Below are positions 1-64,000 of a DNA stretch of 64,000 bases, piece by piece. The stretch lies in assembly GCA_902776475.1 (NCBI GenBank), contig CACYQD010000013.1, forward strand, positions 1 through 64,000, in the 5' to 3' direction. The notes under the pieces are model-generated. The model was not told the DNA's origin, did not search any database, and saw only the letters and a program-made list of their open reading frames with translations. A program made the position numbers and the translations under genes. How positions within the stretch are numbered: position 1 is the first letter of the stretch; each line of letters opens with the position of its first letter. This DNA is from an uncultured Prevotellaceae bacterium (GTDB lineage: Bacteria; Bacteroidota; Bacteroidia; Bacteroidales; Bacteroidaceae).

Positions 1-17
1 GAATAAAGCTTAGATTA

Positions 18-54
18 AAAGGAATGAGTCCAGTACAATACCGGACTCAATTCC
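18..54 (-). terminator. Likely terminator of the MFS transporter gene
   Basis: On the minus strand, downstream of the MFS stop, GGAATTGAGTCC pairs with GGACTCATTCC (one bulged base), with an inner GTA/TAC pairing. It is followed by CTTTTAATC, a short imperfect U-tract. The region 1-137 contains no gene that can be supported. The weak U-tract lowers confidence. Confidence 0.55.
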
Positions 55-137
55 AAATGAGAAATAATGTTTAACGTCCAACTTTCTGGGTTCACTTCAA
101 AAAAGCTCCCCCTTTTTTGGTGATATCAAAAACTGGA

Positions 138-1610
138 TTAGTCTTCGACAACGACTGGCTTGTACTTCGGTACAAGGGTCTTCATGATGCACCAGCCGAT
201 GAGATAAGCGACTGCGCAGAAGCAGAAGACAATCATATAGGCGGCAGGCTTGCCTTCGAAACCGAAGAAAGTGAAAGCAGCGCCCTGACCTTCGGCATAA
301 TCAAACAGGTTGCCGGAGATCTTGTTGATGAGCATGGAACCCAGGCCACCAGCCATGGCACCGATACCCGTAATCGTAGCGATGGTGGATTTGGGGAACA
401 TATCGCCCACGGTGGAGAAGATGTTGGCAGACCAAGCCTGATGGCCGGCACCAGCCAGACCGATGATGATGGCAGGCCACCATGCGGGGTCAATGGGACT
501 GTTCTCCCACATGGCCAAGGGCTGTGCGAACAAAGCGAAAAGCGGGAAGAAAGCGAAGATAAGCATAGCCAGCATACGGCCTGCATAAGGATTCATTCCC
601 CGTTTCTCAACAAACAATTTTGGCAGGTATCCACCAAAAATGGAAATGACAGTAACGATGAGATAGAGTGTGAAGATGAGCAACTGTCCCATCGTGGAAC
701 TTGACTTGTAGCCAAACTGATCGGAGAAATAGGCGGGAGCCCAGAAGAGGTAGAACCACCAGACACCGTCGGTCATGAACTTACCCACGATGAACGACCA
801 GGTCTGCTTGAAGGTGAAGCACTTGGCGAAGCTGATGGCCGGTCCCTCGTCGTTGGCATCCTTCGGGTCTTCCTCGGTCTCAGCATCTTGATTGATATAG
901 GTGAGCTCAGCAGCATTCACATGCTTGCTCTTGTTGGGTTTGTCGTAGATGAATACCCAAAGCGCCATCCAAATGAAGCCCAGACCACCGATGATGATGA
1001 AAGCCATTTCCCATCCGAAGGCCTCAGCCAATGGCGGGATGCTGATCGGGGCAGCCAAAGCACCGACAGAGGCGCCGGCATTGAAAATGGAAGTGGCAAA
1101 GGCACGGTCTTTCTTTGGGAAATACTCTGCCGTCACCTTGATGGCAGCGGGGAAGTTTCCACTCTCTCCAAGAGCCAGAATAGCCCGGCAGAAGAGGAAC
1201 AGATAGACACTGATGGTAGCGATGCTCACAGCGATGTTTGAACCGGCCTCAACTGCACGGAGTGCGGTCACGCTTTCGAGTCCCACATATTTCATGGTGA
1301 CCCATCCACATGCAGCATGCATACATGCGCCAAGAGACCACACGAAGATGGCCCAGAGATAACCTTTCTTGGTGCCCATCCAGTCGATAAACTTTCCTGC
1401 GAAGAGGCAGAACACCGCATAGAGAATGGAGAAGGCTGCTGTGATCGTGCCGTAGTCAGCGTCGCTCCAATGGAACTCGGGTGCGATGAAGTCCTTCCAA
1501 GTGAGTGAAAGAACCTGACGGTCCATGTAGTTGACCGTGGTTGCGAAGAACAACATAGCACAAATAATCCAACGATAGTTGGTCATTTTAGTAGTTTGTA
1601 TAGGACTCAT
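138..1610 (-). CDS. MFS transporter, hexuronate (ExuT-like, ACS family)
   Basis: Inner-membrane major facilitator transporter of 490 residues, the usual size for the anion:cation symporter family that includes the glucuronate/galacturonate carrier ExuT. About twelve hydrophobic segments are visible, beginning with one at residues 12-30 (YRWIICAMLFFATTVNYMDR, where the final NYMDR is typical of this family). The conserved ESGNFPAAIK stretch and the following F-N-A-G-A-S-V-G helix also match ExuT-like proteins. The start ATG at 1610 is followed by a second possible start (MTNYRW) at residue 9. It stands alone, with a promoter at 1648-1655 and a terminator-like hairpin beyond its end. Substrate is inferred from family resemblance only; other acidic sugars are possible. 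Confidence 0.85.
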   Translation of the reverse strand: MSPIQTTKMTNYRWIICAMLFFATTVNYMDRQVLSLTWKDFIAPEFHWSDADYGTITAAFSILYAVFCLFAGKFIDWMGTKKGYLWAIFVWSLGACMHAACGWVTMKYVGLESVTALRAVEAGSNIAVSIATISVYLFLFCRAILALGESGNFPAAIKVTAEYFPKKDRAFATSIFNAGASVGALAAPISIPPLAEAFGWEMAFIIIGGLGFIWMALWVFIYDKPNKSKHVNAAELTYINQDAETEEDPKDANDEGPAISFAKCFTFKQTWSFIVGKFMTDGVWWFYLFWAPAYFSDQFGYKSSSTMGQLLIFTLYLIVTVISIFGGYLPKLFVEKRGMNPYAGRMLAMLIFAFFPLFALFAQPLAMWENSPIDPAWWPAIIIGLAGAGHQAWSANIFSTVGDMFPKSTIATITGIGAMAGGLGSMLINKISGNLFDYAEGQGAAFTFFGFEGKPAAYMIVFCFCAVAYLIGWCIMKTLVPKYKPVVVED

Positions 1611-1647
1611 AAAGATAAATGTGATTAAAAAATTGACATTCTATCTG

Positions 1648-1655
1648 CAAAGTTA
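1648..1655 (-). promoter_or_regulatory. Bacteroidota -7 promoter element for the MFS gene
   Basis: The minus strand reads TAACTTTG, a perfect match to the Bacteroidota -7 consensus TAnnTTTG, about 38 bases before the ATG. No clear -33 TTG was found at the usual distance. Confidence 0.6.
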
Positions 1656-1762
1656 CTGCAAAATGCATGCACTACAAAATAAAATCCTCTCTTTTTTTCA
1701 TTTTAGCAGATTGAAGGCCATGTTTTCAACATGAAAACAAGCTGTCATCACCTGTAAATCGA

Positions 1763-1791
1763 ACAGTGCACCGCGATTTGCGGTGCACTGT
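1763..1791 (-). terminator. Strong hairpin after the zinc-ribbon gene
   Basis: A perfect 12-bp inverted repeat (ACAGTGCACCGC / GCGGTGCACTGT) with a 5-base loop lies 10 bases after the stop of the minus-strand zinc-ribbon gene. The following minus-strand bases (TCGATTTAC) are only a poor U-tract, so it may be a terminator or a 3'-end stabilising hairpin. Confidence 0.55.
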
Positions 1792-1801
1792 CTCATCGTC
1801 A

Positions 1802-3244
1802 TTATTGATTGGGAACGCGGTCCACTTTCTCGAACCTGAATCCCGTTCCACCATTGTTATTACGCTGGTAGCCATCATCATTGGGCTGGTCGTTCCTACG
1901 CCAATCGCGCCTTGGTCTTTCAGGACGGCGGGGAGGATCCTGCCAATTGGATTCCTCACGAGGAGTCACCACACGCCTCTGTGGTTCATTGCGCCTGACA
2001 TTGTTGGCAGCCGGTTTTTTGGCCGGGGCGCCATCATCATGCAGGCCTGGCGAAGGTTTCTCATTCTTGACGGAGATGACCTTGTCGCTCAGCGTATTGA
2101 GGTAATACATGCCGCGTGTGCCCTTCTTCAGGTCTTGGGTGACGATATAGAGCATATTGTCGTCATCCGCATCGACATCGACACTGACCACCTTGTAGGA
2201 AGTTCCTGCGCCACTCACCTCGACAGGCATGCTCTTGTTGTTGTCAGCATCAAATTTCATCAACTGTCCTTCGAGGAGATAATACAGCGTATGCTGGTCA
2301 TCATTGTCGTAAGAAGTGATGAACTGGGCATCATCAGGCAGCGCCTCACGGGTTTCCTTGAGGAGTTCGCTGGCAGACTTCGCCTGCGGCTGATCCACCT
2401 CATTCTTCTCCTCCTCAGTGTTCTCTGCTGCCGGTTTGACCACTTCGGTCTTGGGGTCCTCGGTCTTAGGCTCTTCGCCGTCTTTGTCTTTGAGCAGGAA
2501 GTAAGCCAAGACACCGCCACCGATGAGCAAGAGTCCCAAGAGAGCAAACAGCAGATATTTCAACGCATTGCTCTTCTTCGGTTCTGGACTGACAGGTGGG
2601 ACATATCCACCCTGTGAAGAGGATGTCTGATATGTCGTAGCTGGCTCTGGTTGGGGACGGGGCGTCGGTGTCACCGGTGGAACTGGACGCGGCTCGGGTT
2701 TGGGCTCGGGTCTTGGAGTCACCGGTGGGACAGGACGCGGTTCAGGCCTGGGTGTCGGTGTCACCGGAGGAACAGGACGTGGTTCAGGCTTGGGAATCGG
2801 AATGACCGGAGGAACAGGTTTCGGTTCCGGTTTAGGTGCCGGAGATACGGGTTTTGGGGCATCCCCCAACCTCTCACCACAAGCCGGACAAGAAGTCAAG
2901 CCGACATCCACAGACTCGCCGCAATACGGACAAGTTTGCTTCGGAGCAGCTGGGGCAGCAACGGGTGGAGCCGGAGGAACGGCAGCGGATGCGACCGCGG
3001 GAGCCACGGCAGGAGCAGCAGCGGGAGGTGGTGGCGACTGCATGGGTTTGGGTTCCAATGACTCGCCACAGACAGGACAAGAAGTCAAGCTGGCATCCAC
3101 AGACTCGCCACAATACGGGCAAGTTTTTGTTGCTGCCGGGTTGATGGTCTGCTGTACAGGCTCATCGCCCAACTTCTCGCCACAGAACGGACAGACATAC
3201 ACATTGTCGTCTATCAATTCAGCGCAAACAGGACATCTTTTCAT
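1802..3244 (-). CDS. Multi-zinc-ribbon, Pro-rich membrane protein
   Basis: A 480-residue protein of unknown function. Three double-CxxC zinc ribbons are visible: residues 4-21 (C4, C7, C18, C21), about 42-59 and about 105-122. The last two are nearly identical (CPYCGESVD..LTSCP.CGE). An Ala/Pro linker precedes a Pro-rich stretch at about 130-205, built from repeats of the type PEPRPVPPVTP. One transmembrane helix lies at 227-251, then an acidic Lys/Glu linker and a C-terminal domain of about 190 residues that ends in a basic Arg/Asn-rich tail. The inferred topology is zinc ribbons in the cytoplasm and the C-terminal domain outside. The zinc-ribbon membrane protein at 3284-4333 lies 39 bases upstream on the same strand and is probably co-transcribed. 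No enzymatic motif was found; a sensor or scaffold role is conjecture. Confidence 0.8.
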   Translation of the reverse strand: MKRCPVCAELIDDNVYVCPFCGEKLGDEPVQQTINPAATKTCPYCGESVDASLTSCPVCGESLEPKPMQSPPPPAAAPAVAPAVASAAVPPAPPVAAPAAPKQTCPYCGESVDVGLTSCPACGERLGDAPKPVSPAPKPEPKPVPPVIPIPKPEPRPVPPVTPTPRPEPRPVPPVTPRPEPKPEPRPVPPVTPTPRPQPEPATTYQTSSSQGGYVPPVSPEPKKSNALKYLLFALLGLLLIGGGVLAYFLLKDKDGEEPKTEDPKTEVVKPAAENTEEEKNEVDQPQAKSASELLKETREALPDDAQFITSYDNDDQHTLYYLLEGQLMKFDADNNKSMPVEVSGAGTSYKVVSVDVDADDDNMLYIVTQDLKKGTRGMYYLNTLSDKVISVKNEKPSPGLHDDGAPAKKPAANNVRRNEPQRRVVTPREESNWQDPPRRPERPRRDWRRNDQPNDDGYQRNNNGGTGFRFEKVDRVPNQ

Positions 3245-3283
3245 GATGATAATGTGATTGGATTATAAAATAATGAATGATTA

Positions 3284-4333
3284 CTACTGAGATAACCGTC
3301 TGGAGAGATTGCGGTAGATGACGGCCTGGCAGCCCACATTGGCCACGGCAAACACAGCCAAGAGAACAAGACTGACGATTAAACCAACCGTACCCAGTTT
3401 CATCAATCCGAAGAGGTATGATACCAACCAAACGGCAATCTGAAGAGCGAAAGTCAAGAAGAAGCTGATTCCGAAAATGGTCAACTTATAGCCATAAGTG
3501 ATCTTATTGCTCATGATCAGCGAATCAGATGGAGAAACCTCTTTGTCGATCATCAGATAGAGAGCCAGCGACCATCCTATGGAGATGATGATGCCAGGGG
3601 CGATAAAGAACAAGTATGCTGGTAGGAGTGACATGAACATCAAACCTATCAACGTAAAGAACTCACCCATGTATTTCCTGTACTTGCCATCAAACAGGAA
3701 AGTCGGGCTGAGGGTCTTGTTGCTGTCTTTGCTAAACTCTATCGGCAGTGTCAACATGGCGATGGTTGTACCCACATTCAGATAAGGAATCCAGCAGGTC
3801 AGGATATACAGAATCCAGGCCAGGAACAAGGGAAGGAAGTTTTTGAGACCAATCTGGAATCCTTCTGAGAGTACTTGTCCAACAGTGATGATGGGACCAT
3901 ATTGTCCATCATCAATCACAGTGGCTTTCGCATTGTAAGAGGCACTTTGTGACTGTCCAGCATTATTTGTCTCATAGCCATAGCCAAAGCCTGAGGACTG
4001 TTGCTGACGGCGAGCCTCCTCTTGCCGACGGGCTTCCTCCTGACGGCGTGCCTCTTCTTGTCGACGGGCTTCATCCTGTCGACGGCGAGTTTCCTCCTGA
4101 CGACGAGCCTCCTCCTGACGACGAGCCTCCTCCTGACGGCGAGCCTCTTCCTGGCGGCGGGCTTCCTCCTGACGGCGGGCCTCCTCCTGACGGCGGGCTT
4201 CTTCAGCTGCCCTGTTCTGGTCTTGATTTACAGATGATGCGGCGGCATCGAACCAATAACCGCAATAGCGGCATTTGCGCGCCACGCTCTTCACCAATTG
4301 TCCACATTGGGGACATCTTTTCATTTCTTCCAT
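3284..4333 (-). CDS. Zinc-ribbon, coiled-coil, multi-pass membrane protein
   Basis: A 349-residue protein with three parts. An N-terminal zinc ribbon has C7-x2-C10 and C21-x2-C24. A highly charged segment at about 42-112 is made of tandem 6-residue repeats (ARRQEE type) and is predicted to form a long helix or coiled coil. A hydrophobic C-terminal half has roughly five or six membrane segments, including stretches around FLPLFLAWILYILTCW and LIVSLVLLAVFAVANVG. The C-terminal half resembles the broad class of DUF4013/GPDP-membrane-domain-like proteins, but I cannot assign a family firmly. A second ATG three codons in (MKRCPQ) is an equally good start and mirrors the start of the downstream gene at 3244. 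Function unknown. Confidence 0.8.
   Translation of the reverse strand: MEEMKRCPQCGQLVKSVARKCRYCGYWFDAAASSVNQDQNRAAEEARRQEEARRQEEARRQEEARRQEEARRQEEARRQEETRRRQDEARRQEEARRQEEARRQEEARRQQQSSGFGYGYETNNAGQSQSASYNAKATVIDDGQYGPIITVGQVLSEGFQIGLKNFLPLFLAWILYILTCWIPYLNVGTTIAMLTLPIEFSKDSNKTLSPTFLFDGKYRKYMGEFFTLIGLMFMSLLPAYLFFIAPGIIISIGWSLALYLMIDKEVSPSDSLIMSNKITYGYKLTIFGISFFLTFALQIAVWLVSYLFGLMKLGTVGLIVSLVLLAVFAVANVGCQAVIYRNLSRRLSQ
4003..4206 (-). repeat. In-gene 18-bp tandem repeat coding ARRQEE units
   Basis: About eleven 18-bp units (type CTCCTGACGGCGGGCCTC on the plus strand) lie head to tail inside the zinc-ribbon/coiled-coil gene. Each codes for six residues, so changes in copy number would keep the reading frame. 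Units differ at a few positions, including one variant coding for TRRRQD. Confidence 0.85.
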
Positions 4334-4400
4334 GGTCTTGATTATTTAGAGTGTTAATAAAAAATATAGTGTTTGCAATTCATTGTCTTCTGTAAACGGG

Positions 4401-6851
4401 TCACCTCACCTCCAGCTGAATGCTGTCTTTGACCAATCCGACAGCTTTGGCAGTAAGAGTGACGTTCCCGGGAGACTTGTCAGCCCGAAGGACGACAAGG
4501 CATTTACCACCGAAAGCTTTCCGGTTATCAGCCTTGAAGCGTTCCAATGATGTCTGGCAGCCATTATCGACGCCCTCAATCCTCGCTTTTCCCGAGACAT
4601 CAAAGAAAATCTGGTTCTCAGCATAAGGACAGAGGTTGCCATCTTTGTCGAGCACTTCCACCGTCACGAAGGCCAGGCTCTTGCCATCAGCGTCGAGGGC
4701 CATACGATCGGTGTTCAAACGGATTTTGGCTGCAGGTCCGGCTGTATGCAGCACTTGCCGCCGCACTTCGCGACCATCCTTTCGAGCCACCACCATGGCC
4801 TCGCCTGGCTGGAAAGTCACGCGCCACATCACATGATACTGGTGGGAGTCAGCCTTCCGCCGGACACCCTGGCTTGTGCCGTTGATGAACAGTTCCACCT
4901 CGTCGGCCTGGTTGTAATAGCACCAGAGGTCGATGGTCTGTCCCTCAATCCAGTTCCAATGAGGAAAGAGGTGGAGCACCGGTTTGTCCGTCCACTCGCT
5001 CTGATACATGTAATAAGTATCCTTTGGGAATCCGGCAAGGTCGATGAGACCAAAGTAACTGCTACGGGCAGGATAGTTGTATGGGGTCGGTTCACCGATA
5101 TAGTCGAAACCCGTCCAGATAAACTGTCCACCCACGAAGTCGTTGTGCTTGACCACGTCCCAAGTCTCCTCATGGGTACTGCTCCATGAAGCGTGCATGT
5201 TGTCGTAGGCGCTGCACTTGAATGAAGGGTCAGTGTAGGGCAGCCACCATTCCACCGGAGCCTTATAGACCGAGTCGCTCGGCATCATGTAGAATCCCCT
5301 CGTCTGCAGGGCAGAGACGCTCTCGCTGAAGATGAACGGTTTTCCCGGGAAGTTTTGCGGCACATCCTTCACCCACTGATGATGATAGTTGAAACCGATG
5401 ATATCGATGGCACCACTTTTGAACAAGTGGTTGCCCGGGGCTGGTTCATTGCACCCAGCGGTGATCGGACGCGTCGTGTCATACTTTCTCACAATCTCGG
5501 CAAGATGGCGGGTGAGCAAGGAGTTGACGCTCAGTTCGCCTTCCTTGGCCAAGGTGGATGCATCATGGCCTGCATTGAGGATCAGGTTGGCCTGTTCGAG
5601 GGTCAGGGTATCGGCCTCAGCCGACGACCATTGTTCGAGCACCTCATTGCCGATGCTCCACATCAGGATGGAAGGATGGTTGCGGTCGCGCAGGATCAAG
5701 TCGGAGAGGTCGCGCTCATGCCACTCGTCGAAGAACCGTGCATAGTCGTTCTGGGTCTTTTTCCTGCGCCACATGTCAAACGACTCATCCATGACGATCA
5801 GTCCCATGGTGTCGCACATGTTGAGGAGTTCCGGAGCAGGAGGATTGTGAGAACAGCGGATGGCGTTCACGCCCATCTCCTTGAGGATGCTCAGTTTACG
5901 GTGGAGGGCATCTTCGTTGATGGCTGCTCCCAGGCACCCCAGGTCATGGTGCTCACAAACCCCATTGATCTTCATGGACTGCCCATTGAGGGAGAACCCT
6001 TTTTGGGGGTCGAATTTGAAATAGCGGAAGCCCGTGACCGTCTCCACCTCATCCACGACCTGGTTGTTGACCAGGATTTCGGTTCTCACCTTATAAATAT
6101 AAGGGTCGGTGACCGACCACAGATGAGGCCGGCGGACTTTGAGTTTTGACTGAAGTTTGGAACTGGCACCCTTGGCCACCACCAAGCAGTTGGCGTCGAG
6201 CACCGTATTGCGCATGGTGGGCCGCACTTGGGCATTCGGGGTGACGCATTTCACCTCCACCTCCACATCGCCCTGCGAACTGGTTTTCACATATACCCCC
6301 CAGTGGTCGATGTGCACATCAGCTGTGGAGGTCAGCCACACGTGCCGGTAGATGCCGCAACCGCTATACCAGCGGGAGTTGGGCTGGTCGCTGTTGTCCA
6401 CCCTCACGGCGATGACGTTGTCGCCATCTCGGTTCAGGTATGGTGTGAGTTCATATTCAAACGAACTGTATCCATAGGGCCGGTTGCCCAAGAGATGTCC
6501 GTTGACATAGACCGTGGCATTCATATAGACGCCATCGAACTCGATGAAGTATTTGTCGGCACTGCCAACCTTGAAATGCTTCCTGTACCATCCGACCCCA
6601 CCAGGCAGTGCTCCCCCACCCGCTCCGGAAGGATTGGCAGGAGAGAAATCGCCCTCGATGGCCCAGTCATGAGGCAAGTCGAGCTGTCTCCACCCAGAGT
6701 CGCCATAGGATGCGGATGCCATCTGAGCAGAGTCAGCCAGGGCAAAGAGCCATCCCTCGTCAAAGCATTTGCGCTCTCTCGCACTGGCTTGCACCAGTGC
6801 GAAAAGAGCGCAAATGAGTGTTAGCGAAAGTCTTCTCATATCCGATATCAT
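4401..6851 (-). CDS. GH2 beta-galactosidase, DUF4982 type, secreted
   Basis: Glycoside hydrolase family 2 enzyme of 816 residues with an N-terminal signal peptide (hydrophobic stretch at about 8-22). Domain order: jelly-roll sugar-binding domain (about 30-180, with the GVGWYRKHF motif), immunoglobulin-like domain, TIM barrel (about 285-590), then DUF4982 and a C-terminal Ig-like domain. The general acid/base is E403 in WSIGNE and the nucleophile is E510 in FIFSES, both in normal context. The start overlaps the stop of the GH31 gene by 4 bp (ATGA), so the two are probably translationally coupled. A beta-galactosidase next to an alpha-xylosidase fits removal of xyloglucan side chains, as in the Bacteroides ovatus xyloglucan locus. 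The specificity is inferred; GH2 enzymes of this layout can also be beta-glucuronidases or others. Confidence 0.9.
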   Translation of the reverse strand: MISDMRRLSLTLICALFALVQASARERKCFDEGWLFALADSAQMASASYGDSGWRQLDLPHDWAIEGDFSPANPSGAGGGALPGGVGWYRKHFKVGSADKYFIEFDGVYMNATVYVNGHLLGNRPYGYSSFEYELTPYLNRDGDNVIAVRVDNSDQPNSRWYSGCGIYRHVWLTSTADVHIDHWGVYVKTSSQGDVEVEVKCVTPNAQVRPTMRNTVLDANCLVVAKGASSKLQSKLKVRRPHLWSVTDPYIYKVRTEILVNNQVVDEVETVTGFRYFKFDPQKGFSLNGQSMKINGVCEHHDLGCLGAAINEDALHRKLSILKEMGVNAIRCSHNPPAPELLNMCDTMGLIVMDESFDMWRRKKTQNDYARFFDEWHERDLSDLILRDRNHPSILMWSIGNEVLEQWSSAEADTLTLEQANLILNAGHDASTLAKEGELSVNSLLTRHLAEIVRKYDTTRPITAGCNEPAPGNHLFKSGAIDIIGFNYHHQWVKDVPQNFPGKPFIFSESVSALQTRGFYMMPSDSVYKAPVEWWLPYTDPSFKCSAYDNMHASWSSTHEETWDVVKHNDFVGGQFIWTGFDYIGEPTPYNYPARSSYFGLIDLAGFPKDTYYMYQSEWTDKPVLHLFPHWNWIEGQTIDLWCYYNQADEVELFINGTSQGVRRKADSHQYHVMWRVTFQPGEAMVVARKDGREVRRQVLHTAGPAAKIRLNTDRMALDADGKSLAFVTVEVLDKDGNLCPYAENQIFFDVSGKARIEGVDNGCQTSLERFKADNRKAFGGKCLVVLRADKSPGNVTLTAKAVGLVKDSIQLEVR

Positions 6852-9805
6852 AACTGGATTTTCAGTTCTTTTCCGTCATAATTGACCATCATGCCATCCG
6901 GATTCTGCAAGTTGAGCGGAGTGGCTTTTCCGGGCGACACCACGACCACATTGAAGCGGCGGTTTTTGAGCATGCCCTTGAAGTTGCCCGCACGTTTGCC
7001 GATGGTCAGAGTCTTGGTGGCCTCATCATATTTCATGTCGATGGTGGCAAACTTGCCCTTCTCGTAGTTGTAGTTGGTGCCCTCATCCTCATAAAGCTGG
7101 AAGCAGGCATCAGCCCCCTGATAAACATAGAGGTTGATCAGTTCGGCCGGTTTCTCATCACTCCATTCCATTTCCGGTCCGAACGGCACGATGCTGCCCT
7201 CACGGACGAAGACCGGCATCCGCTCATATGGAGCATCGACCACGAGCGTCTGTCCACCGTCGATATGCTGTCCGGTGTAGAGGTCATACCAGCCACAGGA
7301 ACTGGGGAAATAGACACTGCGGTTGCGGGCCTGGTAGTAACCCACCGGACAAGCCATGAAAGCGGGACCAAACATCCACTGGTCGGGGATATCATAGACC
7401 TGTTCATCGTCATTGAAATCCATGGCCAGTCCACGCATCATCGTATAGTCGCGGAAGTGAACCCATCCTGCCATCGAATAGAGATAAGGCATCAGGTGAT
7501 AGCGCAGTTTGTCATACCACACGATGGTCTTGTAGGCGGGATGATCCTCCGGGGCGATGTTCCACACCTCGCGGAGCGGCCATTGTCCGTGTGCCCTGTA
7601 GAGCGGGATGAAGCAACCGAACTGATTCCAGCGTGTCTGGAGTTCGCGCCACTCGGTGAGGTCAGTGGTTTCCACGCCCGTCTGGTCAAACACCTGCTGC
7701 GCCTTGACATAGCGGTTTTCCACGGAGAAGCCGCCCTGGTCCATGCCCCAGAAGGGCAGTCCGCTCATGGAGTAGTTGAGGCCCGCGGTCATCTGTGAGC
7801 GCATATCCTCCCATCGCGTGCCGATATCGCCGCTCCATGTAGCCGTGGAGTAGCGCTGTTCGCCGGCGAATCCACTTCTGGTGAGGAGGAACACCCTCTG
7901 GTTGGGGTTCACTGACCTCTGTCCGTTGTAGATGGCATCAGCGTTGACGATAGAGTAAGCATTGAAATACTCCGTTGACGTGCCCAGCGCCGTCGGTCCG
8001 CTGAGCGCCTTGCGATACCAGATGGGAGTGCAGTCGCGCACATTGGGTTCAGAGGCATCCATCCACCAGGCATCGATACCGTATTTGAATTTGCTGTAGA
8101 GATTGTCGTTCATCTGCCGCCAGAACACCTTCCGTGCCCCGGCGTCGTAAGCATCATAGAATGACCCCGTGAATCCGAGCCAGTCGTGGATGTCATCCGT
8201 GATGGCCTGGTGGTAGATCCACCCCTTGCTGTCGAGTTCCTTGTAGTTATCGACCGTGTCGTAGAACTTCGGCCAGACAGAGATCATGAAACGTCCGTTC
8301 ATCTGATGGACGCTGTCGAGCATGGCCTGTGGATTGGGAAAGCGGGCCGCCTCAAACGTGTGGCTGCCCCAGTCGGGAAGTCTCCAGTAGTTCCAGTCCT
8401 GCACGATATTGTCGACAGGGATATGGCGCTTGCGGAACTCCGCCAATGTGCCCTCGATCTCGCCGCTGGTCTTGTAGCGTTCGCGGCTCTGCCAGAATCC
8501 GAGCACCCATTTCGGATAGAGGGAAGCCTTACCTGTAAGGGTGCGGTAACCGCTGATCACCTCGTCCATGTTCTTGCCTGCGATGAAATAGTAATCCATG
8601 TCGCGGCTCATCTCGCTCCAGATGCTGATCACCTTATCCATGCGTGAACTCGGAACGCCCTCGTAGAGGGGAGCGACTCTCAGTCCGCAATAACTCACGC
8701 CTCCATCAGGTTTCCATTCGATGCGCAGTTGTGTGCGCTTGCCTTTCTGGAGTTTGGCCACGAATTTCCAAGAGTTGGGATTCCATGCCGTGCGCCACCT
8801 TTCGGGCACCACTTCCTTTCCACCGACATAGACCTTGACGTATCCTGCGTAATAGAGGATGAAGTGATAGATTTCACTTTCGGGAGCCTCGATGAAGCCA
8901 TCATAGACCACCTGTGCCCCATCGAGATTGAATCCCTTGGGCAGGTTCTTGATACCACCGTTGTCGGTGGCATTGCCGATCTTGGATGTCGAGGGACAGT
9001 CGTATTCGAAATAGATGGAGTCTTCTCCACGTACGATTTTCTTTCCGTCCTTATCCACATAGGTGCCCGTCAACTGTCCCGGTTTTCCGTTCTTGTCATA
9101 GAGTTTGAAAGCCCGGTTGAGTTGCAGGTAGTCATTGGGGTTGCCCCATCTGCCCAGGCTGTAACTGTCCCAGAGCAGACCGAAGTTGAGGTTGGTCATG
9201 ACGAAGGGGACACTTACCTTTGTATTATATTGATAGAGTTCCTCGTTTTTACCCAGCATATTGTATTCCTCAGCCTGGTGCTGTCCGAGTCCATATACAG
9301 CCTTCAGCGCCTGTTCGGGTTGGAACTGAAGGTGCCACGTCAGTCCGTTCAGTTCCTTTTCCGAGAGTTGCCGCTGCGGCACGCCCAGTTCTCTCTCTGG
9401 AACGCGGAACGGCTTGAACTGCTTTCCGTTTTTCTCCTCCTGGATCAGTTTTTTGCCTTGAGCATCGAAGAAGGCCACGTCTCCCGACGCCTTGTCCACG
9501 ACGGCCTGCACGCCAGCGGCCTTCACATAGACAGCCTTGCCGTCCTCGTTGACCTCGAATTTGGGTTTAGCGGTCTGAGGAACGATGATCAGGCTTTTTT
9601 TCTCGGGAAACGACTCCTCCATGGTAGCCCTGACCCTGATGATGTTGTCATTGATGACTTCCAAGCAAACCACCCTTGCGCCGTCTTTCTGGGGTTTTTG
9701 CACCTGAATGGTCACGCTGTTGCCATTCTTGACAAAATCCGCCGCCACGGTGGCTTGCAATCCTGCGAAGAAGAATGCTGTAATTAGTAAATATAGTTTT
9801 CTCAT
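6848..9805 (-). CDS. GH31 alpha-xylosidase with PA14 insert
   Basis: Glycoside hydrolase family 31 enzyme of 985 residues with a signal peptide (residues 1-22). The N-terminal beta-sandwich is interrupted by a PA14-like domain at about 245-375. The catalytic barrel follows: the nucleophile D583 sits in WWMDASEPN and the acid/base D660 in TWSGDIGTRW. A C-terminal beta domain completes it. Length, PA14 insert and motif context match the xyloglucan-active alpha-xylosidases of Bacteroides (BoGH31A type), which remove alpha-1,6-xylose from the non-reducing end of xyloglucan oligosaccharides. It is first in an operon with the GH2 gene, has its own promoter in the 83-bp gap behind lacI, and is probably controlled by that regulator. 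Other GH31 activities (alpha-glucosidase) are possible but less likely. Confidence 0.92.
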   Translation of the reverse strand: MRKLYLLITAFFFAGLQATVAADFVKNGNSVTIQVQKPQKDGARVVCLEVINDNIIRVRATMEESFPEKKSLIIVPQTAKPKFEVNEDGKAVYVKAAGVQAVVDKASGDVAFFDAQGKKLIQEEKNGKQFKPFRVPERELGVPQRQLSEKELNGLTWHLQFQPEQALKAVYGLGQHQAEEYNMLGKNEELYQYNTKVSVPFVMTNLNFGLLWDSYSLGRWGNPNDYLQLNRAFKLYDKNGKPGQLTGTYVDKDGKKIVRGEDSIYFEYDCPSTSKIGNATDNGGIKNLPKGFNLDGAQVVYDGFIEAPESEIYHFILYYAGYVKVYVGGKEVVPERWRTAWNPNSWKFVAKLQKGKRTQLRIEWKPDGGVSYCGLRVAPLYEGVPSSRMDKVISIWSEMSRDMDYYFIAGKNMDEVISGYRTLTGKASLYPKWVLGFWQSRERYKTSGEIEGTLAEFRKRHIPVDNIVQDWNYWRLPDWGSHTFEAARFPNPQAMLDSVHQMNGRFMISVWPKFYDTVDNYKELDSKGWIYHQAITDDIHDWLGFTGSFYDAYDAGARKVFWRQMNDNLYSKFKYGIDAWWMDASEPNVRDCTPIWYRKALSGPTALGTSTEYFNAYSIVNADAIYNGQRSVNPNQRVFLLTRSGFAGEQRYSTATWSGDIGTRWEDMRSQMTAGLNYSMSGLPFWGMDQGGFSVENRYVKAQQVFDQTGVETTDLTEWRELQTRWNQFGCFIPLYRAHGQWPLREVWNIAPEDHPAYKTIVWYDKLRYHLMPYLYSMAGWVHFRDYTMMRGLAMDFNDDEQVYDIPDQWMFGPAFMACPVGYYQARNRSVYFPSSCGWYDLYTGQHIDGGQTLVVDAPYERMPVFVREGSIVPFGPEMEWSDEKPAELINLYVYQGADACFQLYEDEGTNYNYEKGKFATIDMKYDEATKTLTIGKRAGNFKGMLKNRRFNVVVVSPGKATPLNLQNPDGMMVNYDGKELKIQL

Positions 9806-9839
9806 GTTGTATAAAATAGGTTGTTAGTTGTTTCAAGTA

Positions 9840-9868
9840 CAAAAATAGAAAAAATTTCACAATTACAA
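9840..9868 (-). promoter_or_regulatory. Promoter of the GH31-GH2 operon
   Basis: Read on the minus strand, a -33 TTG (9866-9868) and a -7 element TATTTTTG (9840-9847) are spaced by 18 bases, about 35 bases before the GH31 ATG. This fits the Bacteroidota promoter consensus. Confidence 0.65.
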
Positions 9869-9888
9869 GTCAAAAACGCGAAGAAAGA

Positions 9889-10902
9889 TTATTTCTTCAC
9901 GCTGCTGTCCCTGATTTTGAGGATCATCGGAACCACCTCCCGGTAGATTTTCTTGTCGCCGTTGATGTTTCTCAAGAGAAGTTCGCAGACTTTCATGCCC
10001 TGTTTTACGGCCTGGTCCATGATGGCAGACAATTTGGGTGTCACGAAAGCCGCAGAGTCACCGTCGGTGAACCCGATGATGGCCACGTCGTCCGGAATCT
10101 TGAGATCAAGGCTTTTGATGGCATCGAAGGCAGCATAAGTGACGATATCGTTGAAGGCCAGGATACCATCGGGAGGGTTCGGGCTCTTCAACATCTGGAT
10201 GGTGGCATTCCTCGCCGTGTCGAAATCAATCTTGCCGCAAGCCACGAGTTGCCGGTCGATGGGGATTTTGTTTTCCCTGAGCGCCTCCAGATAGCCATGT
10301 TTGCGTCGTATGACCATATCGAGGTGGTTGGGACCGCCGACGAAGGCAATCCTCTTGCATCCATTCTCGATCAAGTGCTGCGTGGCCTCTTGCGCCGCGA
10401 TGTCACCATTTGCCACGACCTGTGAGAAAAGTTCAGGCAGGCAGGTGCGTGCGAAGAACACGAGGGGTATGCCCATGTCATGGATTTCGATGAAATGAGA
10501 ATAATCGACCGTGTCCTGTGCGAGGCAAGCGATGATGCCCTCCACGTGCATGGAGATGAAATTGTCGATGGCCAGTTTTTCTCTCTCGTGGTTCTCATGG
10601 CTGTTGGAACTGAAAACCGAATAGCCTTTTGACATGGCATATTCCTCTATACCGTCGAGCACAGCTGCGAAATAATGCGTGACGAGGTTGGGCACGACGA
10701 CGCCGATGACCCGGGGAGCCTCTTTTCTGAGACTTTGTGCGAACGGGTTCGGCCTATAGTTGTATTTCTTGGCCAAGGCCTTCACTTTCTCCTTCATTTC
10801 CTCCCCTACTTCATGGCTACCGCGCAATGCTCTTGAAACCGTCGCAATGGAAACGCCAAGTTCATCAGCCAAGTCTTTCAGGGATACTCTGCGTTTTTTC
10901 AT
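9889..10902 (-). CDS. LacI-family transcriptional regulator
   Basis: A 337-residue repressor-type protein. The N-terminal helix-turn-helix (residues 4-25, LADELGVSIATVSRALRG) is a textbook LacI domain. It is followed by the hinge helix and a periplasmic-binding-protein-like sugar-sensing domain (from about 62, RVIGVVVPNL). It lies directly upstream of the GH31-GH2 operon on the same strand, so a xylose- or galactose-containing sugar is the likely effector. A CG-centred palindrome upstream of its own promoter (10989-11002) is a good candidate operator and suggests autoregulation. No matching palindrome was seen at the GH31 promoter. Confidence 0.92.
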   Translation of the reverse strand: MKKRRVSLKDLADELGVSIATVSRALRGSHEVGEEMKEKVKALAKKYNYRPNPFAQSLRKEAPRVIGVVVPNLVTHYFAAVLDGIEEYAMSKGYSVFSSNSHENHEREKLAIDNFISMHVEGIIACLAQDTVDYSHFIEIHDMGIPLVFFARTCLPELFSQVVANGDIAAQEATQHLIENGCKRIAFVGGPNHLDMVIRRKHGYLEALRENKIPIDRQLVACGKIDFDTARNATIQMLKSPNPPDGILAFNDIVTYAAFDAIKSLDLKIPDDVAIIGFTDGDSAAFVTPKLSAIMDQAVKQGMKVCELLLRNINGDKKIYREVVPMILKIRDSSVKK

Positions 10903-10962
10903 ATCATGTCAATTAATCAACAGAATTATTCAGCACTTTTGAAAAATGATGCAAGCTGAAGG

Positions 10963-10970
10963 CAAAGGTA
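10963..10970 (-). promoter_or_regulatory. -7 element of lacI-type gene
   Basis: The minus strand reads TACCTTTG (consensus TAnnTTTG), about 60 bases before the ATG at 10902. Confidence 0.6.
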
Positions 10971-10988
10971 ATCATTTTAATTCATTTC

Positions 10989-11002
10989 CGCAAACGTTTA
11001 CG
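10989..11002. promoter_or_regulatory. Candidate LacI-family operator
   Basis: CGCAAACGTTTACG is a 14-bp palindrome with one mismatched pair, centred on CG as is usual for LacI-family sites. It lies just upstream of the lacI -7 element, at about the -33 to -46 position, and 44 bp before a plus-strand -7 element. Confidence 0.6.
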
Positions 11003-11046
11003 TTATTTTTTTGCCCCTTAACTATATGATATTATGGAAAAAGCAC

Positions 11047-11054
11047 TAACTTTG
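11047..11054 (+). promoter_or_regulatory. -7 element of the candidate small RNA
   Basis: TAACTTTG matches TAnnTTTG. Transcription would start near 11061 and meet the hairpin terminator at 11111-11146. No -33 element at standard spacing was seen. Confidence 0.45.
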
Positions 11055-11060
11055 CACCAG

Positions 11061-11146
11061 GTTAGAATGAGTAATGAATAGTTGATAATAATTAAGTTAG
11101 CAAAATGAAGATGAAGGCTGTTGGGAAACAGCCTTCATTTTTTTGT
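11061..11146 (+). ncRNA. Candidate small RNA or terminated leader (~85 nt)
   Basis: A -7 element at 11047-11054 and a strong intrinsic terminator ending near 11146 define a transcript of about 85 bases with no meaningful reading frame (only a four-codon ATG...TAG). The downstream gene has its own promoter after the terminator, so this is more likely a separate small RNA than a leader. There is no direct evidence of expression, and it does not match any RNA family I recognise. Confidence 0.35.
11111..11146 (+). terminator. Intrinsic terminator
   Basis: Perfect 12-bp stem ATGAAGGCTGTT / AACAGCCTTCAT with loop GGGA, followed immediately by eight Ts in total. It acts in the plus direction; no gene precedes it on that strand. 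Confidence 0.8.
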
Positions 11147-11181
11147 TTTCTACGAAAACAAATGAAAATAGACAAGTTTTT

Positions 11182-11212
11182 TTTGCAATCTTCTATCTTT
11201 TTACTACTTTTG
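11182..11212 (+). promoter_or_regulatory. Promoter of the two-gene secreted-protein operon
   Basis: -33 TTTG (11182-11185), 19-base spacer, -7 TACTTTTG (11205-11212): a full match to the Bacteroidota sigma-ABfr consensus. The start site would be near 11219, which places the ATG at 11265 some 46 bases downstream. Confidence 0.75.
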
Positions 11213-11264
11213 CACAACAATTTTGTCAGAATCGAACATTATCGTCATCAACATTCTTATTCTA

Positions 11265-11657
11265 ATGAAAAAAGCAATCCTATCCTTCCTGCTCCTCTGC
11301 TGTATGACAGTGACACAGGCAGCCAGTTACAAATACCTTGTTGTCGAGAAGACCGACGGGACGCGGCACTCTATGGAAGCCAGCGGTCTGACCCTTATGT
11401 TCAGTGAGGGCAACCTCGTCGCCAGCGACGGCACGTCCATTGCCCTTGCCCAGCTCACGAAAATGTATTTCTCCGATGTAGACGCCATTGAAGAAATATT
11501 GTCCACTACACTTCAGGGCGGCCTCTCCGTCTATACCTTGTCGGGAGAGAAATCAGGCACATTCGATGGCGTCAATGAATTGAAGGCCCAGTTGCCCAAA
11601 GGCATCTACATCATCAAAGACCAACAAGGGAACACCGCAAAAATCCAGATCCGATGA
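11265..11657 (+). CDS. Small secreted protein, function unknown
   Basis: A 130-residue protein with a clear signal peptide (MKKAILSFLLLCCMTVTQA, cleavage near AQA-A-S type sites). The mature part carries two segments seen in many Prevotella secreted proteins: an N-terminal Y-K-Y-L-V-V-E-K-T-D-G-T strand with a M-Y-F-S-D-V motif, and a C-terminal stretch (V-Y-T-L-S-G ... KGIYIIKDQQGNTAKIQIR) resembling the type IX secretion C-terminal sorting domain. The ATG at 11265 was chosen because it begins the signal peptide and follows the promoter at 11182-11212; upstream in-frame TTG codons give no signal peptide. The stop overlaps the start of the next gene (ATGA), so the two are coupled. Surface location is inferred; no function is known. 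Confidence 0.75.
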   Translation: MKKAILSFLLLCCMTVTQAASYKYLVVEKTDGTRHSMEASGLTLMFSEGNLVASDGTSIALAQLTKMYFSDVDAIEEILSTTLQGGLSVYTLSGEKSGTFDGVNELKAQLPKGIYIIKDQQGNTAKIQIR

Positions 11658-13132
11658 AAAAAATCACGACACTCGCAGCCTTTATTCTCAGTATGCTGAC
11701 CGCCATGGGTCAGACCATGAACATCCATATCGGTCAAGTCACCTACTGCATTCCGGCCGAGCAAGCCGGCGAGATGGTTTTCCAGAACGGGCAAACCCTC
11801 ACTATCGGTTTGAAGACCTATGCATTGTCTGAAATCAGCAGCATCGGAATCGACAACAGCAGCGTGACCGACAACACCGTTGCCGTTGCCTACAGCGGCA
11901 ATACGGCAGAAGTGATGATCAGCGGCAACCTTGCCCCTTACCTCACGGCGAAAGTTAATGGCGGTCATGTGAGCGTGGTGGCGAGCAGCAATCTGGCCCA
12001 GGAAGTGACCTACACCCTGAGCGGCACCTCCGACAATGGTTCATTTTACATGGACGGCGACCATGCCATCACTCTGGTACTCAATGGTTTGAACCTCATC
12101 AATCCTGACAGTGCCGCCATCAACATCCAGGACGGGAAGAAGATTAACGTGCAGTTGGCAGACGGCACGGCCAACACTTTGGCCGACGGTTTGACAAATG
12201 TCGCCAATGACGACAGCGACGGCCACAAAGCCGCCTTCTACGTCGAGGGCCACACGTCATGGAGCGGCAGTGGTCATCTGACCCTTAAAGGCAATGTGAA
12301 GCACGCCTATTCCTCTGATGAATACACCCTGCTCAACGCCGGACTTGGCAGTATCACGGTAAGCAGTGCCATCAGCGACGGTTTCCATATCAGCCAGTAT
12401 TTTAACATGAAAGGCGGGACGGTCTGCATTGTGGCCGCCGGCGACGGAATCGATGTGGGCAAGAAGAAGACCGACAAGGAGAACAACGGCATGATGATCC
12501 TTGAAGGCGGAACACTGAATGTGACAACAAGCGGCCAGAGCACAAAAGCGCTGAAATGCGAGAGCGACCTCGTCGTGATAGGCGGAGACATCATCGCCAC
12601 GACATCCGGTGATGCCGTATATGAAGAATCAGAAGCCGACCTCTCCAGCTGCGCCGCCGCCAAGTGCGACGGTGAGATGACCATGAGCGGCGGTACGATG
12701 ACCCTCACCAGCACTGGAGCCGGCGGCAAGGGAATCAACGCCATCGGAGCCATCACCATCAATGGAGGCACACTGACGGTCGTCACGACGGGCAGTGTTC
12801 TTGAATACGGCACTCTCGACTCCAAGCCACAAGCCATCAAGAGCGACGCGAACATCATCCTGGCAGGCGGCACCATCCTCTCCTGTGCCTCAGCCGACAA
12901 GGGATCGGCCTTCAAGACCGACTTCCAGGTGCTCACCAACGGAGCCACAGTGATGGGAATCGGTGGAAAAGCCATCACTCCGGCCACCTCCTCCACCCAT
13001 GGCTACAAGAAATATACAGGAATAGCCGTGACAGGAGGTCAGACGCTGAGCTATGACGGAGTAACGTTCACCATTCCCAGCAACTACAGCAACTCCAGCG
13101 CCAAGGTCCTTGTGTCCTCGGCATCCATGTAA
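11654..13132 (+). CDS. Secreted Cthe_2159-like carbohydrate-binding protein
   Basis: A 492-residue protein with a signal peptide (residues 1-20). After a short N-terminal segment that resembles the preceding 130-residue protein (strand plus E-I-S-S-I-G-I-D), most of the chain matches the 'carbohydrate-binding domain-containing protein' (DUF4353) family typified by Cthe_2159. That family folds as a parallel beta-helix with bound calcium and binds cellulose or polygalacturonate. Repeated Gly/Asp-rich turns such as GGTLNVTTSG, GGTMTLTSTG and GGTLTVVTTG show the beta-helix rungs. It is translationally coupled to the gene before it. There is no catalytic motif, so binding rather than cleavage is expected. 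The 3' end is tandemly duplicated past the stop codon (see 13122-13173). Confidence 0.85.
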   Translation: MKKITTLAAFILSMLTAMGQTMNIHIGQVTYCIPAEQAGEMVFQNGQTLTIGLKTYALSEISSIGIDNSSVTDNTVAVAYSGNTAEVMISGNLAPYLTAKVNGGHVSVVASSNLAQEVTYTLSGTSDNGSFYMDGDHAITLVLNGLNLINPDSAAINIQDGKKINVQLADGTANTLADGLTNVANDDSDGHKAAFYVEGHTSWSGSGHLTLKGNVKHAYSSDEYTLLNAGLGSITVSSAISDGFHISQYFNMKGGTVCIVAAGDGIDVGKKKTDKENNGMMILEGGTLNVTTSGQSTKALKCESDLVVIGGDIIATTSGDAVYEESEADLSSCAAAKCDGEMTMSGGTMTLTSTGAGGKGINAIGAITINGGTLTVVTTGSVLEYGTLDSKPQAIKSDANIILAGGTILSCASADKGSAFKTDFQVLTNGATVMGIGGKAITPATSSTHGYKKYTGIAVTGGQTLSYDGVTFTIPSNYSNSSAKVLVSSASM

Positions 13133-13173
13133 TTTCTTTGTGAAAAACATCCATGTAGTTTCTTTGTAAAAAC
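13122..13173 (+). repeat. 26-bp tandem duplication at a gene end
   Basis: Two adjacent 26-base units (CATCCATGTAATTTCTTTGT... and CATCCATGTAGTTTCTTTGT...) differ at 3 positions. The first contains the TAA stop of the beta-helix gene; the second carries a TAG in the equivalent place. Confidence 0.85.
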
Positions 13174-13206
13174 AAAGCCCAGGGCGTTGCCCTGGGCTAT
13201 GTTTTT
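13172..13206. terminator. Bidirectional intrinsic terminator
   Basis: A 10-bp perfect stem AGCCCAGGGC / GCCCTGGGCT with loop GTT is flanked by an A-rich left side and a T-rich right side (ATGTTTTTAT). Read from the minus strand it also ends in a U-rich tail. It separates the convergent beta-helix and DUF5715 genes. Confidence 0.85.
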
Positions 13207-13267
13207 ATTGGCCTTTCAGACCGTCATAATAGCTGAAAATTGCAAATAGGTAGTGCATATCTTCACT

Positions 13268-13314
13268 TTGATATACCTCTATCTGACGGCTTGATATACC
13301 CTCTATCTGACTGT
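13268..13314 (-). repeat. 23/24-bp tandem duplication at the DUF5715 gene end
   Basis: Two adjacent units beginning TTGATATACC and sharing CTCTATCTGAC differ by one inserted C and the last bases. The unit at 13291-13314 contains the minus-strand TAG stop; the other lies just beyond it and repeats the last codons and the stop. Confidence 0.85.
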
Positions 13315-14130
13315 GACGTGGAAACAGCCCTGTTTCACCTCATATTTCACATAGCACCTTCCCTCCTCACGCAAATCGCGGAGCACTTCGCTGAGCACCC
13401 ATTTCAACGTATCGTTTCCCACCTCCCTCAGAGGTTTTCCATCGGGGTCGGAAACCGTCTTGTAGCGGTTGTATCCGATGTCGAAAGTGGTGCCATACAA
13501 GTGGCAGCTGTTCTCAGACACATTGTGGTTGACCTCTTTGAGTTTATCCAGGTCATTCTGGCTTCTCAGCACGCTGGTGACGACGAACTGATGGAAAGGC
13601 ACACGCTTGACATAGAGGCTGTCGAAGAAATTGCGCCCGATGTCATTGAGAAGCACCGCAGCACGAGGTACGAGGTAAGGGATGCTGCTTTTGAGTTTAT
13701 CGACCTGATAATACGGGCTTGCAGCCATATAGACCAGTTCACCCTTTCTCTCCTCCGCCTCTTCCCGGTTCATCACAGCCTGCACGCCATGCTGCATGGC
13801 CGCTGCGTACTGCACGTCGTTGGAGTCGGGGAAAGCCTTGCTATAGCTCAGGACCCCGATGATGGGATGCTTATCACCTTCAGAGATGGCTTCCGGCTGT
13901 GATGCAGCGGCCGTCAGGGGCAGGTTCTTGGATTCAGCCTTCACCTCCAACGTGGAATCCTCTTCAGCCGCCTTCTCCGCGAGAGAGTCGGTCTGTGCCG
14001 CACTCACCTGAGAAGTGTCACCCTTCTCATTGAGTGACCCCGCCACAGAAGGAAAGATGCATCTGACAAGAGCCAGAACCAAGACTATGCAGCCGAAACC
14101 CTTCAGGTAATCTTTCTTAGATATGATCAT
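13303..14130 (-). CDS. DUF5715 family protein, LAS-peptidase-like
   Basis: A 275-residue protein with an N-terminal membrane anchor or uncleaved signal (about 9-27) and a Ser/Glu-rich linker to about 85. The C-terminal domain matches what I recall as DUF5715 of Bacteroidales. It carries a pattern S-E-N-S-C-H-L-Y-G-T-T-F-D that fits the SxHxxGxxxD zinc motif of LAS (VanY/M15-type) peptidases, and a final C-F-H-V-T-V that could supply the last zinc ligand. A periplasmic cell-wall D,D- or L,D-peptidase role is therefore plausible but not established. It is divergent from phoH, with its own -7 element at 14185-14192. The last codons and stop are tandemly duplicated downstream. Confidence 0.75.
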   Translation of the reverse strand: MIISKKDYLKGFGCIVLVLALVRCIFPSVAGSLNEKGDTSQVSAAQTDSLAEKAAEEDSTLEVKAESKNLPLTAAASQPEAISEGDKHPIIGVLSYSKAFPDSNDVQYAAAMQHGVQAVMNREEAEERKGELVYMAASPYYQVDKLKSSIPYLVPRAAVLLNDIGRNFFDSLYVKRVPFHQFVVTSVLRSQNDLDKLKEVNHNVSENSCHLYGTTFDIGYNRYKTVSDPDGKPLREVGNDTLKWVLSEVLRDLREEGRCYVKYEVKQGCFHVTVR

Positions 14131-14184
14131 GCTTTTTCACACTTATACAAGTCCAGCCAGCAGGCTGAGACTTCCATTGGGATG

Positions 14185-14192
14185 CAAAGGTA
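14185..14192 (-). promoter_or_regulatory. -7 element of the DUF5715 gene
   Basis: The minus strand reads TACCTTTG, about 54 bases before the ATG at 14130. Confidence 0.55.
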
Positions 14193-14255
14193 AGGTTTTT
14201 TATTGAAACCACGCATTTTCTTCGGCCAAGAGCGTGATATTTCATGTTTTTTCCC

Positions 14256-14263
14256 TAATTTTG
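14256..14263 (+). promoter_or_regulatory. -7 element before phoH; decides its start
   Basis: TAATTTTG matches TAnnTTTG and would start transcription near 14269. It lies inside the longest possible phoH reading frame (TTG at 14203), which argues for a start codon further downstream. Confidence 0.65.
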
Positions 14264-14286
14264 CACACAAAATCAACATTGAAACA

Positions 14287-15258
14287 TTGATCGAGAAACA
14301 TATTGTACTGGAAGATATTGACCCCGTGGTATTCTACGGGATCAACAACGTGCACCTTCAGATGGTGAAATCATTGTTCCCCAAGTTGCGCATCGTAGCC
14401 AGGGGCAATGTCATCAAAGTGCTTGGCGACGACGACGAGACCGAGCGTTTTGAGGAGAACATCGAGACCATGCGGAAGCATGTGGAGCAGTTCAACACCA
14501 TCAACGACGAGGACATCCTCGACATCGTCAAAGGCCGCAAGACCAAAGCCGAGAGTGTGAAGGACGTGCTGGTGTACAGCATATCGGGCCGTCCCATCAA
14601 GAGCCGCAGTGAGAACCAGCAGCACCTGATCGACGAGTTCGACCGTTGTGACATGGTGTTCGCCGAGGGTCCTGCCGGTACGGGCAAGACCTATCTGAGC
14701 ATCGCCCTGGCCGTGAAAGCCCTCAAGGAGAAGAGCGCGAAGAAGATCATCCTGAGCCGTCCCGCCGTGGAAGCCGGTGAGAAGCTTGGCTTTCTACCCG
14801 GTGACATGAAGGACAAGATCGACCCCTATCTCCAGCCCCTGTATGACGCGCTGGAAGACATGATACCACCCGCCAAGTTGCAGGACATGATGGAGAAGCG
14901 CATCATCCAGATCGCACCACTCGCCTTCATGCGCGGCCGTACGCTGAGCGATGCCGTCGTGATCCTCGACGAGGCCCAGAACACCACAGCCGCCCAGATC
15001 CGCATGTTTCTCACCCGAATGGGCTGGAACACGAAGATGATCATCACGGGCGACCTGACCCAGATCGACCTTCCCCGCGGTCAGAAGAGCGGGCTCTCTG
15101 AGGCCCTCTCCCTGCTGGAGGGCATCGAAGGCATCGGATTTGTCAGGATGGAGAAAAAGGACATTGTCCGCCACAAGCTCGTCACCCGCATTGTGAATGC
15201 CTATGAGCGGGCCGACCGAGAGAACAAAGCAACATCAACTCAAGAAAAGACGATATGA
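14287..15258 (+). CDS. phoH: PhoH family ATPase
   Basis: PhoH-like P-loop ATPase, 323 residues with the start proposed here. Walker A GPAGTGKT is at about 128-135 and Walker [10 protein letters not shown] at about 222-230. The N-terminal domain ([12 protein letters not shown]...) is the Bacteroidetes form. The biochemical role is uncertain; PhoH proteins are RNA-associated ATPases linked to phosphate or RNA metabolism. The frame has no ATG near its beginning. The longest form starts at a TTG (14203) that lies before the promoter, so the TTG at 14287, immediately before IEKHIVLED where homologues begin, is preferred. It heads an operon and overlaps purC by 4 bp (ATGA). Confidence 0.9.
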
Positions 15259-16208
15259 AAGCATTGACAAAAACAGATTTTCAGTTTGCAGGGCAAACCA
15301 GCGTGTATCACGGAAAAGTGCGAGACGTCTATACCATTGACGACGACCTGATGGTGATGGTGGCCACGGACCGCATCTCCGCCTTCGACGTGATTCTTCC
15401 CAAGGGCATTCCTTTCAAGGGACAGGTGCTCAACCAGATTGCCGCCGGTTTTCTCGACGCCACCTCTGACATCTGTCCGAATTGGAAATTGGGCACCCCC
15501 GACCCCATGGTCACCGTGGGTCTGAAATGCGAGGGATTCCGTGTGGAGATGATCATCCGCGGCATTCTGACCGGTTCTGCCTGGCGTGACTATAAGAAAG
15601 GCGTCCGCGAGATCTGCGGTGTCCGCCTGCCCGACGGCATGCATGAGAACGAGCGTTTTCCCGAACCCATCATCACTCCCACCACGAAAGCCGACGAAGG
15701 CCATGACCTGAATATCTCCCGCGAGGAGATCATCGCCCAGGGCATTGTGAGCGCCGCCGACTATGCCGTGATGGAAGACTACACCCGCAAGCTGTTTGCC
15801 CGCGGCCAGGAGATTGCCGCCCGCCGCGGTCTGATTCTTGTCGATACCAAATACGAGTTTGGCAAGCGTGACGGCAAGGTCTATCTCATCGATGAGATCC
15901 ACACCCCCGACAGCAGCCGTTATTTCTATGCAGAGGGATATGAGGAGAAACTGGCCAAGGGCGAGCCCCAGCGCCAGCTCTCGAAGGAGTTTGTGCGCCA
16001 ATGGCTCATCGAGCATGGTTTCATGAACGAGCCCGGCCAGCAGATGCCCGAGATCACCGATGCTTATGCAGAAAGCGTCAGTGCCCGTTACATCGAACTC
16101 TATGAGCAGATCACCGGTAAGCCGTTTGAGCGCTGTGTCACCGATGACGACCTTGCCCTCCGTATCGAGAAGAACGTGAACGACTACCTTGCCACACTGA
16201 AGAAATAG
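15255..16208 (+). CDS. purC: SAICAR synthetase (PurC)
   Basis: Phosphoribosylaminoimidazole-succinocarboxamide synthase, 317 residues, the longer form usual in Bacteroidetes and fungi. It joins aspartate to CAIR with ATP in purine synthesis. Recognisable parts are the N-terminal K-V-R-D-V-Y nucleotide loop, [10 protein letters not shown], the central [15 protein letters not shown] segment and the [10 protein letters not shown] motif of the active site. It overlaps phoH by 4 bp and is one base from menG, so it is co-transcribed. A second purine gene (purM) lies four genes on. Confidence 0.97.
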
Positions 16209-16209
16209 G

Positions 16210-16944
16210 ATGTACGAGCAGGAGAAGATCAAGCCCTACCAGTCGTCCGCCGGCAAAGGAGAACAAGTGGAGCAGATGTTTGATGCCATCGCCTCGCGCT
16301 ATGACACACTCAACCACTGGATGTCGCTGGATATAGACAAGCGCTGGCGCCGGAAAGCCATCCAGCAGCTGGCGCCCTACCAGCCCAAGCACATTCTCGA
16401 CATCGCCACCGGCACAGGCGACTTTGCCATCCAGACCGCCCGGATGCTGCATCCCGACCGCCTTGTGGGAGCCGACATCTCGGAAGGCATGATGGAGATC
16501 GGACGGCAGAAAGTGGAGCGGCTGCATCTCTCCGACATCATCACCTTCGCCAAGGAAGACTGCACGAGTCTCACCTTCGCCGACGAGAGTTTTGACGCGG
16601 TGACCGCCGCCTTCGGCATCCGCAACTTCGCCGACCTCGACCGTGGCCTTCGTGAGATGTGCCGCGTACTTCGCCAAGGAGGACATCTGAGCATCGTGGA
16701 ACTGACCCACCCCATCCGATTCCCGATGAAGCAACTGTTCAAGTTCTACTCCCACACGATCCTCCCCGCCTACGGGAAGTTGATCTCCAAAGACGAGCGC
16801 GCCTATCGTTATCTGACGGCTACGATCGAAGCCTTTCCCCAAGGCGACCGCATGATGGGAATCCTCCAGAAAGCCGGTTTCAAGGAGACCTCCTTCAAGC
16901 GCATGACCTTCGGCATCTGCACAATGTATCTTGCGACCAAATAG
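16210..16944 (+). CDS. ubiE: Demethylmenaquinone methyltransferase (MenG/UbiE)
   Basis: SAM-dependent C-methyltransferase of 244 residues that performs the last step of menaquinone synthesis. The SAM-binding motif I ([12 protein letters not shown], about 58-69), the [11 protein letters not shown] segment, and the C-terminal [10 protein letters not shown] tail are all typical of UbiE/MenG. In an organism of this kind menaquinone, not ubiquinone, is the expected quinone, so the demethylmenaquinone activity is the relevant one. It begins one base after the purC stop. Confidence 0.95.
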
Positions 16945-16965
16945 AACCCAACAACAAGGACAGAC

Positions 16966-17721
16966 ATGGAAAAATACGGATTAATCGGCTACCCCCTTCG
17001 CCACTCGTTCTCCATCAGCTATTTCAACGAGAAATTCCAGAACGAGGGCATTGATGCGGAGTATGTGAATTTCGAGATTCCCCAGATTGACATGCTTCAG
17101 GAAGTCATCGCCTCCAACCCCGACCTGCGAGGCCTCAACGTGACGATTCCCTACAAGGAGAAAGTCATCAGCTATCTTGACCAGGTAACCCCTGAGGCCA
17201 GGGCCATCGGTGCCGTCAATGTCATCAGCGTCATCCACAAGGGGAAGAATGTCATCCTCAAAGGTTACAACAGTGATGTGATCGGTTTCACCAAGAGCAT
17301 CGAGCCGATGTTGGAGCCGTTTCACAAGAAAGCCTTGATCCTGGGTACCGGCGGAGCGTCGAAGGCCATCAACTACGGGCTGAAGTCACTGGGACTGGAG
17401 ACCGTTTTCGTCAGCCGTTACGAACGCCCCGGCACGATACAGTATGACAAGCTTACCGGCGATGACATCCAGGAATACAACGTCATCGTCAACTGCACCC
17501 CCTGCGGCATGTATCCCCATACCAACGAATGTCCGGCCCTGCCCTACGACGCCATGGACAGCCACACCCTGCTCTACGACCTGATCTACAACCCCGACGA
17601 GACCATGTTCATGCATGAGGGAGCCAAGCGCGGCGCCACCGTCGTGAACGGTCTGGAGATGTTGCTGCTGCAGGCCTTTGCCAGTTGGGAATTCTGGCAT
17701 GAGCAGGCAGACCAGCGATAG
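16966..17721 (+). CDS. aroE: Shikimate dehydrogenase (AroE)
   Basis: NADP-dependent shikimate 5-dehydrogenase, 251 residues, fourth step of the shikimate pathway for aromatic amino acids. The N-terminal GYPLRHSFS motif binds shikimate, and LNVTIPYKEKV carries the catalytic lysine. The Rossmann loop LGTGGASKAI binds the cofactor at about 128-137. The length is slightly short, as usual for the Bacteroidetes form. It follows menG by 21 bases in the phoH operon. Confidence 0.95.
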   Translation: MEKYGLIGYPLRHSFSISYFNEKFQNEGIDAEYVNFEIPQIDMLQEVIASNPDLRGLNVTIPYKEKVISYLDQVTPEARAIGAVNVISVIHKGKNVILKGYNSDVIGFTKSIEPMLEPFHKKALILGTGGASKAINYGLKSLGLETVFVSRYERPGTIQYDKLTGDDIQEYNVIVNCTPCGMYPHTNECPALPYDAMDSHTLLYDLIYNPDETMFMHEGAKRGATVVNGLEMLLLQAFASWEFWHEQADQR

Positions 17722-17764
17722 TATGAATCATAGAGCAACCCAACCCAAGCAAGACCCATCAATC

Positions 17765-18940
17765 ATGGAACAACCCACCAGCGACCGCTATATGATGCGC
17801 GGCGTATCAGCCGCCAAAGAAGATGTGCACAGTGCCATCAAGAAGATCGACAAAGGCCTCTACCCACAAGCCTTCTGCAAGATTATCCCCGACATACTCG
17901 GCGGTGATCCCGCCTATTGCAACATCATGCATGCCGACGGAGCAGGCACGAAATCCTCGCTCGCCTATATGTATTGGAAGGAGACCGGCGACCTGAGCGT
18001 ATGGAAAGGCATCGCCCAGGATGCCATCGTGATGAACACCGACGACCTGCTCTGCGTCGGAGCCGTTGACAACATCCTGGTATCCAGCACCATCGGCCGC
18101 AACAAGAACCTCATACCCGGAGAAGTCATCTCCGCCATCATCAACGGCACCGACGAGTTGCTCGCCGAAATGCGCGAGATGGGCATCGGCATCTACCCCA
18201 CCGGAGGCGAGACCGCCGACGTGGGCGACCTGGTGCGCACCATCATCGTCGACTCCACCGTCACCTGCCGGATGAAGCGCAGCGATGTCATCGACAACGC
18301 CAACATCCGTCCCGGAGATGTCATAGTAGGACTTTCCTCCACTGGTCAGGCCACCTACGAGAAGCGTTACAACGGCGGCATGGGCAGCAACGGACTGACC
18401 TCCGCCCGCCACGACGTCTTCGCCAAATATCTCTCCACGCTCTACCCGGAGAGTTATGACCATGCCGTGCCCGACGACCTGGTCTATAGCGGACAGAAAC
18501 ACCTGACCGACGCTGTGGAGGGTGTGTCACTTGACGCCGGACAGTTGGTGCTCTCCCCCACCCGCACCTACGCCCCCGTCATCAAGCGCATCCTCGACGC
18601 GCACCGCGCCGACATCCACGGCATGGTGCACTGCACGGGCGGTGCCCAGACCAAGATCCTTCATTTCGTTGGCGACAACTGCCATGTGGTGAAGGACAAT
18701 CTGTTTGCCGTTCCCCCGCTTTTCCGTCTGATCCAGGAGTCGAGCGGAACTGCCTGGCGTGAGATGTACCAAGTCTTCAACATGGGTCACCGCATGGAGA
18801 TCTATGTGGCTCCAGAGATGGCCGACGCCATCATCGCCATATCGAAGTCATTCAACATCGATGCCCAAGTCGTGGGACATATCGAGGAAGGCAAGAAGAG
18901 CCTCACCATCCGTTCAGAATACGGAGAATTCAACTATTAA
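17765..18940 (+). CDS. purM: AIR synthetase (PurM), Bacteroidetes type
   Basis: Phosphoribosylformylglycinamidine cyclo-ligase, 391 residues from the ATG at 17765, longer than the E. coli enzyme (about 345) as is usual for this phylum. It makes the imidazole ring of AIR from FGAM with ATP. The core motifs H-A-D-G-A-G-T-K, D-A-I-V-M-N-T-D-D-L-L-C-V-G and GIYPTGGETADV are present. The start at 17765 lies near the family N-terminus (R-Y-M-M-R-G-V-S); ATG 17723, just after aroE, would add 14 residues. Together with purC in the same operon it covers non-adjacent steps of purine synthesis. Confidence 0.95.
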   Translation: MEQPTSDRYMMRGVSAAKEDVHSAIKKIDKGLYPQAFCKIIPDILGGDPAYCNIMHADGAGTKSSLAYMYWKETGDLSVWKGIAQDAIVMNTDDLLCVGAVDNILVSSTIGRNKNLIPGEVISAIINGTDELLAEMREMGIGIYPTGGETADVGDLVRTIIVDSTVTCRMKRSDVIDNANIRPGDVIVGLSSTGQATYEKRYNGGMGSNGLTSARHDVFAKYLSTLYPESYDHAVPDDLVYSGQKHLTDAVEGVSLDAGQLVLSPTRTYAPVIKRILDAHRADIHGMVHCTGGAQTKILHFVGDNCHVVKDNLFAVPPLFRLIQESSGTAWREMYQVFNMGHRMEIYVAPEMADAIIAISKSFNIDAQVVGHIEEGKKSLTIRSEYGEFNY

Positions 18941-18951
18941 CCAAACATCCT

Positions 18952-19128
18952 ATGAAGTATTTCACTTTAATCACATTGGTATTAAGCATTCTCTGCCTGA
19001 TCGGCAATCTGCTTCTGGTTTTTTACAACATCGCCAACCACATCCCCTACTGGAAGAACCTCCTGGCAGCCATTCTCATGCTGGCCATCGCCTATTCATC
19101 CTATAAAATGTACAAACGTCAGAAATAA
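18952..19128 (+). CDS. 58-residue membrane protein between purM and prfA
   Basis: A short gene, ATG 18952 to TAA 19126-19128, coding for 58 residues. The protein is two hydrophobic helices (about 4-25 and 36-51) joined by a short polar loop N-I-A-N-H-I-P-Y-W-K-N, with a basic tail (Y-K-M-Y-K-R-Q-K). This pattern predicts a small two-pass inner-membrane protein. It starts 11 bases after purM and ends 2 bases before the prfA ATG, so it fills the gap in the operon exactly. This is good evidence that it is translated. No function is known to me. Confidence 0.75.
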   Translation: MKYFTLITLVLSILCLIGNLLLVFYNIANHIPYWKNLLAAILMLAIAYSSYKMYKRQK

Positions 19129-19130
19129 AA

Positions 19131-20225
19131 ATGGACAACAACAGCATACTTCAGAAACTTGACGGTCTGGAAGCCCGTTTCGAAGAAGTCTCCACCCTCA
19201 TCACCGATCCCGACGTGATCAGTGACCAACAGCGTTTCGTGAAACTCACCAAGGAGTACAAGGACCTGAGTGACATCATGGATGCCCGCAAGCGCTACAT
19301 CGCCTGTCTGAACACCATCAAGGAAGCCAAGGACATCATCGCCAACGAGAGTGACCCTGACATGCGCGAGATGGCCCGTGAGGAACTCTCTATGAACGAG
19401 GAGCTCCAGCCCAAACTGGAAGAGGAAATCAAGCTCGCCCTTGTGCCCAAGGACCCCGAGGATGCGAAGAACGTACAGATGGAGATCCGCGCCGGAACAG
19501 GCGGTGACGAGGCCTGTCTTTTTGCCGGCGACCTGTTTCAGATGTATAAGCGTTTCTGTGACTCAAAGGGATGGAAACTTTCCATCACCAGTGTGAGCGA
19601 AGGAGCTGTCGGCGGTTACAAGGAGATTGATTTCGCCGTGAGCGGAGCCGATGTCTATGGCACGCTGAAATATGAGTCCGGTGTCCACCGTGTGCAGCGT
19701 GTCCCGGCCACCGAGACCCAAGGCCGCATGCACACCTCCGCCGCCACCGTAGCGGTATTGCCCGAGGCCGACAAGTTTGAGGTGAATATCAACGAAGGAG
19801 AAATCAAGTGGGACACCTTCCGTTCCAGCGGTGCCGGCGGTCAGAACGTCAACAAGGTGGAATCAGGTGTCCGTCTGCGCTATATGTGGAAGAACCCCAA
19901 CACCGGCGAGACCGAGGAAATCCTGATTGAATGTACCGAGACCCGCGACCAGCCCAAGAACAAGGAGCGCGCCCTCTCCCGGCTCTACACCTTAATTTAT
20001 GACAAGGAGCACCAGAAGTACATGGACGACATCGCCTCACGCCGCAAGAGTCTGGTGAGCACAGGCGACCGATCCGCGAAGATCCGCACCTACAATTTCC
20101 CGCAGGGCCGTGTCACCGACCCCACCCATGACCTGCAAGGTTTCCTTGGCGGCAACATCCAGGACATGATTGATGCCCTCACGGTGGCAGAGAATGCCGA
20201 GCGGATGAAAGAGACAGAATTATAA
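19131..20225 (+). CDS. prfA: Peptide chain release factor 1
   Basis: Release factor that reads UAA and UAG stop codons and triggers peptide release at the ribosome; 364 residues, normal length. The catalytic GGQ is at 236-238 (in [15 protein letters not shown]). The stop-codon-recognition PAT tripeptide in RVQRVPATE identifies RF1 rather than RF2. The start is 2 bases after the small membrane-protein gene, within the same operon. Confidence 0.97.
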
Positions 20226-20236
20226 ACCCACGAGAT

Positions 20237-21064
20237 ATGAACAGAGAGCAACTGGTGGATCAGATCCGTGAGAAGCGCACCTTCCTGTGCGTGGGTCTCG
20301 ACACCGACATCAAGAAGATACCCCAGCACCTGCTGGATGAGGAAGATCCCATCTTTGCGTTCAACAAGGCCATCATCGACGCCACCGCTCCCTACTGCGT
20401 GGCCTACAAGCCCAACCTCGCCTTTTATGAGAGTCTGGGGGTGAAAGGCATTCAGGCCTTTGAGCGCACCGTGAGATACCTGAGGAAATACTATCCCCTT
20501 CATTTCATCATCGCAGATGCGAAGCGCGGCGACATCGGCAATACCTCGGCCATGTATGCCCGTACCTTCTTCGAGGAATACGACATCGACTCCCTGACAG
20601 TGGCGCCCTACATGGGAGAGGACAGCGTCACCCCGTTTTTGGGATACGACGGCAAATGGGTGATCCTGCTTGCCCTAACGAGCAATCACGGTTCGTCAGA
20701 CTTCCAGTTGATGACCGACAGCGAAGGAGAGCGCCTGTTTGAGCGCGTGCTGCGCAAGTCGCAGGAATGGGCCGGTCCCGACAAGATGATGTATGTGGTC
20801 GGAGCCACCCAAGGAGCCATGTTTGCGGACATCCGCCGCATCGTGCCTGACCATTTTCTGCTCGTCCCCGGTGTCGGAGCCCAAGGCGGCAGTCTGGAGG
20901 AAGTCTGCCGATACGGCATGACGAAGGACTGCGGTCTGCTTGTGAACTCCTCCCGCGGCATCATCTATGCCAGCCATGGAGAAGACTTCGCCGAGGCCGC
21001 AGCCGAAAGTGCCCGTACGCTGCAGGCAGCCATGTCGGCCGAGCTCGCCAAAATCGGGATGTAG
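20237..21064 (+). CDS. pyrF: Orotidine 5'-phosphate decarboxylase (type 2)
   Basis: Converts OMP to UMP in pyrimidine synthesis. It has 275 residues, which fits the longer type-2 subfamily found in Bacteroidetes and mycobacteria. The catalytic D94-x-K96-x-x-D99 motif lies in [11 protein letters not shown]. The C-terminal part ([10 protein letters not shown]) binds phosphate. It follows prfA by 11 bases, and its stop is immediately before the ATG of the HD gene. Confidence 0.96.
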
Positions 21065-22285
21065 ATGAGCGAAGGAAAGATCATCAACGACCCCGTCTTC
21101 GGTTTCATCAAGGTTCCAGGAGGAATCCTGATGGACATTGTCAACCACCCGCTGATGCAGCGTCTGCGCCACATCAAGCAAGTGGGTCTGGCCTCGGTGG
21201 TCTATCCCGGAGCGCAGCATACCCGTTTCCAGCACTCGTTGGGTGCTTATCACCTGATGAGCGAGGCTGTGGTGACACTCACACAGAAAGGCATCTTCAT
21301 CTTCGACAGCGAGGCAGAGGCCGTCAAGGCAGCCATTCTGATGCATGACATCGGTCATGGCCCGTTCTCCCATGTGCTGGAGCACACCCTGGTTGACGGC
21401 ATCTCTCATGAAGACGTCTCGTTGCTGATGATGGAGCGCATCAATCAAGAGATGGGAGGAGGTCTGAACCTGGCCCTGAACATTTTCAAGAACGAATACC
21501 CCAAGCGTTTTCTTCACCAGTTGATCAGCAGTCAGCTCGACATGGACCGTCTCGACTACCTGCGCCGTGACAGTTTCTACACCGGTGTCAGCGAGGGCAA
21601 TATCGGCAGCGCGCGCATCATCAAGATGCTCAATGTGGTCGAAGACCGTCTTGTGGTGGATTCCAAAGGCATCTATTCCATCGAGAACTATCTCACCTCA
21701 CGGCGCCTGATGTACTGGCAGGTGTATCTGCACAAGACGACGGTGGCCACAGAGAAGATGCTGGTCAACCTGCTGCTGCGCGCCAAGCACCTCATGCAAT
21801 CCGGCAAGAACCTGTTTGCCACGCCGTCGCTCCGCTATTTTCTCGTCCATCATGTGGATGCGGCCTTCTTCAGCGAGCATCCCGAGGCCCTCAACCACTA
21901 CAGCCGGTTGGATGACACCGACATCTACTGTTCGATCAAGGAATGGGTGAACGACGATGACAAGGTGCTTTCCCTCCTGGCCTCCAATGTCGTCAACCGC
22001 CGTCCGTTCAAGGTAGAAGTGCACGAGAACCCCATTGACGAGGAGCGCATTGCTGCGCTGGAAAGCGAGCTGATGAACAAAACCGGCACCAACCGTGAGG
22101 AAGTGAAGTATCTGTATCAGGTCAGTGCCATTGAGAAAGACATGTATGACGTGAACGACGACCATATCACCATCCTCTACAAAGACGGGCAGATGAAAGA
22201 CATCGCAGAAGCGTCGGAAATACTGAATGTCTCCTTACTTTCCAAAAAAATCCGTAAATATTTCTTGTGTTATCACAAAATATGA
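21065..22285 (+). CDS. HD-domain phosphohydrolase (dGTPase-like)
   Basis: A 406-residue protein of the HD superfamily related to dNTP triphosphohydrolases. The metal-binding signature is clear: H in TRFQHSLGAYHL, then H-D in ILMHDIGHGPFSH, and a later D in QLDMDRLDYLRRDS. Its size and the F-Q-H-S-L-G motif match the SAMHD1/YwfO-like group rather than E. coli Dgt. It probably hydrolyses nucleotides, which would fit its place after pyrF, but the substrate is unproven. It begins on the base after the pyrF stop. It ends the phoH operon; the next promoter (22307) follows within 25 bases. Confidence 0.88.
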   Translation: MSEGKIINDPVFGFIKVPGGILMDIVNHPLMQRLRHIKQVGLASVVYPGAQHTRFQHSLGAYHLMSEAVVTLTQKGIFIFDSEAEAVKAAILMHDIGHGPFSHVLEHTLVDGISHEDVSLLMMERINQEMGGGLNLALNIFKNEYPKRFLHQLISSQLDMDRLDYLRRDSFYTGVSEGNIGSARIIKMLNVVEDRLVVDSKGIYSIENYLTSRRLMYWQVYLHKTTVATEKMLVNLLLRAKHLMQSGKNLFATPSLRYFLVHHVDAAFFSEHPEALNHYSRLDDTDIYCSIKEWVNDDDKVLSLLASNVVNRRPFKVEVHENPIDEERIAALESELMNKTGTNREEVKYLYQVSAIEKDMYDVNDDHITILYKDGQMKDIAEASEILNVSLLSKKIRKYFLCYHKI

Positions 22286-22306
22286 GTGTAATTGATTTTT
22301 TTTCAC

Positions 22307-22314
22307 TATCTTTG
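22307..22314 (+). promoter_or_regulatory. -7 element of the lpxD operon
   Basis: TATCTTTG matches TAnnTTTG and would start transcription about 18 bases before the lpxD ATG. A T-rich tract precedes it; no -33 TTG at standard spacing. Confidence 0.6.
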
Positions 22315-22337
22315 CAAAACCCAATATAAAAATTGAT

Positions 22338-23378
22338 ATGATGGAATTCACAGCCCAACAGATAGCAGCCTTTGTAGGAGGCAAGATTGAAGGCAATCCA
22401 GAAGCCACAGTCCGCACCTTCTCCAAGATAGAGGAAGGCCATGAAGGATCCATATCCTTCCTTTCCAACCCGAAATACACCCATTACCTTTACGAGACCT
22501 CTTCGAGCGTGGTGCTGGTCAATGACGACGTCGAGCTCGAGCATCCTGTATCGGCCACCCTCATCCGCGTTCCCAGTGCTTATGAGAGCGTGGCGAAGCT
22601 GTTGCAGCTCTACGAGTCGATGAAGCCCAAGAAGACCGGCATCGACACCATGGCTGTCATCTCAGAGTCAGCCAAGGTCGGAGACAACTGCTATATCGGA
22701 GCCTTTGCCTTCATCGGCGAGCACGTGGAGATCGGCGAAGGTTGCCAGATCTATCCCCATGCCTACATCGGCGACGGCGTGACCATCGGCAAGAACTGCA
22801 TCGTCTACCCCCATGCGACCATCTATCACGGTTGCAAGCTCGGCAACAATGTAACCCTCCATGCCGGAAGCGTGGTCGGAGCCGACGGATTCGGTTTCGC
22901 GCCCAATGCCGAAGGCTATGACAAGATTCCGCAGATCGGCATCGTGACCATCGAGGACGACGTGGAGATCGGAGCCAACACCTGTATCGACCGCTCGACG
23001 ATGGGGAGCACCTACATCCGCCGCGGCGTGAAGCTCGACAATCTCGTGCAAATCGCCCACAACACCGATATCGGTTCCAACACGGTGATGTCAGCTCAGG
23101 TAGGAGTCGCCGGCAGCACGAAAGTCGGCCAGTGGTGCATGTTTGGCGGCCAGGTGGGTGTCGCCGGCCACATCACCATCGGCGACAAGGTGATGCTTGG
23201 TGCCCAGTCGGGAGTCAACGGCAGTCTCAAGAGCAACCAGACCCTCATCGGCACGCCTCCGCAGCCCCCCACCAGTTTCTTCCGCCAGGCTGTCCTGTCG
23301 AGAAACCTTTCAGCGATGCAGGCCCAGTTGCGCCAGCTTCAGAAAGAAATCAACGAAATCAAGCAAAACAATCAATAA
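22338..23378 (+). CDS. lpxD: UDP-3-O-acylglucosamine N-acyltransferase (LpxD)
   Basis: Third step of lipid A synthesis: adds the N-linked hydroxyacyl chain to UDP-3-O-acyl-glucosamine. At 346 residues it has the N-terminal uridine-binding domain (about 1-100), a left-handed beta-helix of hexapeptide repeats (about 105-300) and a C-terminal helical tail ([13 protein letters not shown]). The catalytic histidine is in [11 protein letters not shown]. Two adjacent ATGs (22338 and 22341) are possible starts. The stop overlaps the LpxC start by one base (TAATG). Confidence 0.96.
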
Positions 23379-24763
23379 TGAACAAGCAGAAAACACTAAA
23401 AGGCAGTTTTTCCCTCTTTGGGAAGGGGCTTCACACCGGATTGAACCTCACAGTCACCTTCAATCCAGCTCCAGAGAACAGCGGCATCCAGATACAGCGC
23501 ATCGACCTGGAAGGTCACCCCGTGATCGAAGCCGTGGCCGAACGGGTGAGTGACACGCAGCGCGGCACCGTGCTAAGCAAGGACGGTGTCCGGGTCTCGA
23601 CGGTGGAGCATGGCCTTGCCGCCCTCTATGCCCTCGGGATAGACAACTGTCTGATACAAGTCAATGGTCCTGAGTTTCCCATCCTCGACGGCAGTGCCGC
23701 CATCTATGTGGACCGCATCAACCAGGTGGGTGTGGAAGAGCAGAACGCTCCGAAGGACTACTATATCATCCGCCACAAGATCGAGGTGAAGGACGAGGCG
23801 AGCGGTTCGTGCATCACCATCCTCCCCGACAAGGAGTTCAGCATCACCGTCATGTGCTCCTTTGAGTCGAAATTCATCAACAGCCAGTTTGCGTCGATCG
23901 ACAATATGAGTCTCTTCGCCAAGGAGGTGGCTCCCGCCCGCACTTTCGTCTTCGTACGCGACATCGAGCCGTTGCTCCATGCCAACCTCATCAAAGGCGG
24001 CGACATGGACAACGCCATCGTAATTTACGAGAAACAGATTTCCCAGGAACAGCTCGACAAGTTGGCCGACCTGCTCAAGGTGCCCCACATGGATGCCACG
24101 AAGATGGGTTATATCCAGCCCAAGCCCCTGAACTGGGAAAATGAGTGCACCCGCCACAAGCTGCTCGACATCATCGGCGACATGGCCCTGATCGGCAAGC
24201 CCATCAAGGGCCGCATCATCGCCACCCGTCCCGGTCACACCATCAACAACAAGTTTGCCCGACTGATGCGCCGCGAGATCCGCAAGCACGAGATACAAGC
24301 CCCCATCTACGACCCCAATGAAGCGCCCGTGATGGACAACATCCGCATCCGAGAATTGCTCCCCCACCGTTATCCCATGCAGTTGGTTGACAAAGTGATC
24401 GAGCTTGGTCCCAACTACATTGTCGGTGTGAAGAACGTGACTTCTGACGAATCCTTCTTCCAGGGTCATTTCCCCCAGGAGCCCGTCATGCCCGGTGTGC
24501 TGATGGTGGAGGCCATGGCCCAGTGCGGCGGTCTTCTGGTGCTGAACACCGTGGATGAGCCCGAGCGCTGGTCCACCTACTTCATGAAGATTGACGGAGT
24601 GAAATTCCGTCAGAAGATTGTGCCCGGCGACACCCTTCTCTTCCGTGTGGAGTTGCTCCATCCTGTCCGTCATGGCATCAGTTCCATGCGCGGCTACATG
24701 TTTGTGGGTGACCAAGTCGTGGCTGAGGCCACTTTCACGGCCCAGATTGTGAAGAACAAGTGA
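23378..24763 (+). CDS. lpxC/fabZ: Bifunctional LpxC / FabZ
   Basis: A natural fusion of 461 residues, common in Bacteroidetes. Residues 1 to about 305 are the zinc-dependent UDP-3-O-acyl-GlcNAc deacetylase LpxC, the committed step of lipid A synthesis: K-G-L-H-T-G near the N-terminus, TVEHGLAAL with a zinc histidine, and H-K-L-L-D-I-I-G-D with the other ligands. Residues from about 320 are the hydroxyacyl-ACP dehydratase FabZ: LLPHRYPMQLVD with the catalytic His and GHFPQEPVMPGVLMVEAMAQ with the Glu. Coupling the two activities joins lipid A and fatty acid supply. The start at 23378 overlaps the lpxD stop; a longer in-frame extension upstream would lie inside lpxD and is not credible. Confidence 0.96.
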   Translation: MNKQKTLKGSFSLFGKGLHTGLNLTVTFNPAPENSGIQIQRIDLEGHPVIEAVAERVSDTQRGTVLSKDGVRVSTVEHGLAALYALGIDNCLIQVNGPEFPILDGSAAIYVDRINQVGVEEQNAPKDYYIIRHKIEVKDEASGSCITILPDKEFSITVMCSFESKFINSQFASIDNMSLFAKEVAPARTFVFVRDIEPLLHANLIKGGDMDNAIVIYEKQISQEQLDKLADLLKVPHMDATKMGYIQPKPLNWENECTRHKLLDIIGDMALIGKPIKGRIIATRPGHTINNKFARLMRREIRKHEIQAPIYDPNEAPVMDNIRIRELLPHRYPMQLVDKVIELGPNYIVGVKNVTSDESFFQGHFPQEPVMPGVLMVEAMAQCGGLLVLNTVDEPERWSTYFMKIDGVKFRQKIVPGDTLLFRVELLHPVRHGISSMRGYMFVGDQVVAEATFTAQIVKNK

Positions 24764-24799
24764 TGATATCAAACCGTTGAACGTAATAAACCCCATACT

Positions 24800-25570
24800 A
24801 TGAATCAAATCAGTCCAATGGCGTTTGTCCACCCCGAAGCCCAGTTGGGAGACAACAACATCATCGGTCCGTTTTGCTATATCGACCGCAACACCGTCAT
24901 CGGTGACAACAATGTGCTCCAGAACGGAGTAACCATCAACTACGGAGCCCGTATCGGCAACGGCAATGAGTTTTTCACAGGTGCCAGCATCTCCGCCAAA
25001 CCCCAGGACCTGAAGTTCCGTGGCGAGGACAGCATCTGTGAGATCGGCAACAACAACAGCATCCGCGAAAACGTGAACATCTCCCGCGGCACAGCCTCGA
25101 AGGGCACCACCCAGATCGGCAACAACTGTCTGCTGATGGAGAGCGTCCACATTGCCCATGACTGTTTTTTCGGCAACAACCTGATTATCGGCAACTCCAC
25201 CAAATTCGCCGGTGAGGTGACGGTGGATGACAATGCCATCATCAGTGCTGGCGTATTGTGCCATCAGTTCTGTCATGTGGGCAGCTACGTGATGATCCAG
25301 GGCGGCAGTGCTTTCAGCATGGACATCCCCCCCTACGTTATCGCCGGCAAGATGCCCGTGCATTACTGCGGCATCAACATCATCGGTCTTCGCCGCCGCG
25401 GATTCAGCCGTGAGACCATCGACCTCATCCACAACGCCTATCGTCTGCTATATTCCAAGGGAGTGATGGCTGAAGGCATTGAGGAGATCCGCAAGCAACT
25501 GCCCGAGACAGAGGAGACGAAATACATCATCCGTTTCGTGGAGAATTCGCAGCGCGGCATCATCCGCTGA
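24800..25570 (+). CDS. lpxA: UDP-GlcNAc O-acyltransferase (LpxA)
   Basis: First enzyme of lipid A synthesis, transferring a hydroxyacyl chain to UDP-GlcNAc; 256 residues, normal length. The left-handed beta-helix repeats run from the start ([16 protein letters not shown]) and the catalytic histidine is in [10 protein letters not shown]. The C-terminal helical part begins around [12 protein letters not shown]. It follows lpxC/fabZ by 36 bases. Gene order lpxD-lpxC/fabZ-lpxA is the usual Bacteroidetes arrangement. Confidence 0.96.
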
Positions 25571-25592
25571 TTCCTCCGGTCACTTATCGGTC

Positions 25593-26495
25593 ATGAAGAC
25601 CCTCTTCGTCATCACCGGTCCTACGGCAGTTGGCAAGACAGCCATCAGCCTCCGTGTCGCCAAGCATCTTGGCGTGCCGGTCATCAATGCAGACTCCCGC
25701 CAGATTTACCAGGAGATACCCATCGGTACGGCAGCCCCCACGGCAGAGGAGCAGTCAGAGGTGAAGCATTACTTCGTGGGCACATTGCATCTGACCGACT
25801 ACTACAGTGCCTCGATGTATGAACAGGACGTGCTCCGCCTTTTTGATGAGAAAGGGGAACTGGGCAGCCACCCCTACGGACTGTTGTCGGGAGGCAGTAT
25901 GATGTATATTGATGCCGTATGTGATGGCATAGATGACATCCCCACCGTAGATGCAGAAACGCGCTCCCTGCTGCGCCACCGTCTGGAGACAGAGGGTCTG
26001 GAACGGCTTGTTGAGGAGCTGCGTCTCCTCGACCCCCAGTATTTTCAGATAGTGGACCGCAAGAACACCCGCCGCGTGGTGCATGCCCTTGAAATCTGCT
26101 ACATGACCGGCAAGACCTACACCTCGTTCAGGAGCAACCAGCGCAAGGAGCGAGACTTCCAGATTGTCAAAATCGGCCTTGTCAGACCGCGCGAGGAACT
26201 CTACGACCGCATCAACCTCCGTGTTGTCCGTATGATGGAAGCCGGAATGGAAGCCGAAGCCCGTCGGGTATATCCATACAAAGGCGAAAATTCCCTGAAC
26301 ACGGTGGGATACCGCGAGCTGTTTGACTATTTTGAGGACCGCTGCACCCTTCCCGAAGCCATTGAGCGTATCCAAGGCGCCACCCGCCGTTATTGCCGCA
26401 AGCAGCTCACTTGGCTGAAACGCGACAGCAGCATCCGCTGGTTTCATCCAGACGACCAAGACGAGATCCTCAGCTATATTGACCGTTGTCGCTGA
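25593..26495 (+). CDS. miaA: tRNA dimethylallyltransferase (MiaA)
   Basis: Adds the isopentenyl group to A37 of tRNAs reading UNN codons; 300 residues. The P-loop GPTAVGKTA is at 8-16, followed by N-A-D-S-R-Q-I-Y, and the conserved [13 protein letters not shown] segment in the middle. The start is ATG 25593, because the P-loop must lie near the N-terminus; a longer frame would run into lpxA. It follows lpxA by 22 bases. Confidence 0.95.
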
Positions 26496-26552
26496 CCTTT
26501 GGTCCGTTTTCACTCCCCTGGTCACTGCAAGCAACAAAAAACGACAAATTCC

Positions 26553-29000
26553 ATGAAAATCCTCAGATGGATCTGGCATATCATAAGAGGAGTGTGCAGT
26601 TGGTACATCCACCTCTTCAAGGGACGCCGATGGTATGTGAAAATACTCTCGGCCATTGTATCCTTTGTGGTGTTCATGATTGTCTATCTGGGGATGGTTG
26701 ACATCAATTTCCTCGGGCTTTTCGGCAAGTCACCAGGTTTTTACGAGATCCTCAATCCCCCCTCCAGTGTCGCATCGGAAGTCTATAGCGCTGACGGCAA
26801 ACTCATCGGCAAGTTTTACAATGAGAACCGCAGTCCGGTGAACTATGAGGATGTGGCGCCCGTGTTCTGGGATGCCCTCATCGACACCGAGGACGAGCGT
26901 TTCTACAGTCACCACGGTGTGGATTTCCGCGGCATCCTGGGAGCCATCAAGGATGCCATCGTGCATCACGATGCCCGTGGAGCATCCACCATCACGCAGC
27001 AGTTGGCCAAAAACATGTTCAGGATGCGCACGCAGAACTCCACCGGTCTGTTGAGCAACATCCCCGGTCTCCGCATCCTCATCATCAAGAGCAAGGAATG
27101 GATCATCGCCACCAAGTTGGAAATGGTCTATGACAAGAAAGACATCCTGACGATGTATGCCAACACGGTGGATTTCGGCAGCAACTGTTTTGGCATCAAG
27201 ACCGCCAGCAAGACCTATTTCAGCGTCACGCCCAAGGAGTTGACCACAGATCAGGCCGCTGTCCTTGTCGGCATTCTGAAAGCCACCTCGTTTTACAATC
27301 CCATCATCAATCCGGAGAACAGCCAATCGCGCCGCGACATCGTCATGTCGCTCATGGTTAAGAACAATCACCTCTCCAAGAGTGAATATGAGCGTCTCAG
27401 TTCACAGCCCACGCCATTGAAGCTGAACCTCGAGAGCGGTTCGAAGGGCAACACAGCCTACTTCAAGGATGCTGTGGAAGCCAGTCTTGCCCATTGGTGC
27501 CATGACACGGGCTACGACCTATACACATCGGGACTACGGATTTACACCACGCTCAACACCACCATGCAGGAATACGCCGAGGCAGCCGTGCGTGAGCAGA
27601 TGGAGCAAGTGCAGGCCAAATTCGTCTCCGACTGGGGCAGCCAGGAACCATGGCGAGACGAGAAAGGCAAGGTCATCCCCTACTTCATAGAGAATTTAGC
27701 CAAGAAGTTGCCCGTTTACAAAGAGTTGAAGGAGCGTTACAAGGGCAATACCGACTCCATCATCTATTACATGAACAAGCCCCACCCCGTGAAGCTATGG
27801 GTTTACGGGCGCGGCAACTATGAAGTGGAAATGAGCACCCTTGACTCACTGCGCACGATGACCCGTTTCATGCACGCTGGTTTCGTAGCGATGGAGCCTC
27901 AGTCAGGAGCCGTTCTGGCCTGGGTGGGTGACATCGACTACAACACCTGGCAATATGACAAGGTGACGGCCATGCGCCAACCCGGTTCCACCTTCAAGGC
28001 CTTTGTCTATACAGAAGCCATGAACCAAGGCCTTGCTCCCTGCGACAAGCGCCGCGACGAGCCGGTGAGAGTGCCTATCTACGATGAGAAGACCCAGTCG
28101 GAGCAGCAGTGGGACCCCAACAATGCCAGCAAGAGTTTCTCCGGCGACTCCATGTTGCTGAAGCATGCTTTTGCCAAGAGCACCAATTCCATTGCCGTAA
28201 GGCTTGGTATCGAGATGGGTGTGAAGAACGTCATCAAGACCGCCCATGAGATGGGCATCAAGAGTGACCTTGACCCCCACCCCTCCACGCTTCTGGGCGC
28301 CTCGGATGTCAACCTGCTTGAGATGGTCAATGCCTATTCCACCATTGCCAACAACGGACTTCGTCATGAGCCTGTGTTGGTGACACATATCTACAACAGC
28401 GACAACGAACTTATCTATGAAGGGCCGAAGGACAGTCCCCGCGCCCTCCCTTACAAGAGTGCGTTCCTGATGCAGCAGATGCTGATGTATGGTGTGAAAG
28501 AAGGCACATCGCGGGGGCTTTTGTCCTATCTCGGCTACTGGAACAAGACCGACCTTGGCGGCAAGACCGGCACGTCGAACAACGCCTCCGATGGTTGGTT
28601 CATCGGTGTGACCCCCAATCTGGTTTGCGGAGCCTGGGTAGGCGGCGAATACCGCCAGATCCATTTCCGAACCGCCCGTCTTGGTCAAGGAGCCTACACG
28701 GCCCTTCCCATCTGCGGAAAGTTTCTGGCGTCAGTCCTGAAGGACAAGGAGATGTCGAAATACCGCGGCCGTTTTGAGGTGCCAGCGGGTGAGGGAGTCA
28801 ACCTCGATCTGTTTATCTGTACCCCGAAGGTCAGCAGCAAGCCCAAGGTGGTGGAGAACGACTCCACGGCCCTTGACGATGATATCACCGAATACGACAT
28901 CGACGGTAACCCCATACCCAAGAACAAGCCCCAGCGTCCAGAGGAAGAAGGCGAGATTTACTATCCAGAGAAGAAATTAGAATTTATCATTGAAGAATAA
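26553..29000 (+). CDS. Penicillin-binding protein 1A-type
   Basis: Class A penicillin-binding protein, 815 residues from ATG 26553. A basic cytoplasmic start and one membrane helix (about 30-52) lead to the GT51 glycosyltransferase domain (E-D-E-R-F-Y-S-H-H-G-V-D, A-S-T-I-T-Q-Q-L-A-K-N). The transpeptidase domain has all three motifs: S-T-F-K in QPGSTFKAF, S-T-N in AKSTNSIAV, and K-T-G in GGKTGTSNNAS. A short acidic tail follows. It polymerises and cross-links peptidoglycan in the periplasm. It lies 57 bases after miaA, in the same run as the lipid A genes, so lipid A and wall synthesis may be co-expressed. Confidence 0.94.
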   Translation: MKILRWIWHIIRGVCSWYIHLFKGRRWYVKILSAIVSFVVFMIVYLGMVDINFLGLFGKSPGFYEILNPPSSVASEVYSADGKLIGKFYNENRSPVNYEDVAPVFWDALIDTEDERFYSHHGVDFRGILGAIKDAIVHHDARGASTITQQLAKNMFRMRTQNSTGLLSNIPGLRILIIKSKEWIIATKLEMVYDKKDILTMYANTVDFGSNCFGIKTASKTYFSVTPKELTTDQAAVLVGILKATSFYNPIINPENSQSRRDIVMSLMVKNNHLSKSEYERLSSQPTPLKLNLESGSKGNTAYFKDAVEASLAHWCHDTGYDLYTSGLRIYTTLNTTMQEYAEAAVREQMEQVQAKFVSDWGSQEPWRDEKGKVIPYFIENLAKKLPVYKELKERYKGNTDSIIYYMNKPHPVKLWVYGRGNYEVEMSTLDSLRTMTRFMHAGFVAMEPQSGAVLAWVGDIDYNTWQYDKVTAMRQPGSTFKAFVYTEAMNQGLAPCDKRRDEPVRVPIYDEKTQSEQQWDPNNASKSFSGDSMLLKHAFAKSTNSIAVRLGIEMGVKNVIKTAHEMGIKSDLDPHPSTLLGASDVNLLEMVNAYSTIANNGLRHEPVLVTHIYNSDNELIYEGPKDSPRALPYKSAFLMQQMLMYGVKEGTSRGLLSYLGYWNKTDLGGKTGTSNNASDGWFIGVTPNLVCGAWVGGEYRQIHFRTARLGQGAYTALPICGKFLASVLKDKEMSKYRGRFEVPAGEGVNLDLFICTPKVSSKPKVVENDSTALDDDITEYDIDGNPIPKNKPQRPEEEGEIYYPEKKLEFIIEE

Positions 29001-29012
29001 GCGTTTACGGAA

Positions 29013-30758
29013 TTGGATGCCATCAGCAACATAGACAGCCAGAATGTGGAGTTCCAGAAAGCGCTCCAGATCATCCAGTACACCCATCACAGCCTTTTTC
29101 TCACAGGTAAGGCCGGCACGGGCAAGTCCACCTTTCTGCGCCATATCTGCAGTGTGACGAAGAAGAAGCATGTGGTCCTGGCCCCGACCGGCATCGCCGC
29201 CATCAATGTCGGTGGCAGCACGCTCCACAGTTTCTTCAAGATACCCTTCCATCCCCTTTTGCCCAACGACAGCCGTTTCTCAGAGCGCCATTTCCGTGAG
29301 ACGCTGAAATACACGGGTGAGAAGCGCAAGATTATCAGAGAGGTGGAACTGATCATCATCGACGAGATCAGCATGGTGCGCGCCGACATCATCGACTTCA
29401 TCGACAAGGTGCTGCGCATCTACACCCGCAACCGCCTTGAGCCGTTCGGCGGCAAGCAGCTTCTCTTTGTCGGCGACATCTATCAGTTGGAGCCCGTGGC
29501 GAAAGAGGAAGACCGCCAACTGCTGCGCCCTTTCTATCCCTCGCTGTTCTTCTTCGATGCCCATGTCTTCCGCAGCATGCAGTTGGTCAGCATCGAGCTC
29601 ACCAAAGTCTATCGCCAGCATGACCTGGGCTTCATCACCCTGCTCGACCATATCCGCACCAACCAAGTCAGAGCGTCGGAGCTCGATGTGCTCAACCGCC
29701 GTGTCGGGGACAGTGAGGACAACGGGGAAGACGGACTGGCCATCACCCTTTGTCCGCGCCGCGACACCGTGGATTTCATCAATGAGCAGCATCTGTCAGA
29801 CCTGCCCGGAGATGTCGTCAAACTCTCCGGGGAAATCGAGGGAGAGTTTCCCACCAGCAGCCTTCCCACCTCTCTTGACCTTGAAGTGAAAGCAGGCGCC
29901 CAAGTGATATTCGTGAAAAATGACATGGAGCACCGATGGGTGAACGGCACGCTTGGCAAGATCACCTCCATCAGTTACGATGACGACGGCAGCGAGTTGC
30001 TCACCGTGATGACAGACAACGGCATGGAATATGATGTGACCCGTGAGATCTGGAGCAACATGCGCTACACCTATAATGAGAAAGAGGAGCGCATCGAGGA
30101 AGAAGAAATCGGACGCTTCATCCAGTTCCCCATCCGTCTGGCCTGGGCCATCACGGTACACAAGAGTCAGGGACTCACCTTCCAGCATGTCAGGATAGAC
30201 CTCTCGGGGCGAGCCTTCGCCGGAGGCCAGACCTATGTCGCCCTCTCCCGTTGTGAATCCCTGGAAGGCATCACGCTGAAGGAGCCCGTCCGGATGGCTG
30301 ACATCTTCATCCGTCCAGAAGTGGTGAGGTTTGCCCGTAGCTACAACAACCAGCAAGTCATCAACAGCGTGTTGGAAAGCAGCATGGCCGACAAGGAATA
30401 CCATGATGCTGTGACAGCCCTCAATGCTGGTGATGCCGACGGTTTCATCGACAACTTTTTCAAGGCCATCCATCACCGCTATGACCTCGACAAGCCCATC
30501 GCCCGCCGTTTCATCCGCCGCAAGCTCAACCAGCTGTTGGGCATGAAGGCCGAGATCAGCGCCTTGCAGGAGCAGTTGAGCCAGCGCAACGAATTTCTCA
30601 TGAAACTCGCAGCCGAATACACCCTGATGGGCAAAGACTGTGAACGCGAGGGCATGGTGGAAGCCGCCATCGCCAACTATAAGAAAGCGCTGGAACTCTA
30701 TCCAGACTCCCTCATCGCCAAACGAAAAATCAAGAAACTCAGTAAAAAGAAACCATAA
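29013..30758 (+). CDS. PIF1/RecD-like helicase with C-terminal TPR
   Basis: A superfamily 1B helicase-type ATPase of 581 residues. Walker A is GKAGTGKST at about 32-40, then L-A-P-T-G-I-A-A (motif Ia) and [10 protein letters not shown] (motif II). [10 protein letters not shown] is motif III, and the [10 protein letters not shown] motif of PIF1/RecD helicases follows. From about 525 there is a helical TPR-like tail ([19 protein letters not shown]). It probably unwinds DNA or G-quadruplexes in replication or repair. The start is TTG at 29013, 12 bases after the PBP stop; a GTG 11 codons later is an alternative. It ends overlapping the engB ATG by one base. Confidence 0.88.
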
Positions 30759-31363
30759 TGGAAATCAAGACCTCAGAATTTACCCTCAGCAGTCCCAATA
30801 TTGAGAAATGCCCCACCGACTTCAGGCCGGAATACGCCTTCATCGGCCGTTCGAATGTGGGCAAGTCAAGTCTCATCAACATGCTCTGCAACCACAAGGG
30901 ACTGGCCAAGACATCGGCCACCCCGGGCAAGACCCTTCTGATCAACCATTTCATCATCAACCGGGAGTGGTATCTCGTGGATTTGCCCGGCTATGGCTAC
31001 GCCAAGCGTTCGAAGACCATCCAGCAGAAGATCGACAACATGATCACCTCCTATCTCCTGATGCGTCAGCAGTTGGCCAACGTCTTCGTGCTCATCGACA
31101 TCCGCCATGCCCCCCAGAAGATAGACCTGGATTTCATCAACTGGCTCGGATCGAGCAGCATCCCCTTCTCCATCGTCTTCACCAAGGCCGACAAGTTGTC
31201 CAAGCAGAAAGCCTCTGAGAACGTGAAGAACTACATGGATGCCCTGAGTGAGACATGGGAAGAACTGCCGCCCTATTTCGTGACCAGCAGTGAGAAGAAG
31301 ACTGGTCGTGATGAGATTCTCACCTACATCGAGAACGTCAACAAGGATATCGCCACCCCATAG
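30758..31363 (+). CDS. engB: Ribosome biogenesis GTPase YsxC/EngB
   Basis: Essential GTPase of 201 residues that acts in assembly of the large ribosomal subunit. The G1 motif G-R-S-N-V-G-K-S-S (about 31-39), G2 T-S-A-T-P-G-K-T, G3 D-L-P-G-Y-G-Y-A and G4 T-K-A-D are all present. It overlaps the helicase stop by one base (TAATG) and is 12 bases from the ABC-F gene. Confidence 0.95.
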
Positions 31364-31375
31364 CCCCACCATTCG

Positions 31376-33148
31376 ATGAATGCCTATCTTGACGTGCAGG
31401 GCCTGACCAAATCATTTGGTGCGCTGCTCTTGTTTGAAAACATCTCCTTCTCCGTCAGCGAGGGACAGAAGATCGGTCTCATCGCCAGGAACGGCATGGG
31501 CAAATCGACGTTGCTCACCATCCTCTCCGGAAAGGAAGGCTACGACAGCGGCAGTGTCATCTATCGCCGCGACCTGCGTGTAGGTTTTCTGGAGCAATCG
31601 CCCCGTTTTGACCCAGAAGAGACCGTGCTCGATGCCTGTTTCAACCATCATGGTGATGAAGAGAAAGTGCTCCGAGCCAAACAAGTGCTCACCCAACTCA
31701 AGATTCGCGACCTGCAACAGCCCATGGGGCAGTTGAGCGGTGGTCAGCAGAAGCGCGTGGCTTTGGCCAATGTCCTTCTGACCGAGCCCGACCTTCTGAT
31801 TCTCGACGAGCCCACCAACCACCTCGACCTCGACATGATCGAGTGGCTTGAGGGCTATCTCTCGCGCGGCAACCGCACCCTGCTGATGGTGACCCACGAC
31901 CGGTTTTTCCTCGACCGCGTGTGCAACCTTATCATCGAACTAGACGACCACACCCTTTACACCTACAAAGGCAACTACGCCTATTATCTGGAAAAGCGGC
32001 AGCACCGTCTTGATGTCACCCGTGCGGAAATCCTCCGCGCCAACAACCTCTACCGCCGCGAACTGGAATGGATGCGCCGCATGCCCCAGGCCCGCGGCCA
32101 CAAAGCCCGTTACCGCGAGGAAGCCTTCTATGAGTTGGAGCGCAAGGCCAAGCAGCGCATCGAAGAGCGTCAAATACGGTTGAAGTCCAGCAATGTGTAT
32201 ATCGGCAGCAAGATCTTCGAATGCCAATACGTGTCGAAATCCTTCGACAACCAAGTGATGCTGAAAGACTTCTACTACAACTTCGCCCGATACGAGAAGA
32301 TGGGCATCGTCGGCAACAACGGCACCGGCAAATCCACCTTTCTCAAGCTCCTTCTCGGTTTGGAACCCGTGGACAGCGGCAATTTCGACATCGGAGACAC
32401 CGTCAACTTCGGCTATTTTTCGCAAGAAGGCCTGCAGTTTGACGAGCAGCAGAAAGTGATTGACGTGGTGCGCGACATCGCAGACTACATAGACCTGGGC
32501 AGAGGGCGCCACTTCACCGCCTCACAGTTTCTGCAGCATTTCCAGTTCTCCCCCGAGCAGCAATACAACTACGTCTATAAGCTCAGCGGCGGAGAGCGCC
32601 GCAAGCTCTACCTCTGTACGGTGCTCATGCGCAACCCCAATTTCCTTGTACTCGACGAGCCCACCAACGACCTCGATATCCAGACCCTGCAGATCCTGGA
32701 AGAATACCTCGCCGACTTCCCCGGTTGTGTGATAGTGGTCAGTCACGACCGCTATTTCATGGACAAGGTGGTGGATCACCTGCTCGTCTTCAAAGGCAAC
32801 GGCGTGATCAAGGACTTCCCCGGCAACTACACCCAGTATCGGGAGTGGTGTGCCCTGCGCTCAAAAGAAGACCAAGACACCCCCGTGGAGAAAGAGGAGA
32901 AAAGTGCTAAGCGCGACTACCGCAACAGCGACAAGCGCAAGATGACCTATAAGGAGAAGATTGAGTTTGCCCGTCTGGAAGAGGAAATCGCCGCTTTGGA
33001 GGAAGAACAGAAGCGAATAGAAGCAGCCCTTTGCGGCGGTACGGTGAACATCGATGAGATCACCGCCATGAGCAAACGCCTTCCCCAACTGAAGGACGAA
33101 CTCGACGAGAAAAGCATGCGCTGGCTGGAATTGAGCGAGATTGAATAG
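31376..33148 (+). CDS. ABC-F ATPase (Uup/EttA-like)
   Basis: A 590-residue protein with two ABC ATPase cassettes and no membrane domain. The first Walker A is G-M-G-K-S-T-L-L near 39 with signature LSGGQQKR. The second is G-N-N-G-T-G-K-S-T with signature LSGGERRK. Both Walker B motifs end in LDEPTN. The linker between the cassettes (about 200-270) is basic and helical, as in factors that reach into the ribosome E site, and the C-terminus (about 520-590) is a predicted coiled coil as in Uup. It probably helps ribosomes through difficult sequences rather than acting as a transporter. It is the last gene of the lpxD run. Confidence 0.9.
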   Translation: MNAYLDVQGLTKSFGALLLFENISFSVSEGQKIGLIARNGMGKSTLLTILSGKEGYDSGSVIYRRDLRVGFLEQSPRFDPEETVLDACFNHHGDEEKVLRAKQVLTQLKIRDLQQPMGQLSGGQQKRVALANVLLTEPDLLILDEPTNHLDLDMIEWLEGYLSRGNRTLLMVTHDRFFLDRVCNLIIELDDHTLYTYKGNYAYYLEKRQHRLDVTRAEILRANNLYRRELEWMRRMPQARGHKARYREEAFYELERKAKQRIEERQIRLKSSNVYIGSKIFECQYVSKSFDNQVMLKDFYYNFARYEKMGIVGNNGTGKSTFLKLLLGLEPVDSGNFDIGDTVNFGYFSQEGLQFDEQQKVIDVVRDIADYIDLGRGRHFTASQFLQHFQFSPEQQYNYVYKLSGGERRKLYLCTVLMRNPNFLVLDEPTNDLDIQTLQILEEYLADFPGCVIVVSHDRYFMDKVVDHLLVFKGNGVIKDFPGNYTQYREWCALRSKEDQDTPVEKEEKSAKRDYRNSDKRKMTYKEKIEFARLEEEIAALEEEQKRIEAALCGGTVNIDEITAMSKRLPQLKDELDEKSMRWLELSEIE

Positions 33149-33273
33149 AGGGAAGTATCTTCAAAATCCATTCTATTTGTGGTGAAAACGCAAATGGGTC
33201 TATTAGAAAACCGCAATTATCTGCGAATTGAGTTTAGTGGCATTATTTGTTATCCATTTAAGAATTTCATATC

Positions 33274-34197
33274 ATGAAAAGATTTGTGTTATCAGCCGCT
33301 TTATTGACGGCAGTGGTTTTTGCCCAGGCACAGAAGTACACGCTTAACGGAGTTGAGCATGAAACCGAAATCATTCCCGTTGTAGTGTCCAACTTCAACG
33401 GACAAACACTCGCTACAGCCCCAAAAGGAAAAAGCAAGACCATCACCCTCATAAGAACTAAATTCTCAACGCCTTTGGATGACTACAACGCCCTGGCGCT
33501 GCCAGAACTGAAAGTAGGAAACATCATAGGCCATCCAACTCTTGGCTGGGACGACACTGATTACCGCATACCCGACATTGTGCCGGAGTCATATGGTGAA
33601 GGGTGGATTCTGAACGACGTTTTCTACGACGGCGACTATCCTGTGGCAACTTATGGAAGGGCACCAAAAACGGAGCTTCTGCCCTGGGGAAAATCAGAGA
33701 AGGACATCTCACGACGAGGCAGGGACCCGCACCTGATTATGCTCGTCGACCCCTCGAAAGAGGTGAAGAAAGTTTATAACACATCATCGATGACTTTCCC
33801 GCCCAAAAACCGTGGTGCCGAAATCGACAGGCAGTCGGTCAACTGGGCAGTCGTGAAGGATGGGATACTTTACTTCAGCATTTCAGGTTTGATGGGATTT
33901 GACAATGGACTGAATGCATACGTAGTAGCAGTGGACATCTCCACCGATAAGACATTATGGGTCAGCAAGCCCAACACCTGCAACACAGATAACTTCCTGA
34001 TCATTGACAATTCCATTGTCTGTGGATTCGGTGACACTGGCAAGCCAGATTTCATTAACGTTCTGAATAGGTTTACGGGTGTCCAGAAGCAACAGCTCTG
34101 GGTGGCTAATGCCCCTCAATGGTTGGCTCTCGGTAGCGACGGCAGGCTCTATGTTTCTCTTTATGACAAACATGTTGCCTTTAAGATAAATCGGTAA
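33274..34197 (+). CDS. Secreted protein, function unknown
   Basis: A 307-residue protein with a signal peptide (MKRFVLSAALLTAVVFAQAQ). The mature part is rich in beta-strand-like stretches: G-I-L-Y-F-S-I-S-G near 200, T-L-W-V-S-K-P near 230, a motif repeating V-D-I-S-T-D-K-T-L-W, and a C-terminal W-L-A-L-G-S-D-G-R-L-Y-V-S-L. These recall PQQ- or NHL-type beta-propellers, but I cannot place the family. It stands alone between the ABC-F gene and rho, with 125 and 249 bases of non-coding DNA on its sides. Base composition looks more AT-rich than that of its neighbours, which may indicate recent acquisition (impression only, not computed). Confidence 0.7.
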   Translation: MKRFVLSAALLTAVVFAQAQKYTLNGVEHETEIIPVVVSNFNGQTLATAPKGKSKTITLIRTKFSTPLDDYNALALPELKVGNIIGHPTLGWDDTDYRIPDIVPESYGEGWILNDVFYDGDYPVATYGRAPKTELLPWGKSEKDISRRGRDPHLIMLVDPSKEVKKVYNTSSMTFPPKNRGAEIDRQSVNWAVVKDGILYFSISGLMGFDNGLNAYVVAVDISTDKTLWVSKPNTCNTDNFLIIDNSIVCGFGDTGKPDFINVLNRFTGVQKQQLWVANAPQWLALGSDGRLYVSLYDKHVAFKINR

Positions 34198-34366
34198 GGT
34201 GAAAACAACGGTTCTTTCGATAGAGCCATTGAGCGGAGTTTGGAAAGGACAGCTTCTTCGACCATGGTCTGGTATGTGACGGCAGAGAGGGAAACGGAAT
34301 GTGTTAAGAGCTGTTAAATCACAAAATTAATTAGAGGCGAAAGGCATAAAATGGGAGAAAAATGCC

Positions 34367-34374
34367 TAAATTTG
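34367..34374 (+). promoter_or_regulatory. -7 element of rho
   Basis: TAAATTTG matches TAnnTTTG. Transcription would start near 34381, giving a 5' leader of about 65 bases before the ATG at 34447. No -33 TTG at standard spacing was seen. Confidence 0.6.
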
Positions 34375-34446
34375 CACAGTTTTTCAAGAATATAGGATTT
34401 TCACCTCTCGAAAGTCCATTTTCAAAATCAATTTTCACATATTTAT

Positions 34447-36378
34447 ATGTATAGTAAAGACGATTTATTATCGAAGGATATCCCCGAATTGGTGGATATC
34501 GCCGACAAATTGGGTGCTGACTATCGTTCTGATGACAATCAGGAAACCCTGATATACTCCATACTTGACAAGCAAGCCGAAGTGGAAGGCAACAAGAATC
34601 CTGCCACCACGAAGCGCAAGCGCACAAGGATCACGAAGAAAGACACCGACCATGTCTATACGGTCAGCGGCAAGGACGGAGAGAACCTCGACCTGAAGAA
34701 AAACAAGCCGAGTCAGGAGCCCCTGCCACTCTTTGCCGATTTCACTCCGGAAGTGAAAGAAGAAGAAGTTGAGGAAAAGGTGGCCGAGCCCGTCGTGGAG
34801 AAGCCCAAGCGTGGCCGTAAGAGCAAGGCAGAGAAAGCTGCTGAAGAGGCAGCCGCCAAAGCAGCTGAGGAAGCCAAGGCCAAGGAAGAGGAAGTCATTC
34901 AGGAAGAGGCACCGGCAGAACCTGCAGAGCCTGTGGTCGAAGAAAACATGGACATTGTCCCGGAAGCCACTTTCTCCACCACAGAGAGCAACGAAGAAGA
35001 GTCAGACCTCCTGGCTCAGTTGCAAGCCAAGGTGAAAGCCCACAACGAGGCACAGGAAGAAAAGGCCCAGGCCATGCTTGACGGTCTTTGGGAAGACGAT
35101 CCCGGCGACGGCACCGACTTCATCACCGTAGTCGATCTCCCGATAGAAGATCAGGGAGCCCTTCCCTCCTATGACATCTTCGACAACCCAACGACTCCTG
35201 CGCCCCAAGCGCAGCATGTTTTCCAGCAACAAAAGGACAGTCAGGCCGCTTACAATTTTGACAACATCATCGCCGCCAACGGCGTGCTGGAGATCATGCC
35301 TGACGGTTACGGTTTCCTCCGTTCGAGCGACTACAACTACCTGTCATCCCCCGATGACGTCTATGTGTCGAGTCAGCAGATCAAGCAATGGGGTCTGAAG
35401 ACCGGCGACGTGGTGGAATGCAAGGTCCGTCCTCCCCGCGACGGAGAGAAATACTTCCCCCTGACAGGCATCACGAAGATCAACGGCCGAATGCCCTCCG
35501 ACATCCGCGACCGCATCCCCTTCGAGCACCTCACTCCTCTCTTCCCCGATGAGAAATACAACCTGACAGGTGACCGTGAGACCACCAACCTCTCCACCCG
35601 CGTGGTGGACCTGTTCTCACCGATCGGAAAAGGACAGCGTGCCCTCATCGTGGCCCAGCCCAAGACCGGTAAGACCATCCTGATGAAGGACATCGCCAAC
35701 GCCATCGCCGCCAACCATCCCGAGGCCTATCTCATGATGCTCCTCATCGACGAGCGCCCGGAGGAAGTGACAGATATGGCCCGCACCGTCAATGCCGAGG
35801 TGATTGCCTCCACGTTTGACGAGCCCGCCGAGCGCCATGTCAAGATTGCCGGCATCGTGCTGGAGAAAGCCAAGCGCATGGTGGAATGCGGTCACGACGT
35901 GGTGATCTTCCTCGACAGCATCACCCGACTGGCCCGCGCCTACAACACCGTATCGCCCGCAAGCGGCAAGGTGCTTACCGGCGGTGTGGATGCCAATGCC
36001 CTGCAGAAGCCCAAGCGCTTCTTCGGAGCTGCCCGCAACATTGAAGGCGGCGGTTCGCTCACCATCATCGCCACAGCCCTCATCGACACCGGTTCAAAGA
36101 TGGACGAGGTGATCTTCGAGGAGTTCAAGGGCACCGGCAACATGGAGTTGCAGCTCGACCGCTCGCTCTCGAACAAGCGAATCTTCCCGTCAGTCAACCT
36201 GGTGGCCTCCAGTACGCGCCGCGACGACCTGCTGCAGGACAAGACGACGCTCGACCGCATGTGGATCCTGCGCAAGTACATCTCCGACATGAATCCTGTG
36301 GAAGCCATGAACACAATCCACGACCGCATGTTGCAGACCCGTACCAACGAGGAATTCCTCTTGACGATGAACTCATAA
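34447..36378 (+). CDS. rho: Transcription termination factor Rho, long Bacteroidetes form
   Basis: RNA-dependent ATPase and helicase that ends transcription; 643 residues against about 420 in E. coli. Residues 1-45 form the Rho N-terminal helical domain. Residues about 46-270 are a long low-complexity insert rich in Glu, Lys and Ala, expected to be disordered. The RNA-binding cold-shock-like domain follows at about 272-345 ([14 protein letters not shown]), then the ATPase core with Walker A P-K-T-G-K-T near 403 and [10 protein letters not shown] similar disordered insert in Bacteroides thetaiotaomicron Rho has been reported to drive phase separation and gut fitness. The gene has its own promoter and terminator. 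Confidence 0.97.
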
Positions 36379-36393
36379 CCATACCATCCCTGG

Positions 36394-36432
36394 CGGGGCG
36401 CTTCGTGCTCGAGCACGGATCGCCCCGTTTTT
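36394..36432 (+). terminator. Intrinsic terminator of rho
   Basis: The stem CGGGGCG / CGCCCCG encloses a second palindrome (CGTGCTCGAGCACG) and is followed by TTTTT. A compound hairpin with a U-tract 16 bases after the rho stop. Confidence 0.85.
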
Positions 36433-36459
36433 GATGAAAAACAATCCAAACCACACTGG

Positions 36460-37395
36460 ATGAGCAGTAAAAGGAACATTCTCCGTTTCACCTTGTTTTG
36501 GGTTACCGTACTGGTTTTGGCCAGCTGCGGCAGTACCACCCATGATCAAAGGGAGAAGCGCCGGCAGCAACAAGCCGTCCTTAATCAAAGAGACTCCCTT
36601 GCTCTGAAAATCGCCGTCACCCCTACCCTGGACTGTCTTCCCATCTTCGTGGCCGTCAACACCGGCATCTTCGACCAACTCGGTGTGATGGTCAGTCTGA
36701 AGCAGATGAATGCCCAGATGGACTGTGACGAAGCCATGAGAAAAGGCAAGATAGAGTGCATGGTCAGTGACCTGATGCGCACCGAGCGGTTGAAACACGA
36801 AGGCATCCCCCTGACCTACGTGACCGCCACCGGCATGTACTGGCAGTTGATCGGCAACCGCAAGGGCCGTGTGACCAACATCAGTCAAATGGGAGACAAG
36901 ATGGTGGCCATGACCCGTTACTCAGCCACCGACTACCTGGCCACGCTCGCTATTGACAGCGTGAAACCCGAGAATCCCGTTTTCCGCATTCAGATCAATG
37001 ATGTCCTTGTGCGTCTGATGATGCTGATCAACAATGAGATGGACGCAGTGCTGCTGCCTGAACCTCAGGCCACCACCGCCCGTCTTGAGCATCATCCAGT
37101 CATGATGGACTCCCGTTCGAGAAACATCCGTCTCGGTGTCATCGCAGCCCGTGCAAGCATGCATAACGACGGATACCGAAAGAAGCAGCTGGACCTGTTT
37201 GTCAGGGGTTACAACATGGCTTGCGACTCCCTTAACGAAAAAGGTCTCCAGCACTACAGCCAGGTGATACAGGACTACTGCCATGCCGACGAGGCCATCA
37301 TCAAATCAATACCCAAACAGACCTTCAATCATGCCGCTCAGCCCCGCCAGAAAGACATCGACCGCACCCGCAACGTGAAATGGCGCATGAGCTGA
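36460..37395 (+). CDS. NMT1/THI5-like substrate-binding lipoprotein
   Basis: A 311-residue protein with a lipoprotein signal (lipobox L-A-S-C, Cys23). The mature part resembles the periplasmic-binding proteins of the NMT1/THI5/SsuA group: it begins K-I-A-V-T-P-T-L-D-C-L-P and has the A-V-N-T-G-I-F-D-Q-L-G segment typical of pyrimidine, sulfonate or taurine binders. No permease or ATPase gene lies nearby, so the transport partner, if any, is elsewhere, or the protein is a sensor. It is followed at 12 bases by the large TPR gene, so the two are probably co-transcribed. Confidence 0.8.
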   Translation: MSSKRNILRFTLFWVTVLVLASCGSTTHDQREKRRQQQAVLNQRDSLALKIAVTPTLDCLPIFVAVNTGIFDQLGVMVSLKQMNAQMDCDEAMRKGKIECMVSDLMRTERLKHEGIPLTYVTATGMYWQLIGNRKGRVTNISQMGDKMVAMTRYSATDYLATLAIDSVKPENPVFRIQINDVLVRLMMLINNEMDAVLLPEPQATTARLEHHPVMMDSRSRNIRLGVIAARASMHNDGYRKKQLDLFVRGYNMACDSLNEKGLQHYSQVIQDYCHADEAIIKSIPKQTFNHAAQPRQKDIDRTRNVKWRMS

Positions 37396-37407
37396 AAACC
37401 ACATTCT

Positions 37408-39576
37408 ATGGACAAGAACGCCATCTATCGAACCAAGCTCTGTCTGATCCGTCATGATCTCGGCGGAGCACTTGAAACTATCCGTCCGCTCATGGAAGAC
37501 CTCGCCTATGCCCGTCTCCATGACACCATCACACAAGTCGATGGCGACTACCAACGGATGCTGTCGTATCTGCGGCAAGGCTATCCCGATCCCTCCCGCG
37601 ACAAGATGTATCTCTCTTTGCTCCGCAAGTTGGACCGCTGCGTGAACGACGCCGCGCTCATCCTCCGCACCCAGAAAGACCCGCGCCAAAGCATCTATGC
37701 CACAAAATCACAGCGCTTCATGCTCAGTGAACAGGAGACCGCCAAGCGCATCGAGGATTTTGTCAGCGAGACCGCCCTTTCTCAACTCGACGGAGCTGAT
37801 GACAGTCATCTCGAAGAGCTCTACAAGTCGCATCACGAGCTGATGTCCTCCTTGTTCGAGCACCTCTGCTTCTCCCCCCAATGGCATAGGAGCGACCAGG
37901 AGTTTTATGAAAGTCTGATACTCTCCCCCACCATCGACATCACCGATGCCGCCCTCCTGACGAGTGCCATCACCCTCTCGGTCATCACCCATTTCGACAT
38001 CCACAAATACATCACTCTCGCCCATATCTATCAGAAGGCAGGCGACGAGCAGCTCCGTCAGCGCGCCCTTGTGGGATGGGCGCTGACCACCACCCGCAGC
38101 CACACGCTCTATGATGAAGTCAGGCCTCTGGTGGAAGACATTCTCCACGACGAGCAGTCCTCACAGCAGGTGCTGGAGACCCAGATGCAGATGATTCTCT
38201 GCATGAATGCCGAGCAAGACCAAGAGACCATCACCCGTGACATCATGCCCAATATCATGAAGAACAAGGGGTTTGACATCACCCGCAACGGCATTGTGGA
38301 GAAAGAAGACGACCCCATGCAGGACATCCTCGACCCCGATGCTTCCGACAGGATGATGGAAGAGTTGGAGAAGAGTTTCCATCAGATGAGTGAGATGCAG
38401 CGCAGCGGCAGCGACATCTATTTCGGCGGTTTCTCGAAAATGAAGCGCTACCCCTTCTTCTACACCCTCTCCAACTGGTTCTGCCCGTTCTACGCCGATC
38501 ACCCCGGTCTTTCCGTCACTCGTACCAAACTCAAGGGGAAGGCCTTCCTCGACACGCTGATGAAATCCGGTCCGTTCTGCGACAGCGACAAATACTCCTT
38601 CGCCATTGCCATGGCGACCGTGATTGACAAGATTCCCGACAACATGAAATCGCTGCTCAATGACAGTTCCTCTTTTGGTCCCATGGCCTCTGACGAATTC
38701 CTGCAATCACCCGCCAACATCCGACTGAGATATCTCCAGGACCTCTACCGCTTTTTCCGGTTGAGCGACCAGCGCATCTGCTTCTACAACCCCTTCGGGG
38801 AAGACAAAGGAAAGAACAGCCTGTTTCTCACCAATGACATCCTTCTCCCTTCAGTCAAGGAAACCGATGTGCTGCGGTTTGGCAATGAATTGTTGAAGCG
38901 CCGTCAGTTCCCGCTCCTTGAAGCCCTGCTGACGCGCTGTGGCAACCGTTTCACATCCGCCAGGTTCAAGATCCTGACCGGATACAGCACCCTGCAACAA
39001 GGTCAATTCACGACAGCCGCCGAAGCATTCAGAAGTGCGCTCGACGAACTACCCGGCAACAAGCGGGCCCTTCTCGGTCTTGCCCGTGCCGCCACCATGT
39101 CGGGCGACTATGCCCAGGCAGGAGAAGCCTACCGCATCCTGCACGAGCTCTCCCCCGACAATGCCACCCATGCCCTTAGTCTGGCCATCATCCTGACCAA
39201 GGAAGACAAGGCCGCTGATGCCCTGCCCATTCTATACAAACTCCATTACGAGGACGAGCAAAATCTCCAAGTGGTGCGTGCCTTAGCATGGGCCCTGCTT
39301 GCCAGCCGCAAGCCCGACCAAGCCAGCAAGACCTACTCCAGGATTGCAGACAGCGGCAAGTTGATTGCCCAAGACCATCTCAACATCGGCTATTGCCAGT
39401 GGCTCCAAGGAGACATCGATTCCGCCATCCAGTCCTTCAAGCATTATCTTGAAGACCAGTCCGGGCGCACCACTCCAGCGTCCTTGATGGAAGATTTTGA
39501 GAAAGATGAACCCATCCTCCAAGCCAACGGAATCACCCATTATGAGCTGCTCATGATGGCCGATCTTGTCAAATAG
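37408..39576 (+). CDS. Large TPR protein, function unknown
   Basis: A 722-residue helical protein with no signal peptide or membrane segment, so probably cytoplasmic. The N-terminal half (about 1-330) is all-helical without a family I recognise. The region from about 490 to 690 contains several tetratricopeptide repeats (S-T-L-Q-Q-G-Q-F-T-T-A-A-E-A-F-R-S-A-L-D; A-G-E-A-Y-R-I-L-H-E-L-S-P-D-N; G-D-I-D-S-A-I-Q-S-F-K). Such repeats form protein-binding solenoids. It follows the substrate-binding lipoprotein by 12 bases. The pair has no known pathway. Confidence 0.8.
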   Translation: MDKNAIYRTKLCLIRHDLGGALETIRPLMEDLAYARLHDTITQVDGDYQRMLSYLRQGYPDPSRDKMYLSLLRKLDRCVNDAALILRTQKDPRQSIYATKSQRFMLSEQETAKRIEDFVSETALSQLDGADDSHLEELYKSHHELMSSLFEHLCFSPQWHRSDQEFYESLILSPTIDITDAALLTSAITLSVITHFDIHKYITLAHIYQKAGDEQLRQRALVGWALTTTRSHTLYDEVRPLVEDILHDEQSSQQVLETQMQMILCMNAEQDQETITRDIMPNIMKNKGFDITRNGIVEKEDDPMQDILDPDASDRMMEELEKSFHQMSEMQRSGSDIYFGGFSKMKRYPFFYTLSNWFCPFYADHPGLSVTRTKLKGKAFLDTLMKSGPFCDSDKYSFAIAMATVIDKIPDNMKSLLNDSSSFGPMASDEFLQSPANIRLRYLQDLYRFFRLSDQRICFYNPFGEDKGKNSLFLTNDILLPSVKETDVLRFGNELLKRRQFPLLEALLTRCGNRFTSARFKILTGYSTLQQGQFTTAAEAFRSALDELPGNKRALLGLARAATMSGDYAQAGEAYRILHELSPDNATHALSLAIILTKEDKAADALPILYKLHYEDEQNLQVVRALAWALLASRKPDQASKTYSRIADSGKLIAQDHLNIGYCQWLQGDIDSAIQSFKHYLEDQSGRTTPASLMEDFEKDEPILQANGITHYELLMMADLVK

Positions 39577-39671
39577 AAGAAAAAAACACATTTTCCACGC
39601 AAGATTTCAGGAAAAATCAGTTTTAAGAATAGCCACACCCTTGGGAAGAGGCAGATGCAGTACCAGTGCCC

Positions 39672-40217
39672 ATGACAGAGCAACAAATCGTAGAAGCCAT
39701 CAAAAGAGGAAGCCGTCAAGCCATGCGAGCACTGTATGACTCATTGGCAGGCTTCGCCATGGCCACAGCGCTGCGCTACTCTCCCGAACAAGAAGAGGCC
39801 AAAGACATTCTGCAAGATAGTTTCCTGAAAGTGTTCGGTCATTTCGACCAATTTCACTATCAAGGAGAGGGTTCATTGAAAGCGTGGGTACTGAAAATCG
39901 TCTCCAACGAAGCCATCAGCCACCTCAACAAGCAAGCTCGCATCATCTATACCGACACACTCGCCGACCAGCCTGAGGAAGAGGAAGAAGTGGACATCAA
40001 CCCCATTCCCCCCAAGGTACTCACCCAAATGATCGGCAGTCTTCCTCCCGGTTACCGCATGGTGTTCAACCTCCATGTGTTTGAGGAAAAGAGCCACAAA
40101 GAAATCGGCCATCTGCTCGGTATCAAGGAAAACTCCTCTGCCTCACAGTTTCTGCGGGCCAAGAGGATACTTGCCAAACTCATCAACGAATACAAAACAC
40201 GACATCATGAAGAATAA
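39672..40217 (+). CDS. ECF sigma factor paired with a Dma-type anti-sigma
   Basis: An extracytoplasmic-function RNA polymerase sigma factor of 181 residues. Region 2 is visible at about 10-75 (YSPEQEEAKDILQDSFLKVF; the -10-binding part) and region 4 at about 115-170 (LPPGYRMVFNLHVFEEKSHK with the following helix-turn-helix K-E-I-G-H-L-L-G-I-K-E-N). ATG 39672 is preferred over a GTG two codons upstream. The next gene starts 11 bases before this one stops, so the two are translationally coupled; this is the common arrangement of a sigma factor and its anti-sigma factor. Confidence 0.9.
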   Translation: MTEQQIVEAIKRGSRQAMRALYDSLAGFAMATALRYSPEQEEAKDILQDSFLKVFGHFDQFHYQGEGSLKAWVLKIVSNEAISHLNKQARIIYTDTLADQPEEEEEVDINPIPPKVLTQMIGSLPPGYRMVFNLHVFEEKSHKEIGHLLGIKENSSASQFLRAKRILAKLINEYKTRHHEE

Positions 40218-41538
40218 GGACTGGATCACCCAACTGAAGTCAAAAATGGCCTCCCATCAGGAAGAAGTGCCAGATGGACTCTGGGAGAAGATTGAGCCGT
40301 CGTTACCCGCCAGGCCGAAATCTCGCCCGACCATCTTCACTCCGGTCTACCGATATGCAGCTGCGGCAGCTGTGCTGGCCCTTCTCGGCGGCACTGTGGC
40401 TGTCTGGCATCCATGGAATTCAGAAGACCCATCTTTGGCTCTCAGCACAACAAAACAGCCTGTGGAAGTCGCATCACCCACCCATGAGGGACAAGAAGCC
40501 CCATCGGTTCTCCCCATGCAAACCTCTGAACCGGCATCAGAGGTCATGCAGGAAGGAAGCCGCCCGATGTCTTCCTCCTCCGGAGCAACTACTCAAGTGG
40601 ATAAGCCCATGACAAAGGCAGGGTCACGGTCATCCGCCACGGAATCCTTGACCGCTATGGTATCGACACCACCAGAGTCTGTGCAGGCCCCAAAGTCAGA
40701 GTCAGTCCAAGCCCACAAGTCAGAGTCAGAACCAAACCATGAGGCTAAAGCCGGGTTAAAACAAGAGTCTGAGACAAGGCAAAACCATGAGGCGGTTTCC
40801 GGAAAACCCGAAGATACGCAGCCGCGCCAGCTGTCACCCGTCAATGAACGGGAGAGTCAGATTCTGCAAGCACTTGAATCCGGCATCAATACTACCCGAA
40901 AAAGCCATGGCAGCACATTCGGTCTTTTTGCCCAAAATGACTTCGCCACTATCAGCACCCGTCAGACGACAGGCAATTATACGATGGCCAACGAAGCACT
41001 CTTCGGATCGGATGACGAATGGAACACCATGATGTCGCCCAGGTTCAGCAAGAAGACCAAGCATCACCGTCCCTACTCCTTCGGACTGAATTTCCAGTTT
41101 CCCCTCGCCAAGCGGTTGTCCCTGCAGACAGGTCTCGTCTATACTTATGTGCACTCTGATTTCATCACGGAGTCGCCCGACAATTCGGTGAAACGAGAGC
41201 AAACGCTTCACTATGTCGGCATCCCCGTCAGTCTGATGTATACCCTATGGCAGGCAGGCCATTTCTCCATCTATGCCAACGGAGGAGGCCAAGCCGACCT
41301 GAACGTCAAAGCGACCATGAAAAGCAATGGTGAGAAGAGGGATATCGACAAAGACCGCATGCAATTCTCCGCACTGTTCGGATTAGGCGGTCAATATCAA
41401 ATAACCCCATACATGGGCATATATGTCGAACCCAGCATGAGGTATTATTTTGACAATGGCAGTGAGGTGGAAAACATTTTCAAGGAGCATCCCTGGAAAT
41501 TCAGCTTCCATTTCGGATTCCGGTTCAATGTGCCCTGA
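40207..41538 (+). CDS. Dual-membrane anti-sigma / outer-membrane beta-barrel protein (Dma-like)
   Basis: A 443-residue protein with three parts. A cytoplasmic N-terminus of about 45 residues (D-G-L-W-E-K-I-E-P-S-L) resembles anti-sigma domains of Bacteroidetes. One inner-membrane helix lies at about 48-67. Next comes a long Ser/Glu/Lys-rich linker (about 75-250) with repeats such as S-E-S-V-Q-A. The C-terminal domain (about 280-443) has amphipathic strands typical of a small outer-membrane beta-barrel, ending in F-G-F-R-F-N-V-P. This layout matches the dual membrane-spanning anti-sigma factors (Dma) described in Bacteroides thetaiotaomicron, where the barrel sits in the outer membrane and the N-terminus holds the sigma factor. 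I recall this family from the literature; the match is by architecture only. Confidence 0.82.
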   Translation: MKNKDWITQLKSKMASHQEEVPDGLWEKIEPSLPARPKSRPTIFTPVYRYAAAAAVLALLGGTVAVWHPWNSEDPSLALSTTKQPVEVASPTHEGQEAPSVLPMQTSEPASEVMQEGSRPMSSSSGATTQVDKPMTKAGSRSSATESLTAMVSTPPESVQAPKSESVQAHKSESEPNHEAKAGLKQESETRQNHEAVSGKPEDTQPRQLSPVNERESQILQALESGINTTRKSHGSTFGLFAQNDFATISTRQTTGNYTMANEALFGSDDEWNTMMSPRFSKKTKHHRPYSFGLNFQFPLAKRLSLQTGLVYTYVHSDFITESPDNSVKREQTLHYVGIPVSLMYTLWQAGHFSIYANGGGQADLNVKATMKSNGEKRDIDKDRMQFSALFGLGGQYQITPYMGIYVEPSMRYYFDNGSEVENIFKEHPWKFSFHFGFRFNVP

Positions 41539-41549
41539 CGGGGGGGTGT

Positions 41550-42278
41550 CTAACCCACAGAGACCATGAACCGCCGGGAATCCTCCCAGGCGTCAACAAA
41601 CTGGTCCAAAGGATACTGGTCAGTGTCGTTGGCGCTTTGCGGGTCGTGCACCGTCACGATATCCTTTAAGACATCGACGTGCTGGACGATGACGGCATGG
41701 TTGGCCGTCTCTCCCATCTCGACATCCTTGATTTTCTCTGAAGGATAATTCCCTATCAGTTCATTGCCATCGACAGCGACAATCACGTCGTGCCCGGCAT
41801 TCAGTTCATCGACGAGCATATCGATGCTGCATTCAAACCGCCGGTGCACTTCCAGTCCTGCCATCTCCAGCAATTTTCCGATATGGTAGAGCGGTGTGCC
41901 CTCCTTTCTGAGCCAGCGGTGTCTCAAAGCCTCCGCCCTCATCTCCTGTTCATCGAAATCCACCCCTCTTTTCTGCAAGACCAGTTGTTCGCAAGCCAAC
42001 ACACAGTCGTTGCAGTCGGTATCGGCAGCCATGGCGGAATAAGGTATGGAACAAAGCGGAGAGATTCCATCCAAGGTCTGTTTTCCCTTTCTGGCAGGAT
42101 CAGACTTCGAGGTGAAATCCGGATTGAACTTCCGGTCCACGTCATCATAGAGACCGATGAGCCGAGCCAGTTCATCATCCTGTTTTGCCATTTGCACAAT
42201 AGCCAATGTCTCCTCAAGGGAAGTCCGTCCCTCGAGGAAGGCATCCAACAACTCATCTGTCAGAACAGTCTTAGCCAT
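41550..42278 (-). CDS. C39-like cysteine-peptidase-like protein coupled to an ECF sigma
   Basis: A 242-residue soluble protein with no signal peptide or membrane helix. Residues 1-50 (LTDELLDAFLEGRTSLEETL...) resemble the N-terminal helices of anti-sigma factors, without the zinc Cys/His. Residues about 85-240 look like a C39-type papain-like fold: C92 in D-C-V-L-A-C aligns with the catalytic Cys, H194 in N-H-A-V-I-V with the catalytic His, and D212 in H-D-P-Q-S with the Asp. The usual oxyanion Gln and the Gly after Cys are not obvious, so activity is uncertain. It starts one base after the stop of the ECF sigma gene. A sigma-regulating or substrate-processing role is inference; I know no described system with exactly this layout. 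Confidence 0.7.
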   Translation of the reverse strand: MAKTVLTDELLDAFLEGRTSLEETLAIVQMAKQDDELARLIGLYDDVDRKFNPDFTSKSDPARKGKQTLDGISPLCSIPYSAMAADTDCNDCVLACEQLVLQKRGVDFDEQEMRAEALRHRWLRKEGTPLYHIGKLLEMAGLEVHRRFECSIDMLVDELNAGHDVIVAVDGNELIGNYPSEKIKDVEMGETANHAVIVQHVDVLKDIVTVHDPQSANDTDQYPLDQFVDAWEDSRRFMVSVG

Positions 42279-42279
42279 T

Positions 42280-42921
42280 TCATCTACCTCCTTCTTCTTT
42301 TAGCGCAGTCCGGCGGAGCGCCTTCATGGCCCTCGTCCTGATATTGTAGACTGCTTCAATCCGCACTTGCAGTTCCTCTGCCACCTGTTGTGGTGAGCAT
42401 CCCTCGATATCCAGCCGCCGTATCACGAGGATGTATCTTTCCACATCCCGCAACCGCTGTCCCCTCTTTCCTTGTTTCATGAGCAGGAACAACTGTTCGA
42501 CCTGCATTTGGGCATCCACCTCATCCAGTTGGCGTGTGCTGACTGCATTCTGACTATATAGAGACACCGACGACGTATTTCCTATCAGTTGATTTTTATT
42601 TCTGATAAAAAATCTGATCGCGACCCTGTTGAGCCAGGTAAAGAGGGAGCTTCTGAAAGAGAAAGACCTCAGGATGTGGGCATCCACGCCATCCTTACCT
42701 GGCCGCATGAGATAGAGATACAATTCATTGACGAATTCATCGTAATCCACATGATAATCGAATATCCTGTCGATGATGGTGATGAACATCGGCATGCACT
42801 TTCTGAAGAAGAAAGCATGTGTTATGGCCTCATCGTGCCTGAGCAAGGCATCGACCACCTCCTGCTGCGACAAGTCAGTCCCGTTGACCTCGATGGAGAT
42901 GTTGTCAGGCATATTTTTCAT
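42280..42921 (-). CDS. Divergent ECF-like sigma factor
   Basis: A 213-residue sigma-70-family protein. Region 2-like sequence lies at about 35-105 (MPMFITIIDRIFDYHVDYDE then F-V-N-E-L-Y-L-Y-L-M and S-S-L-F-T-W-L-N-R-V-A). A region 4 helix-turn-helix is at about 160-207 (DIEGCSPQQVAEELQVRIEA). The core is weaker than in typical ECF factors and about 30 residues longer. It lies between the Asn-rich secreted gene (20 bases upstream) and the C39-like gene (one base downstream), all on one strand behind the promoter at 43824-43854, so the three form an operon. Confidence 0.8.
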   Translation of the reverse strand: MKNMPDNISIEVNGTDLSQQEVVDALLRHDEAITHAFFFRKCMPMFITIIDRIFDYHVDYDEFVNELYLYLMRPGKDGVDAHILRSFSFRSSLFTWLNRVAIRFFIRNKNQLIGNTSSVSLYSQNAVSTRQLDEVDAQMQVEQLFLLMKQGKRGQRLRDVERYILVIRRLDIEGCSPQQVAEELQVRIEAVYNIRTRAMKALRRTALKEEGGR

Positions 42922-42941
42922 TCAGCGGAAATGGACGAGAA

Positions 42942-43748
42942 TTACTGATGTGAACCGAAATGGCGCTGAGGAGCCGCACCCTGCCCACTCTGCTGGCGGT
43001 TGCTGCTGCGGCTTCCCGTGGTATTTGGAGAAGATTGGTTGTTGCTGGGTTGGTTGAAATGAGGCCTGTTGTTGCCGTTGTTGGAATTAGGCCGGTTGGA
43101 ATTAGGCCGGTTGCCATTGTTGCTGGGATTGTTGCCGTTGCCAAAATGGCGCTGTGGATTTCCATTGAGGTCCGGTCCTTGTCCGGGACGGTATCCGTTG
43201 TTGTTTGAGGGAGGATTTTCATTCCTGAAATTCCTGCCTTGAGAGGAAGGAGCAGGGATATGTCCACGGATAGGTCCGTTGCCGTTGGGAGCGTAATAGT
43301 TACGACCTTGATAATAGCTTCTTGTTCCGATATTCCTTCCGCCCCGATAGACGCCCCAGGACTCAGGTCTGCTGAAATAGAAGAGATGCCTGTCGGTATA
43401 ACGCCCATAGATATTGAGGCTCCACGCCCCCCTGACCCAGTTGAGCGGCCTGTAGAAATAGTTCAACTGCTTATACCGTCTGTATTGCCAAGTTGTGAGG
43501 ACGAATCTCAGGTCGGAATTTCTCCTTTCCCAGAAAATGCCGAATACGTCATCGTTGATATTGACGTTGAGCAGATAGTCGAGGTTGATCTCATAGACCG
43601 CATTCATCTGCTCGGTGGACAGTCTGAGTTCATAAGCCATTTTATCCGTGAGGAACAGAGCCTCACGCTGGGCATACTCATAGCTCATCGCCTGTGCGCT
43701 GATGGCAATCACGATGAAGGACACTAATGACAGGATGGTTCGTTTCAT
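42942..43748 (-). CDS. Secreted Asn/Gly-rich repeat protein
   Basis: A 268-residue protein with a signal peptide (1-19). The N-terminal folded domain (about 20-150) begins with a helix motif E-Y-A-Q-R-E-A-L-F-L-T-D-K-M and the S-T-E-Q-M segment, loosely like CpxP/Spy-type proteins, and is rich in Tyr and Arg (R-Y-T-D-R-H-L-F-Y). The C-terminal 110 residues are low complexity, dominated by Asn, Gly, Pro and Ser. The motif P-Q-R-H-F-G occurs twice, once near the middle of this tail and once at the extreme C-terminus. It is first in the operon with the ECF factor. Function unknown; an envelope-stress sensor or substrate of the system is a guess. Confidence 0.75.
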   Translation of the reverse strand: MKRTILSLVSFIVIAISAQAMSYEYAQREALFLTDKMAYELRLSTEQMNAVYEINLDYLLNVNINDDVFGIFWERRNSDLRFVLTTWQYRRYKQLNYFYRPLNWVRGAWSLNIYGRYTDRHLFYFSRPESWGVYRGGRNIGTRSYYQGRNYYAPNGNGPIRGHIPAPSSQGRNFRNENPPSNNNGYRPGQGPDLNGNPQRHFGNGNNPSNNGNRPNSNRPNSNNGNNRPHFNQPSNNQSSPNTTGSRSSNRQQSGQGAAPQRHFGSHQ

Positions 43749-43823
43749 GATTCAAGAATTTTGGTTATCTTATGGCATATCAATGAGAGGGGAAGCACAT
43801 GTGATTGTCCCCGTCATCGAGTG

Positions 43824-43854
43824 CAAATTTACAAAAAGTAATATACTTGTACAA
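43824..43854 (-). promoter_or_regulatory. Promoter of the Asn-rich/ECF/C39-like operon
   Basis: Minus strand: -33 TTG (43852-43854), 20-base spacer, -7 TAAATTTG (43824-43831), about 75 bases before the ATG at 43748. Confidence 0.65.
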
Positions 43855-43884
43855 CTGAATGGAGCATATTTTTTCATATAAACG

Positions 43885-43915
43885 TTGGCAGATTCCGGAA
43901 AAAATTATAATTTTG
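43885..43915 (+). promoter_or_regulatory. Promoter of the bcp gene
   Basis: -33 TTG (43885-43887), 20-base spacer, -7 TAATTTTG (43908-43915). The start site would be near 43921, 22 bases before the ATG at 43943; this rules out the longer frame from 43859. Confidence 0.7.
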
Positions 43916-43942
43916 CGTCAAAACAACAACAAATCAATTACC

Positions 43943-44401
43943 ATGATTCAGATCGGAGACAAAGCGCCCGAAGTCCTGGGCTATGATGAGAACGGCAAGG
44001 AAGTCCTCCTGAGTGATTTCAAAGGCAAGAAGCTTGTGCTCTATTTCTATCCCAAGGACCTGACTTCGGGATGCACCGCCGAGGCCTGCAACCTGCGCGA
44101 CAACATGGAAGCCCTCAGTGCGCAGGGTTATGCCGTCGTAGGCGCCAGCGTCGATGACGCCAAGTCACACCAGAAATTCATCGCCAAGCATGAGTTGCCC
44201 TTCCCCCTGATAGCTGACACCGAGAAGAAACTGGTGGAGCAGTTTGGCGTATGGGGAGAGAAGAGCATGTATGGCCGAAAATACTTCGGCACGTTCCGCA
44301 CGACCTTCATCATCAATGAGGAAGGCATCGTGGAGCGAATCATCGGTCCGAAGAAGATCAAGACCAAGGACCACGCCAACCAAATCCTCTCCGGCGAATG
44401 A
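43943..44401 (+). CDS. bcp: Peroxiredoxin, Bcp/PrxQ type
   Basis: Thiol peroxidase of 152 residues that reduces peroxides and protects against oxidative stress. The peroxidatic Cys lies in D-L-T-S-G-C-T-A-E-A-C, and the second Cys five residues on is the resolving residue typical of the PrxQ group. The start ATG is set by the promoter directly upstream. The stop overlaps the YjbQ ATG by 4 bp (ATGA). Confidence 0.94.
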   Translation: MIQIGDKAPEVLGYDENGKEVLLSDFKGKKLVLYFYPKDLTSGCTAEACNLRDNMEALSAQGYAVVGASVDDAKSHQKFIAKHELPFPLIADTEKKLVEQFGVWGEKSMYGRKYFGTFRTTFIINEEGIVERIIGPKKIKTKDHANQILSGE

Positions 44402-44808
44402 CCACGCAGGTTGAGATCACGCTGTCCGCCCGTCCACGCGGCAGTCATCTCGTGACCCATGAGATCATGAGGCAGTTGCCGCCCTTGCCCAAGAGCGGTT
44501 TGCTTCATTTGTTTGTCAAGCACACCAGTTGCGGTCTGAGCATCAATGAGAACGCCGACCCTGATGTTCGCCGCGACCTCTCGGCCATTCTCGACCATCT
44601 TGTCCCTGAAGACGAACCCTATTATCAGCACACCCTTGAGGGAAGTGACGACATGCCCGCCCATGCCAAGTCGAGCCTAGTGGGTGTGAGTCTGACGATA
44701 CCCATCACGGGAGGCCGTCTGAACCTCGGCACCTGGCAAGGCATCTATCTCTGCGAGTTCCGCGACTACGGCGGAAGCCGCAAGATAGTGGCCACCATCC
44801 TGAGCTGA
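44398..44808 (+). CDS. YjbQ family protein
   Basis: A 136-residue protein of the UPF0047/YjbQ family. The conserved L-F-V-K-H-T-S-C-G-L-S-I-N-E-N motif and the later G-R-L-N-L-G-T-W-Q-G-I-Y-L-C-E-F segment are characteristic. Family members show a weak thiamine-phosphate synthase activity, and the true role is unsettled. It is coupled to the peroxiredoxin gene by a 4-bp overlap. Confidence 0.92.
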   Translation: MTTQVEITLSARPRGSHLVTHEIMRQLPPLPKSGLLHLFVKHTSCGLSINENADPDVRRDLSAILDHLVPEDEPYYQHTLEGSDDMPAHAKSSLVGVSLTIPITGGRLNLGTWQGIYLCEFRDYGGSRKIVATILS

Positions 44809-44865
44809 GGCAGCCCGTTTCCCTTTTCACCCGAATAGAACCCAAACCAGAAAACAACTAAGACT

Positions 44866-46926
44866 ATGATCAACAAGCAACTGTTACAGCCAGAGAGCAT
44901 TGTGGTGATTGGCGGCAGCAACAACGTCCACAAACCCGGTGGGGCCGTTGTCCGCAACCTCATCAGCGGCGGATATTCCGGCGTGCTCCGCATCGTCAAC
45001 CCCAAGGAAGACGAAGTGCAAGGCATCAAGGTTTTCCATGACGCCAAGGAACTTCCCCCCACTGACCTTGCCGTGGTTGTCATTCCCGCCAAGTTATGTC
45101 CTGCCACGGTGAAGTTGCTCGCCTCGGAGAAGGGCGTGAAGGCCTTCATCATCATCTCTGCAGGATTCGGCGAGGAGACCCAGCAAGGCGCAGCCTACGA
45201 GCAAGAGATCATCGACACCTGCGAACAGTATGGAGCCGCCCTGATCGGTCCCAACTGCATCGGTCTGCTCAACTCCTGGCATCACAGTGTCTTCACCAAA
45301 CCCATACCCAACCTCAACCCCCAGGGAGTGGATTTCATCTCCGGGTCAGGAGCCACCGCCGTCTTCATTCTGGAGTCGGCTGTCATCAAGGGCTTGCAGT
45401 TCAACTCCGTCTGGAGCATCGGCAACGGCAAGCAGATCGGCATTGAGGACGTGTTGCAGTACATGGATGAGCATTTCGACCCCGACCGCGACTCGAAAGT
45501 GAAGTTGCTTTACATCGAGAGTATCAGCAATCCCGACAAGTTGCTCTTCCATGCCGGATCACTCATCCGCAAAGGCTGCCGCATCGCCGCCATCAAGGCC
45601 GGCAGTTCTGAGAGCGGAAGCCGTGCCGCCTCCTCACACACAGGCGCCATCGCCAGCAGCGACTCCGCGGTGGAAGCCCTTTTCCGCAAGGCCGGCATCG
45701 TGAGGTGTTTCTCAAGGGAGGAACTCACCACGGTGGGCTGCATCTTCACCCTGCCACCCATCAAGGGCAACAACATTGCCATCGTCACCCATGCCGGCGG
45801 TCCCGGCGTGATGCTGACCGATGCCCTGTCGAAAGGCGGTCTTTCTGTTCCCCCGCTCGACCCTGCCATCGGTGAGGAACTGAAGCAGCAGCTCTTCCCC
45901 GGAGCCTCTGTTGCCAACCCCATTGACATATTGGCCACCGGAACGCCCGAACAACTTGGCAAGGCCATCGACTACTGCGAGAACCGTTTCGACAATATCG
46001 ATGCCATCATGGTCATCTTCGGCACCCCTGGACTCGTGCAACTCTACGAGACCTATGATGTGCTGCACAAGAAAATCCTGGAATGCAAGAAACCCGTCTT
46101 CCCCATCCTGCCCAGTCTTCACACGGCAGGTCCCGAGGTAGAGGAATTTCTCAAGAAAGGCCATGTGAACTTCAGCGACGAGGTGACCCTGGCCACCGCC
46201 CTGACCCAGGTGATGCGCACCCCACCCCCAGCCCCACCTGAGATCGAGTTGTTTGGCGTGGATGTTCCCCGCATCCGTGACATCATCTCAGGCATCAAGG
46301 AGAGCGGTTACATCTCCCCCAACCTCGTGCATGATCTTCTCAGTTGCGCAAGGATACCGATGGTGCCCGAGTTTGTGAGCGACAAGATCGACGAGGTGGT
46401 CGGTTTCGCTGAACGCACCGGTTATCCCGTAGTGGCCAAAGTAGTGGGTCCCGTTCACAAGAGCGACGTGGGCGGCGTGACGCTGAACATCAAGAGCGCC
46501 GAACATCTGCGGATGGAATTCAAGCGCATGATGAAGATTGAGGGAGCCACGTCGGTAATGGTTCAGAAGATGCTGAAAGGCACCGAACTGTTTATCGGCG
46601 CCAAATACGAATCGCGTTTCGGCCATATCGTGCTTTGCGGACTGGGCGGTATCTTCGTGGAGGTGTTGAAGGATGTGAGCAGCGGTCTGGCCCCTTTGTC
46701 CTATGCCGAAGCCTATTCGATGATCAAGTCGCTGCGTGCCTACAAGATCATCAAGGGCACACGCGGTCAAGCCGGCCTCAACCAGGCGAAGTTTGCCGAA
46801 GTCATCGTCCGTCTCTCCACCCTGTTGCGTTTTGCCACTGAAATCAAGGAGATGGACATCAACCCTCTGCTTGCTGATGCCGATGGTGTCACAGCCGTGG
46901 ATGCCCGAATCTATATAGAGAAATAA
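44866..46926 (+). CDS. ADP-forming acetate/acyl-CoA ligase
   Basis: A 686-residue NDP-forming acyl-CoA synthetase with all domains in one chain. A CoA-binding domain comes first (V-V-I-G-G-S-N-N near 13-20), then two succinyl-CoA-ligase-like domains with the phospho-histidine in S-S-H-T-G-A, and last an ATP-grasp domain (from about 480; Y-P-V-V-A-K-V-V-G-P near its start). Such enzymes convert acetyl-CoA, ADP and phosphate to acetate and ATP and conserve energy during fermentation. It follows YjbQ by 57 bases and converges with the glutamine synthetase gene. The preferred acyl group cannot be told from sequence. Confidence 0.9.
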   Translation: MINKQLLQPESIVVIGGSNNVHKPGGAVVRNLISGGYSGVLRIVNPKEDEVQGIKVFHDAKELPPTDLAVVVIPAKLCPATVKLLASEKGVKAFIIISAGFGEETQQGAAYEQEIIDTCEQYGAALIGPNCIGLLNSWHHSVFTKPIPNLNPQGVDFISGSGATAVFILESAVIKGLQFNSVWSIGNGKQIGIEDVLQYMDEHFDPDRDSKVKLLYIESISNPDKLLFHAGSLIRKGCRIAAIKAGSSESGSRAASSHTGAIASSDSAVEALFRKAGIVRCFSREELTTVGCIFTLPPIKGNNIAIVTHAGGPGVMLTDALSKGGLSVPPLDPAIGEELKQQLFPGASVANPIDILATGTPEQLGKAIDYCENRFDNIDAIMVIFGTPGLVQLYETYDVLHKKILECKKPVFPILPSLHTAGPEVEEFLKKGHVNFSDEVTLATALTQVMRTPPPAPPEIELFGVDVPRIRDIISGIKESGYISPNLVHDLLSCARIPMVPEFVSDKIDEVVGFAERTGYPVVAKVVGPVHKSDVGGVTLNIKSAEHLRMEFKRMMKIEGATSVMVQKMLKGTELFIGAKYESRFGHIVLCGLGGIFVEVLKDVSSGLAPLSYAEAYSMIKSLRAYKIIKGTRGQAGLNQAKFAEVIVRLSTLLRFATEIKEMDINPLLADADGVTAVDARIYIEK

Positions 46927-46936
46927 AAGAAGTATG

Positions 46937-46970
46937 TTTTTCATGGGCGGCACTTGCCGCCCATGAAAAA
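46937..46970. other. 15-bp perfect hairpin between convergent genes
   Basis: TTTTTCATGGGCGGC pairs with GCCGCCCATGAAAAA around the loop ACTT. On both strands the T-run precedes the stem and the A-run follows it, the reverse of a normal intrinsic terminator. It lies between the convergent acyl-CoA ligase and glutamine synthetase genes, so termination or mRNA-end protection is still the likely role. Confidence 0.7.
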
Positions 46971-46977
46971 TGAAATA

Positions 46978-48486
46978 TTATCCGCAGTGGAAATACTGGT
47001 TGACCAACCGCTGTATATCCTCATCACATCCTTTGAGGTCGCTGCGCAGCGAGCGGTCGTTGAAGGCCCGTAGTTGTCGGATGATGCTGTCGATCATCGC
47101 CTTGCTGAACACTCCGTCACGCTCATAATACTCCCGTTGTTTTTCGAGGCAGTCCGCCGAAGCCGCGCAACTGTCAGGCAGTTGGGCCAGTTGGGCGAGT
47201 CTCTGTTCATTGGCCTTGTCATGGATGTTCACATTGACGTAGGTCTGTGCAGCCACCTCCAGAGCATTCTCCATCTCGAAGCCATGGCGGCAAGCCACGC
47301 AGAGGCCAGCCATCAACTGGTAGAGATCGGCCGACCCATCCGGCGACCGCATCTCGACCGTCTGTTTCAATGTCGTGTCCACGTTTGACTCCACCTCTTT
47401 TGGATTGACGATGCGGCACATGTCCTTTCCCGCAGTCCATCCCAGCGGCACTCTGACCAATACCGACCTGTTGCGGTCACCCCAGCACACATTGGTGGGA
47501 GCCTCCTGATGCGGCACGAGTCTGAAATACGACATCGGATTCTTGTTGCCGAACGCGGTGATGCTCGGTGCGAGCACCATCATGCCTGCAATCATCCTGC
47601 GGGCATCATCACTGAGTTGACCACCATTGAGCATCATATTACGTCCATCCTTCATCAAGCGCATGTGGATATGCAGTCCGGACCCAGCTTTTCCGGTTGT
47701 GATTTTCGGTGCGAAAGTCACGTTGAGTCCCATCTGATAGGCCAGGTTGCGGATGACCCATTTTGCAAGCATCAACTGGTCGGCAGCCCATTCCGCGCGG
47801 ACCGGCAGGAACTCAATTTCATTCTGCTCATAGACCTTGCCGTCGAGCACAAAATTGCCTACTTCTGAATGGCCGTATTTGATCTGTCCGCCCGTCTGAG
47901 CGATATAGAGCATGCATTTAGCCCTGAACTCATTGGCCTTGGCATAAGGAGCCGACTCATGGTAGCCATGCTGGTCGATGGCAGGGAAATAGCCATCATC
48001 GTCGAAGATGACATAATATTCCAATTCGCCCATGGCCTGGAATTCCATGCCTGTGACCTTCGTGAAGGCCCGACTTGCCTTGGCCAGCGTCTGTTCGGGA
48101 GCGCTGTCAAGGAGTTTTCCATCCTTATCGAAGAAAGAGCACAACATACAGAGCGTGGGAATCTCGGCAAAGGGATCCTGGAATGCTGTGGCATATCTGG
48201 GCATCACATAGAGGTCGCTGCTGTCGGCCTCAACGAAGGAGAACAAACTGCTGCCATCGACTCTTTCCCCACAGGTGAGGATTGTTTCGAGATACAGCCG
48301 ATCGGTAATGACGAAGTTGAGGGTTTTCAGTTTTCCATCCCCTCCGGGATACATGAAATTGACCATTTGGATGTCATGAGCCTCGATATACCTGATGATA
48401 TCGTCTCTGGTGAAATCACTTTGCGGTTTTTGCAGGAATGCCACCACTTTGTTGGCATTCATAGCAAGTTGATTGTAGTTGTCCAT
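46978..48486 (-). CDS. Glutamine synthetase family enzyme
   Basis: A 502-residue enzyme of the glutamine synthetase family, closest in size to type I (about 450-475). It has the N-terminal beta-grasp domain (about 35-120, V-N-F-M-Y-P-G-G-D-G-K-L) and a catalytic domain with L-H-I-H-M-R-L (metal and ATP site) and the R-N-R-S motif in W-G-D-R-N-R-S-V-L-V-R. It makes glutamine from glutamate, ammonia and ATP. It differs from the standard GlnA in that Q-E-A-P-T-N-V-C-W precedes R-N-R-S, so it may be a divergent form with another amine acceptor. It has its own promoter, diverging from the phenylacetate-CoA ligase gene. Confidence 0.85.
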   Translation of the reverse strand: MDNYNQLAMNANKVVAFLQKPQSDFTRDDIIRYIEAHDIQMVNFMYPGGDGKLKTLNFVITDRLYLETILTCGERVDGSSLFSFVEADSSDLYVMPRYATAFQDPFAEIPTLCMLCSFFDKDGKLLDSAPEQTLAKASRAFTKVTGMEFQAMGELEYYVIFDDDGYFPAIDQHGYHESAPYAKANEFRAKCMLYIAQTGGQIKYGHSEVGNFVLDGKVYEQNEIEFLPVRAEWAADQLMLAKWVIRNLAYQMGLNVTFAPKITTGKAGSGLHIHMRLMKDGRNMMLNGGQLSDDARRMIAGMMVLAPSITAFGNKNPMSYFRLVPHQEAPTNVCWGDRNRSVLVRVPLGWTAGKDMCRIVNPKEVESNVDTTLKQTVEMRSPDGSADLYQLMAGLCVACRHGFEMENALEVAAQTYVNVNIHDKANEQRLAQLAQLPDSCAASADCLEKQREYYERDGVFSKAMIDSIIRQLRAFNDRSLRSDLKGCDEDIQRLVNQYFHCG

Positions 48487-48516
48487 ATAGATTTAAGTGT
48501 TGAAGAATATTTTAAG

Positions 48517-48548
48517 CAAAATTATTCAAAATTCCGAAGATAACCAAA
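48517..48548 (-). promoter_or_regulatory. Promoter of the glutamine synthetase gene
   Basis: Minus strand: -33 TTTG (48545-48548), 20-base spacer, -7 TAATTTTG (48517-48524), about 31 bases before the ATG. Confidence 0.7.
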
Positions 48549-48566
48549 TATAATGGCCAAATAGTT

Positions 48567-48595
48567 TTTGTTTCCACTTTTTTTATGTACTTTTG
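48567..48595 (+). promoter_or_regulatory. Promoter of the phenylacetate-CoA ligase gene
   Basis: -33 TTTG (48567-48570), 17-base spacer, -7 TACTTTTG (48588-48595). Transcription would start near 48602, so the coding start must lie later (ATG 48662). Confidence 0.65.
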
Positions 48596-48661
48596 TGGCT
48601 AAATGAGGTAACAAAGTCATTCATTAAACAACAATTAACAAGAAAATCACCTATTTTTATT

Positions 48662-49960
48662 ATGTATTGGAACGAGAGCATTGAATGCATGAGTCGTGAG
48701 CAATTGCGCGAGATTCAGAGCCGAAGACTGAAAAAGATTGTGAGTTACGTGTATCACAACACCCCATTTTACCGAAAGAAATTCCAAGAGATGGACCTTA
48801 CGCCTGATGACATTCAGAGTATTGATGACATCACGAAGTTGCCCTTCACCAATAAGACCGACCTGCGCGACACCTACCCCTTTGGTCTGGCCGCAGTTCC
48901 GATGAGTCAGATTGTGCGCATCCACGCCTCCTCCGGCACGACCGGCAAACCCGTCGTGGTGCTTTACACCCGCAAGGATCTCACCATGTGGGAAGAGAGC
49001 ATCTCGCGCGCCTTCACCGCCTACGGAGCCACCAAGGAAGACATATTCCAGATTTCCTACGGCTATGGCCTTTTCACCGGAGGACTCGGCGCCCATGACG
49101 GAGCCACCAACATCGGTGCCAGTGTCATCCCCATGTCATCCGGCAATACCCAGAAGCAGATCACGCTGATGCACGATTTTGGAGCGACAGCCCTTTGCTG
49201 CACCCCCTCCTATGCCATGTTCCTGGGCGAGGCCATGCGCGAGTCAGAATGGCCCAGGGAAGAATTCAAACTGCGCATCGGAGCCTTTGGTGCTGAGCCA
49301 TGGACAGAGAATATGCGTGTGAAGTTGGAGGAGTCGCTGGGCATCAAGGCCTACGACATCTACGGACTGAGTGAGATCTGCGGTCCCGGTGTCGGTTTCG
49401 AGTGCGAGTGTCAGAACGGCACCCATCTCAACGAAGACTACTTCCTGCCTGAGATCGTGAATCCCGAGACCGGCGAGCCACTGCCTGAAGGACAGTTTGG
49501 TGAGCTCTGCTTCACCCATCTGACGAAAGAAGGCATGCCCCTGCTGCGCTACCGCACCCACGACCTCACCGCCCTTCACTACGACAAATGCGAGTGCGGC
49601 CGCACACTGGTCCGCATGGACCGCATCCTCGGCCGTTGCGACGACATGCTGATTATCCGTGGTGTGAACGTCTTCCCGTCGCAGATTGAGTCCGTCATTC
49701 TGAAGCAGGAAGAGTTTGAGCCCCACTTCATGTTGGAGGTCGACCGCGTGAACAACACTGACACCAGTCTGTTGAAGGTGGAAGTGAAGGAAGAATATTT
49801 CACCGACAACATGTCCGACATGGTCGGTTTGCAGAAGAAACTCGAAGGCGAGCTCCGCAGTGTGATCGGCATCGGTTTCAAGGTGAGGCTTGTGGAGCCC
49901 AAGGGCATCGAGCGCTCCACCGGCAAGGCCAAGCGCGTGATAGACAAGAGAAAGTTATAA
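48662..49960 (+). CDS. paaK: Phenylacetate-CoA ligase-like (PaaK)
   Basis: An adenylate-forming enzyme of 432 residues that activates arylacetic acids such as phenylacetate to the CoA thioester. The ATP loop S-S-G-T-T-G-K-P is at about 89-96, the Y-G-L-S-E-I-C-G-P-G motif lies in the middle, and R-Y-R-T-H-D-L near the C-terminal subdomain. In anaerobic Bacteroidales it works with indolepyruvate:ferredoxin oxidoreductase in aromatic amino acid metabolism. The downstream ACT-domain gene (22 bases on) supports that pairing. Start chosen after the promoter. Confidence 0.92.
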   Translation: MYWNESIECMSREQLREIQSRRLKKIVSYVYHNTPFYRKKFQEMDLTPDDIQSIDDITKLPFTNKTDLRDTYPFGLAAVPMSQIVRIHASSGTTGKPVVVLYTRKDLTMWEESISRAFTAYGATKEDIFQISYGYGLFTGGLGAHDGATNIGASVIPMSSGNTQKQITLMHDFGATALCCTPSYAMFLGEAMRESEWPREEFKLRIGAFGAEPWTENMRVKLEESLGIKAYDIYGLSEICGPGVGFECECQNGTHLNEDYFLPEIVNPETGEPLPEGQFGELCFTHLTKEGMPLLRYRTHDLTALHYDKCECGRTLVRMDRILGRCDDMLIIRGVNVFPSQIESVILKQEEFEPHFMLEVDRVNNTDTSLLKVEVKEEYFTDNMSDMVGLQKKLEGELRSVIGIGFKVRLVEPKGIERSTGKAKRVIDKRKL

Positions 49961-49982
49961 ACCTTAATAAAACCAGCATACT

Positions 49983-50408
49983 ATGTTAGCAAAGCAATTA
50001 TCGATTTTTCTTGAGAACAAGTCAGGTCGTCTGACAGAAGTCACCGAGGTACTCGGCAAAGCAGGAGTCAACCTGACTGCCATGAGCATCGCCGACAATT
50101 CCGACTTCGGCATTCTCCGCTGCATCGTGAGTGATCCAGAGAAAGCATACAAAGAGTTAAAAGGAGCCCATTTCACGGTCCGTCTCACCGATGTGATCGG
50201 ATTCACCTGTCCCAACACCCCCGGTTCTCTCTCTCTGGTGCTGAAATACCTCTCCGACGCAGGAGTATTCATTGAATACATGTACTCGTTCAGCAACGGC
50301 GACGTGGCCCATGTCGTCATCCGTCCCTCTAACCTGGAAGTCTGCGAACAGATTCTGGAGTCGAAGAAAGTGGACCTCTTAGCTGCAAGCGACCTCTACA
50401 GACTTTAA
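49983..50408 (+). CDS. Tandem ACT-domain protein
   Basis: A 141-residue protein made of two ACT domains (about 1-70 and 71-141). The first begins K-Q-L-S-I-F-L-E-N-K-S-G-R-L-T-E-V, the typical ligand-binding strand and loop. The second repeats the pattern (N-T-P-G-S-L-S-L-V-L-K-Y-L). ACT pairs bind amino acids and sense their level. Genes of this kind commonly follow phenylacetate-CoA ligase, and may regulate aromatic amino acid metabolism. Confidence 0.88.
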   Translation: MLAKQLSIFLENKSGRLTEVTEVLGKAGVNLTAMSIADNSDFGILRCIVSDPEKAYKELKGAHFTVRLTDVIGFTCPNTPGSLSLVLKYLSDAGVFIEYMYSFSNGDVAHVVIRPSNLEVCEQILESKKVDLLAASDLYRL

Positions 50409-50415
50409 GTTGACC

Positions 50416-50448
50416 TGTGCCACCCCTCCCCACCGGACGGGTGGCACA
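50416..50448. other. Hairpin after the ACT gene
   Basis: TGTGCCACCC pairs with GGGTGGCACA over a 13-base loop. No U-tract follows, so it may be a Rho-linked 3' end or a weak terminator between the ACT and beta-glucosidase genes. Confidence 0.5.
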
Positions 50449-50480
50449 TGTTGATGCCCAACCTCAAATCGCATACGAAT

Positions 50481-52814
50481 ATGAAAAGAACCCTTATTGC
50501 CCTTGGGGCAGTCCTTTTATCCATGAACATGAATGCTCAAAATGCTCCCCAGCTGCGCGCCGACAACATCGACGAGGTGATCGCAGCCATGACCTTAGAA
50601 GAAAAAGCCAAAATTCTCGTGGGAGGTGCCAACAACTTTTTCAGTGACGGAGCTGTAGTCGGCGGTGAAGCCAGTCTTGTGGCCGGTGCTGCCGGTACGA
50701 CAGCCGCCATTCCCCGCCTCGGCATCCCAGCCACGGTCTTGACCGACGGTCCTGCCGGTGTGCGCATCAACCCCACCCGCGAGGGCACCACCCAGACTTT
50801 TTATGCCACCGGTTTTCCCATAGGCACCTGTCTGGCCTCCACATGGAACACCGAATTGGTGAGAGAGGTGGGCAAGGCCATCGGCGATGAGACCAAGGAA
50901 TATCGTTGCGACGTGATCCTCGGACCCGGTATGAACCTGCACCGCAACCCCCTCTGCGGCCGCAACTTTGAATATTACAGCGAAGACCCCTTGCTCACCG
51001 GCAAGATAGCCGCCGCCTACATCAATGGCGTGCAGGAAGAGGGTGTCGGCGTGAGTGCCAAGCATTTCGCCGTGAACTCACAGGAGACCGACCGCACGAG
51101 TGTTGACGAGCGGGTATCCCCCCGTGCAGCCCGAGAGCTCTATCTCCGCGGTTTTGAGATTGCCGTGAGGGAAAGTGCCCCTTGGACGATCATGGCCTCT
51201 TACAACAAAGTGAACGGCACCTATTCGATGGGCAACCATGACCTGTTGACCAAGATTCTCCGTGACGATTGGGGATACCAAGGCATGGTGATGACTGACT
51301 GGATCGGCATTCGTGAGGGTTTGCGCACCATCGACGAAGTACATGCCGGCAACGACCTCATGGAACCCGGTCAGCAAAAGCAGTCGGATGAGATTGTGGA
51401 AGGAGTGAAGAGCGGCAAGCTGTCGATCAGCGATGTGGACCGCAATGTGCGCCGCATGCTCGAGTATATCGTCAAGACCCCCAGTTTCCGCCATTATGCC
51501 GCCACCAACCAACCCGACCTGAAGGGTCACGCGCAGATCACCCGTCAGACTGCCACCGAAGGCATCGTGATGCTGAAGAACAATGGCGCCCTGCCCTGGA
51601 ATGTGAATGGACAAGGCATCAAGACCGTAGCCCTCTTTGGAGTGAATTCCTACGATTTCCTGTCAGGAGGCACCGGTTCGGGCTGTGTTCATACCCCGTA
51701 CGTGGTCGATATGGTGGAAGGTCTGAAGAACGTCGGCATCAGTTCATCCCCTACCCTGACTGAGATTTACCGCAAATACATCGACTATGCCAGGGTGAAA
51801 TTCCAGGCAGACCGCCATCCTGCCCGTTGGTATCAGATGGAAATGTTTGGTCAGCAGAAATATCCTGAGATTGCCATCAGTCAGATCTGCGCCAACAATG
51901 AGGTCAAGAACTCCGATGCCGCCATTGTCACCATCGGCCGTCAGGCAGGAGAAGGTGTTGACCGTGAGATTGAAGGCGAGTTCAACCTCTCGGAGGAAGA
52001 GCGTCAGATGATTTTCGATGTCTGCAACGTCTTCCATGCCGCCGGCAAGCCCGTCATCGTGATCATCAACTCCGGTTCGGTGATAGAGACCGCCTCCTGG
52101 AGCAGTTATCCCGATGCCATCCTCTGCGCCTGGCAGCCTGGAGAAGAAGGAGGCAATTCCGTGGCCGACATCCTCACCGGCAAGGTCAATCCCTCCGGCA
52201 AGTTGACGATGACCTGGCCCATCTCCGTGGCCGACCATCCCTCAACGAAGAATTTCCCCGGCAACCTCGACTATTTCTCCTATGCCTCCATGATCTCCAA
52301 CGGTGTTCCCGTACCAGGCCATGCCTACACCAACCATGAGGAAGGCATCTACGTCGGTTACCGTCATTTCGACACCCGCCGGCAAGCCGTTGCCTACCCC
52401 TTCGGCTATGGTCTGAGCTACACCACCTTTGAGTACAGCAAGCCTGTCGTATCTCAGAAAGGCAGTCAGATTGAGGTGAGCATCACCATCAAGAACACCG
52501 GCAAGGTTGCAGGCAAGGAAATCGCCCAGGTCTATGTGAGTGCCCCCAAGGGCCAGCTGGACAAACCAGCCAAGGAGTTGAAAGCCTTTGGCAAGACCCG
52601 TGAGTTGAAGCCCGGTGAGAGTCAGACCCTGAAGATGGCCCTTCAGCACAGAGACCTCGCCTCCTTTGACGAGTCGCAGAGTGCTTGGGTGGTGGATGCC
52701 GGCACCTATGTCTTCCATATCGGCGCCAATGTGAGCGACATCCGCTCCACCGCATCGCTGAATGTAAAAGCCCTTTTGGAGAAGACGAGCACCGCCCTGT
52801 TGTTGCAAAAATAA
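50481..52814 (+). CDS. GH3 beta-glucosidase, secreted
   Basis: Glycoside hydrolase family 3 enzyme of 777 residues with a signal peptide (MKRTLIALGAVLLSMNMNAQ), so periplasmic or surface-located. The (beta/alpha)8 barrel contains the nucleophile D273 in V-M-T-D-W. The alpha/beta sandwich domain follows, with the K-H-F-A-V-N-S-Q-E motif before it. The C-terminal fibronectin III-like domain is at about 660-760. The three-domain layout is that of broad beta-glucosidases (BglX type) acting on cello-oligosaccharides and other beta-glucosides. The start is the ATG of the signal peptide. The GH94 gene follows after 49 bases, suggesting a shared route for beta-glucans. Confidence 0.93.
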   Translation: MKRTLIALGAVLLSMNMNAQNAPQLRADNIDEVIAAMTLEEKAKILVGGANNFFSDGAVVGGEASLVAGAAGTTAAIPRLGIPATVLTDGPAGVRINPTREGTTQTFYATGFPIGTCLASTWNTELVREVGKAIGDETKEYRCDVILGPGMNLHRNPLCGRNFEYYSEDPLLTGKIAAAYINGVQEEGVGVSAKHFAVNSQETDRTSVDERVSPRAARELYLRGFEIAVRESAPWTIMASYNKVNGTYSMGNHDLLTKILRDDWGYQGMVMTDWIGIREGLRTIDEVHAGNDLMEPGQQKQSDEIVEGVKSGKLSISDVDRNVRRMLEYIVKTPSFRHYAATNQPDLKGHAQITRQTATEGIVMLKNNGALPWNVNGQGIKTVALFGVNSYDFLSGGTGSGCVHTPYVVDMVEGLKNVGISSSPTLTEIYRKYIDYARVKFQADRHPARWYQMEMFGQQKYPEIAISQICANNEVKNSDAAIVTIGRQAGEGVDREIEGEFNLSEEERQMIFDVCNVFHAAGKPVIVIINSGSVIETASWSSYPDAILCAWQPGEEGGNSVADILTGKVNPSGKLTMTWPISVADHPSTKNFPGNLDYFSYASMISNGVPVPGHAYTNHEEGIYVGYRHFDTRRQAVAYPFGYGLSYTTFEYSKPVVSQKGSQIEVSITIKNTGKVAGKEIAQVYVSAPKGQLDKPAKELKAFGKTRELKPGESQTLKMALQHRDLASFDESQSAWVVDAGTYVFHIGANVSDIRSTASLNVKALLEKTSTALLLQK

Positions 52815-52863
52815 GAAAATAAAAACATAATAACCTATTAAAGATATCCAAACCAAACCCACT

Positions 52864-55308
52864 ATGACGAACAAGAAATATGGTCATTTCGATGATGCGC
52901 AACGAGAGTACGTCATCACCGACCCCCAGACCCCATGGCCTTGGATCAATTACCTCGGCAACGAGGACTTTTTCTCCCTGATCAGTAATACCGCCGGCGG
53001 CTACTCCTTCTACAAGGACGCCAAGTTCCGCCGTCTGACCCGTTACCGCTACAACAACGTACCGATGGACAACGGCGGCCGCTACTTCTACATCAAGGAC
53101 GGCGACACAGTATGGAATCCCGGGTGGAAGCCCTGCAAGACCCCCCTCGACTTCTACGAGTGCCGTCACGGCATGAGTTATACCCGCATCAACTCCCGCA
53201 AGAACGGTATCGAGGCCAGCGTGCTCTTCTTCGTTCCTCTGAAAAACTGGTGTGAGGTACAGAAACTGACCCTGAAGAACACCACTTCCGAAGAGCGCAG
53301 TCTGAAACTCTTCTCCTTTGCAGAATGGTGCCTGTGGAACGCCGCCACCGACATGGAGAATTTCCAGCGCAACTTCTCCACCGGCGAGGTGGAGATTGAG
53401 GGTTCGGTCATTTATCACAAGACCGAGTACCGCGAGCGCCGCAACCACTACGCCTACTACAGCGTGAATGTTCCCATCGACGGTTTCGACACCGACCGCG
53501 AGACCTTCGTCGGTCTCTACAATGGTTTTGACCATCCCGATGCAGTGGAGGAAGGCAAGCCCCGCAACAGCCATGCCCACGGCTGGAGTCCCATCGCCTC
53601 GCACTATATCGAGGTGAAGCTGGCACCCGGCGAGAGCCGTGACCTGATCTTCGTGCTCGGCTATGTGGAGAACAAGCAAGAAGAGAAGTTCATCGCACCC
53701 CAAGTCATCAACAAGGAGAAAGCCCTCGCCACCATCGCCCGTTTTGACACGACGGAGAAGGTGGATGCCGCTTTCGCACAATTGCATCAATATTGGGACG
53801 ACCTGCTCGACATCTTCGTCGTCGATACCGGCAACGACAAACTCGACCGGATGGTGAACATCTGGAACCAATACCAGTGCATGGTGACCTTCAACATGTC
53901 GCGCTCCGCCTCCTTCTTCGAGAGCGGCATCGGCCGCGGTATGGGTTTCCGCGACTCCAACCAAGACTTGGTCGGCTTTGTCCACCAGATTCCCGAGCGT
54001 GCCCGTCAGCGCATCATCGACATCGCCTCAACGCAGTTCCCCGATGGCGGTTGCTACCACCAATATCAACCCTTGACCAAGCGTGGCAACAATGATATCG
54101 GCGGTGGTTTCAACGACGACCCCTGCTGGCTGATTTTCGGAACGGTGGCCTATATCAAGGAGACCGGTGACTTCAGCATTCTCGAAGAGCCCGTCCCGTT
54201 CGACAACCAGCCCGGCAGTGAAGTATCGTTGATGGAGCATCTGAAAGTGTCGTTCGACCATGTGGTGAATAATCTTGGTCCTCACAAGTTGCCCCTCATC
54301 GGCCGTGCCGACTGGAATGACTGTCTGAACCTCAACTGTTTCTCCTGGGATCCCAATGAGTCGTTCCAGACCACAGAAAACAAGACCGAAGGCACCCAGG
54401 CAGAGAGTCTGATGATCGCCGGTCTGTTTGTTGTCACCGGCAACGAGTACATCTCACTCTGCCGTAAGATGGGCAACATGGCGGAAGCCGACCGTGCCCG
54501 CAAGCATGTCGATGAGATGGTGGCCGCAGTGAAACGCGACGGCTGGGACGGAGAGTGGTATCTCCGCGCCTACGACTATTATGGCCGCAAGATCGGTTCG
54601 AAGGAGAACGAAGAAGGCAAGATCTTCATCGAGAGCCAGGGCTGGTGCACAATGGCCTGTATCGGTCAGGAAGAAGGCATGGTGGAGAAATCGCTTGACT
54701 CGGTGAAGAAATACCTGGAATGCGAGCATGGCATCGTACTCAACAATCCCGCCTTCACCAAATATATCTACGAATACGGTGAGATCAGCAGCTATCCAGA
54801 GGGCTACAAAGAGAATGCCGGTATCTTCTGCCACAACAACCCATGGGTGATCATCGGCGAGACCCTTGCCGGCCGTGGTGACGACGCATGGAACCATTAC
54901 CGCAAGATCCTGCCCAGTTATGTGGAGGAGAAGTTCAGCACGCTGCACAAGGTGGAGCCCTACGTGAACTGCCAGATGGTGGCCGGCAAGGATGCCGCCC
55001 GTCCCGGTGAAGGCAAGAACAGTTGGCTGACCGGCACCGCCGCCTGGATGTGGCTCACGGTGAGTCAGTACATTCTTGGCATCAAGCCCGACTACAACGG
55101 TCTGGTCATCGATCCCTGTGTGCCCTCCACCGCCCAGGAGTTTTCCGTGAAGCGCAAATTCCGCGATGCCGAATACCGCATCCGCATCTCCAATCCCAAG
55201 GGTGTCAACCGCGGTGTACTCAGCGTGGAGGTAGATGGAGTGCTGATGGAAGGCAATACCATCCTGTATGAATCCGGTTGCCACGAAGTGGTCGTGGTGA
55301 TGGGATAA
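52864..55308 (+). CDS. GH94 cellobiose phosphorylase
   Basis: An 814-residue inverting phosphorylase of family GH94. It converts cellobiose and phosphate to glucose 1-phosphate and glucose, saving one ATP per disaccharide. The N-terminus ([14 protein letters not shown], then [17 protein letters not shown]) closely follows Cellvibrio gilvus cellobiose phosphorylase. The catalytic acid is D483 in [10 protein letters not shown]. There is no signal peptide, so it acts in the cytoplasm on imported cellobiose. It is co-directional with the secreted GH3 gene and ends at a bidirectional terminator. Cellodextrin or chitobiose phosphorylases are close relatives. Confidence 0.95.
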
Positions 55309-55325
55309 GCAGTACTACCCAACAG

Positions 55326-55360
55326 AAATCCCCTTGCAGAGGCGCTCTGCAAGGGGATTT
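55326..55360. terminator. Bidirectional intrinsic terminator
   Basis: A perfect 16-bp stem AAATCCCCTTGCAGAG / CTCTGCAAGGGGATTT with loop GCG. A-rich left and T-rich right flanks (GATTTTCTGTTT) allow termination from both strands between the convergent GH94 and flotillin genes. Confidence 0.88.
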
Positions 55361-55439
55361 TCTGTTTCAACTGACGGTAGTCCGGGTAGTCGGAATAAGA
55401 CCTGAGTAATCGGACGAAGTCAGAATGATCTGACGAGGG

Positions 55440-56924
55440 TCAGTCCTTTTTGGTCAGTCCGTCAACCACATCCTGTGCATTGTCGTTGAGGTTGATATTT
55501 CTGGTGGTCTTGGCCTCGATGCTGCCAGCCCTCATGATATCAGCCATGTCCACTCCCGTGGCAGAATGGATGACGTCGAAAGCCTGTTTGATGGCCACCG
55601 GCACATTGCCTGACATGGAAGACACCCCGCCACCATCACTGCTGTAGATGTTGACATCCTTGATAGCGCTGATCGGCTTGGCCACATTCTCAACGATTTG
55701 CGGCAGGACTTCGATGATCATCTGCACGACGGCGGCATTGTTGTATTTCTTGTAAGCCTCAGCCTTCTTGTCCATGGCCTGAGCCTCAGCCTCACCCTTC
55801 TTGAGGATGGCGTAAGCCTCAGCCTCGCCCTTGGCCTTGATACCCTGTGCCTCCTGTTCCAATTTGTAACGTGCAGCATCAGAAGCCGCATTTTGTGCCA
55901 TGGCCTGCTGTTCAGCCTCATAACGCTGAGCTTCAGCCACTCTCTTGCGCTGCTCGAGGTCAGCCTCTGCCTGTTTCTGGATCTGATATTTGTCGGCATC
56001 AGCCTGTTTCTCGATCTCAGCAGCCAGTTTGTTGATCCGTATCTCAATCTGTTCGTGTGAGAGCACCTGTTCGCGACGGGTCTTCTCAATCTCAGCCTCG
56101 ACCGTTTTCACGTTGATGGTCTTCTGCTGTTCCTGCTGTTGGATGGCATAAGCAGCATCTGCATCAGCCTGTGCGGTATCGGCCTGCAGTTTCAGTGCGG
56201 CACGTTTCAGAGCGAGTTCATTGTTCTTGATGGCGATTGCCGTATCGGCATCAACCCTGGCGGCGTTGGCCTCCCGGTCAGCATGAGCCACCTCAATTTT
56301 CACGTCACGCTCGGCATTGGCCCTGTTGATGGAAGCGTCCTTCTTGATTTTGGCCGTGTTGTCAGCACCCAGGTCATGGATGAGTCCCTCACGGTCGGTG
56401 ACGTTCTGGATATTGCAGCTGATGATTTCTATTCCCAGTTTGCTCATGTCAGGCGAAGCCTTCATCATGACCTGGTCGGAGAAGCCGTCACGGTCCGTAT
56501 TCAGTGAGCGGAGGTCGAGCGTACCGATGATCTCACGCATGTTACCTTGCAGAGAATCCTGAAGTTGTGATGCGATCTCCTCGGGCGTCATATTGAGGAA
56601 GTTTTTAGCAGCGAGTCTGGTACCCTCCGACGTGGGAGTAACCCTGATTTTGGCCACGGCGTCCACATCCACGTTGATGAAGTCGTTGGTGGGGACACTT
56701 TCCTCCGTCTTGATATCGACCGTGATTTGTCCGAGATAGACCTTGTCGAGCCGCTCGAGGAAAGGCACCCTGAATCCGCCAGATCCAATGAGCACTCTGG
56801 GTTCCTTGCTCAGACCCGAGATGATGAAAGCATACGAAGGAGGAGCCTTGACGTATGACATTCCAACGAAAATGACCAGCAGCAGAATAACGATGGCTGC
56901 GATAAGATAAATGGTGGGTTCCAT
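55440..56924 (-). CDS. Flotillin-like membrane scaffold protein
   Basis: A 494-residue protein with one N-terminal membrane helix (about 5-24) and a band-7/SPFH domain (about 28-200). It continues in a long charged region (about 200-400) of Ala/Glu/Lys/Gln repeats, predicted to form a coiled coil, as in YqiK/flotillin. The C-terminus is more ordered, with a G-G-G-V-S-S-M-S-G linker. Flotillins oligomerise in the membrane and organise lipid-ordered domains. The gene stands alone and diverges from a patatin-like gene over 179 bases. No NfeD partner gene lies beside it, although many bacterial flotillins have one. Confidence 0.92.
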   Translation of the reverse strand: MEPTIYLIAAIVILLLVIFVGMSYVKAPPSYAFIISGLSKEPRVLIGSGGFRVPFLERLDKVYLGQITVDIKTEESVPTNDFINVDVDAVAKIRVTPTSEGTRLAAKNFLNMTPEEIASQLQDSLQGNMREIIGTLDLRSLNTDRDGFSDQVMMKASPDMSKLGIEIISCNIQNVTDREGLIHDLGADNTAKIKKDASINRANAERDVKIEVAHADREANAARVDADTAIAIKNNELALKRAALKLQADTAQADADAAYAIQQQEQQKTINVKTVEAEIEKTRREQVLSHEQIEIRINKLAAEIEKQADADKYQIQKQAEADLEQRKRVAEAQRYEAEQQAMAQNAASDAARYKLEQEAQGIKAKGEAEAYAILKKGEAEAQAMDKKAEAYKKYNNAAVVQMIIEVLPQIVENVAKPISAIKDVNIYSSDGGGVSSMSGNVPVAIKQAFDVIHSATGVDMADIMRAGSIEAKTTRNINLNDNAQDVVDGLTKKD

Positions 56925-57051
56925 AAGATAGAATTTTAAAGTTTTGGTTTGTTGTTAACTCTTCATTTTACTATAAAGAACAATCTGGAGTTTCAATCTA
57001 TCACCAGAAATGAAATTTGTCTAAAAAACACGGAAAATGGATAATTATATA

Positions 57052-57059
57052 TATATTTG
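57052..57059 (+). promoter_or_regulatory. -7 element of the patatin-GH5-GH3-GH2 run
   Basis: TATATTTG matches TAnnTTTG and would start transcription about 40 bases before the ATG at 57104. The TTTG at 57016 is too far away to be a standard -33 element. Confidence 0.55.
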
Positions 57060-57103
57060 TAGTCGAATTCGACAAGAGATGATTTAGAAGAGGAAAACAG
57101 AAC

Positions 57104-58042
57104 ATGTTAGAGAAACTGCTTAGAATCGCAGGCATGGATAAGCCAGAGAGGAAAGACATCGCATTGACCCTGTCGAGCGGTGGAGCCCGAGGTCTGGCAC
57201 ATATCGGTGCGATAGAGGTGTTGGAAGAGCAAGGCTATCACATCACCTCGCTGTCGGGCTGTTCGATGGGCGCCCTGATCGGCGGAGTCTATGCGGCCGG
57301 CAAACTGCAAGAATTCCGGGAGTGGATGAAAGGCATCGACCGCAAGAAGATGCTGGAGCTGACCGATTTCTCCTTGTCGCTGAACCACATCGTCAAGGGC
57401 GACCGTATCATAGAGGCCATCATGGAGTTTGTGCCCGACGTAGCCATCGAAGACTTGCCTATCCCCTATTGTGCCGTGGCTACAGACTGGACTTCTGGCC
57501 GTGAAGTAGTGTTCCGCACCGGGAGCCTTTTCGAGGCCATCCGCGCCAGCATCTCCCTTCCCTCATTCTACAAACCGGTGCATCGCGGAGGGATGATACT
57601 CATCGACGGCGGCGTGGTCAACCCCATTCCGCTGAACCGTGTGGAGCGTCACAAAGGAGACCTTCTTGTGGGTGTGGACGTCAGCGGTCACGACTACAAG
57701 GCCCAGGAGAATATGAAGCACGAAATCTCCGAGCGCCGCAAGAGCAGCAAGTCGTTAGCGACCCAGATACTCAACAAGTTGATTCCCGACAACATCGACT
57801 TCAATTACTACACGATGCTCTCGCGCACCAGTTCGATGATGATCCGCCAGAATGCCAAGCTCATGGCACAACTGATGAAACCCGACATTCTTGTTGACAT
57901 CCAGATGAGCCGTTATGGAGGTTTTGATTATGACAAATCCGAGAAACTGATCGCCATCGGACGGCAGAAGACGCAGAAGGCCGTCAGCAAATACGTTGAG
58001 CAGTCACAGCGAAAGACCAAGAAAACACATTTTGACCTATAA
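57104..58042 (+). CDS. Patatin-like phospholipase
   Basis: A 312-residue protein of the patatin/RssA family. The oxyanion loop S-G-G-A-R-G is at about 23-28, the nucleophile S54 lies in G-C-S-M-G, and the second catalytic residue D168 in L-I-D-G-G-V. No signal peptide is seen, so it probably acts in the cytoplasm on membrane lipids. It diverges from the flotillin gene, which could link it to membrane order. The GH5 gene follows 16 bases on. Confidence 0.92.
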   Translation: MLEKLLRIAGMDKPERKDIALTLSSGGARGLAHIGAIEVLEEQGYHITSLSGCSMGALIGGVYAAGKLQEFREWMKGIDRKKMLELTDFSLSLNHIVKGDRIIEAIMEFVPDVAIEDLPIPYCAVATDWTSGREVVFRTGSLFEAIRASISLPSFYKPVHRGGMILIDGGVVNPIPLNRVERHKGDLLVGVDVSGHDYKAQENMKHEISERRKSSKSLATQILNKLIPDNIDFNYYTMLSRTSSMMIRQNAKLMAQLMKPDILVDIQMSRYGGFDYDKSEKLIAIGRQKTQKAVSKYVEQSQRKTKKTHFDL

Positions 58043-58058
58043 ACCAAACCCAAAAAAG

Positions 58059-59426
58059 ATGAAATGTAAATGTATGAAAACCGTCCTCATTCTGGCCATA
58101 CTGCCGTTTGTGGGAATCTCCTTGAAAGCACAAGACGGGCTGGACCGATCAGCCACCGAAGTCATCAACGACATGTCACCCGGATGGAATCTCGGCAACA
58201 CCCTTGAGGCCACCACGAGTTGGACAGGAGCAGCCCTATGGAACAACAAGGGCGGGCTTGGCGCCGAGACAGGCTGGCAGGACACCAAGACCACTCAGGC
58301 CATCATTGATTTCGTGAAGAGCCTGGGTTTCAAGAGTATCCGCATCCCCTGCGCCTGGGCTTTCGGACATATCAGCAATGCAGCGACCTACGAGATCGAC
58401 AGTCAATGGATGGCCCGTGTGAAAGAAGTGGTGGATTACTGCATCAACGACGGGCTCTATGTGGTCTTGAACGACCATTGGGACGGAGGTTGGCTCGACG
58501 ACCAGATGAAAGACACCAATCCCGCCACCATTGAGAGGAACAAGACGATTCTGACAGCCCTTTGGACACAGATAGCCAACGCATTCAAGGACTATGACGA
58601 GCATCTCCTCCTTGCCGGCATGAACGAGCCCCCTGCCGACAACCAAACTACGACAAACAACGTGATACAGTACAACCAGGCCTTCGTGGATGCCGTGCGC
58701 GCCACTGGCGGCAACAACACCCGGCGCATCCTGGTGGTGCAGGGTCCATCGACCAATATCTACCACACCTGTGATTTCATGGCAGGCAAGATGCCGACAG
58801 ACGTGACAGAGGGCAAACTGGCCATAGAAATACATTATTACAACCCCTGGCAGTTTTGGGGCATGGAAAAAGACGAGTCGTGGGGAAAAGTCTTCTATTA
58901 TTGGGGCCAGGGCAACCACCTCAGCGGTTCCTCCCACAATGCCACCTGGGGTGAGGAAGAAGACATGAAGAATCAACTTCAGATGATGAAGACCAACTTC
59001 GTGGACAAGGGTTACCCTGTGGTGATTGGAGAATTCGGTGCCAACTGGCGCGACCTGTCCTCCCTGCCCAATGAGAGTCAGGAGAAGCACAATGCCTCCA
59101 TCAAGTCACACTATCGCGAACTGCACCGCCTGTGCAAGGAGATGGGAGGAATGGTTCCGATGACATGGGACACGAACTACCGCAATCAGGAGGGGACCAA
59201 AGGATGCATGACCATCGTCGACCGCAAGACGCTGACCGTCTTCGGCACCTACGCCATGGAAGGCATCAACGAGATCTACCCGCGCCCATCCGATTCATCC
59301 ATCCATTCCGCCATGCAGTCAAGCGGTTCCTCCGAAACCATCTATACCCTTCAAGGCATCCGCATCAGTGGTGAACCAACGATGAAGGGAGTCTATATCA
59401 TCAACGGCAAGAAACACCTCAAATAA
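58059..59426 (+). CDS. GH5 endo-beta-glucanase, secreted
   Basis: Family 5 glycoside hydrolase of 455 residues. A signal peptide begins at one of two ATGs (58059 or 58074). The early W-N-L-G-N-T-L-E motif suggests subfamily 4, which includes cellulases, lichenases and xyloglucanases. The acid/base is E190 in G-M-N-E-P and the nucleophile E325 in V-I-G-E-F-G. The last 40 residues (I-Y-T-L-Q-G-I-R-I ... G-V-Y-I-I-N-G-K-K) resemble a type IX secretion sorting tail, so it may be displayed on the surface. It is followed at 7 bases by a GH3 gene, so the two probably act together on the same polymer. Confidence 0.9.
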   Translation: MKCKCMKTVLILAILPFVGISLKAQDGLDRSATEVINDMSPGWNLGNTLEATTSWTGAALWNNKGGLGAETGWQDTKTTQAIIDFVKSLGFKSIRIPCAWAFGHISNAATYEIDSQWMARVKEVVDYCINDGLYVVLNDHWDGGWLDDQMKDTNPATIERNKTILTALWTQIANAFKDYDEHLLLAGMNEPPADNQTTTNNVIQYNQAFVDAVRATGGNNTRRILVVQGPSTNIYHTCDFMAGKMPTDVTEGKLAIEIHYYNPWQFWGMEKDESWGKVFYYWGQGNHLSGSSHNATWGEEEDMKNQLQMMKTNFVDKGYPVVIGEFGANWRDLSSLPNESQEKHNASIKSHYRELHRLCKEMGGMVPMTWDTNYRNQEGTKGCMTIVDRKTLTVFGTYAMEGINEIYPRPSDSSIHSAMQSSGSSETIYTLQGIRISGEPTMKGVYIINGKKHLK

Positions 59427-59433
59427 CGATACC

Positions 59434-61752
59434 ATGAAAACAAGCAAAACAATCCTCCAAGTCCTGTTTCCTTGTGCCCTCGTCCTGTTGCTGACCTCAT
59501 GCGGCGGTCAGAAATGGTCAGAACGCCAAGTGGATTCCTTCATGCTTGTCGAACAGCGCGGCGGTCCCACTTTGGGCTATTCACCCACATCCGGAGTGAA
59601 ACTGCTCACCGTTGACGGCTATGCCTTCAAGGACCTGAACCGCAACGACACGCTTGATGCCTATGAAGACTGGCGTCTTACGCCACAGGAGCGCTCAGCC
59701 GACCTGGCCTCCCAACTATCTATAGAAGAAATCGCCGGTCTGATGCTCTACAGCAGTCATCAGTCCGTTCCCATGAAGGACGGGATGGGGTTCGGAGCCT
59801 CCATGTACAATGGGAAGCCCTTTGACGAGAGTGGAGCGAAGTCCTCCGACCTATCCGATGACCAGAAGAAGTTTTTGAAGGACGACCATCTGCGTGCAGT
59901 CCTGATGACCAATGTAGAAAGTCCGGAAGTTGCCGCAGTCTGGAACAACAACATGCAGGCATTTGTCGAGGGACTTGACCACGGCATCCCCGCGAACACC
60001 AGTTCAGACCCCCGCCACGAGGCGAAGGCCACTGCAGAGTTCAATGCCGGTGCTGGTGGACAGATTTCCCTATGGCCCACATCCCTCGGTCTGGCCGCCA
60101 CGTTTGATCCTCAGCAAGTTTACCGTTTCGGAGAGATAGCCTCAGAAGAATACCGCGCTCTTGGTATTGCCACGGCCCTGTCGCCCCAGGTAGATATTGC
60201 CACCGAACCACGCTGGTTCCGTTTCAGCGGCACCTTCGGAGAAGACCCACAGCTCTCCACTGATATGGCCCGCGCCTACTGCGATGCTTTCCAAACCACA
60301 CCAGACGCCAAGGGGTGGGGTTCGAAGAGTGTCAATGCGATGGTGAAGCACTGGTATGGCTACGGCGCACAAGAGGGCGGCCGTGACTCCCATTTCGCTT
60401 CCGGCAAATTCGCCGTCTATCCCGGCAACAACCGTGAGGAGCACAAGCGCTCTTTTGTGGAGGGAGCTTTCCATCTTGAAGGCGGCACGGGGATGGCCTC
60501 CGCTGTGATGCCCATCTACAGCATCTTATGGAACCAAGACCCCTCCGGCGAGAATGTGGGAGGCAGTTTCAGCCAATGGATGATAGAGCAGCAGCTCCGC
60601 AAGGAAGCGAAATTCGAGGGTGTCATCTGCACCGACTGGGGCATTACCAAGGACATGAAAGTCCTTGACAGTCCGATAGGTGGCAAGCCCTGGGGCGTGG
60701 AGCACCTGTCGGAAGCCGAGCGCCACTACAAGATCCTGCAGGCCGGTGTTGACCAGTTTGGCGGAAACAACGAGATCGGTCCCGTGCTTGAGGCCTATCA
60801 GATGTGGAGCGAAGCAAAAGGAGAGCAGAATGCCCGCGAGCGTTTTGAACTCTCAGCCCGCAGGCTGTTGCTCAACATGTTTCGTGTGGGACTGTTTGAG
60901 AACCCCTATCTCGACCCCGCCGAGACCCAGAAGATCGTAGGCAACCCCGGGTTCATGAAAGAAGGATATGAAGCCCAGTTGAAGTCAGTCGTCATGCTGA
61001 AGAACCACGCCCAGGCATTGCCGCAGAAGGACAAGAAGAAAGTCTATGTGCCCAAGCGTCATTTCCCAGCCATTCCCGGCATGTGGGGCGGCATCTCTGA
61101 AGAAAAGACCGAGGAACCCATCGATCTGGCTTTGGTGCGGAAATTCTATGACGTTGTAGAGAAACCCGAAGAAGCAGATTTCGCCCTCTGTCTGATTCAG
61201 GAGCCAAGCACCGGTGTCGGTTACAGTCTTGCCGATGTGAGGAGAGGAGGCAACGGCTACATGCCGCTCAGTCTGCAGTATGATGACTATACCGCCACCG
61301 ATGCCCGCGAAGTGAGCATTGCCGGCGGCGACCCGCTGGAGAAGACCACCAACCGCAGTTTCAGGGGAAAGACCATTAAGACATACAACCGCGATGACAT
61401 GTTGCTGGTGACCGACACCAAGAAGGCGATGGGCGACAAGCCCGTGGTGGTGGTTGTGGAGACGGGGCGTCCTGTCGTACTGGCAGAGATAGAACCCTAT
61501 GCCGACGTTGTCCTCATCTCCTTCAATGTGCAGCATCAGGCCCTGCTCGACATCATCAGCGGCAAGGCAGAGCCATCGGCCCTGTTGCCCATGCAGATGC
61601 CAGCAGACATGAAGACGGTGGAGGAACAGCAGGAAGACGTTCCCCGCGACATGCGCTGCTATCAAGATGCCGATGGTCACACCTACGACTTCGCCTTCGG
61701 CATGAACTGGAGCGGTGTGATCAGCGACGAACGAGTGAAGAAATACAAATAA
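59434..61752 (+). CDS. GH3 exo-beta-glucosidase lipoprotein
   Basis: Family 3 enzyme of 772 residues with a lipoprotein signal (L-T-S-C, Cys23). A dockerin- or EF-hand-like stretch D-L-N-R-N-D-T-L-D-A-Y-E-D-W near 68-81 is common in this subgroup. The nucleophile is D401 in I-C-T-D-W-G. It lacks the fibronectin III-like tail of BglX-type enzymes, and resembles the exo-1,4/1,3-beta-glucosidase (ExoP) group. It differs clearly from the other GH3 gene in this window. Position after GH5 suggests it removes glucose from the oligosaccharides that GH5 releases. Confidence 0.9.
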   Translation: MKTSKTILQVLFPCALVLLLTSCGGQKWSERQVDSFMLVEQRGGPTLGYSPTSGVKLLTVDGYAFKDLNRNDTLDAYEDWRLTPQERSADLASQLSIEEIAGLMLYSSHQSVPMKDGMGFGASMYNGKPFDESGAKSSDLSDDQKKFLKDDHLRAVLMTNVESPEVAAVWNNNMQAFVEGLDHGIPANTSSDPRHEAKATAEFNAGAGGQISLWPTSLGLAATFDPQQVYRFGEIASEEYRALGIATALSPQVDIATEPRWFRFSGTFGEDPQLSTDMARAYCDAFQTTPDAKGWGSKSVNAMVKHWYGYGAQEGGRDSHFASGKFAVYPGNNREEHKRSFVEGAFHLEGGTGMASAVMPIYSILWNQDPSGENVGGSFSQWMIEQQLRKEAKFEGVICTDWGITKDMKVLDSPIGGKPWGVEHLSEAERHYKILQAGVDQFGGNNEIGPVLEAYQMWSEAKGEQNARERFELSARRLLLNMFRVGLFENPYLDPAETQKIVGNPGFMKEGYEAQLKSVVMLKNHAQALPQKDKKKVYVPKRHFPAIPGMWGGISEEKTEEPIDLALVRKFYDVVEKPEEADFALCLIQEPSTGVGYSLADVRRGGNGYMPLSLQYDDYTATDAREVSIAGGDPLEKTTNRSFRGKTIKTYNRDDMLLVTDTKKAMGDKPVVVVVETGRPVVLAEIEPYADVVLISFNVQHQALLDIISGKAEPSALLPMQMPADMKTVEEQQEDVPRDMRCYQDADGHTYDFAFGMNWSGVISDERVKKYK

Positions 61753-61806
61753 TAACAGAGGGTTTTCTCCAATAAACATGGAAAACCATCACATCACAAG
61801 CAAGAT

Positions 61807-64000
61807 ATGAAACTGAGATATTTGCTCTGTATCATGATGCTGCTTGCTGTGGGAGAATCCGTGGCAGGAACAATTGAGCGAAAGAAGTTGAACTTCAACG
61901 CAGACTGGCGATTATGTGTCGGCGACTATCCCCAAGCAGTGGATTCAGCATATAACGATGGCCAGTGGCAACGAGTGACATTGCCCTATGCTTTTAACGG
62001 CCATGAAGCCTTCCGCAAGGACATTGTCGATCTGACAGACACCATCTGTTGGTATAGAAAAACCTTTTCATTGTCAAAGACCGATGTGCAAGGCAAGGTC
62101 TTCATTGAGTTCGAGGGTGCGCGCCAGGGCGCCGATGTATGGCTGAACGGCCATCATCTGGGTTTCAGCGAAAACGGCGTGATGGCCTTTGGTTTCGACC
62201 TCACGCCCTATGTCAAAGAGGGAAGAAACATTCTGGCTGTCCGTTGTGACAACAGTTGGACATACCGTTCGCGCAAGCATGACAGCCGCTACCAATGGAA
62301 CGACAAGAACTTCAATGCCAACTATGGCGGCATTCCGAAGAACGTCTATCTGCACGTCACAGGCAAGCTCTATCAGACGTTGCCCCTGTATTCCGACCTT
62401 GGAACGACAGGCACCTACATCTACGCCACGGATTTCGACATCCCCAACCACAAGGCCGTCATCCATGCCGAGTCGCAGGTGAGGAACGAGGATGATGCGG
62501 CGCGCTCCTTCACCTTTGAGGCCAAGGTGCACAATGCCGAAGGCGTGGAAGTGGCACGGTTCAATGGTGAGCGCATCACCCTGCAACCCGGTGAGACACG
62601 CACCGTGGCGGTCAGTCAAGAAATGAGTGGAATGCATTTCTGGTCATGGGGTTATGGCTATCTTTATACCGTCAAGACACGACTAAAGGCAGAGGACGGT
62701 TCTGTCATTGACGATGTCATCACCCGCACAGGTTTTCGCAAGACACAATTCAAGGAAGGCAAGATCTGGCTCAACGACCATGTGCTGATGGTGCACGGCT
62801 ATGCCCAGCGAACGTCCAACGAATGGCCAGGAACAGGACTCTCTGTCCCGGCATGGCTGAGCGACTTCTCCAATGGTCTCATGGTGGAATCGGGCGGCAA
62901 TCTCGTCCGTTGGATGCATGTCACGCCTTGGAAGCAAGACATTGAGTCATGCGACCGCGTGGGACTCATTCAAGCCATGCCTGCCGGCGATGCCGAAAAA
63001 GACGTGGAAGGACCACGCTGGGCGCAGCGCACAGAACTGATGCGCGACGCCATCATCTACAACCGCAACAACCCTTCTATCCTCTTCTACGAGAGCGGCA
63101 ACGAGAGCATCAGCCGCGACCATATTCTGGAGATGAAAGCCATCCGCGACCAGTTTGACCCGTATGGAGGGCGCGCCATTGGCAGTCGGGAGATGCTTGA
63201 CATCAACGAGTCAGAATATGGCGGAGAGATGCTCTATATCAACAAAAGCAAGAAACATCCCATGTGGGCGATGGAGTATTGTCGTGATGAGGGTCTGCGC
63301 AAGTATTGGGACGAATACAGCTATCCCTATCACAAGGAAGGCGACGGCCCGCTCTACCGTGGTCAACCGGCAGTCGACTACAATCACAACATGGACTGTT
63401 TTGCCATTGAGATGGTACGCCGCTGGTACGACTACTGGCGAGAGCGGCCTGGAACAGGAACCCGTGTTTCTTCAGGTGGTGTGAAGATTGTCTTCTCAGA
63501 CACGAACACCCACCATCGCGGTGAGTCCAATTACCGCACCAGTGGAGTCACCGATGCCATGCGCATCCCCAAAGACGCCTTCTTCGCCCATCAGGTCATG
63601 TGGAACGGTTGGGTGGAACCCGAGTCGGCCAAGTCATATATTGTGGGGCATTGGAATTATGAGAAAGGAACGAAGAAGCCCGTTTACGTGGTCTCTACCG
63701 GCGATGCGGTCGAGCTTTTTCTCAACGGCCGTTCATTGGGCAAGGGCAAACAAAGCTACCGCTACCTCTTCACCTTCGAGGATGTAGCTTTCGAACCAGG
63801 CACACTGGAGGCAGTCGCATCCGACGGCAGCCGCTGCCAATTGGAGACCGTCGGCGATCCCTATCAGTTGAAGCTCACCGCCATCACAAACCCCAAGGGT
63901 ACGAAAGCCGACGGTGCCGACATGGTACTCTTCCAGGTGGAGGTGCTCGACAAAGAAGGTCGCCGCTGTCCGCTGGATGACCGGACGGTCCACTTCGAGT
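61807..64000 (+). CDS. GH2 glycosidase, cut by the window end
   Basis: A family 2 glycoside hydrolase whose frame is open from ATG 61807 to the last base (731 codons seen, no stop). A signal peptide (about 1-21) precedes the jelly-roll domain (W-Y-R-K-T-F, V-W-L-N-G-H-H-L-G), an Ig-like domain and the barrel. The acid/base is E433 in S-G-N-E-S. The nucleophile is probably E490 in W-A-M-E-Y-C, an unusual context. A DUF4982-like C-terminal part (V-E-L-F-L-N-G-R-S-L-G) begins near 637. The start is 54 bases after the GH3 lipoprotein stop, in the patatin-GH5-GH3 run. Beta-galactosidase or beta-glucuronidase is likely; the substrate cannot be fixed. Confidence 0.85.
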   Translation, partial: MKLRYLLCIMMLLAVGESVAGTIERKKLNFNADWRLCVGDYPQAVDSAYNDGQWQRVTLPYAFNGHEAFRKDIVDLTDTICWYRKTFSLSKTDVQGKVFIEFEGARQGADVWLNGHHLGFSENGVMAFGFDLTPYVKEGRNILAVRCDNSWTYRSRKHDSRYQWNDKNFNANYGGIPKNVYLHVTGKLYQTLPLYSDLGTTGTYIYATDFDIPNHKAVIHAESQVRNEDDAARSFTFEAKVHNAEGVEVARFNGERITLQPGETRTVAVSQEMSGMHFWSWGYGYLYTVKTRLKAEDGSVIDDVITRTGFRKTQFKEGKIWLNDHVLMVHGYAQRTSNEWPGTGLSVPAWLSDFSNGLMVESGGNLVRWMHVTPWKQDIESCDRVGLIQAMPAGDAEKDVEGPRWAQRTELMRDAIIYNRNNPSILFYESGNESISRDHILEMKAIRDQFDPYGGRAIGSREMLDINESEYGGEMLYINKSKKHPMWAMEYCRDEGLRKYWDEYSYPYHKEGDGPLYRGQPAVDYNHNMDCFAIEMVRRWYDYWRERPGTGTRVSSGGVKIVFSDTNTHHRGESNYRTSGVTDAMRIPKDAFFAHQVMWNGWVEPESAKSYIVGHWNYEKGTKKPVYVVSTGDAVELFLNGRSLGKGKQSYRYLFTFEDVAFEPGTLEAVASDGSRCQLETVGDPYQLKLTAITNPKGTKADGADMVLFQVEVLDKEGRRCPLDDRTVHFE

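Follow-up and report, generated by a model that had tools for sequence, protein, structure and literature searches.

Positions 41,550 to 43,748 of the window, the whole 64,000-nucleotide stretch of contig CACYQD010000013.1 that was analysed, raise the question of what a sigma factor gene is doing between the genes for an Asn-rich secreted protein and for a soluble protein with likeness to both anti-sigma factors and C39 peptidases, and which of the three belong together. The window is part of a 3.64 Mb assembly (93.64% complete) of a Prevotella-like gut bacterium. We propose, with moderate confidence, that 41550-42921 encodes a sigma factor together with an anti-sigma factor for it that is soluble and cytoplasmic, that a C39-like domain would serve as the gate between them, that in relatives the input would come through RyR and TIR domains, and that the copy in the window is an orphan.

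The open reading frame list shows the three minus-strand genes where the original prediction had placed them, and as tightly packed as it had said, with 20 bases from the stop of the secreted gene to the sigma start and 1 base from the sigma gene to the C39-like gene. On the minus strand of 41401-44000, the sole TAnnTTTG motif found by a motif scan lies 5' of the secreted gene, which is consistent with the predicted sharing of one promoter by the three genes, and co-transcription of the secreted, sigma and C39-like genes is plausible. In a search for a conserved autoregulatory promoter, TAnnTTTG was found 5' of 20 of 74 family sigma genes, a modest excess over the 6.2 in base shuffles.

Features of the locus in window coordinates (residue numbers are those of P0001)
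Feature	Position	Strand	Basis
Anti-sigma-like and C39-like protein P0001, 242 aa	41550..42278	-	ORF; family profile E 2.1e-87 in the window
Sigma factor P0002, 213 aa	42280..42921	-	ORF; sigma70-ECF profile E 1e-10
Asn-rich secreted protein P0003, 268 aa	42942..43748	-	ORF; judged to lie outside the conserved cassette
N-terminal anti-sigma-like helical stretch, residues 1-62	42093..42278	-	Aligned with 33 relatives
C39-like domain, residues ~79-242	41553..42044	-	Profile comparisons
Cys92 codon, putative nucleophile	42003..42005	-	C in 75/75 aligned rows
His194 codon	41697..41699	-	H in 75/75 aligned rows
Asp212 codon	41643..41645	-	D 67, E 7, N 1 of 75 aligned rows
Bacteroidetes-type promoter match TTG-N20-TAAATTTG	43824..43854	-	Motif scan

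The surrounding interval 39577-43858 is variable, with five genes between the TPR gene (37408-39576) and bcp in the window, and in one related genome (G036, locus L243) the TPR gene is followed by bcp after just 0.2 kb, without these five intervening genes. On the plus strand at 39666-41538, another ECF-like sigma gene overlaps a gene whose product would have a membrane stretch and end in a porin-like part, and a pair related to these two genes was found in a further genome (G009, locus L244).

A trio operon, in which P0001 would act as the processing enzyme of P0003, would fit the tight spacing and the one promoter motif that precedes the three genes, but we give this reading very little credence in view of how the genes are distributed. 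The conserved trio was rejected because the secreted gene is common in the genus, its N-terminal part having homologues, often multicopy, in 135 of 150 genus genomes, and because it stands beside none of the fetched sigma-C39 pairs except that of the window. No homologue of it adjoined any of the 80 loci in which the C39-like protein carries a RyR domain (RyR-type loci, the best 80 of 514 relatives), the 20 loci examined first or the 12 fetched loci of RyR-less pairs; reciprocally, among 30 fetched loci around secreted-gene homologues, a called gene being obtained in 28, the family sigma occurred in the window's own locus alone. G063, the one relative with a readable downstream side of the secreted-gene orthologue, keeps bcp, yjbQ and an acyl-CoA ligase gene on the other side (79-88% identical) and has neither sigma nor C39-like gene within ~4.5 kb downstream, while the contig of G049 ends within the orthologue and its sigma-C39 pair sits on another contig. 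Where the secreted gene meets the pair, the arrangement is thus specific to the lineage, so far as the comparisons with G063, G036 and G049 show. Processing of P0003 by P0001, also put forward originally, was rejected for the lack of genomic association and because P0001 has no export signal; the N-terminus of P0003 is signal-peptide-like. P0003 had no match in Pfam or NCBIfam, and of the P-Q-R-H-F-G repeats described in its tail, the motif is there twice (residues 198 and 260) but is thin as a repeat, given that some repeated 6-mer arises in 1.7% of shuffled P0003 tails. Thus what recurs in relatives is a sigma and C39-like pair and not three genes, and the secreted gene looks like a chance neighbour.

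The pair itself is a conserved cassette. Searching named genomes by pattern yielded 514 confirmed relatives, and the locus analysis was made on the best 80; since the search patterns were derived from the RyR part, RyR-type genes are favoured among these 80. Full-length C39-RyR proteins are encoded in 74 of the 80 loci, and five pairs of them are more than 90% identical. The family sigma gene lies directly upstream in 78 of the 80 loci, the remaining two (L094 and L096) beginning at a contig end, and its 3' end often runs into the beginning of the partner gene. It is likewise directly upstream in 12/12 RyR-less, short relatives, whose loci were fetched from the RyR-less members found in the family profile search, and within three other genera several RyR-less pairs were met repeatedly at a shared chromosomal site. 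Among the fetched relatives, then, the sigma neighbour is nearly universal, so that the original suggestion is not undone by homologues lacking it. Within the genus, homologues of P0001 were found in 18 of 150 genomes (the window's own included), homologues of P0002 in 17 and both together in 13. The family profile matched in 62 of 301 genomes at E <=1e-8, some of these matches covering the RyR part alone, and a RyR-free version of the profile in 10 of 295 genomes of the order; a single-protein scan of genome contigs detected no relative. By these profile matches the distribution of the family is patchy but wide. In a quick tree, the long branch of P0001 falls within no small group that is well supported, and the RyR-less forms need at least three changes, so that a single loss of RyR is indistinguishable from several.

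P0002 reached 41.5 bits against the ECF model TIGR02937 (cut-off 42.9) and 19 bits against Sigma70_r4_2 (cut-off 25.7). For its partner, an anti-sigma-like N-terminus had been predicted, which stood up in the relatives by profile and not in P0001 on its own: among the N-termini of 34 family members, zf-HC2 matched 23, RseA_N 16 and NF010501 ('putative anti-sigmaE') 16 at E <=0.1, and the N-terminus of P0001 alone matched none of the three at this threshold. When the N-terminal profile was compared with the PDB, calmodulins came first at E 0.02, which we take as chance, and the RseA domain 8z6g was found at E 0.15, a weak match; with calmodulins at the top, the anti-sigma reading gains no structural backing of its own from this comparison. 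P0001 has no membrane anchor, as the original prediction had it, its highest 19-residue Kyte-Doolittle mean being 0.89, and the reading of P0001 as a membrane anti-sigma was rejected for lack of such a hydrophobic anchor; a 19-residue mean above 1.6 occurs in 8 of the 74 RyR-type proteins. The sigma neighbour in both sets of loci and the C39 profiles together support the suggestion that P0001 may be an anti-sigma factor that is soluble and works by the logic of a protease or of a pseudo-protease.

Profiles point to membership of the remaining domain in the C39 family. P0001 itself scored 20.7 bits against Peptidase_C39_2, below the curated cut-off of 24, which three relatives surpass (L069 27.8, L080 27.1 and L081 25.0 bits); among 70 family members, Peptidase_C39_2 matched 33 (best E 1.9e-7) and Peptidase_C39 15. 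The best PDB chain for the family profile was 3erv, a putative C39-like peptidase, at E 1.9e-4, in an alignment that covers the His and Asp stretch, the Cys being aligned by a weaker stretch. Cys92, His194 and Asp212 are present in the predicted order, with the column counts given in the table. In C39 peptidases, a Gln six residues before the Cys forms the oxyanion hole. This Gln is mostly absent here, occurring in 2 of 75 aligned rows and in 1 of the 12 RyR-less rows, the window having Asp, and catalysis is therefore doubtful. By the alignment, then, the Cys-His pair is under strong constraint and the usual oxyanion residue is mostly gone. We see an appreciable, though lesser, chance that the C39 domain is a non-cutting, pseudo-protease sensor which binds a ligand or partner and acts by shape change alone. 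The rarity of the canonical Gln would fit this, as would the replacement of Asp212 by Glu or Asn in 8 of 75 rows and the residues that follow the Cys, an invariant Glu at +5 and Cys at +4 in 72 of 75 rows, where dynamin-associated relatives have S-Q at +4/+5 and, in 6/6, the Gln at -6. However, Cys92 and His194 are invariant across several Bacteroidales families, which is unusual for a dead enzyme, and we suggest that the Asn found at -2 from the Cys in 65 of 75 rows might replace the Gln. The relatives with Gln at -6 (L073, L080, L081, L083, L084 and L085) make up a second C39-like branch; by Pfam, the neighbours of L080 include genes of dynamin-like and Hsp70-like type, and the other five loci look similar by eye.

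Most of the relatives found carry a RyR domain (PF02026) at the C-terminus, in a search that favoured RyR-type genes; in three relatives scanned, it matched at E 2.2e-28 to 1.5e-30. The RyR part of the L089 protein matches animal RyRs and the Bacteroides RyR-like structures 4n05 and 3nrt, the latter presumably a Bacteroides thetaiotaomicron protein. According to the accessible part of a preprint (PMC13232231), which also mentions a Bacteroides thetaiotaomicron RyR-like protein, phage members of PF02026 bind cyclic ADP-ribose signals, and the phage protein RyDEP holds 3'cADPR via H75, W78, H100 and D117. Mapped by the spacing of these contacts and not by alignment of the RyDEP sequence, 74 C39-RyR proteins have His (74) and Trp (74) at the first two positions and Asp (72) at that of D117; the fourth contact position, that of H100, is His in just 36 (Thr 22, Asn 10, Asp 6), which speaks against our main reading. 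Twelve viral contigs (L169-L180) match the RyR stretch of the query alone and encode candidate stand-alone phage RyR proteins like RyDEP.

A TIR match, by a profile built from six TIRs beside relatives with Pfam as a check, was found in flanks of up to 8 kb at 48 of the 80 RyR-type loci, 46 of them among the 74 that encode a full-length protein; the fetched flanks of the other 32 gave no such match. A within-genome control took 37 hand-chosen loci of the 80, in genomes of ~100 Mb with 174 PF13676 matches: the loci make up 0.6% of the DNA and hold 44 TIR genes (own profile) in 23 of the 37, an enrichment of ~42-fold that compares two different profiles and uses rounded genome sizes, and for which a binomial value says little, since TIR genes cluster in runs. 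In the genus sample, 26 of 60 genomes had a TIR match; in two genomes, G018 and G025, all TIR matches (6 and 10, respectively) lie on the contig of their RyR-type gene. The first same-strand downstream genes (n=61) encode TIR_2 (16), Peptidase_M48 (14), PrsW (7), RyR (6), AAA (4) and SIR2_2 (3) proteins. After the C39-RyR gene of L099 (9136-10850), an M48 peptidase gene, a gene of unknown type and a zinc-ribbon gene (~879, 258 and 507 bp) form a set that recurs in several loci.

Such mixed neighbours, TIR_2, Peptidase_M48 and PrsW among them, would also be expected if the sigma pair merely travelled in defence islands without using the products of TIR enzymes, and the 32 loci without a TIR match fit this too, as does the occurrence of TIR genes in runs, which makes single TIR counts not independent. 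We regard clustering of this kind as possible, if somewhat doubtful. It sits poorly with the near-invariance of the RyR residues at ligand-contact spacing, and with the restriction of TIR matches to one class of locus, since they were found in 46 of 74 regions with RyR and in 0 of 12 RyR-less regions (3-19 kb; Fisher 3.7e-5, overstated because the genomes are related). TIR without RyR does occur, as among 13 genomes chosen for RyR-less pairs a RyR match was found in 3 and a TIR match in 7. In L215, a sigma-C39 pair without RyR is preceded at a distance of ~5.5 kb by a separate RyR gene (6236-6682).

P0001 ends after the C39 domain, without RyR. In the genome of the window, 93.64% complete as given above, neither PF02026 nor PF13676 was matched, and the window itself holds no TIR either; with neither RyR nor TIR detected, the pair in the window is the orphan form. 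This lack, and the present position of the pair behind an unrelated gene, could also mean that it is a decaying remnant without present function. We consider such decay improbable, as neither reading frame is broken and the catalytic residues are still there, and as RyR-less pairs have been maintained at recurring sites on the chromosome in several genomes belonging to three other genera.

Our preferred reading, that of a gated sigma switch, builds on computed observations, namely the conservation of the pair, the domains assigned by profile, the near-invariant Cys-His-Asp residues and the TIR enrichment. The N-terminal helices of the anti-sigma would hold the sigma factor, and the papain-like C39 domain would be the gate which, on a signal, cuts or changes shape so that the sigma factor is released. 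In most relatives found, the C-terminal RyR domain would receive an ADP-ribose-type signal from the neighbouring TIR enzyme, and this TIR-RyR-sigma switch may work like the CRISPR-associated Calp and CASP systems, from which we propose, by analogy, the release of sigma by a protease-gated anti-sigma. Sigma binding, cleavage or allostery, the ligand and the regulated genes are what we infer. More tentatively, we suggest a Bacteroidales family of switches in which a TIR signal acts on the RyR domain, a receptor akin to the R12 repeat of ryanodine receptors, of an anti-sigma/papain-like protein and thereby frees a dedicated sigma factor, with the window holding a stripped core that may answer to a different input.

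Two systems in which a protease frees a sigma factor from its inhibitor during infection are described in the accessible parts of the respective papers, Calp of type III CRISPR (CalpL/CalpT/CalpS; PMC12751052) and CASP of type III-E CRISPR (Csx29/Csx30/CASP-sigma; PMC10028731). Like the proposed switch, Calp joins a second messenger of nucleotide type to a protease, an anti-sigma and a sigma factor, with transcription as the output; it differs in that the messenger is cA4, the sensor is SAVED and the protease is a Lon protease whose target is a separate anti-sigma (PMC12751052, accessible part), whereas here the sensor would be RyR, in relatives, and the papain-like and anti-sigma-like domains are in one protein. 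In CASP, likewise, a cysteine protease controls the inhibitor of an ECF-like sigma, but Csx29 is a TPR-CHAT protease controlled by target RNA, and the inhibitor that it cleaves is a separate protein (PMC10028731, accessible part). With Thoeris and RyDEP, the likeness lies in PF02026 domains that bind cyclic ADP-ribose signals made by TIR enzymes; RyDEP is described as a phage enzyme or sponge removing the signal (PMC13232231, accessible part), whereas here RyR is the proposed host receptor fused to a sigma regulator, and the copy in the window is without it. The C39-like peptidases (PF13529, PF03412; 3erv) share the Cys-His-Asp order and the profile matches, but most rows of our family lack Gln at -6, the anti-sigma-like N-terminus is fused, and no transporter or secretion role is evident. 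Classical ECF sigma/anti-sigma pairs of the zf-HC2/RseA type resemble the locus in the adjacent sigma and anti-sigma-like genes and the helical N-terminal stretch, but P0001 has a C39-like domain instead of a membrane anchor.

PADLOC-DB 2.0.0 returned 0 families for P0001, P0002 and the L089 C39-RyR protein. The Aravind group's studies of bacterial conflict systems may mention RyR domains. In the open literature, which leaves most subscription papers aside, we found nothing on a sigma factor with an anti-sigma/C39(/RyR) protein, and the accessible parts of PMC7159879 and PMC8195603 mention neither RyR nor C39. We rate signal-controlled sigma release as already known and its anti-sigma/C39(/RyR) form as new.

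For the window, a puzzling trio is replaced by a conserved pair and a chance neighbour. If the proposed switch is true, its TIR-linked branch would join the few circuits that lead from a nucleotide signal to a sigma factor, of which Calp is one, and the protease-to-sigma circuit CASP. Bacterial RyR domains would gain a role as receptors, which bears on the nucleotide-binding repeat shared by animal ryanodine receptors, and TIR immunity would, in these bacteria, act through a sigma factor.
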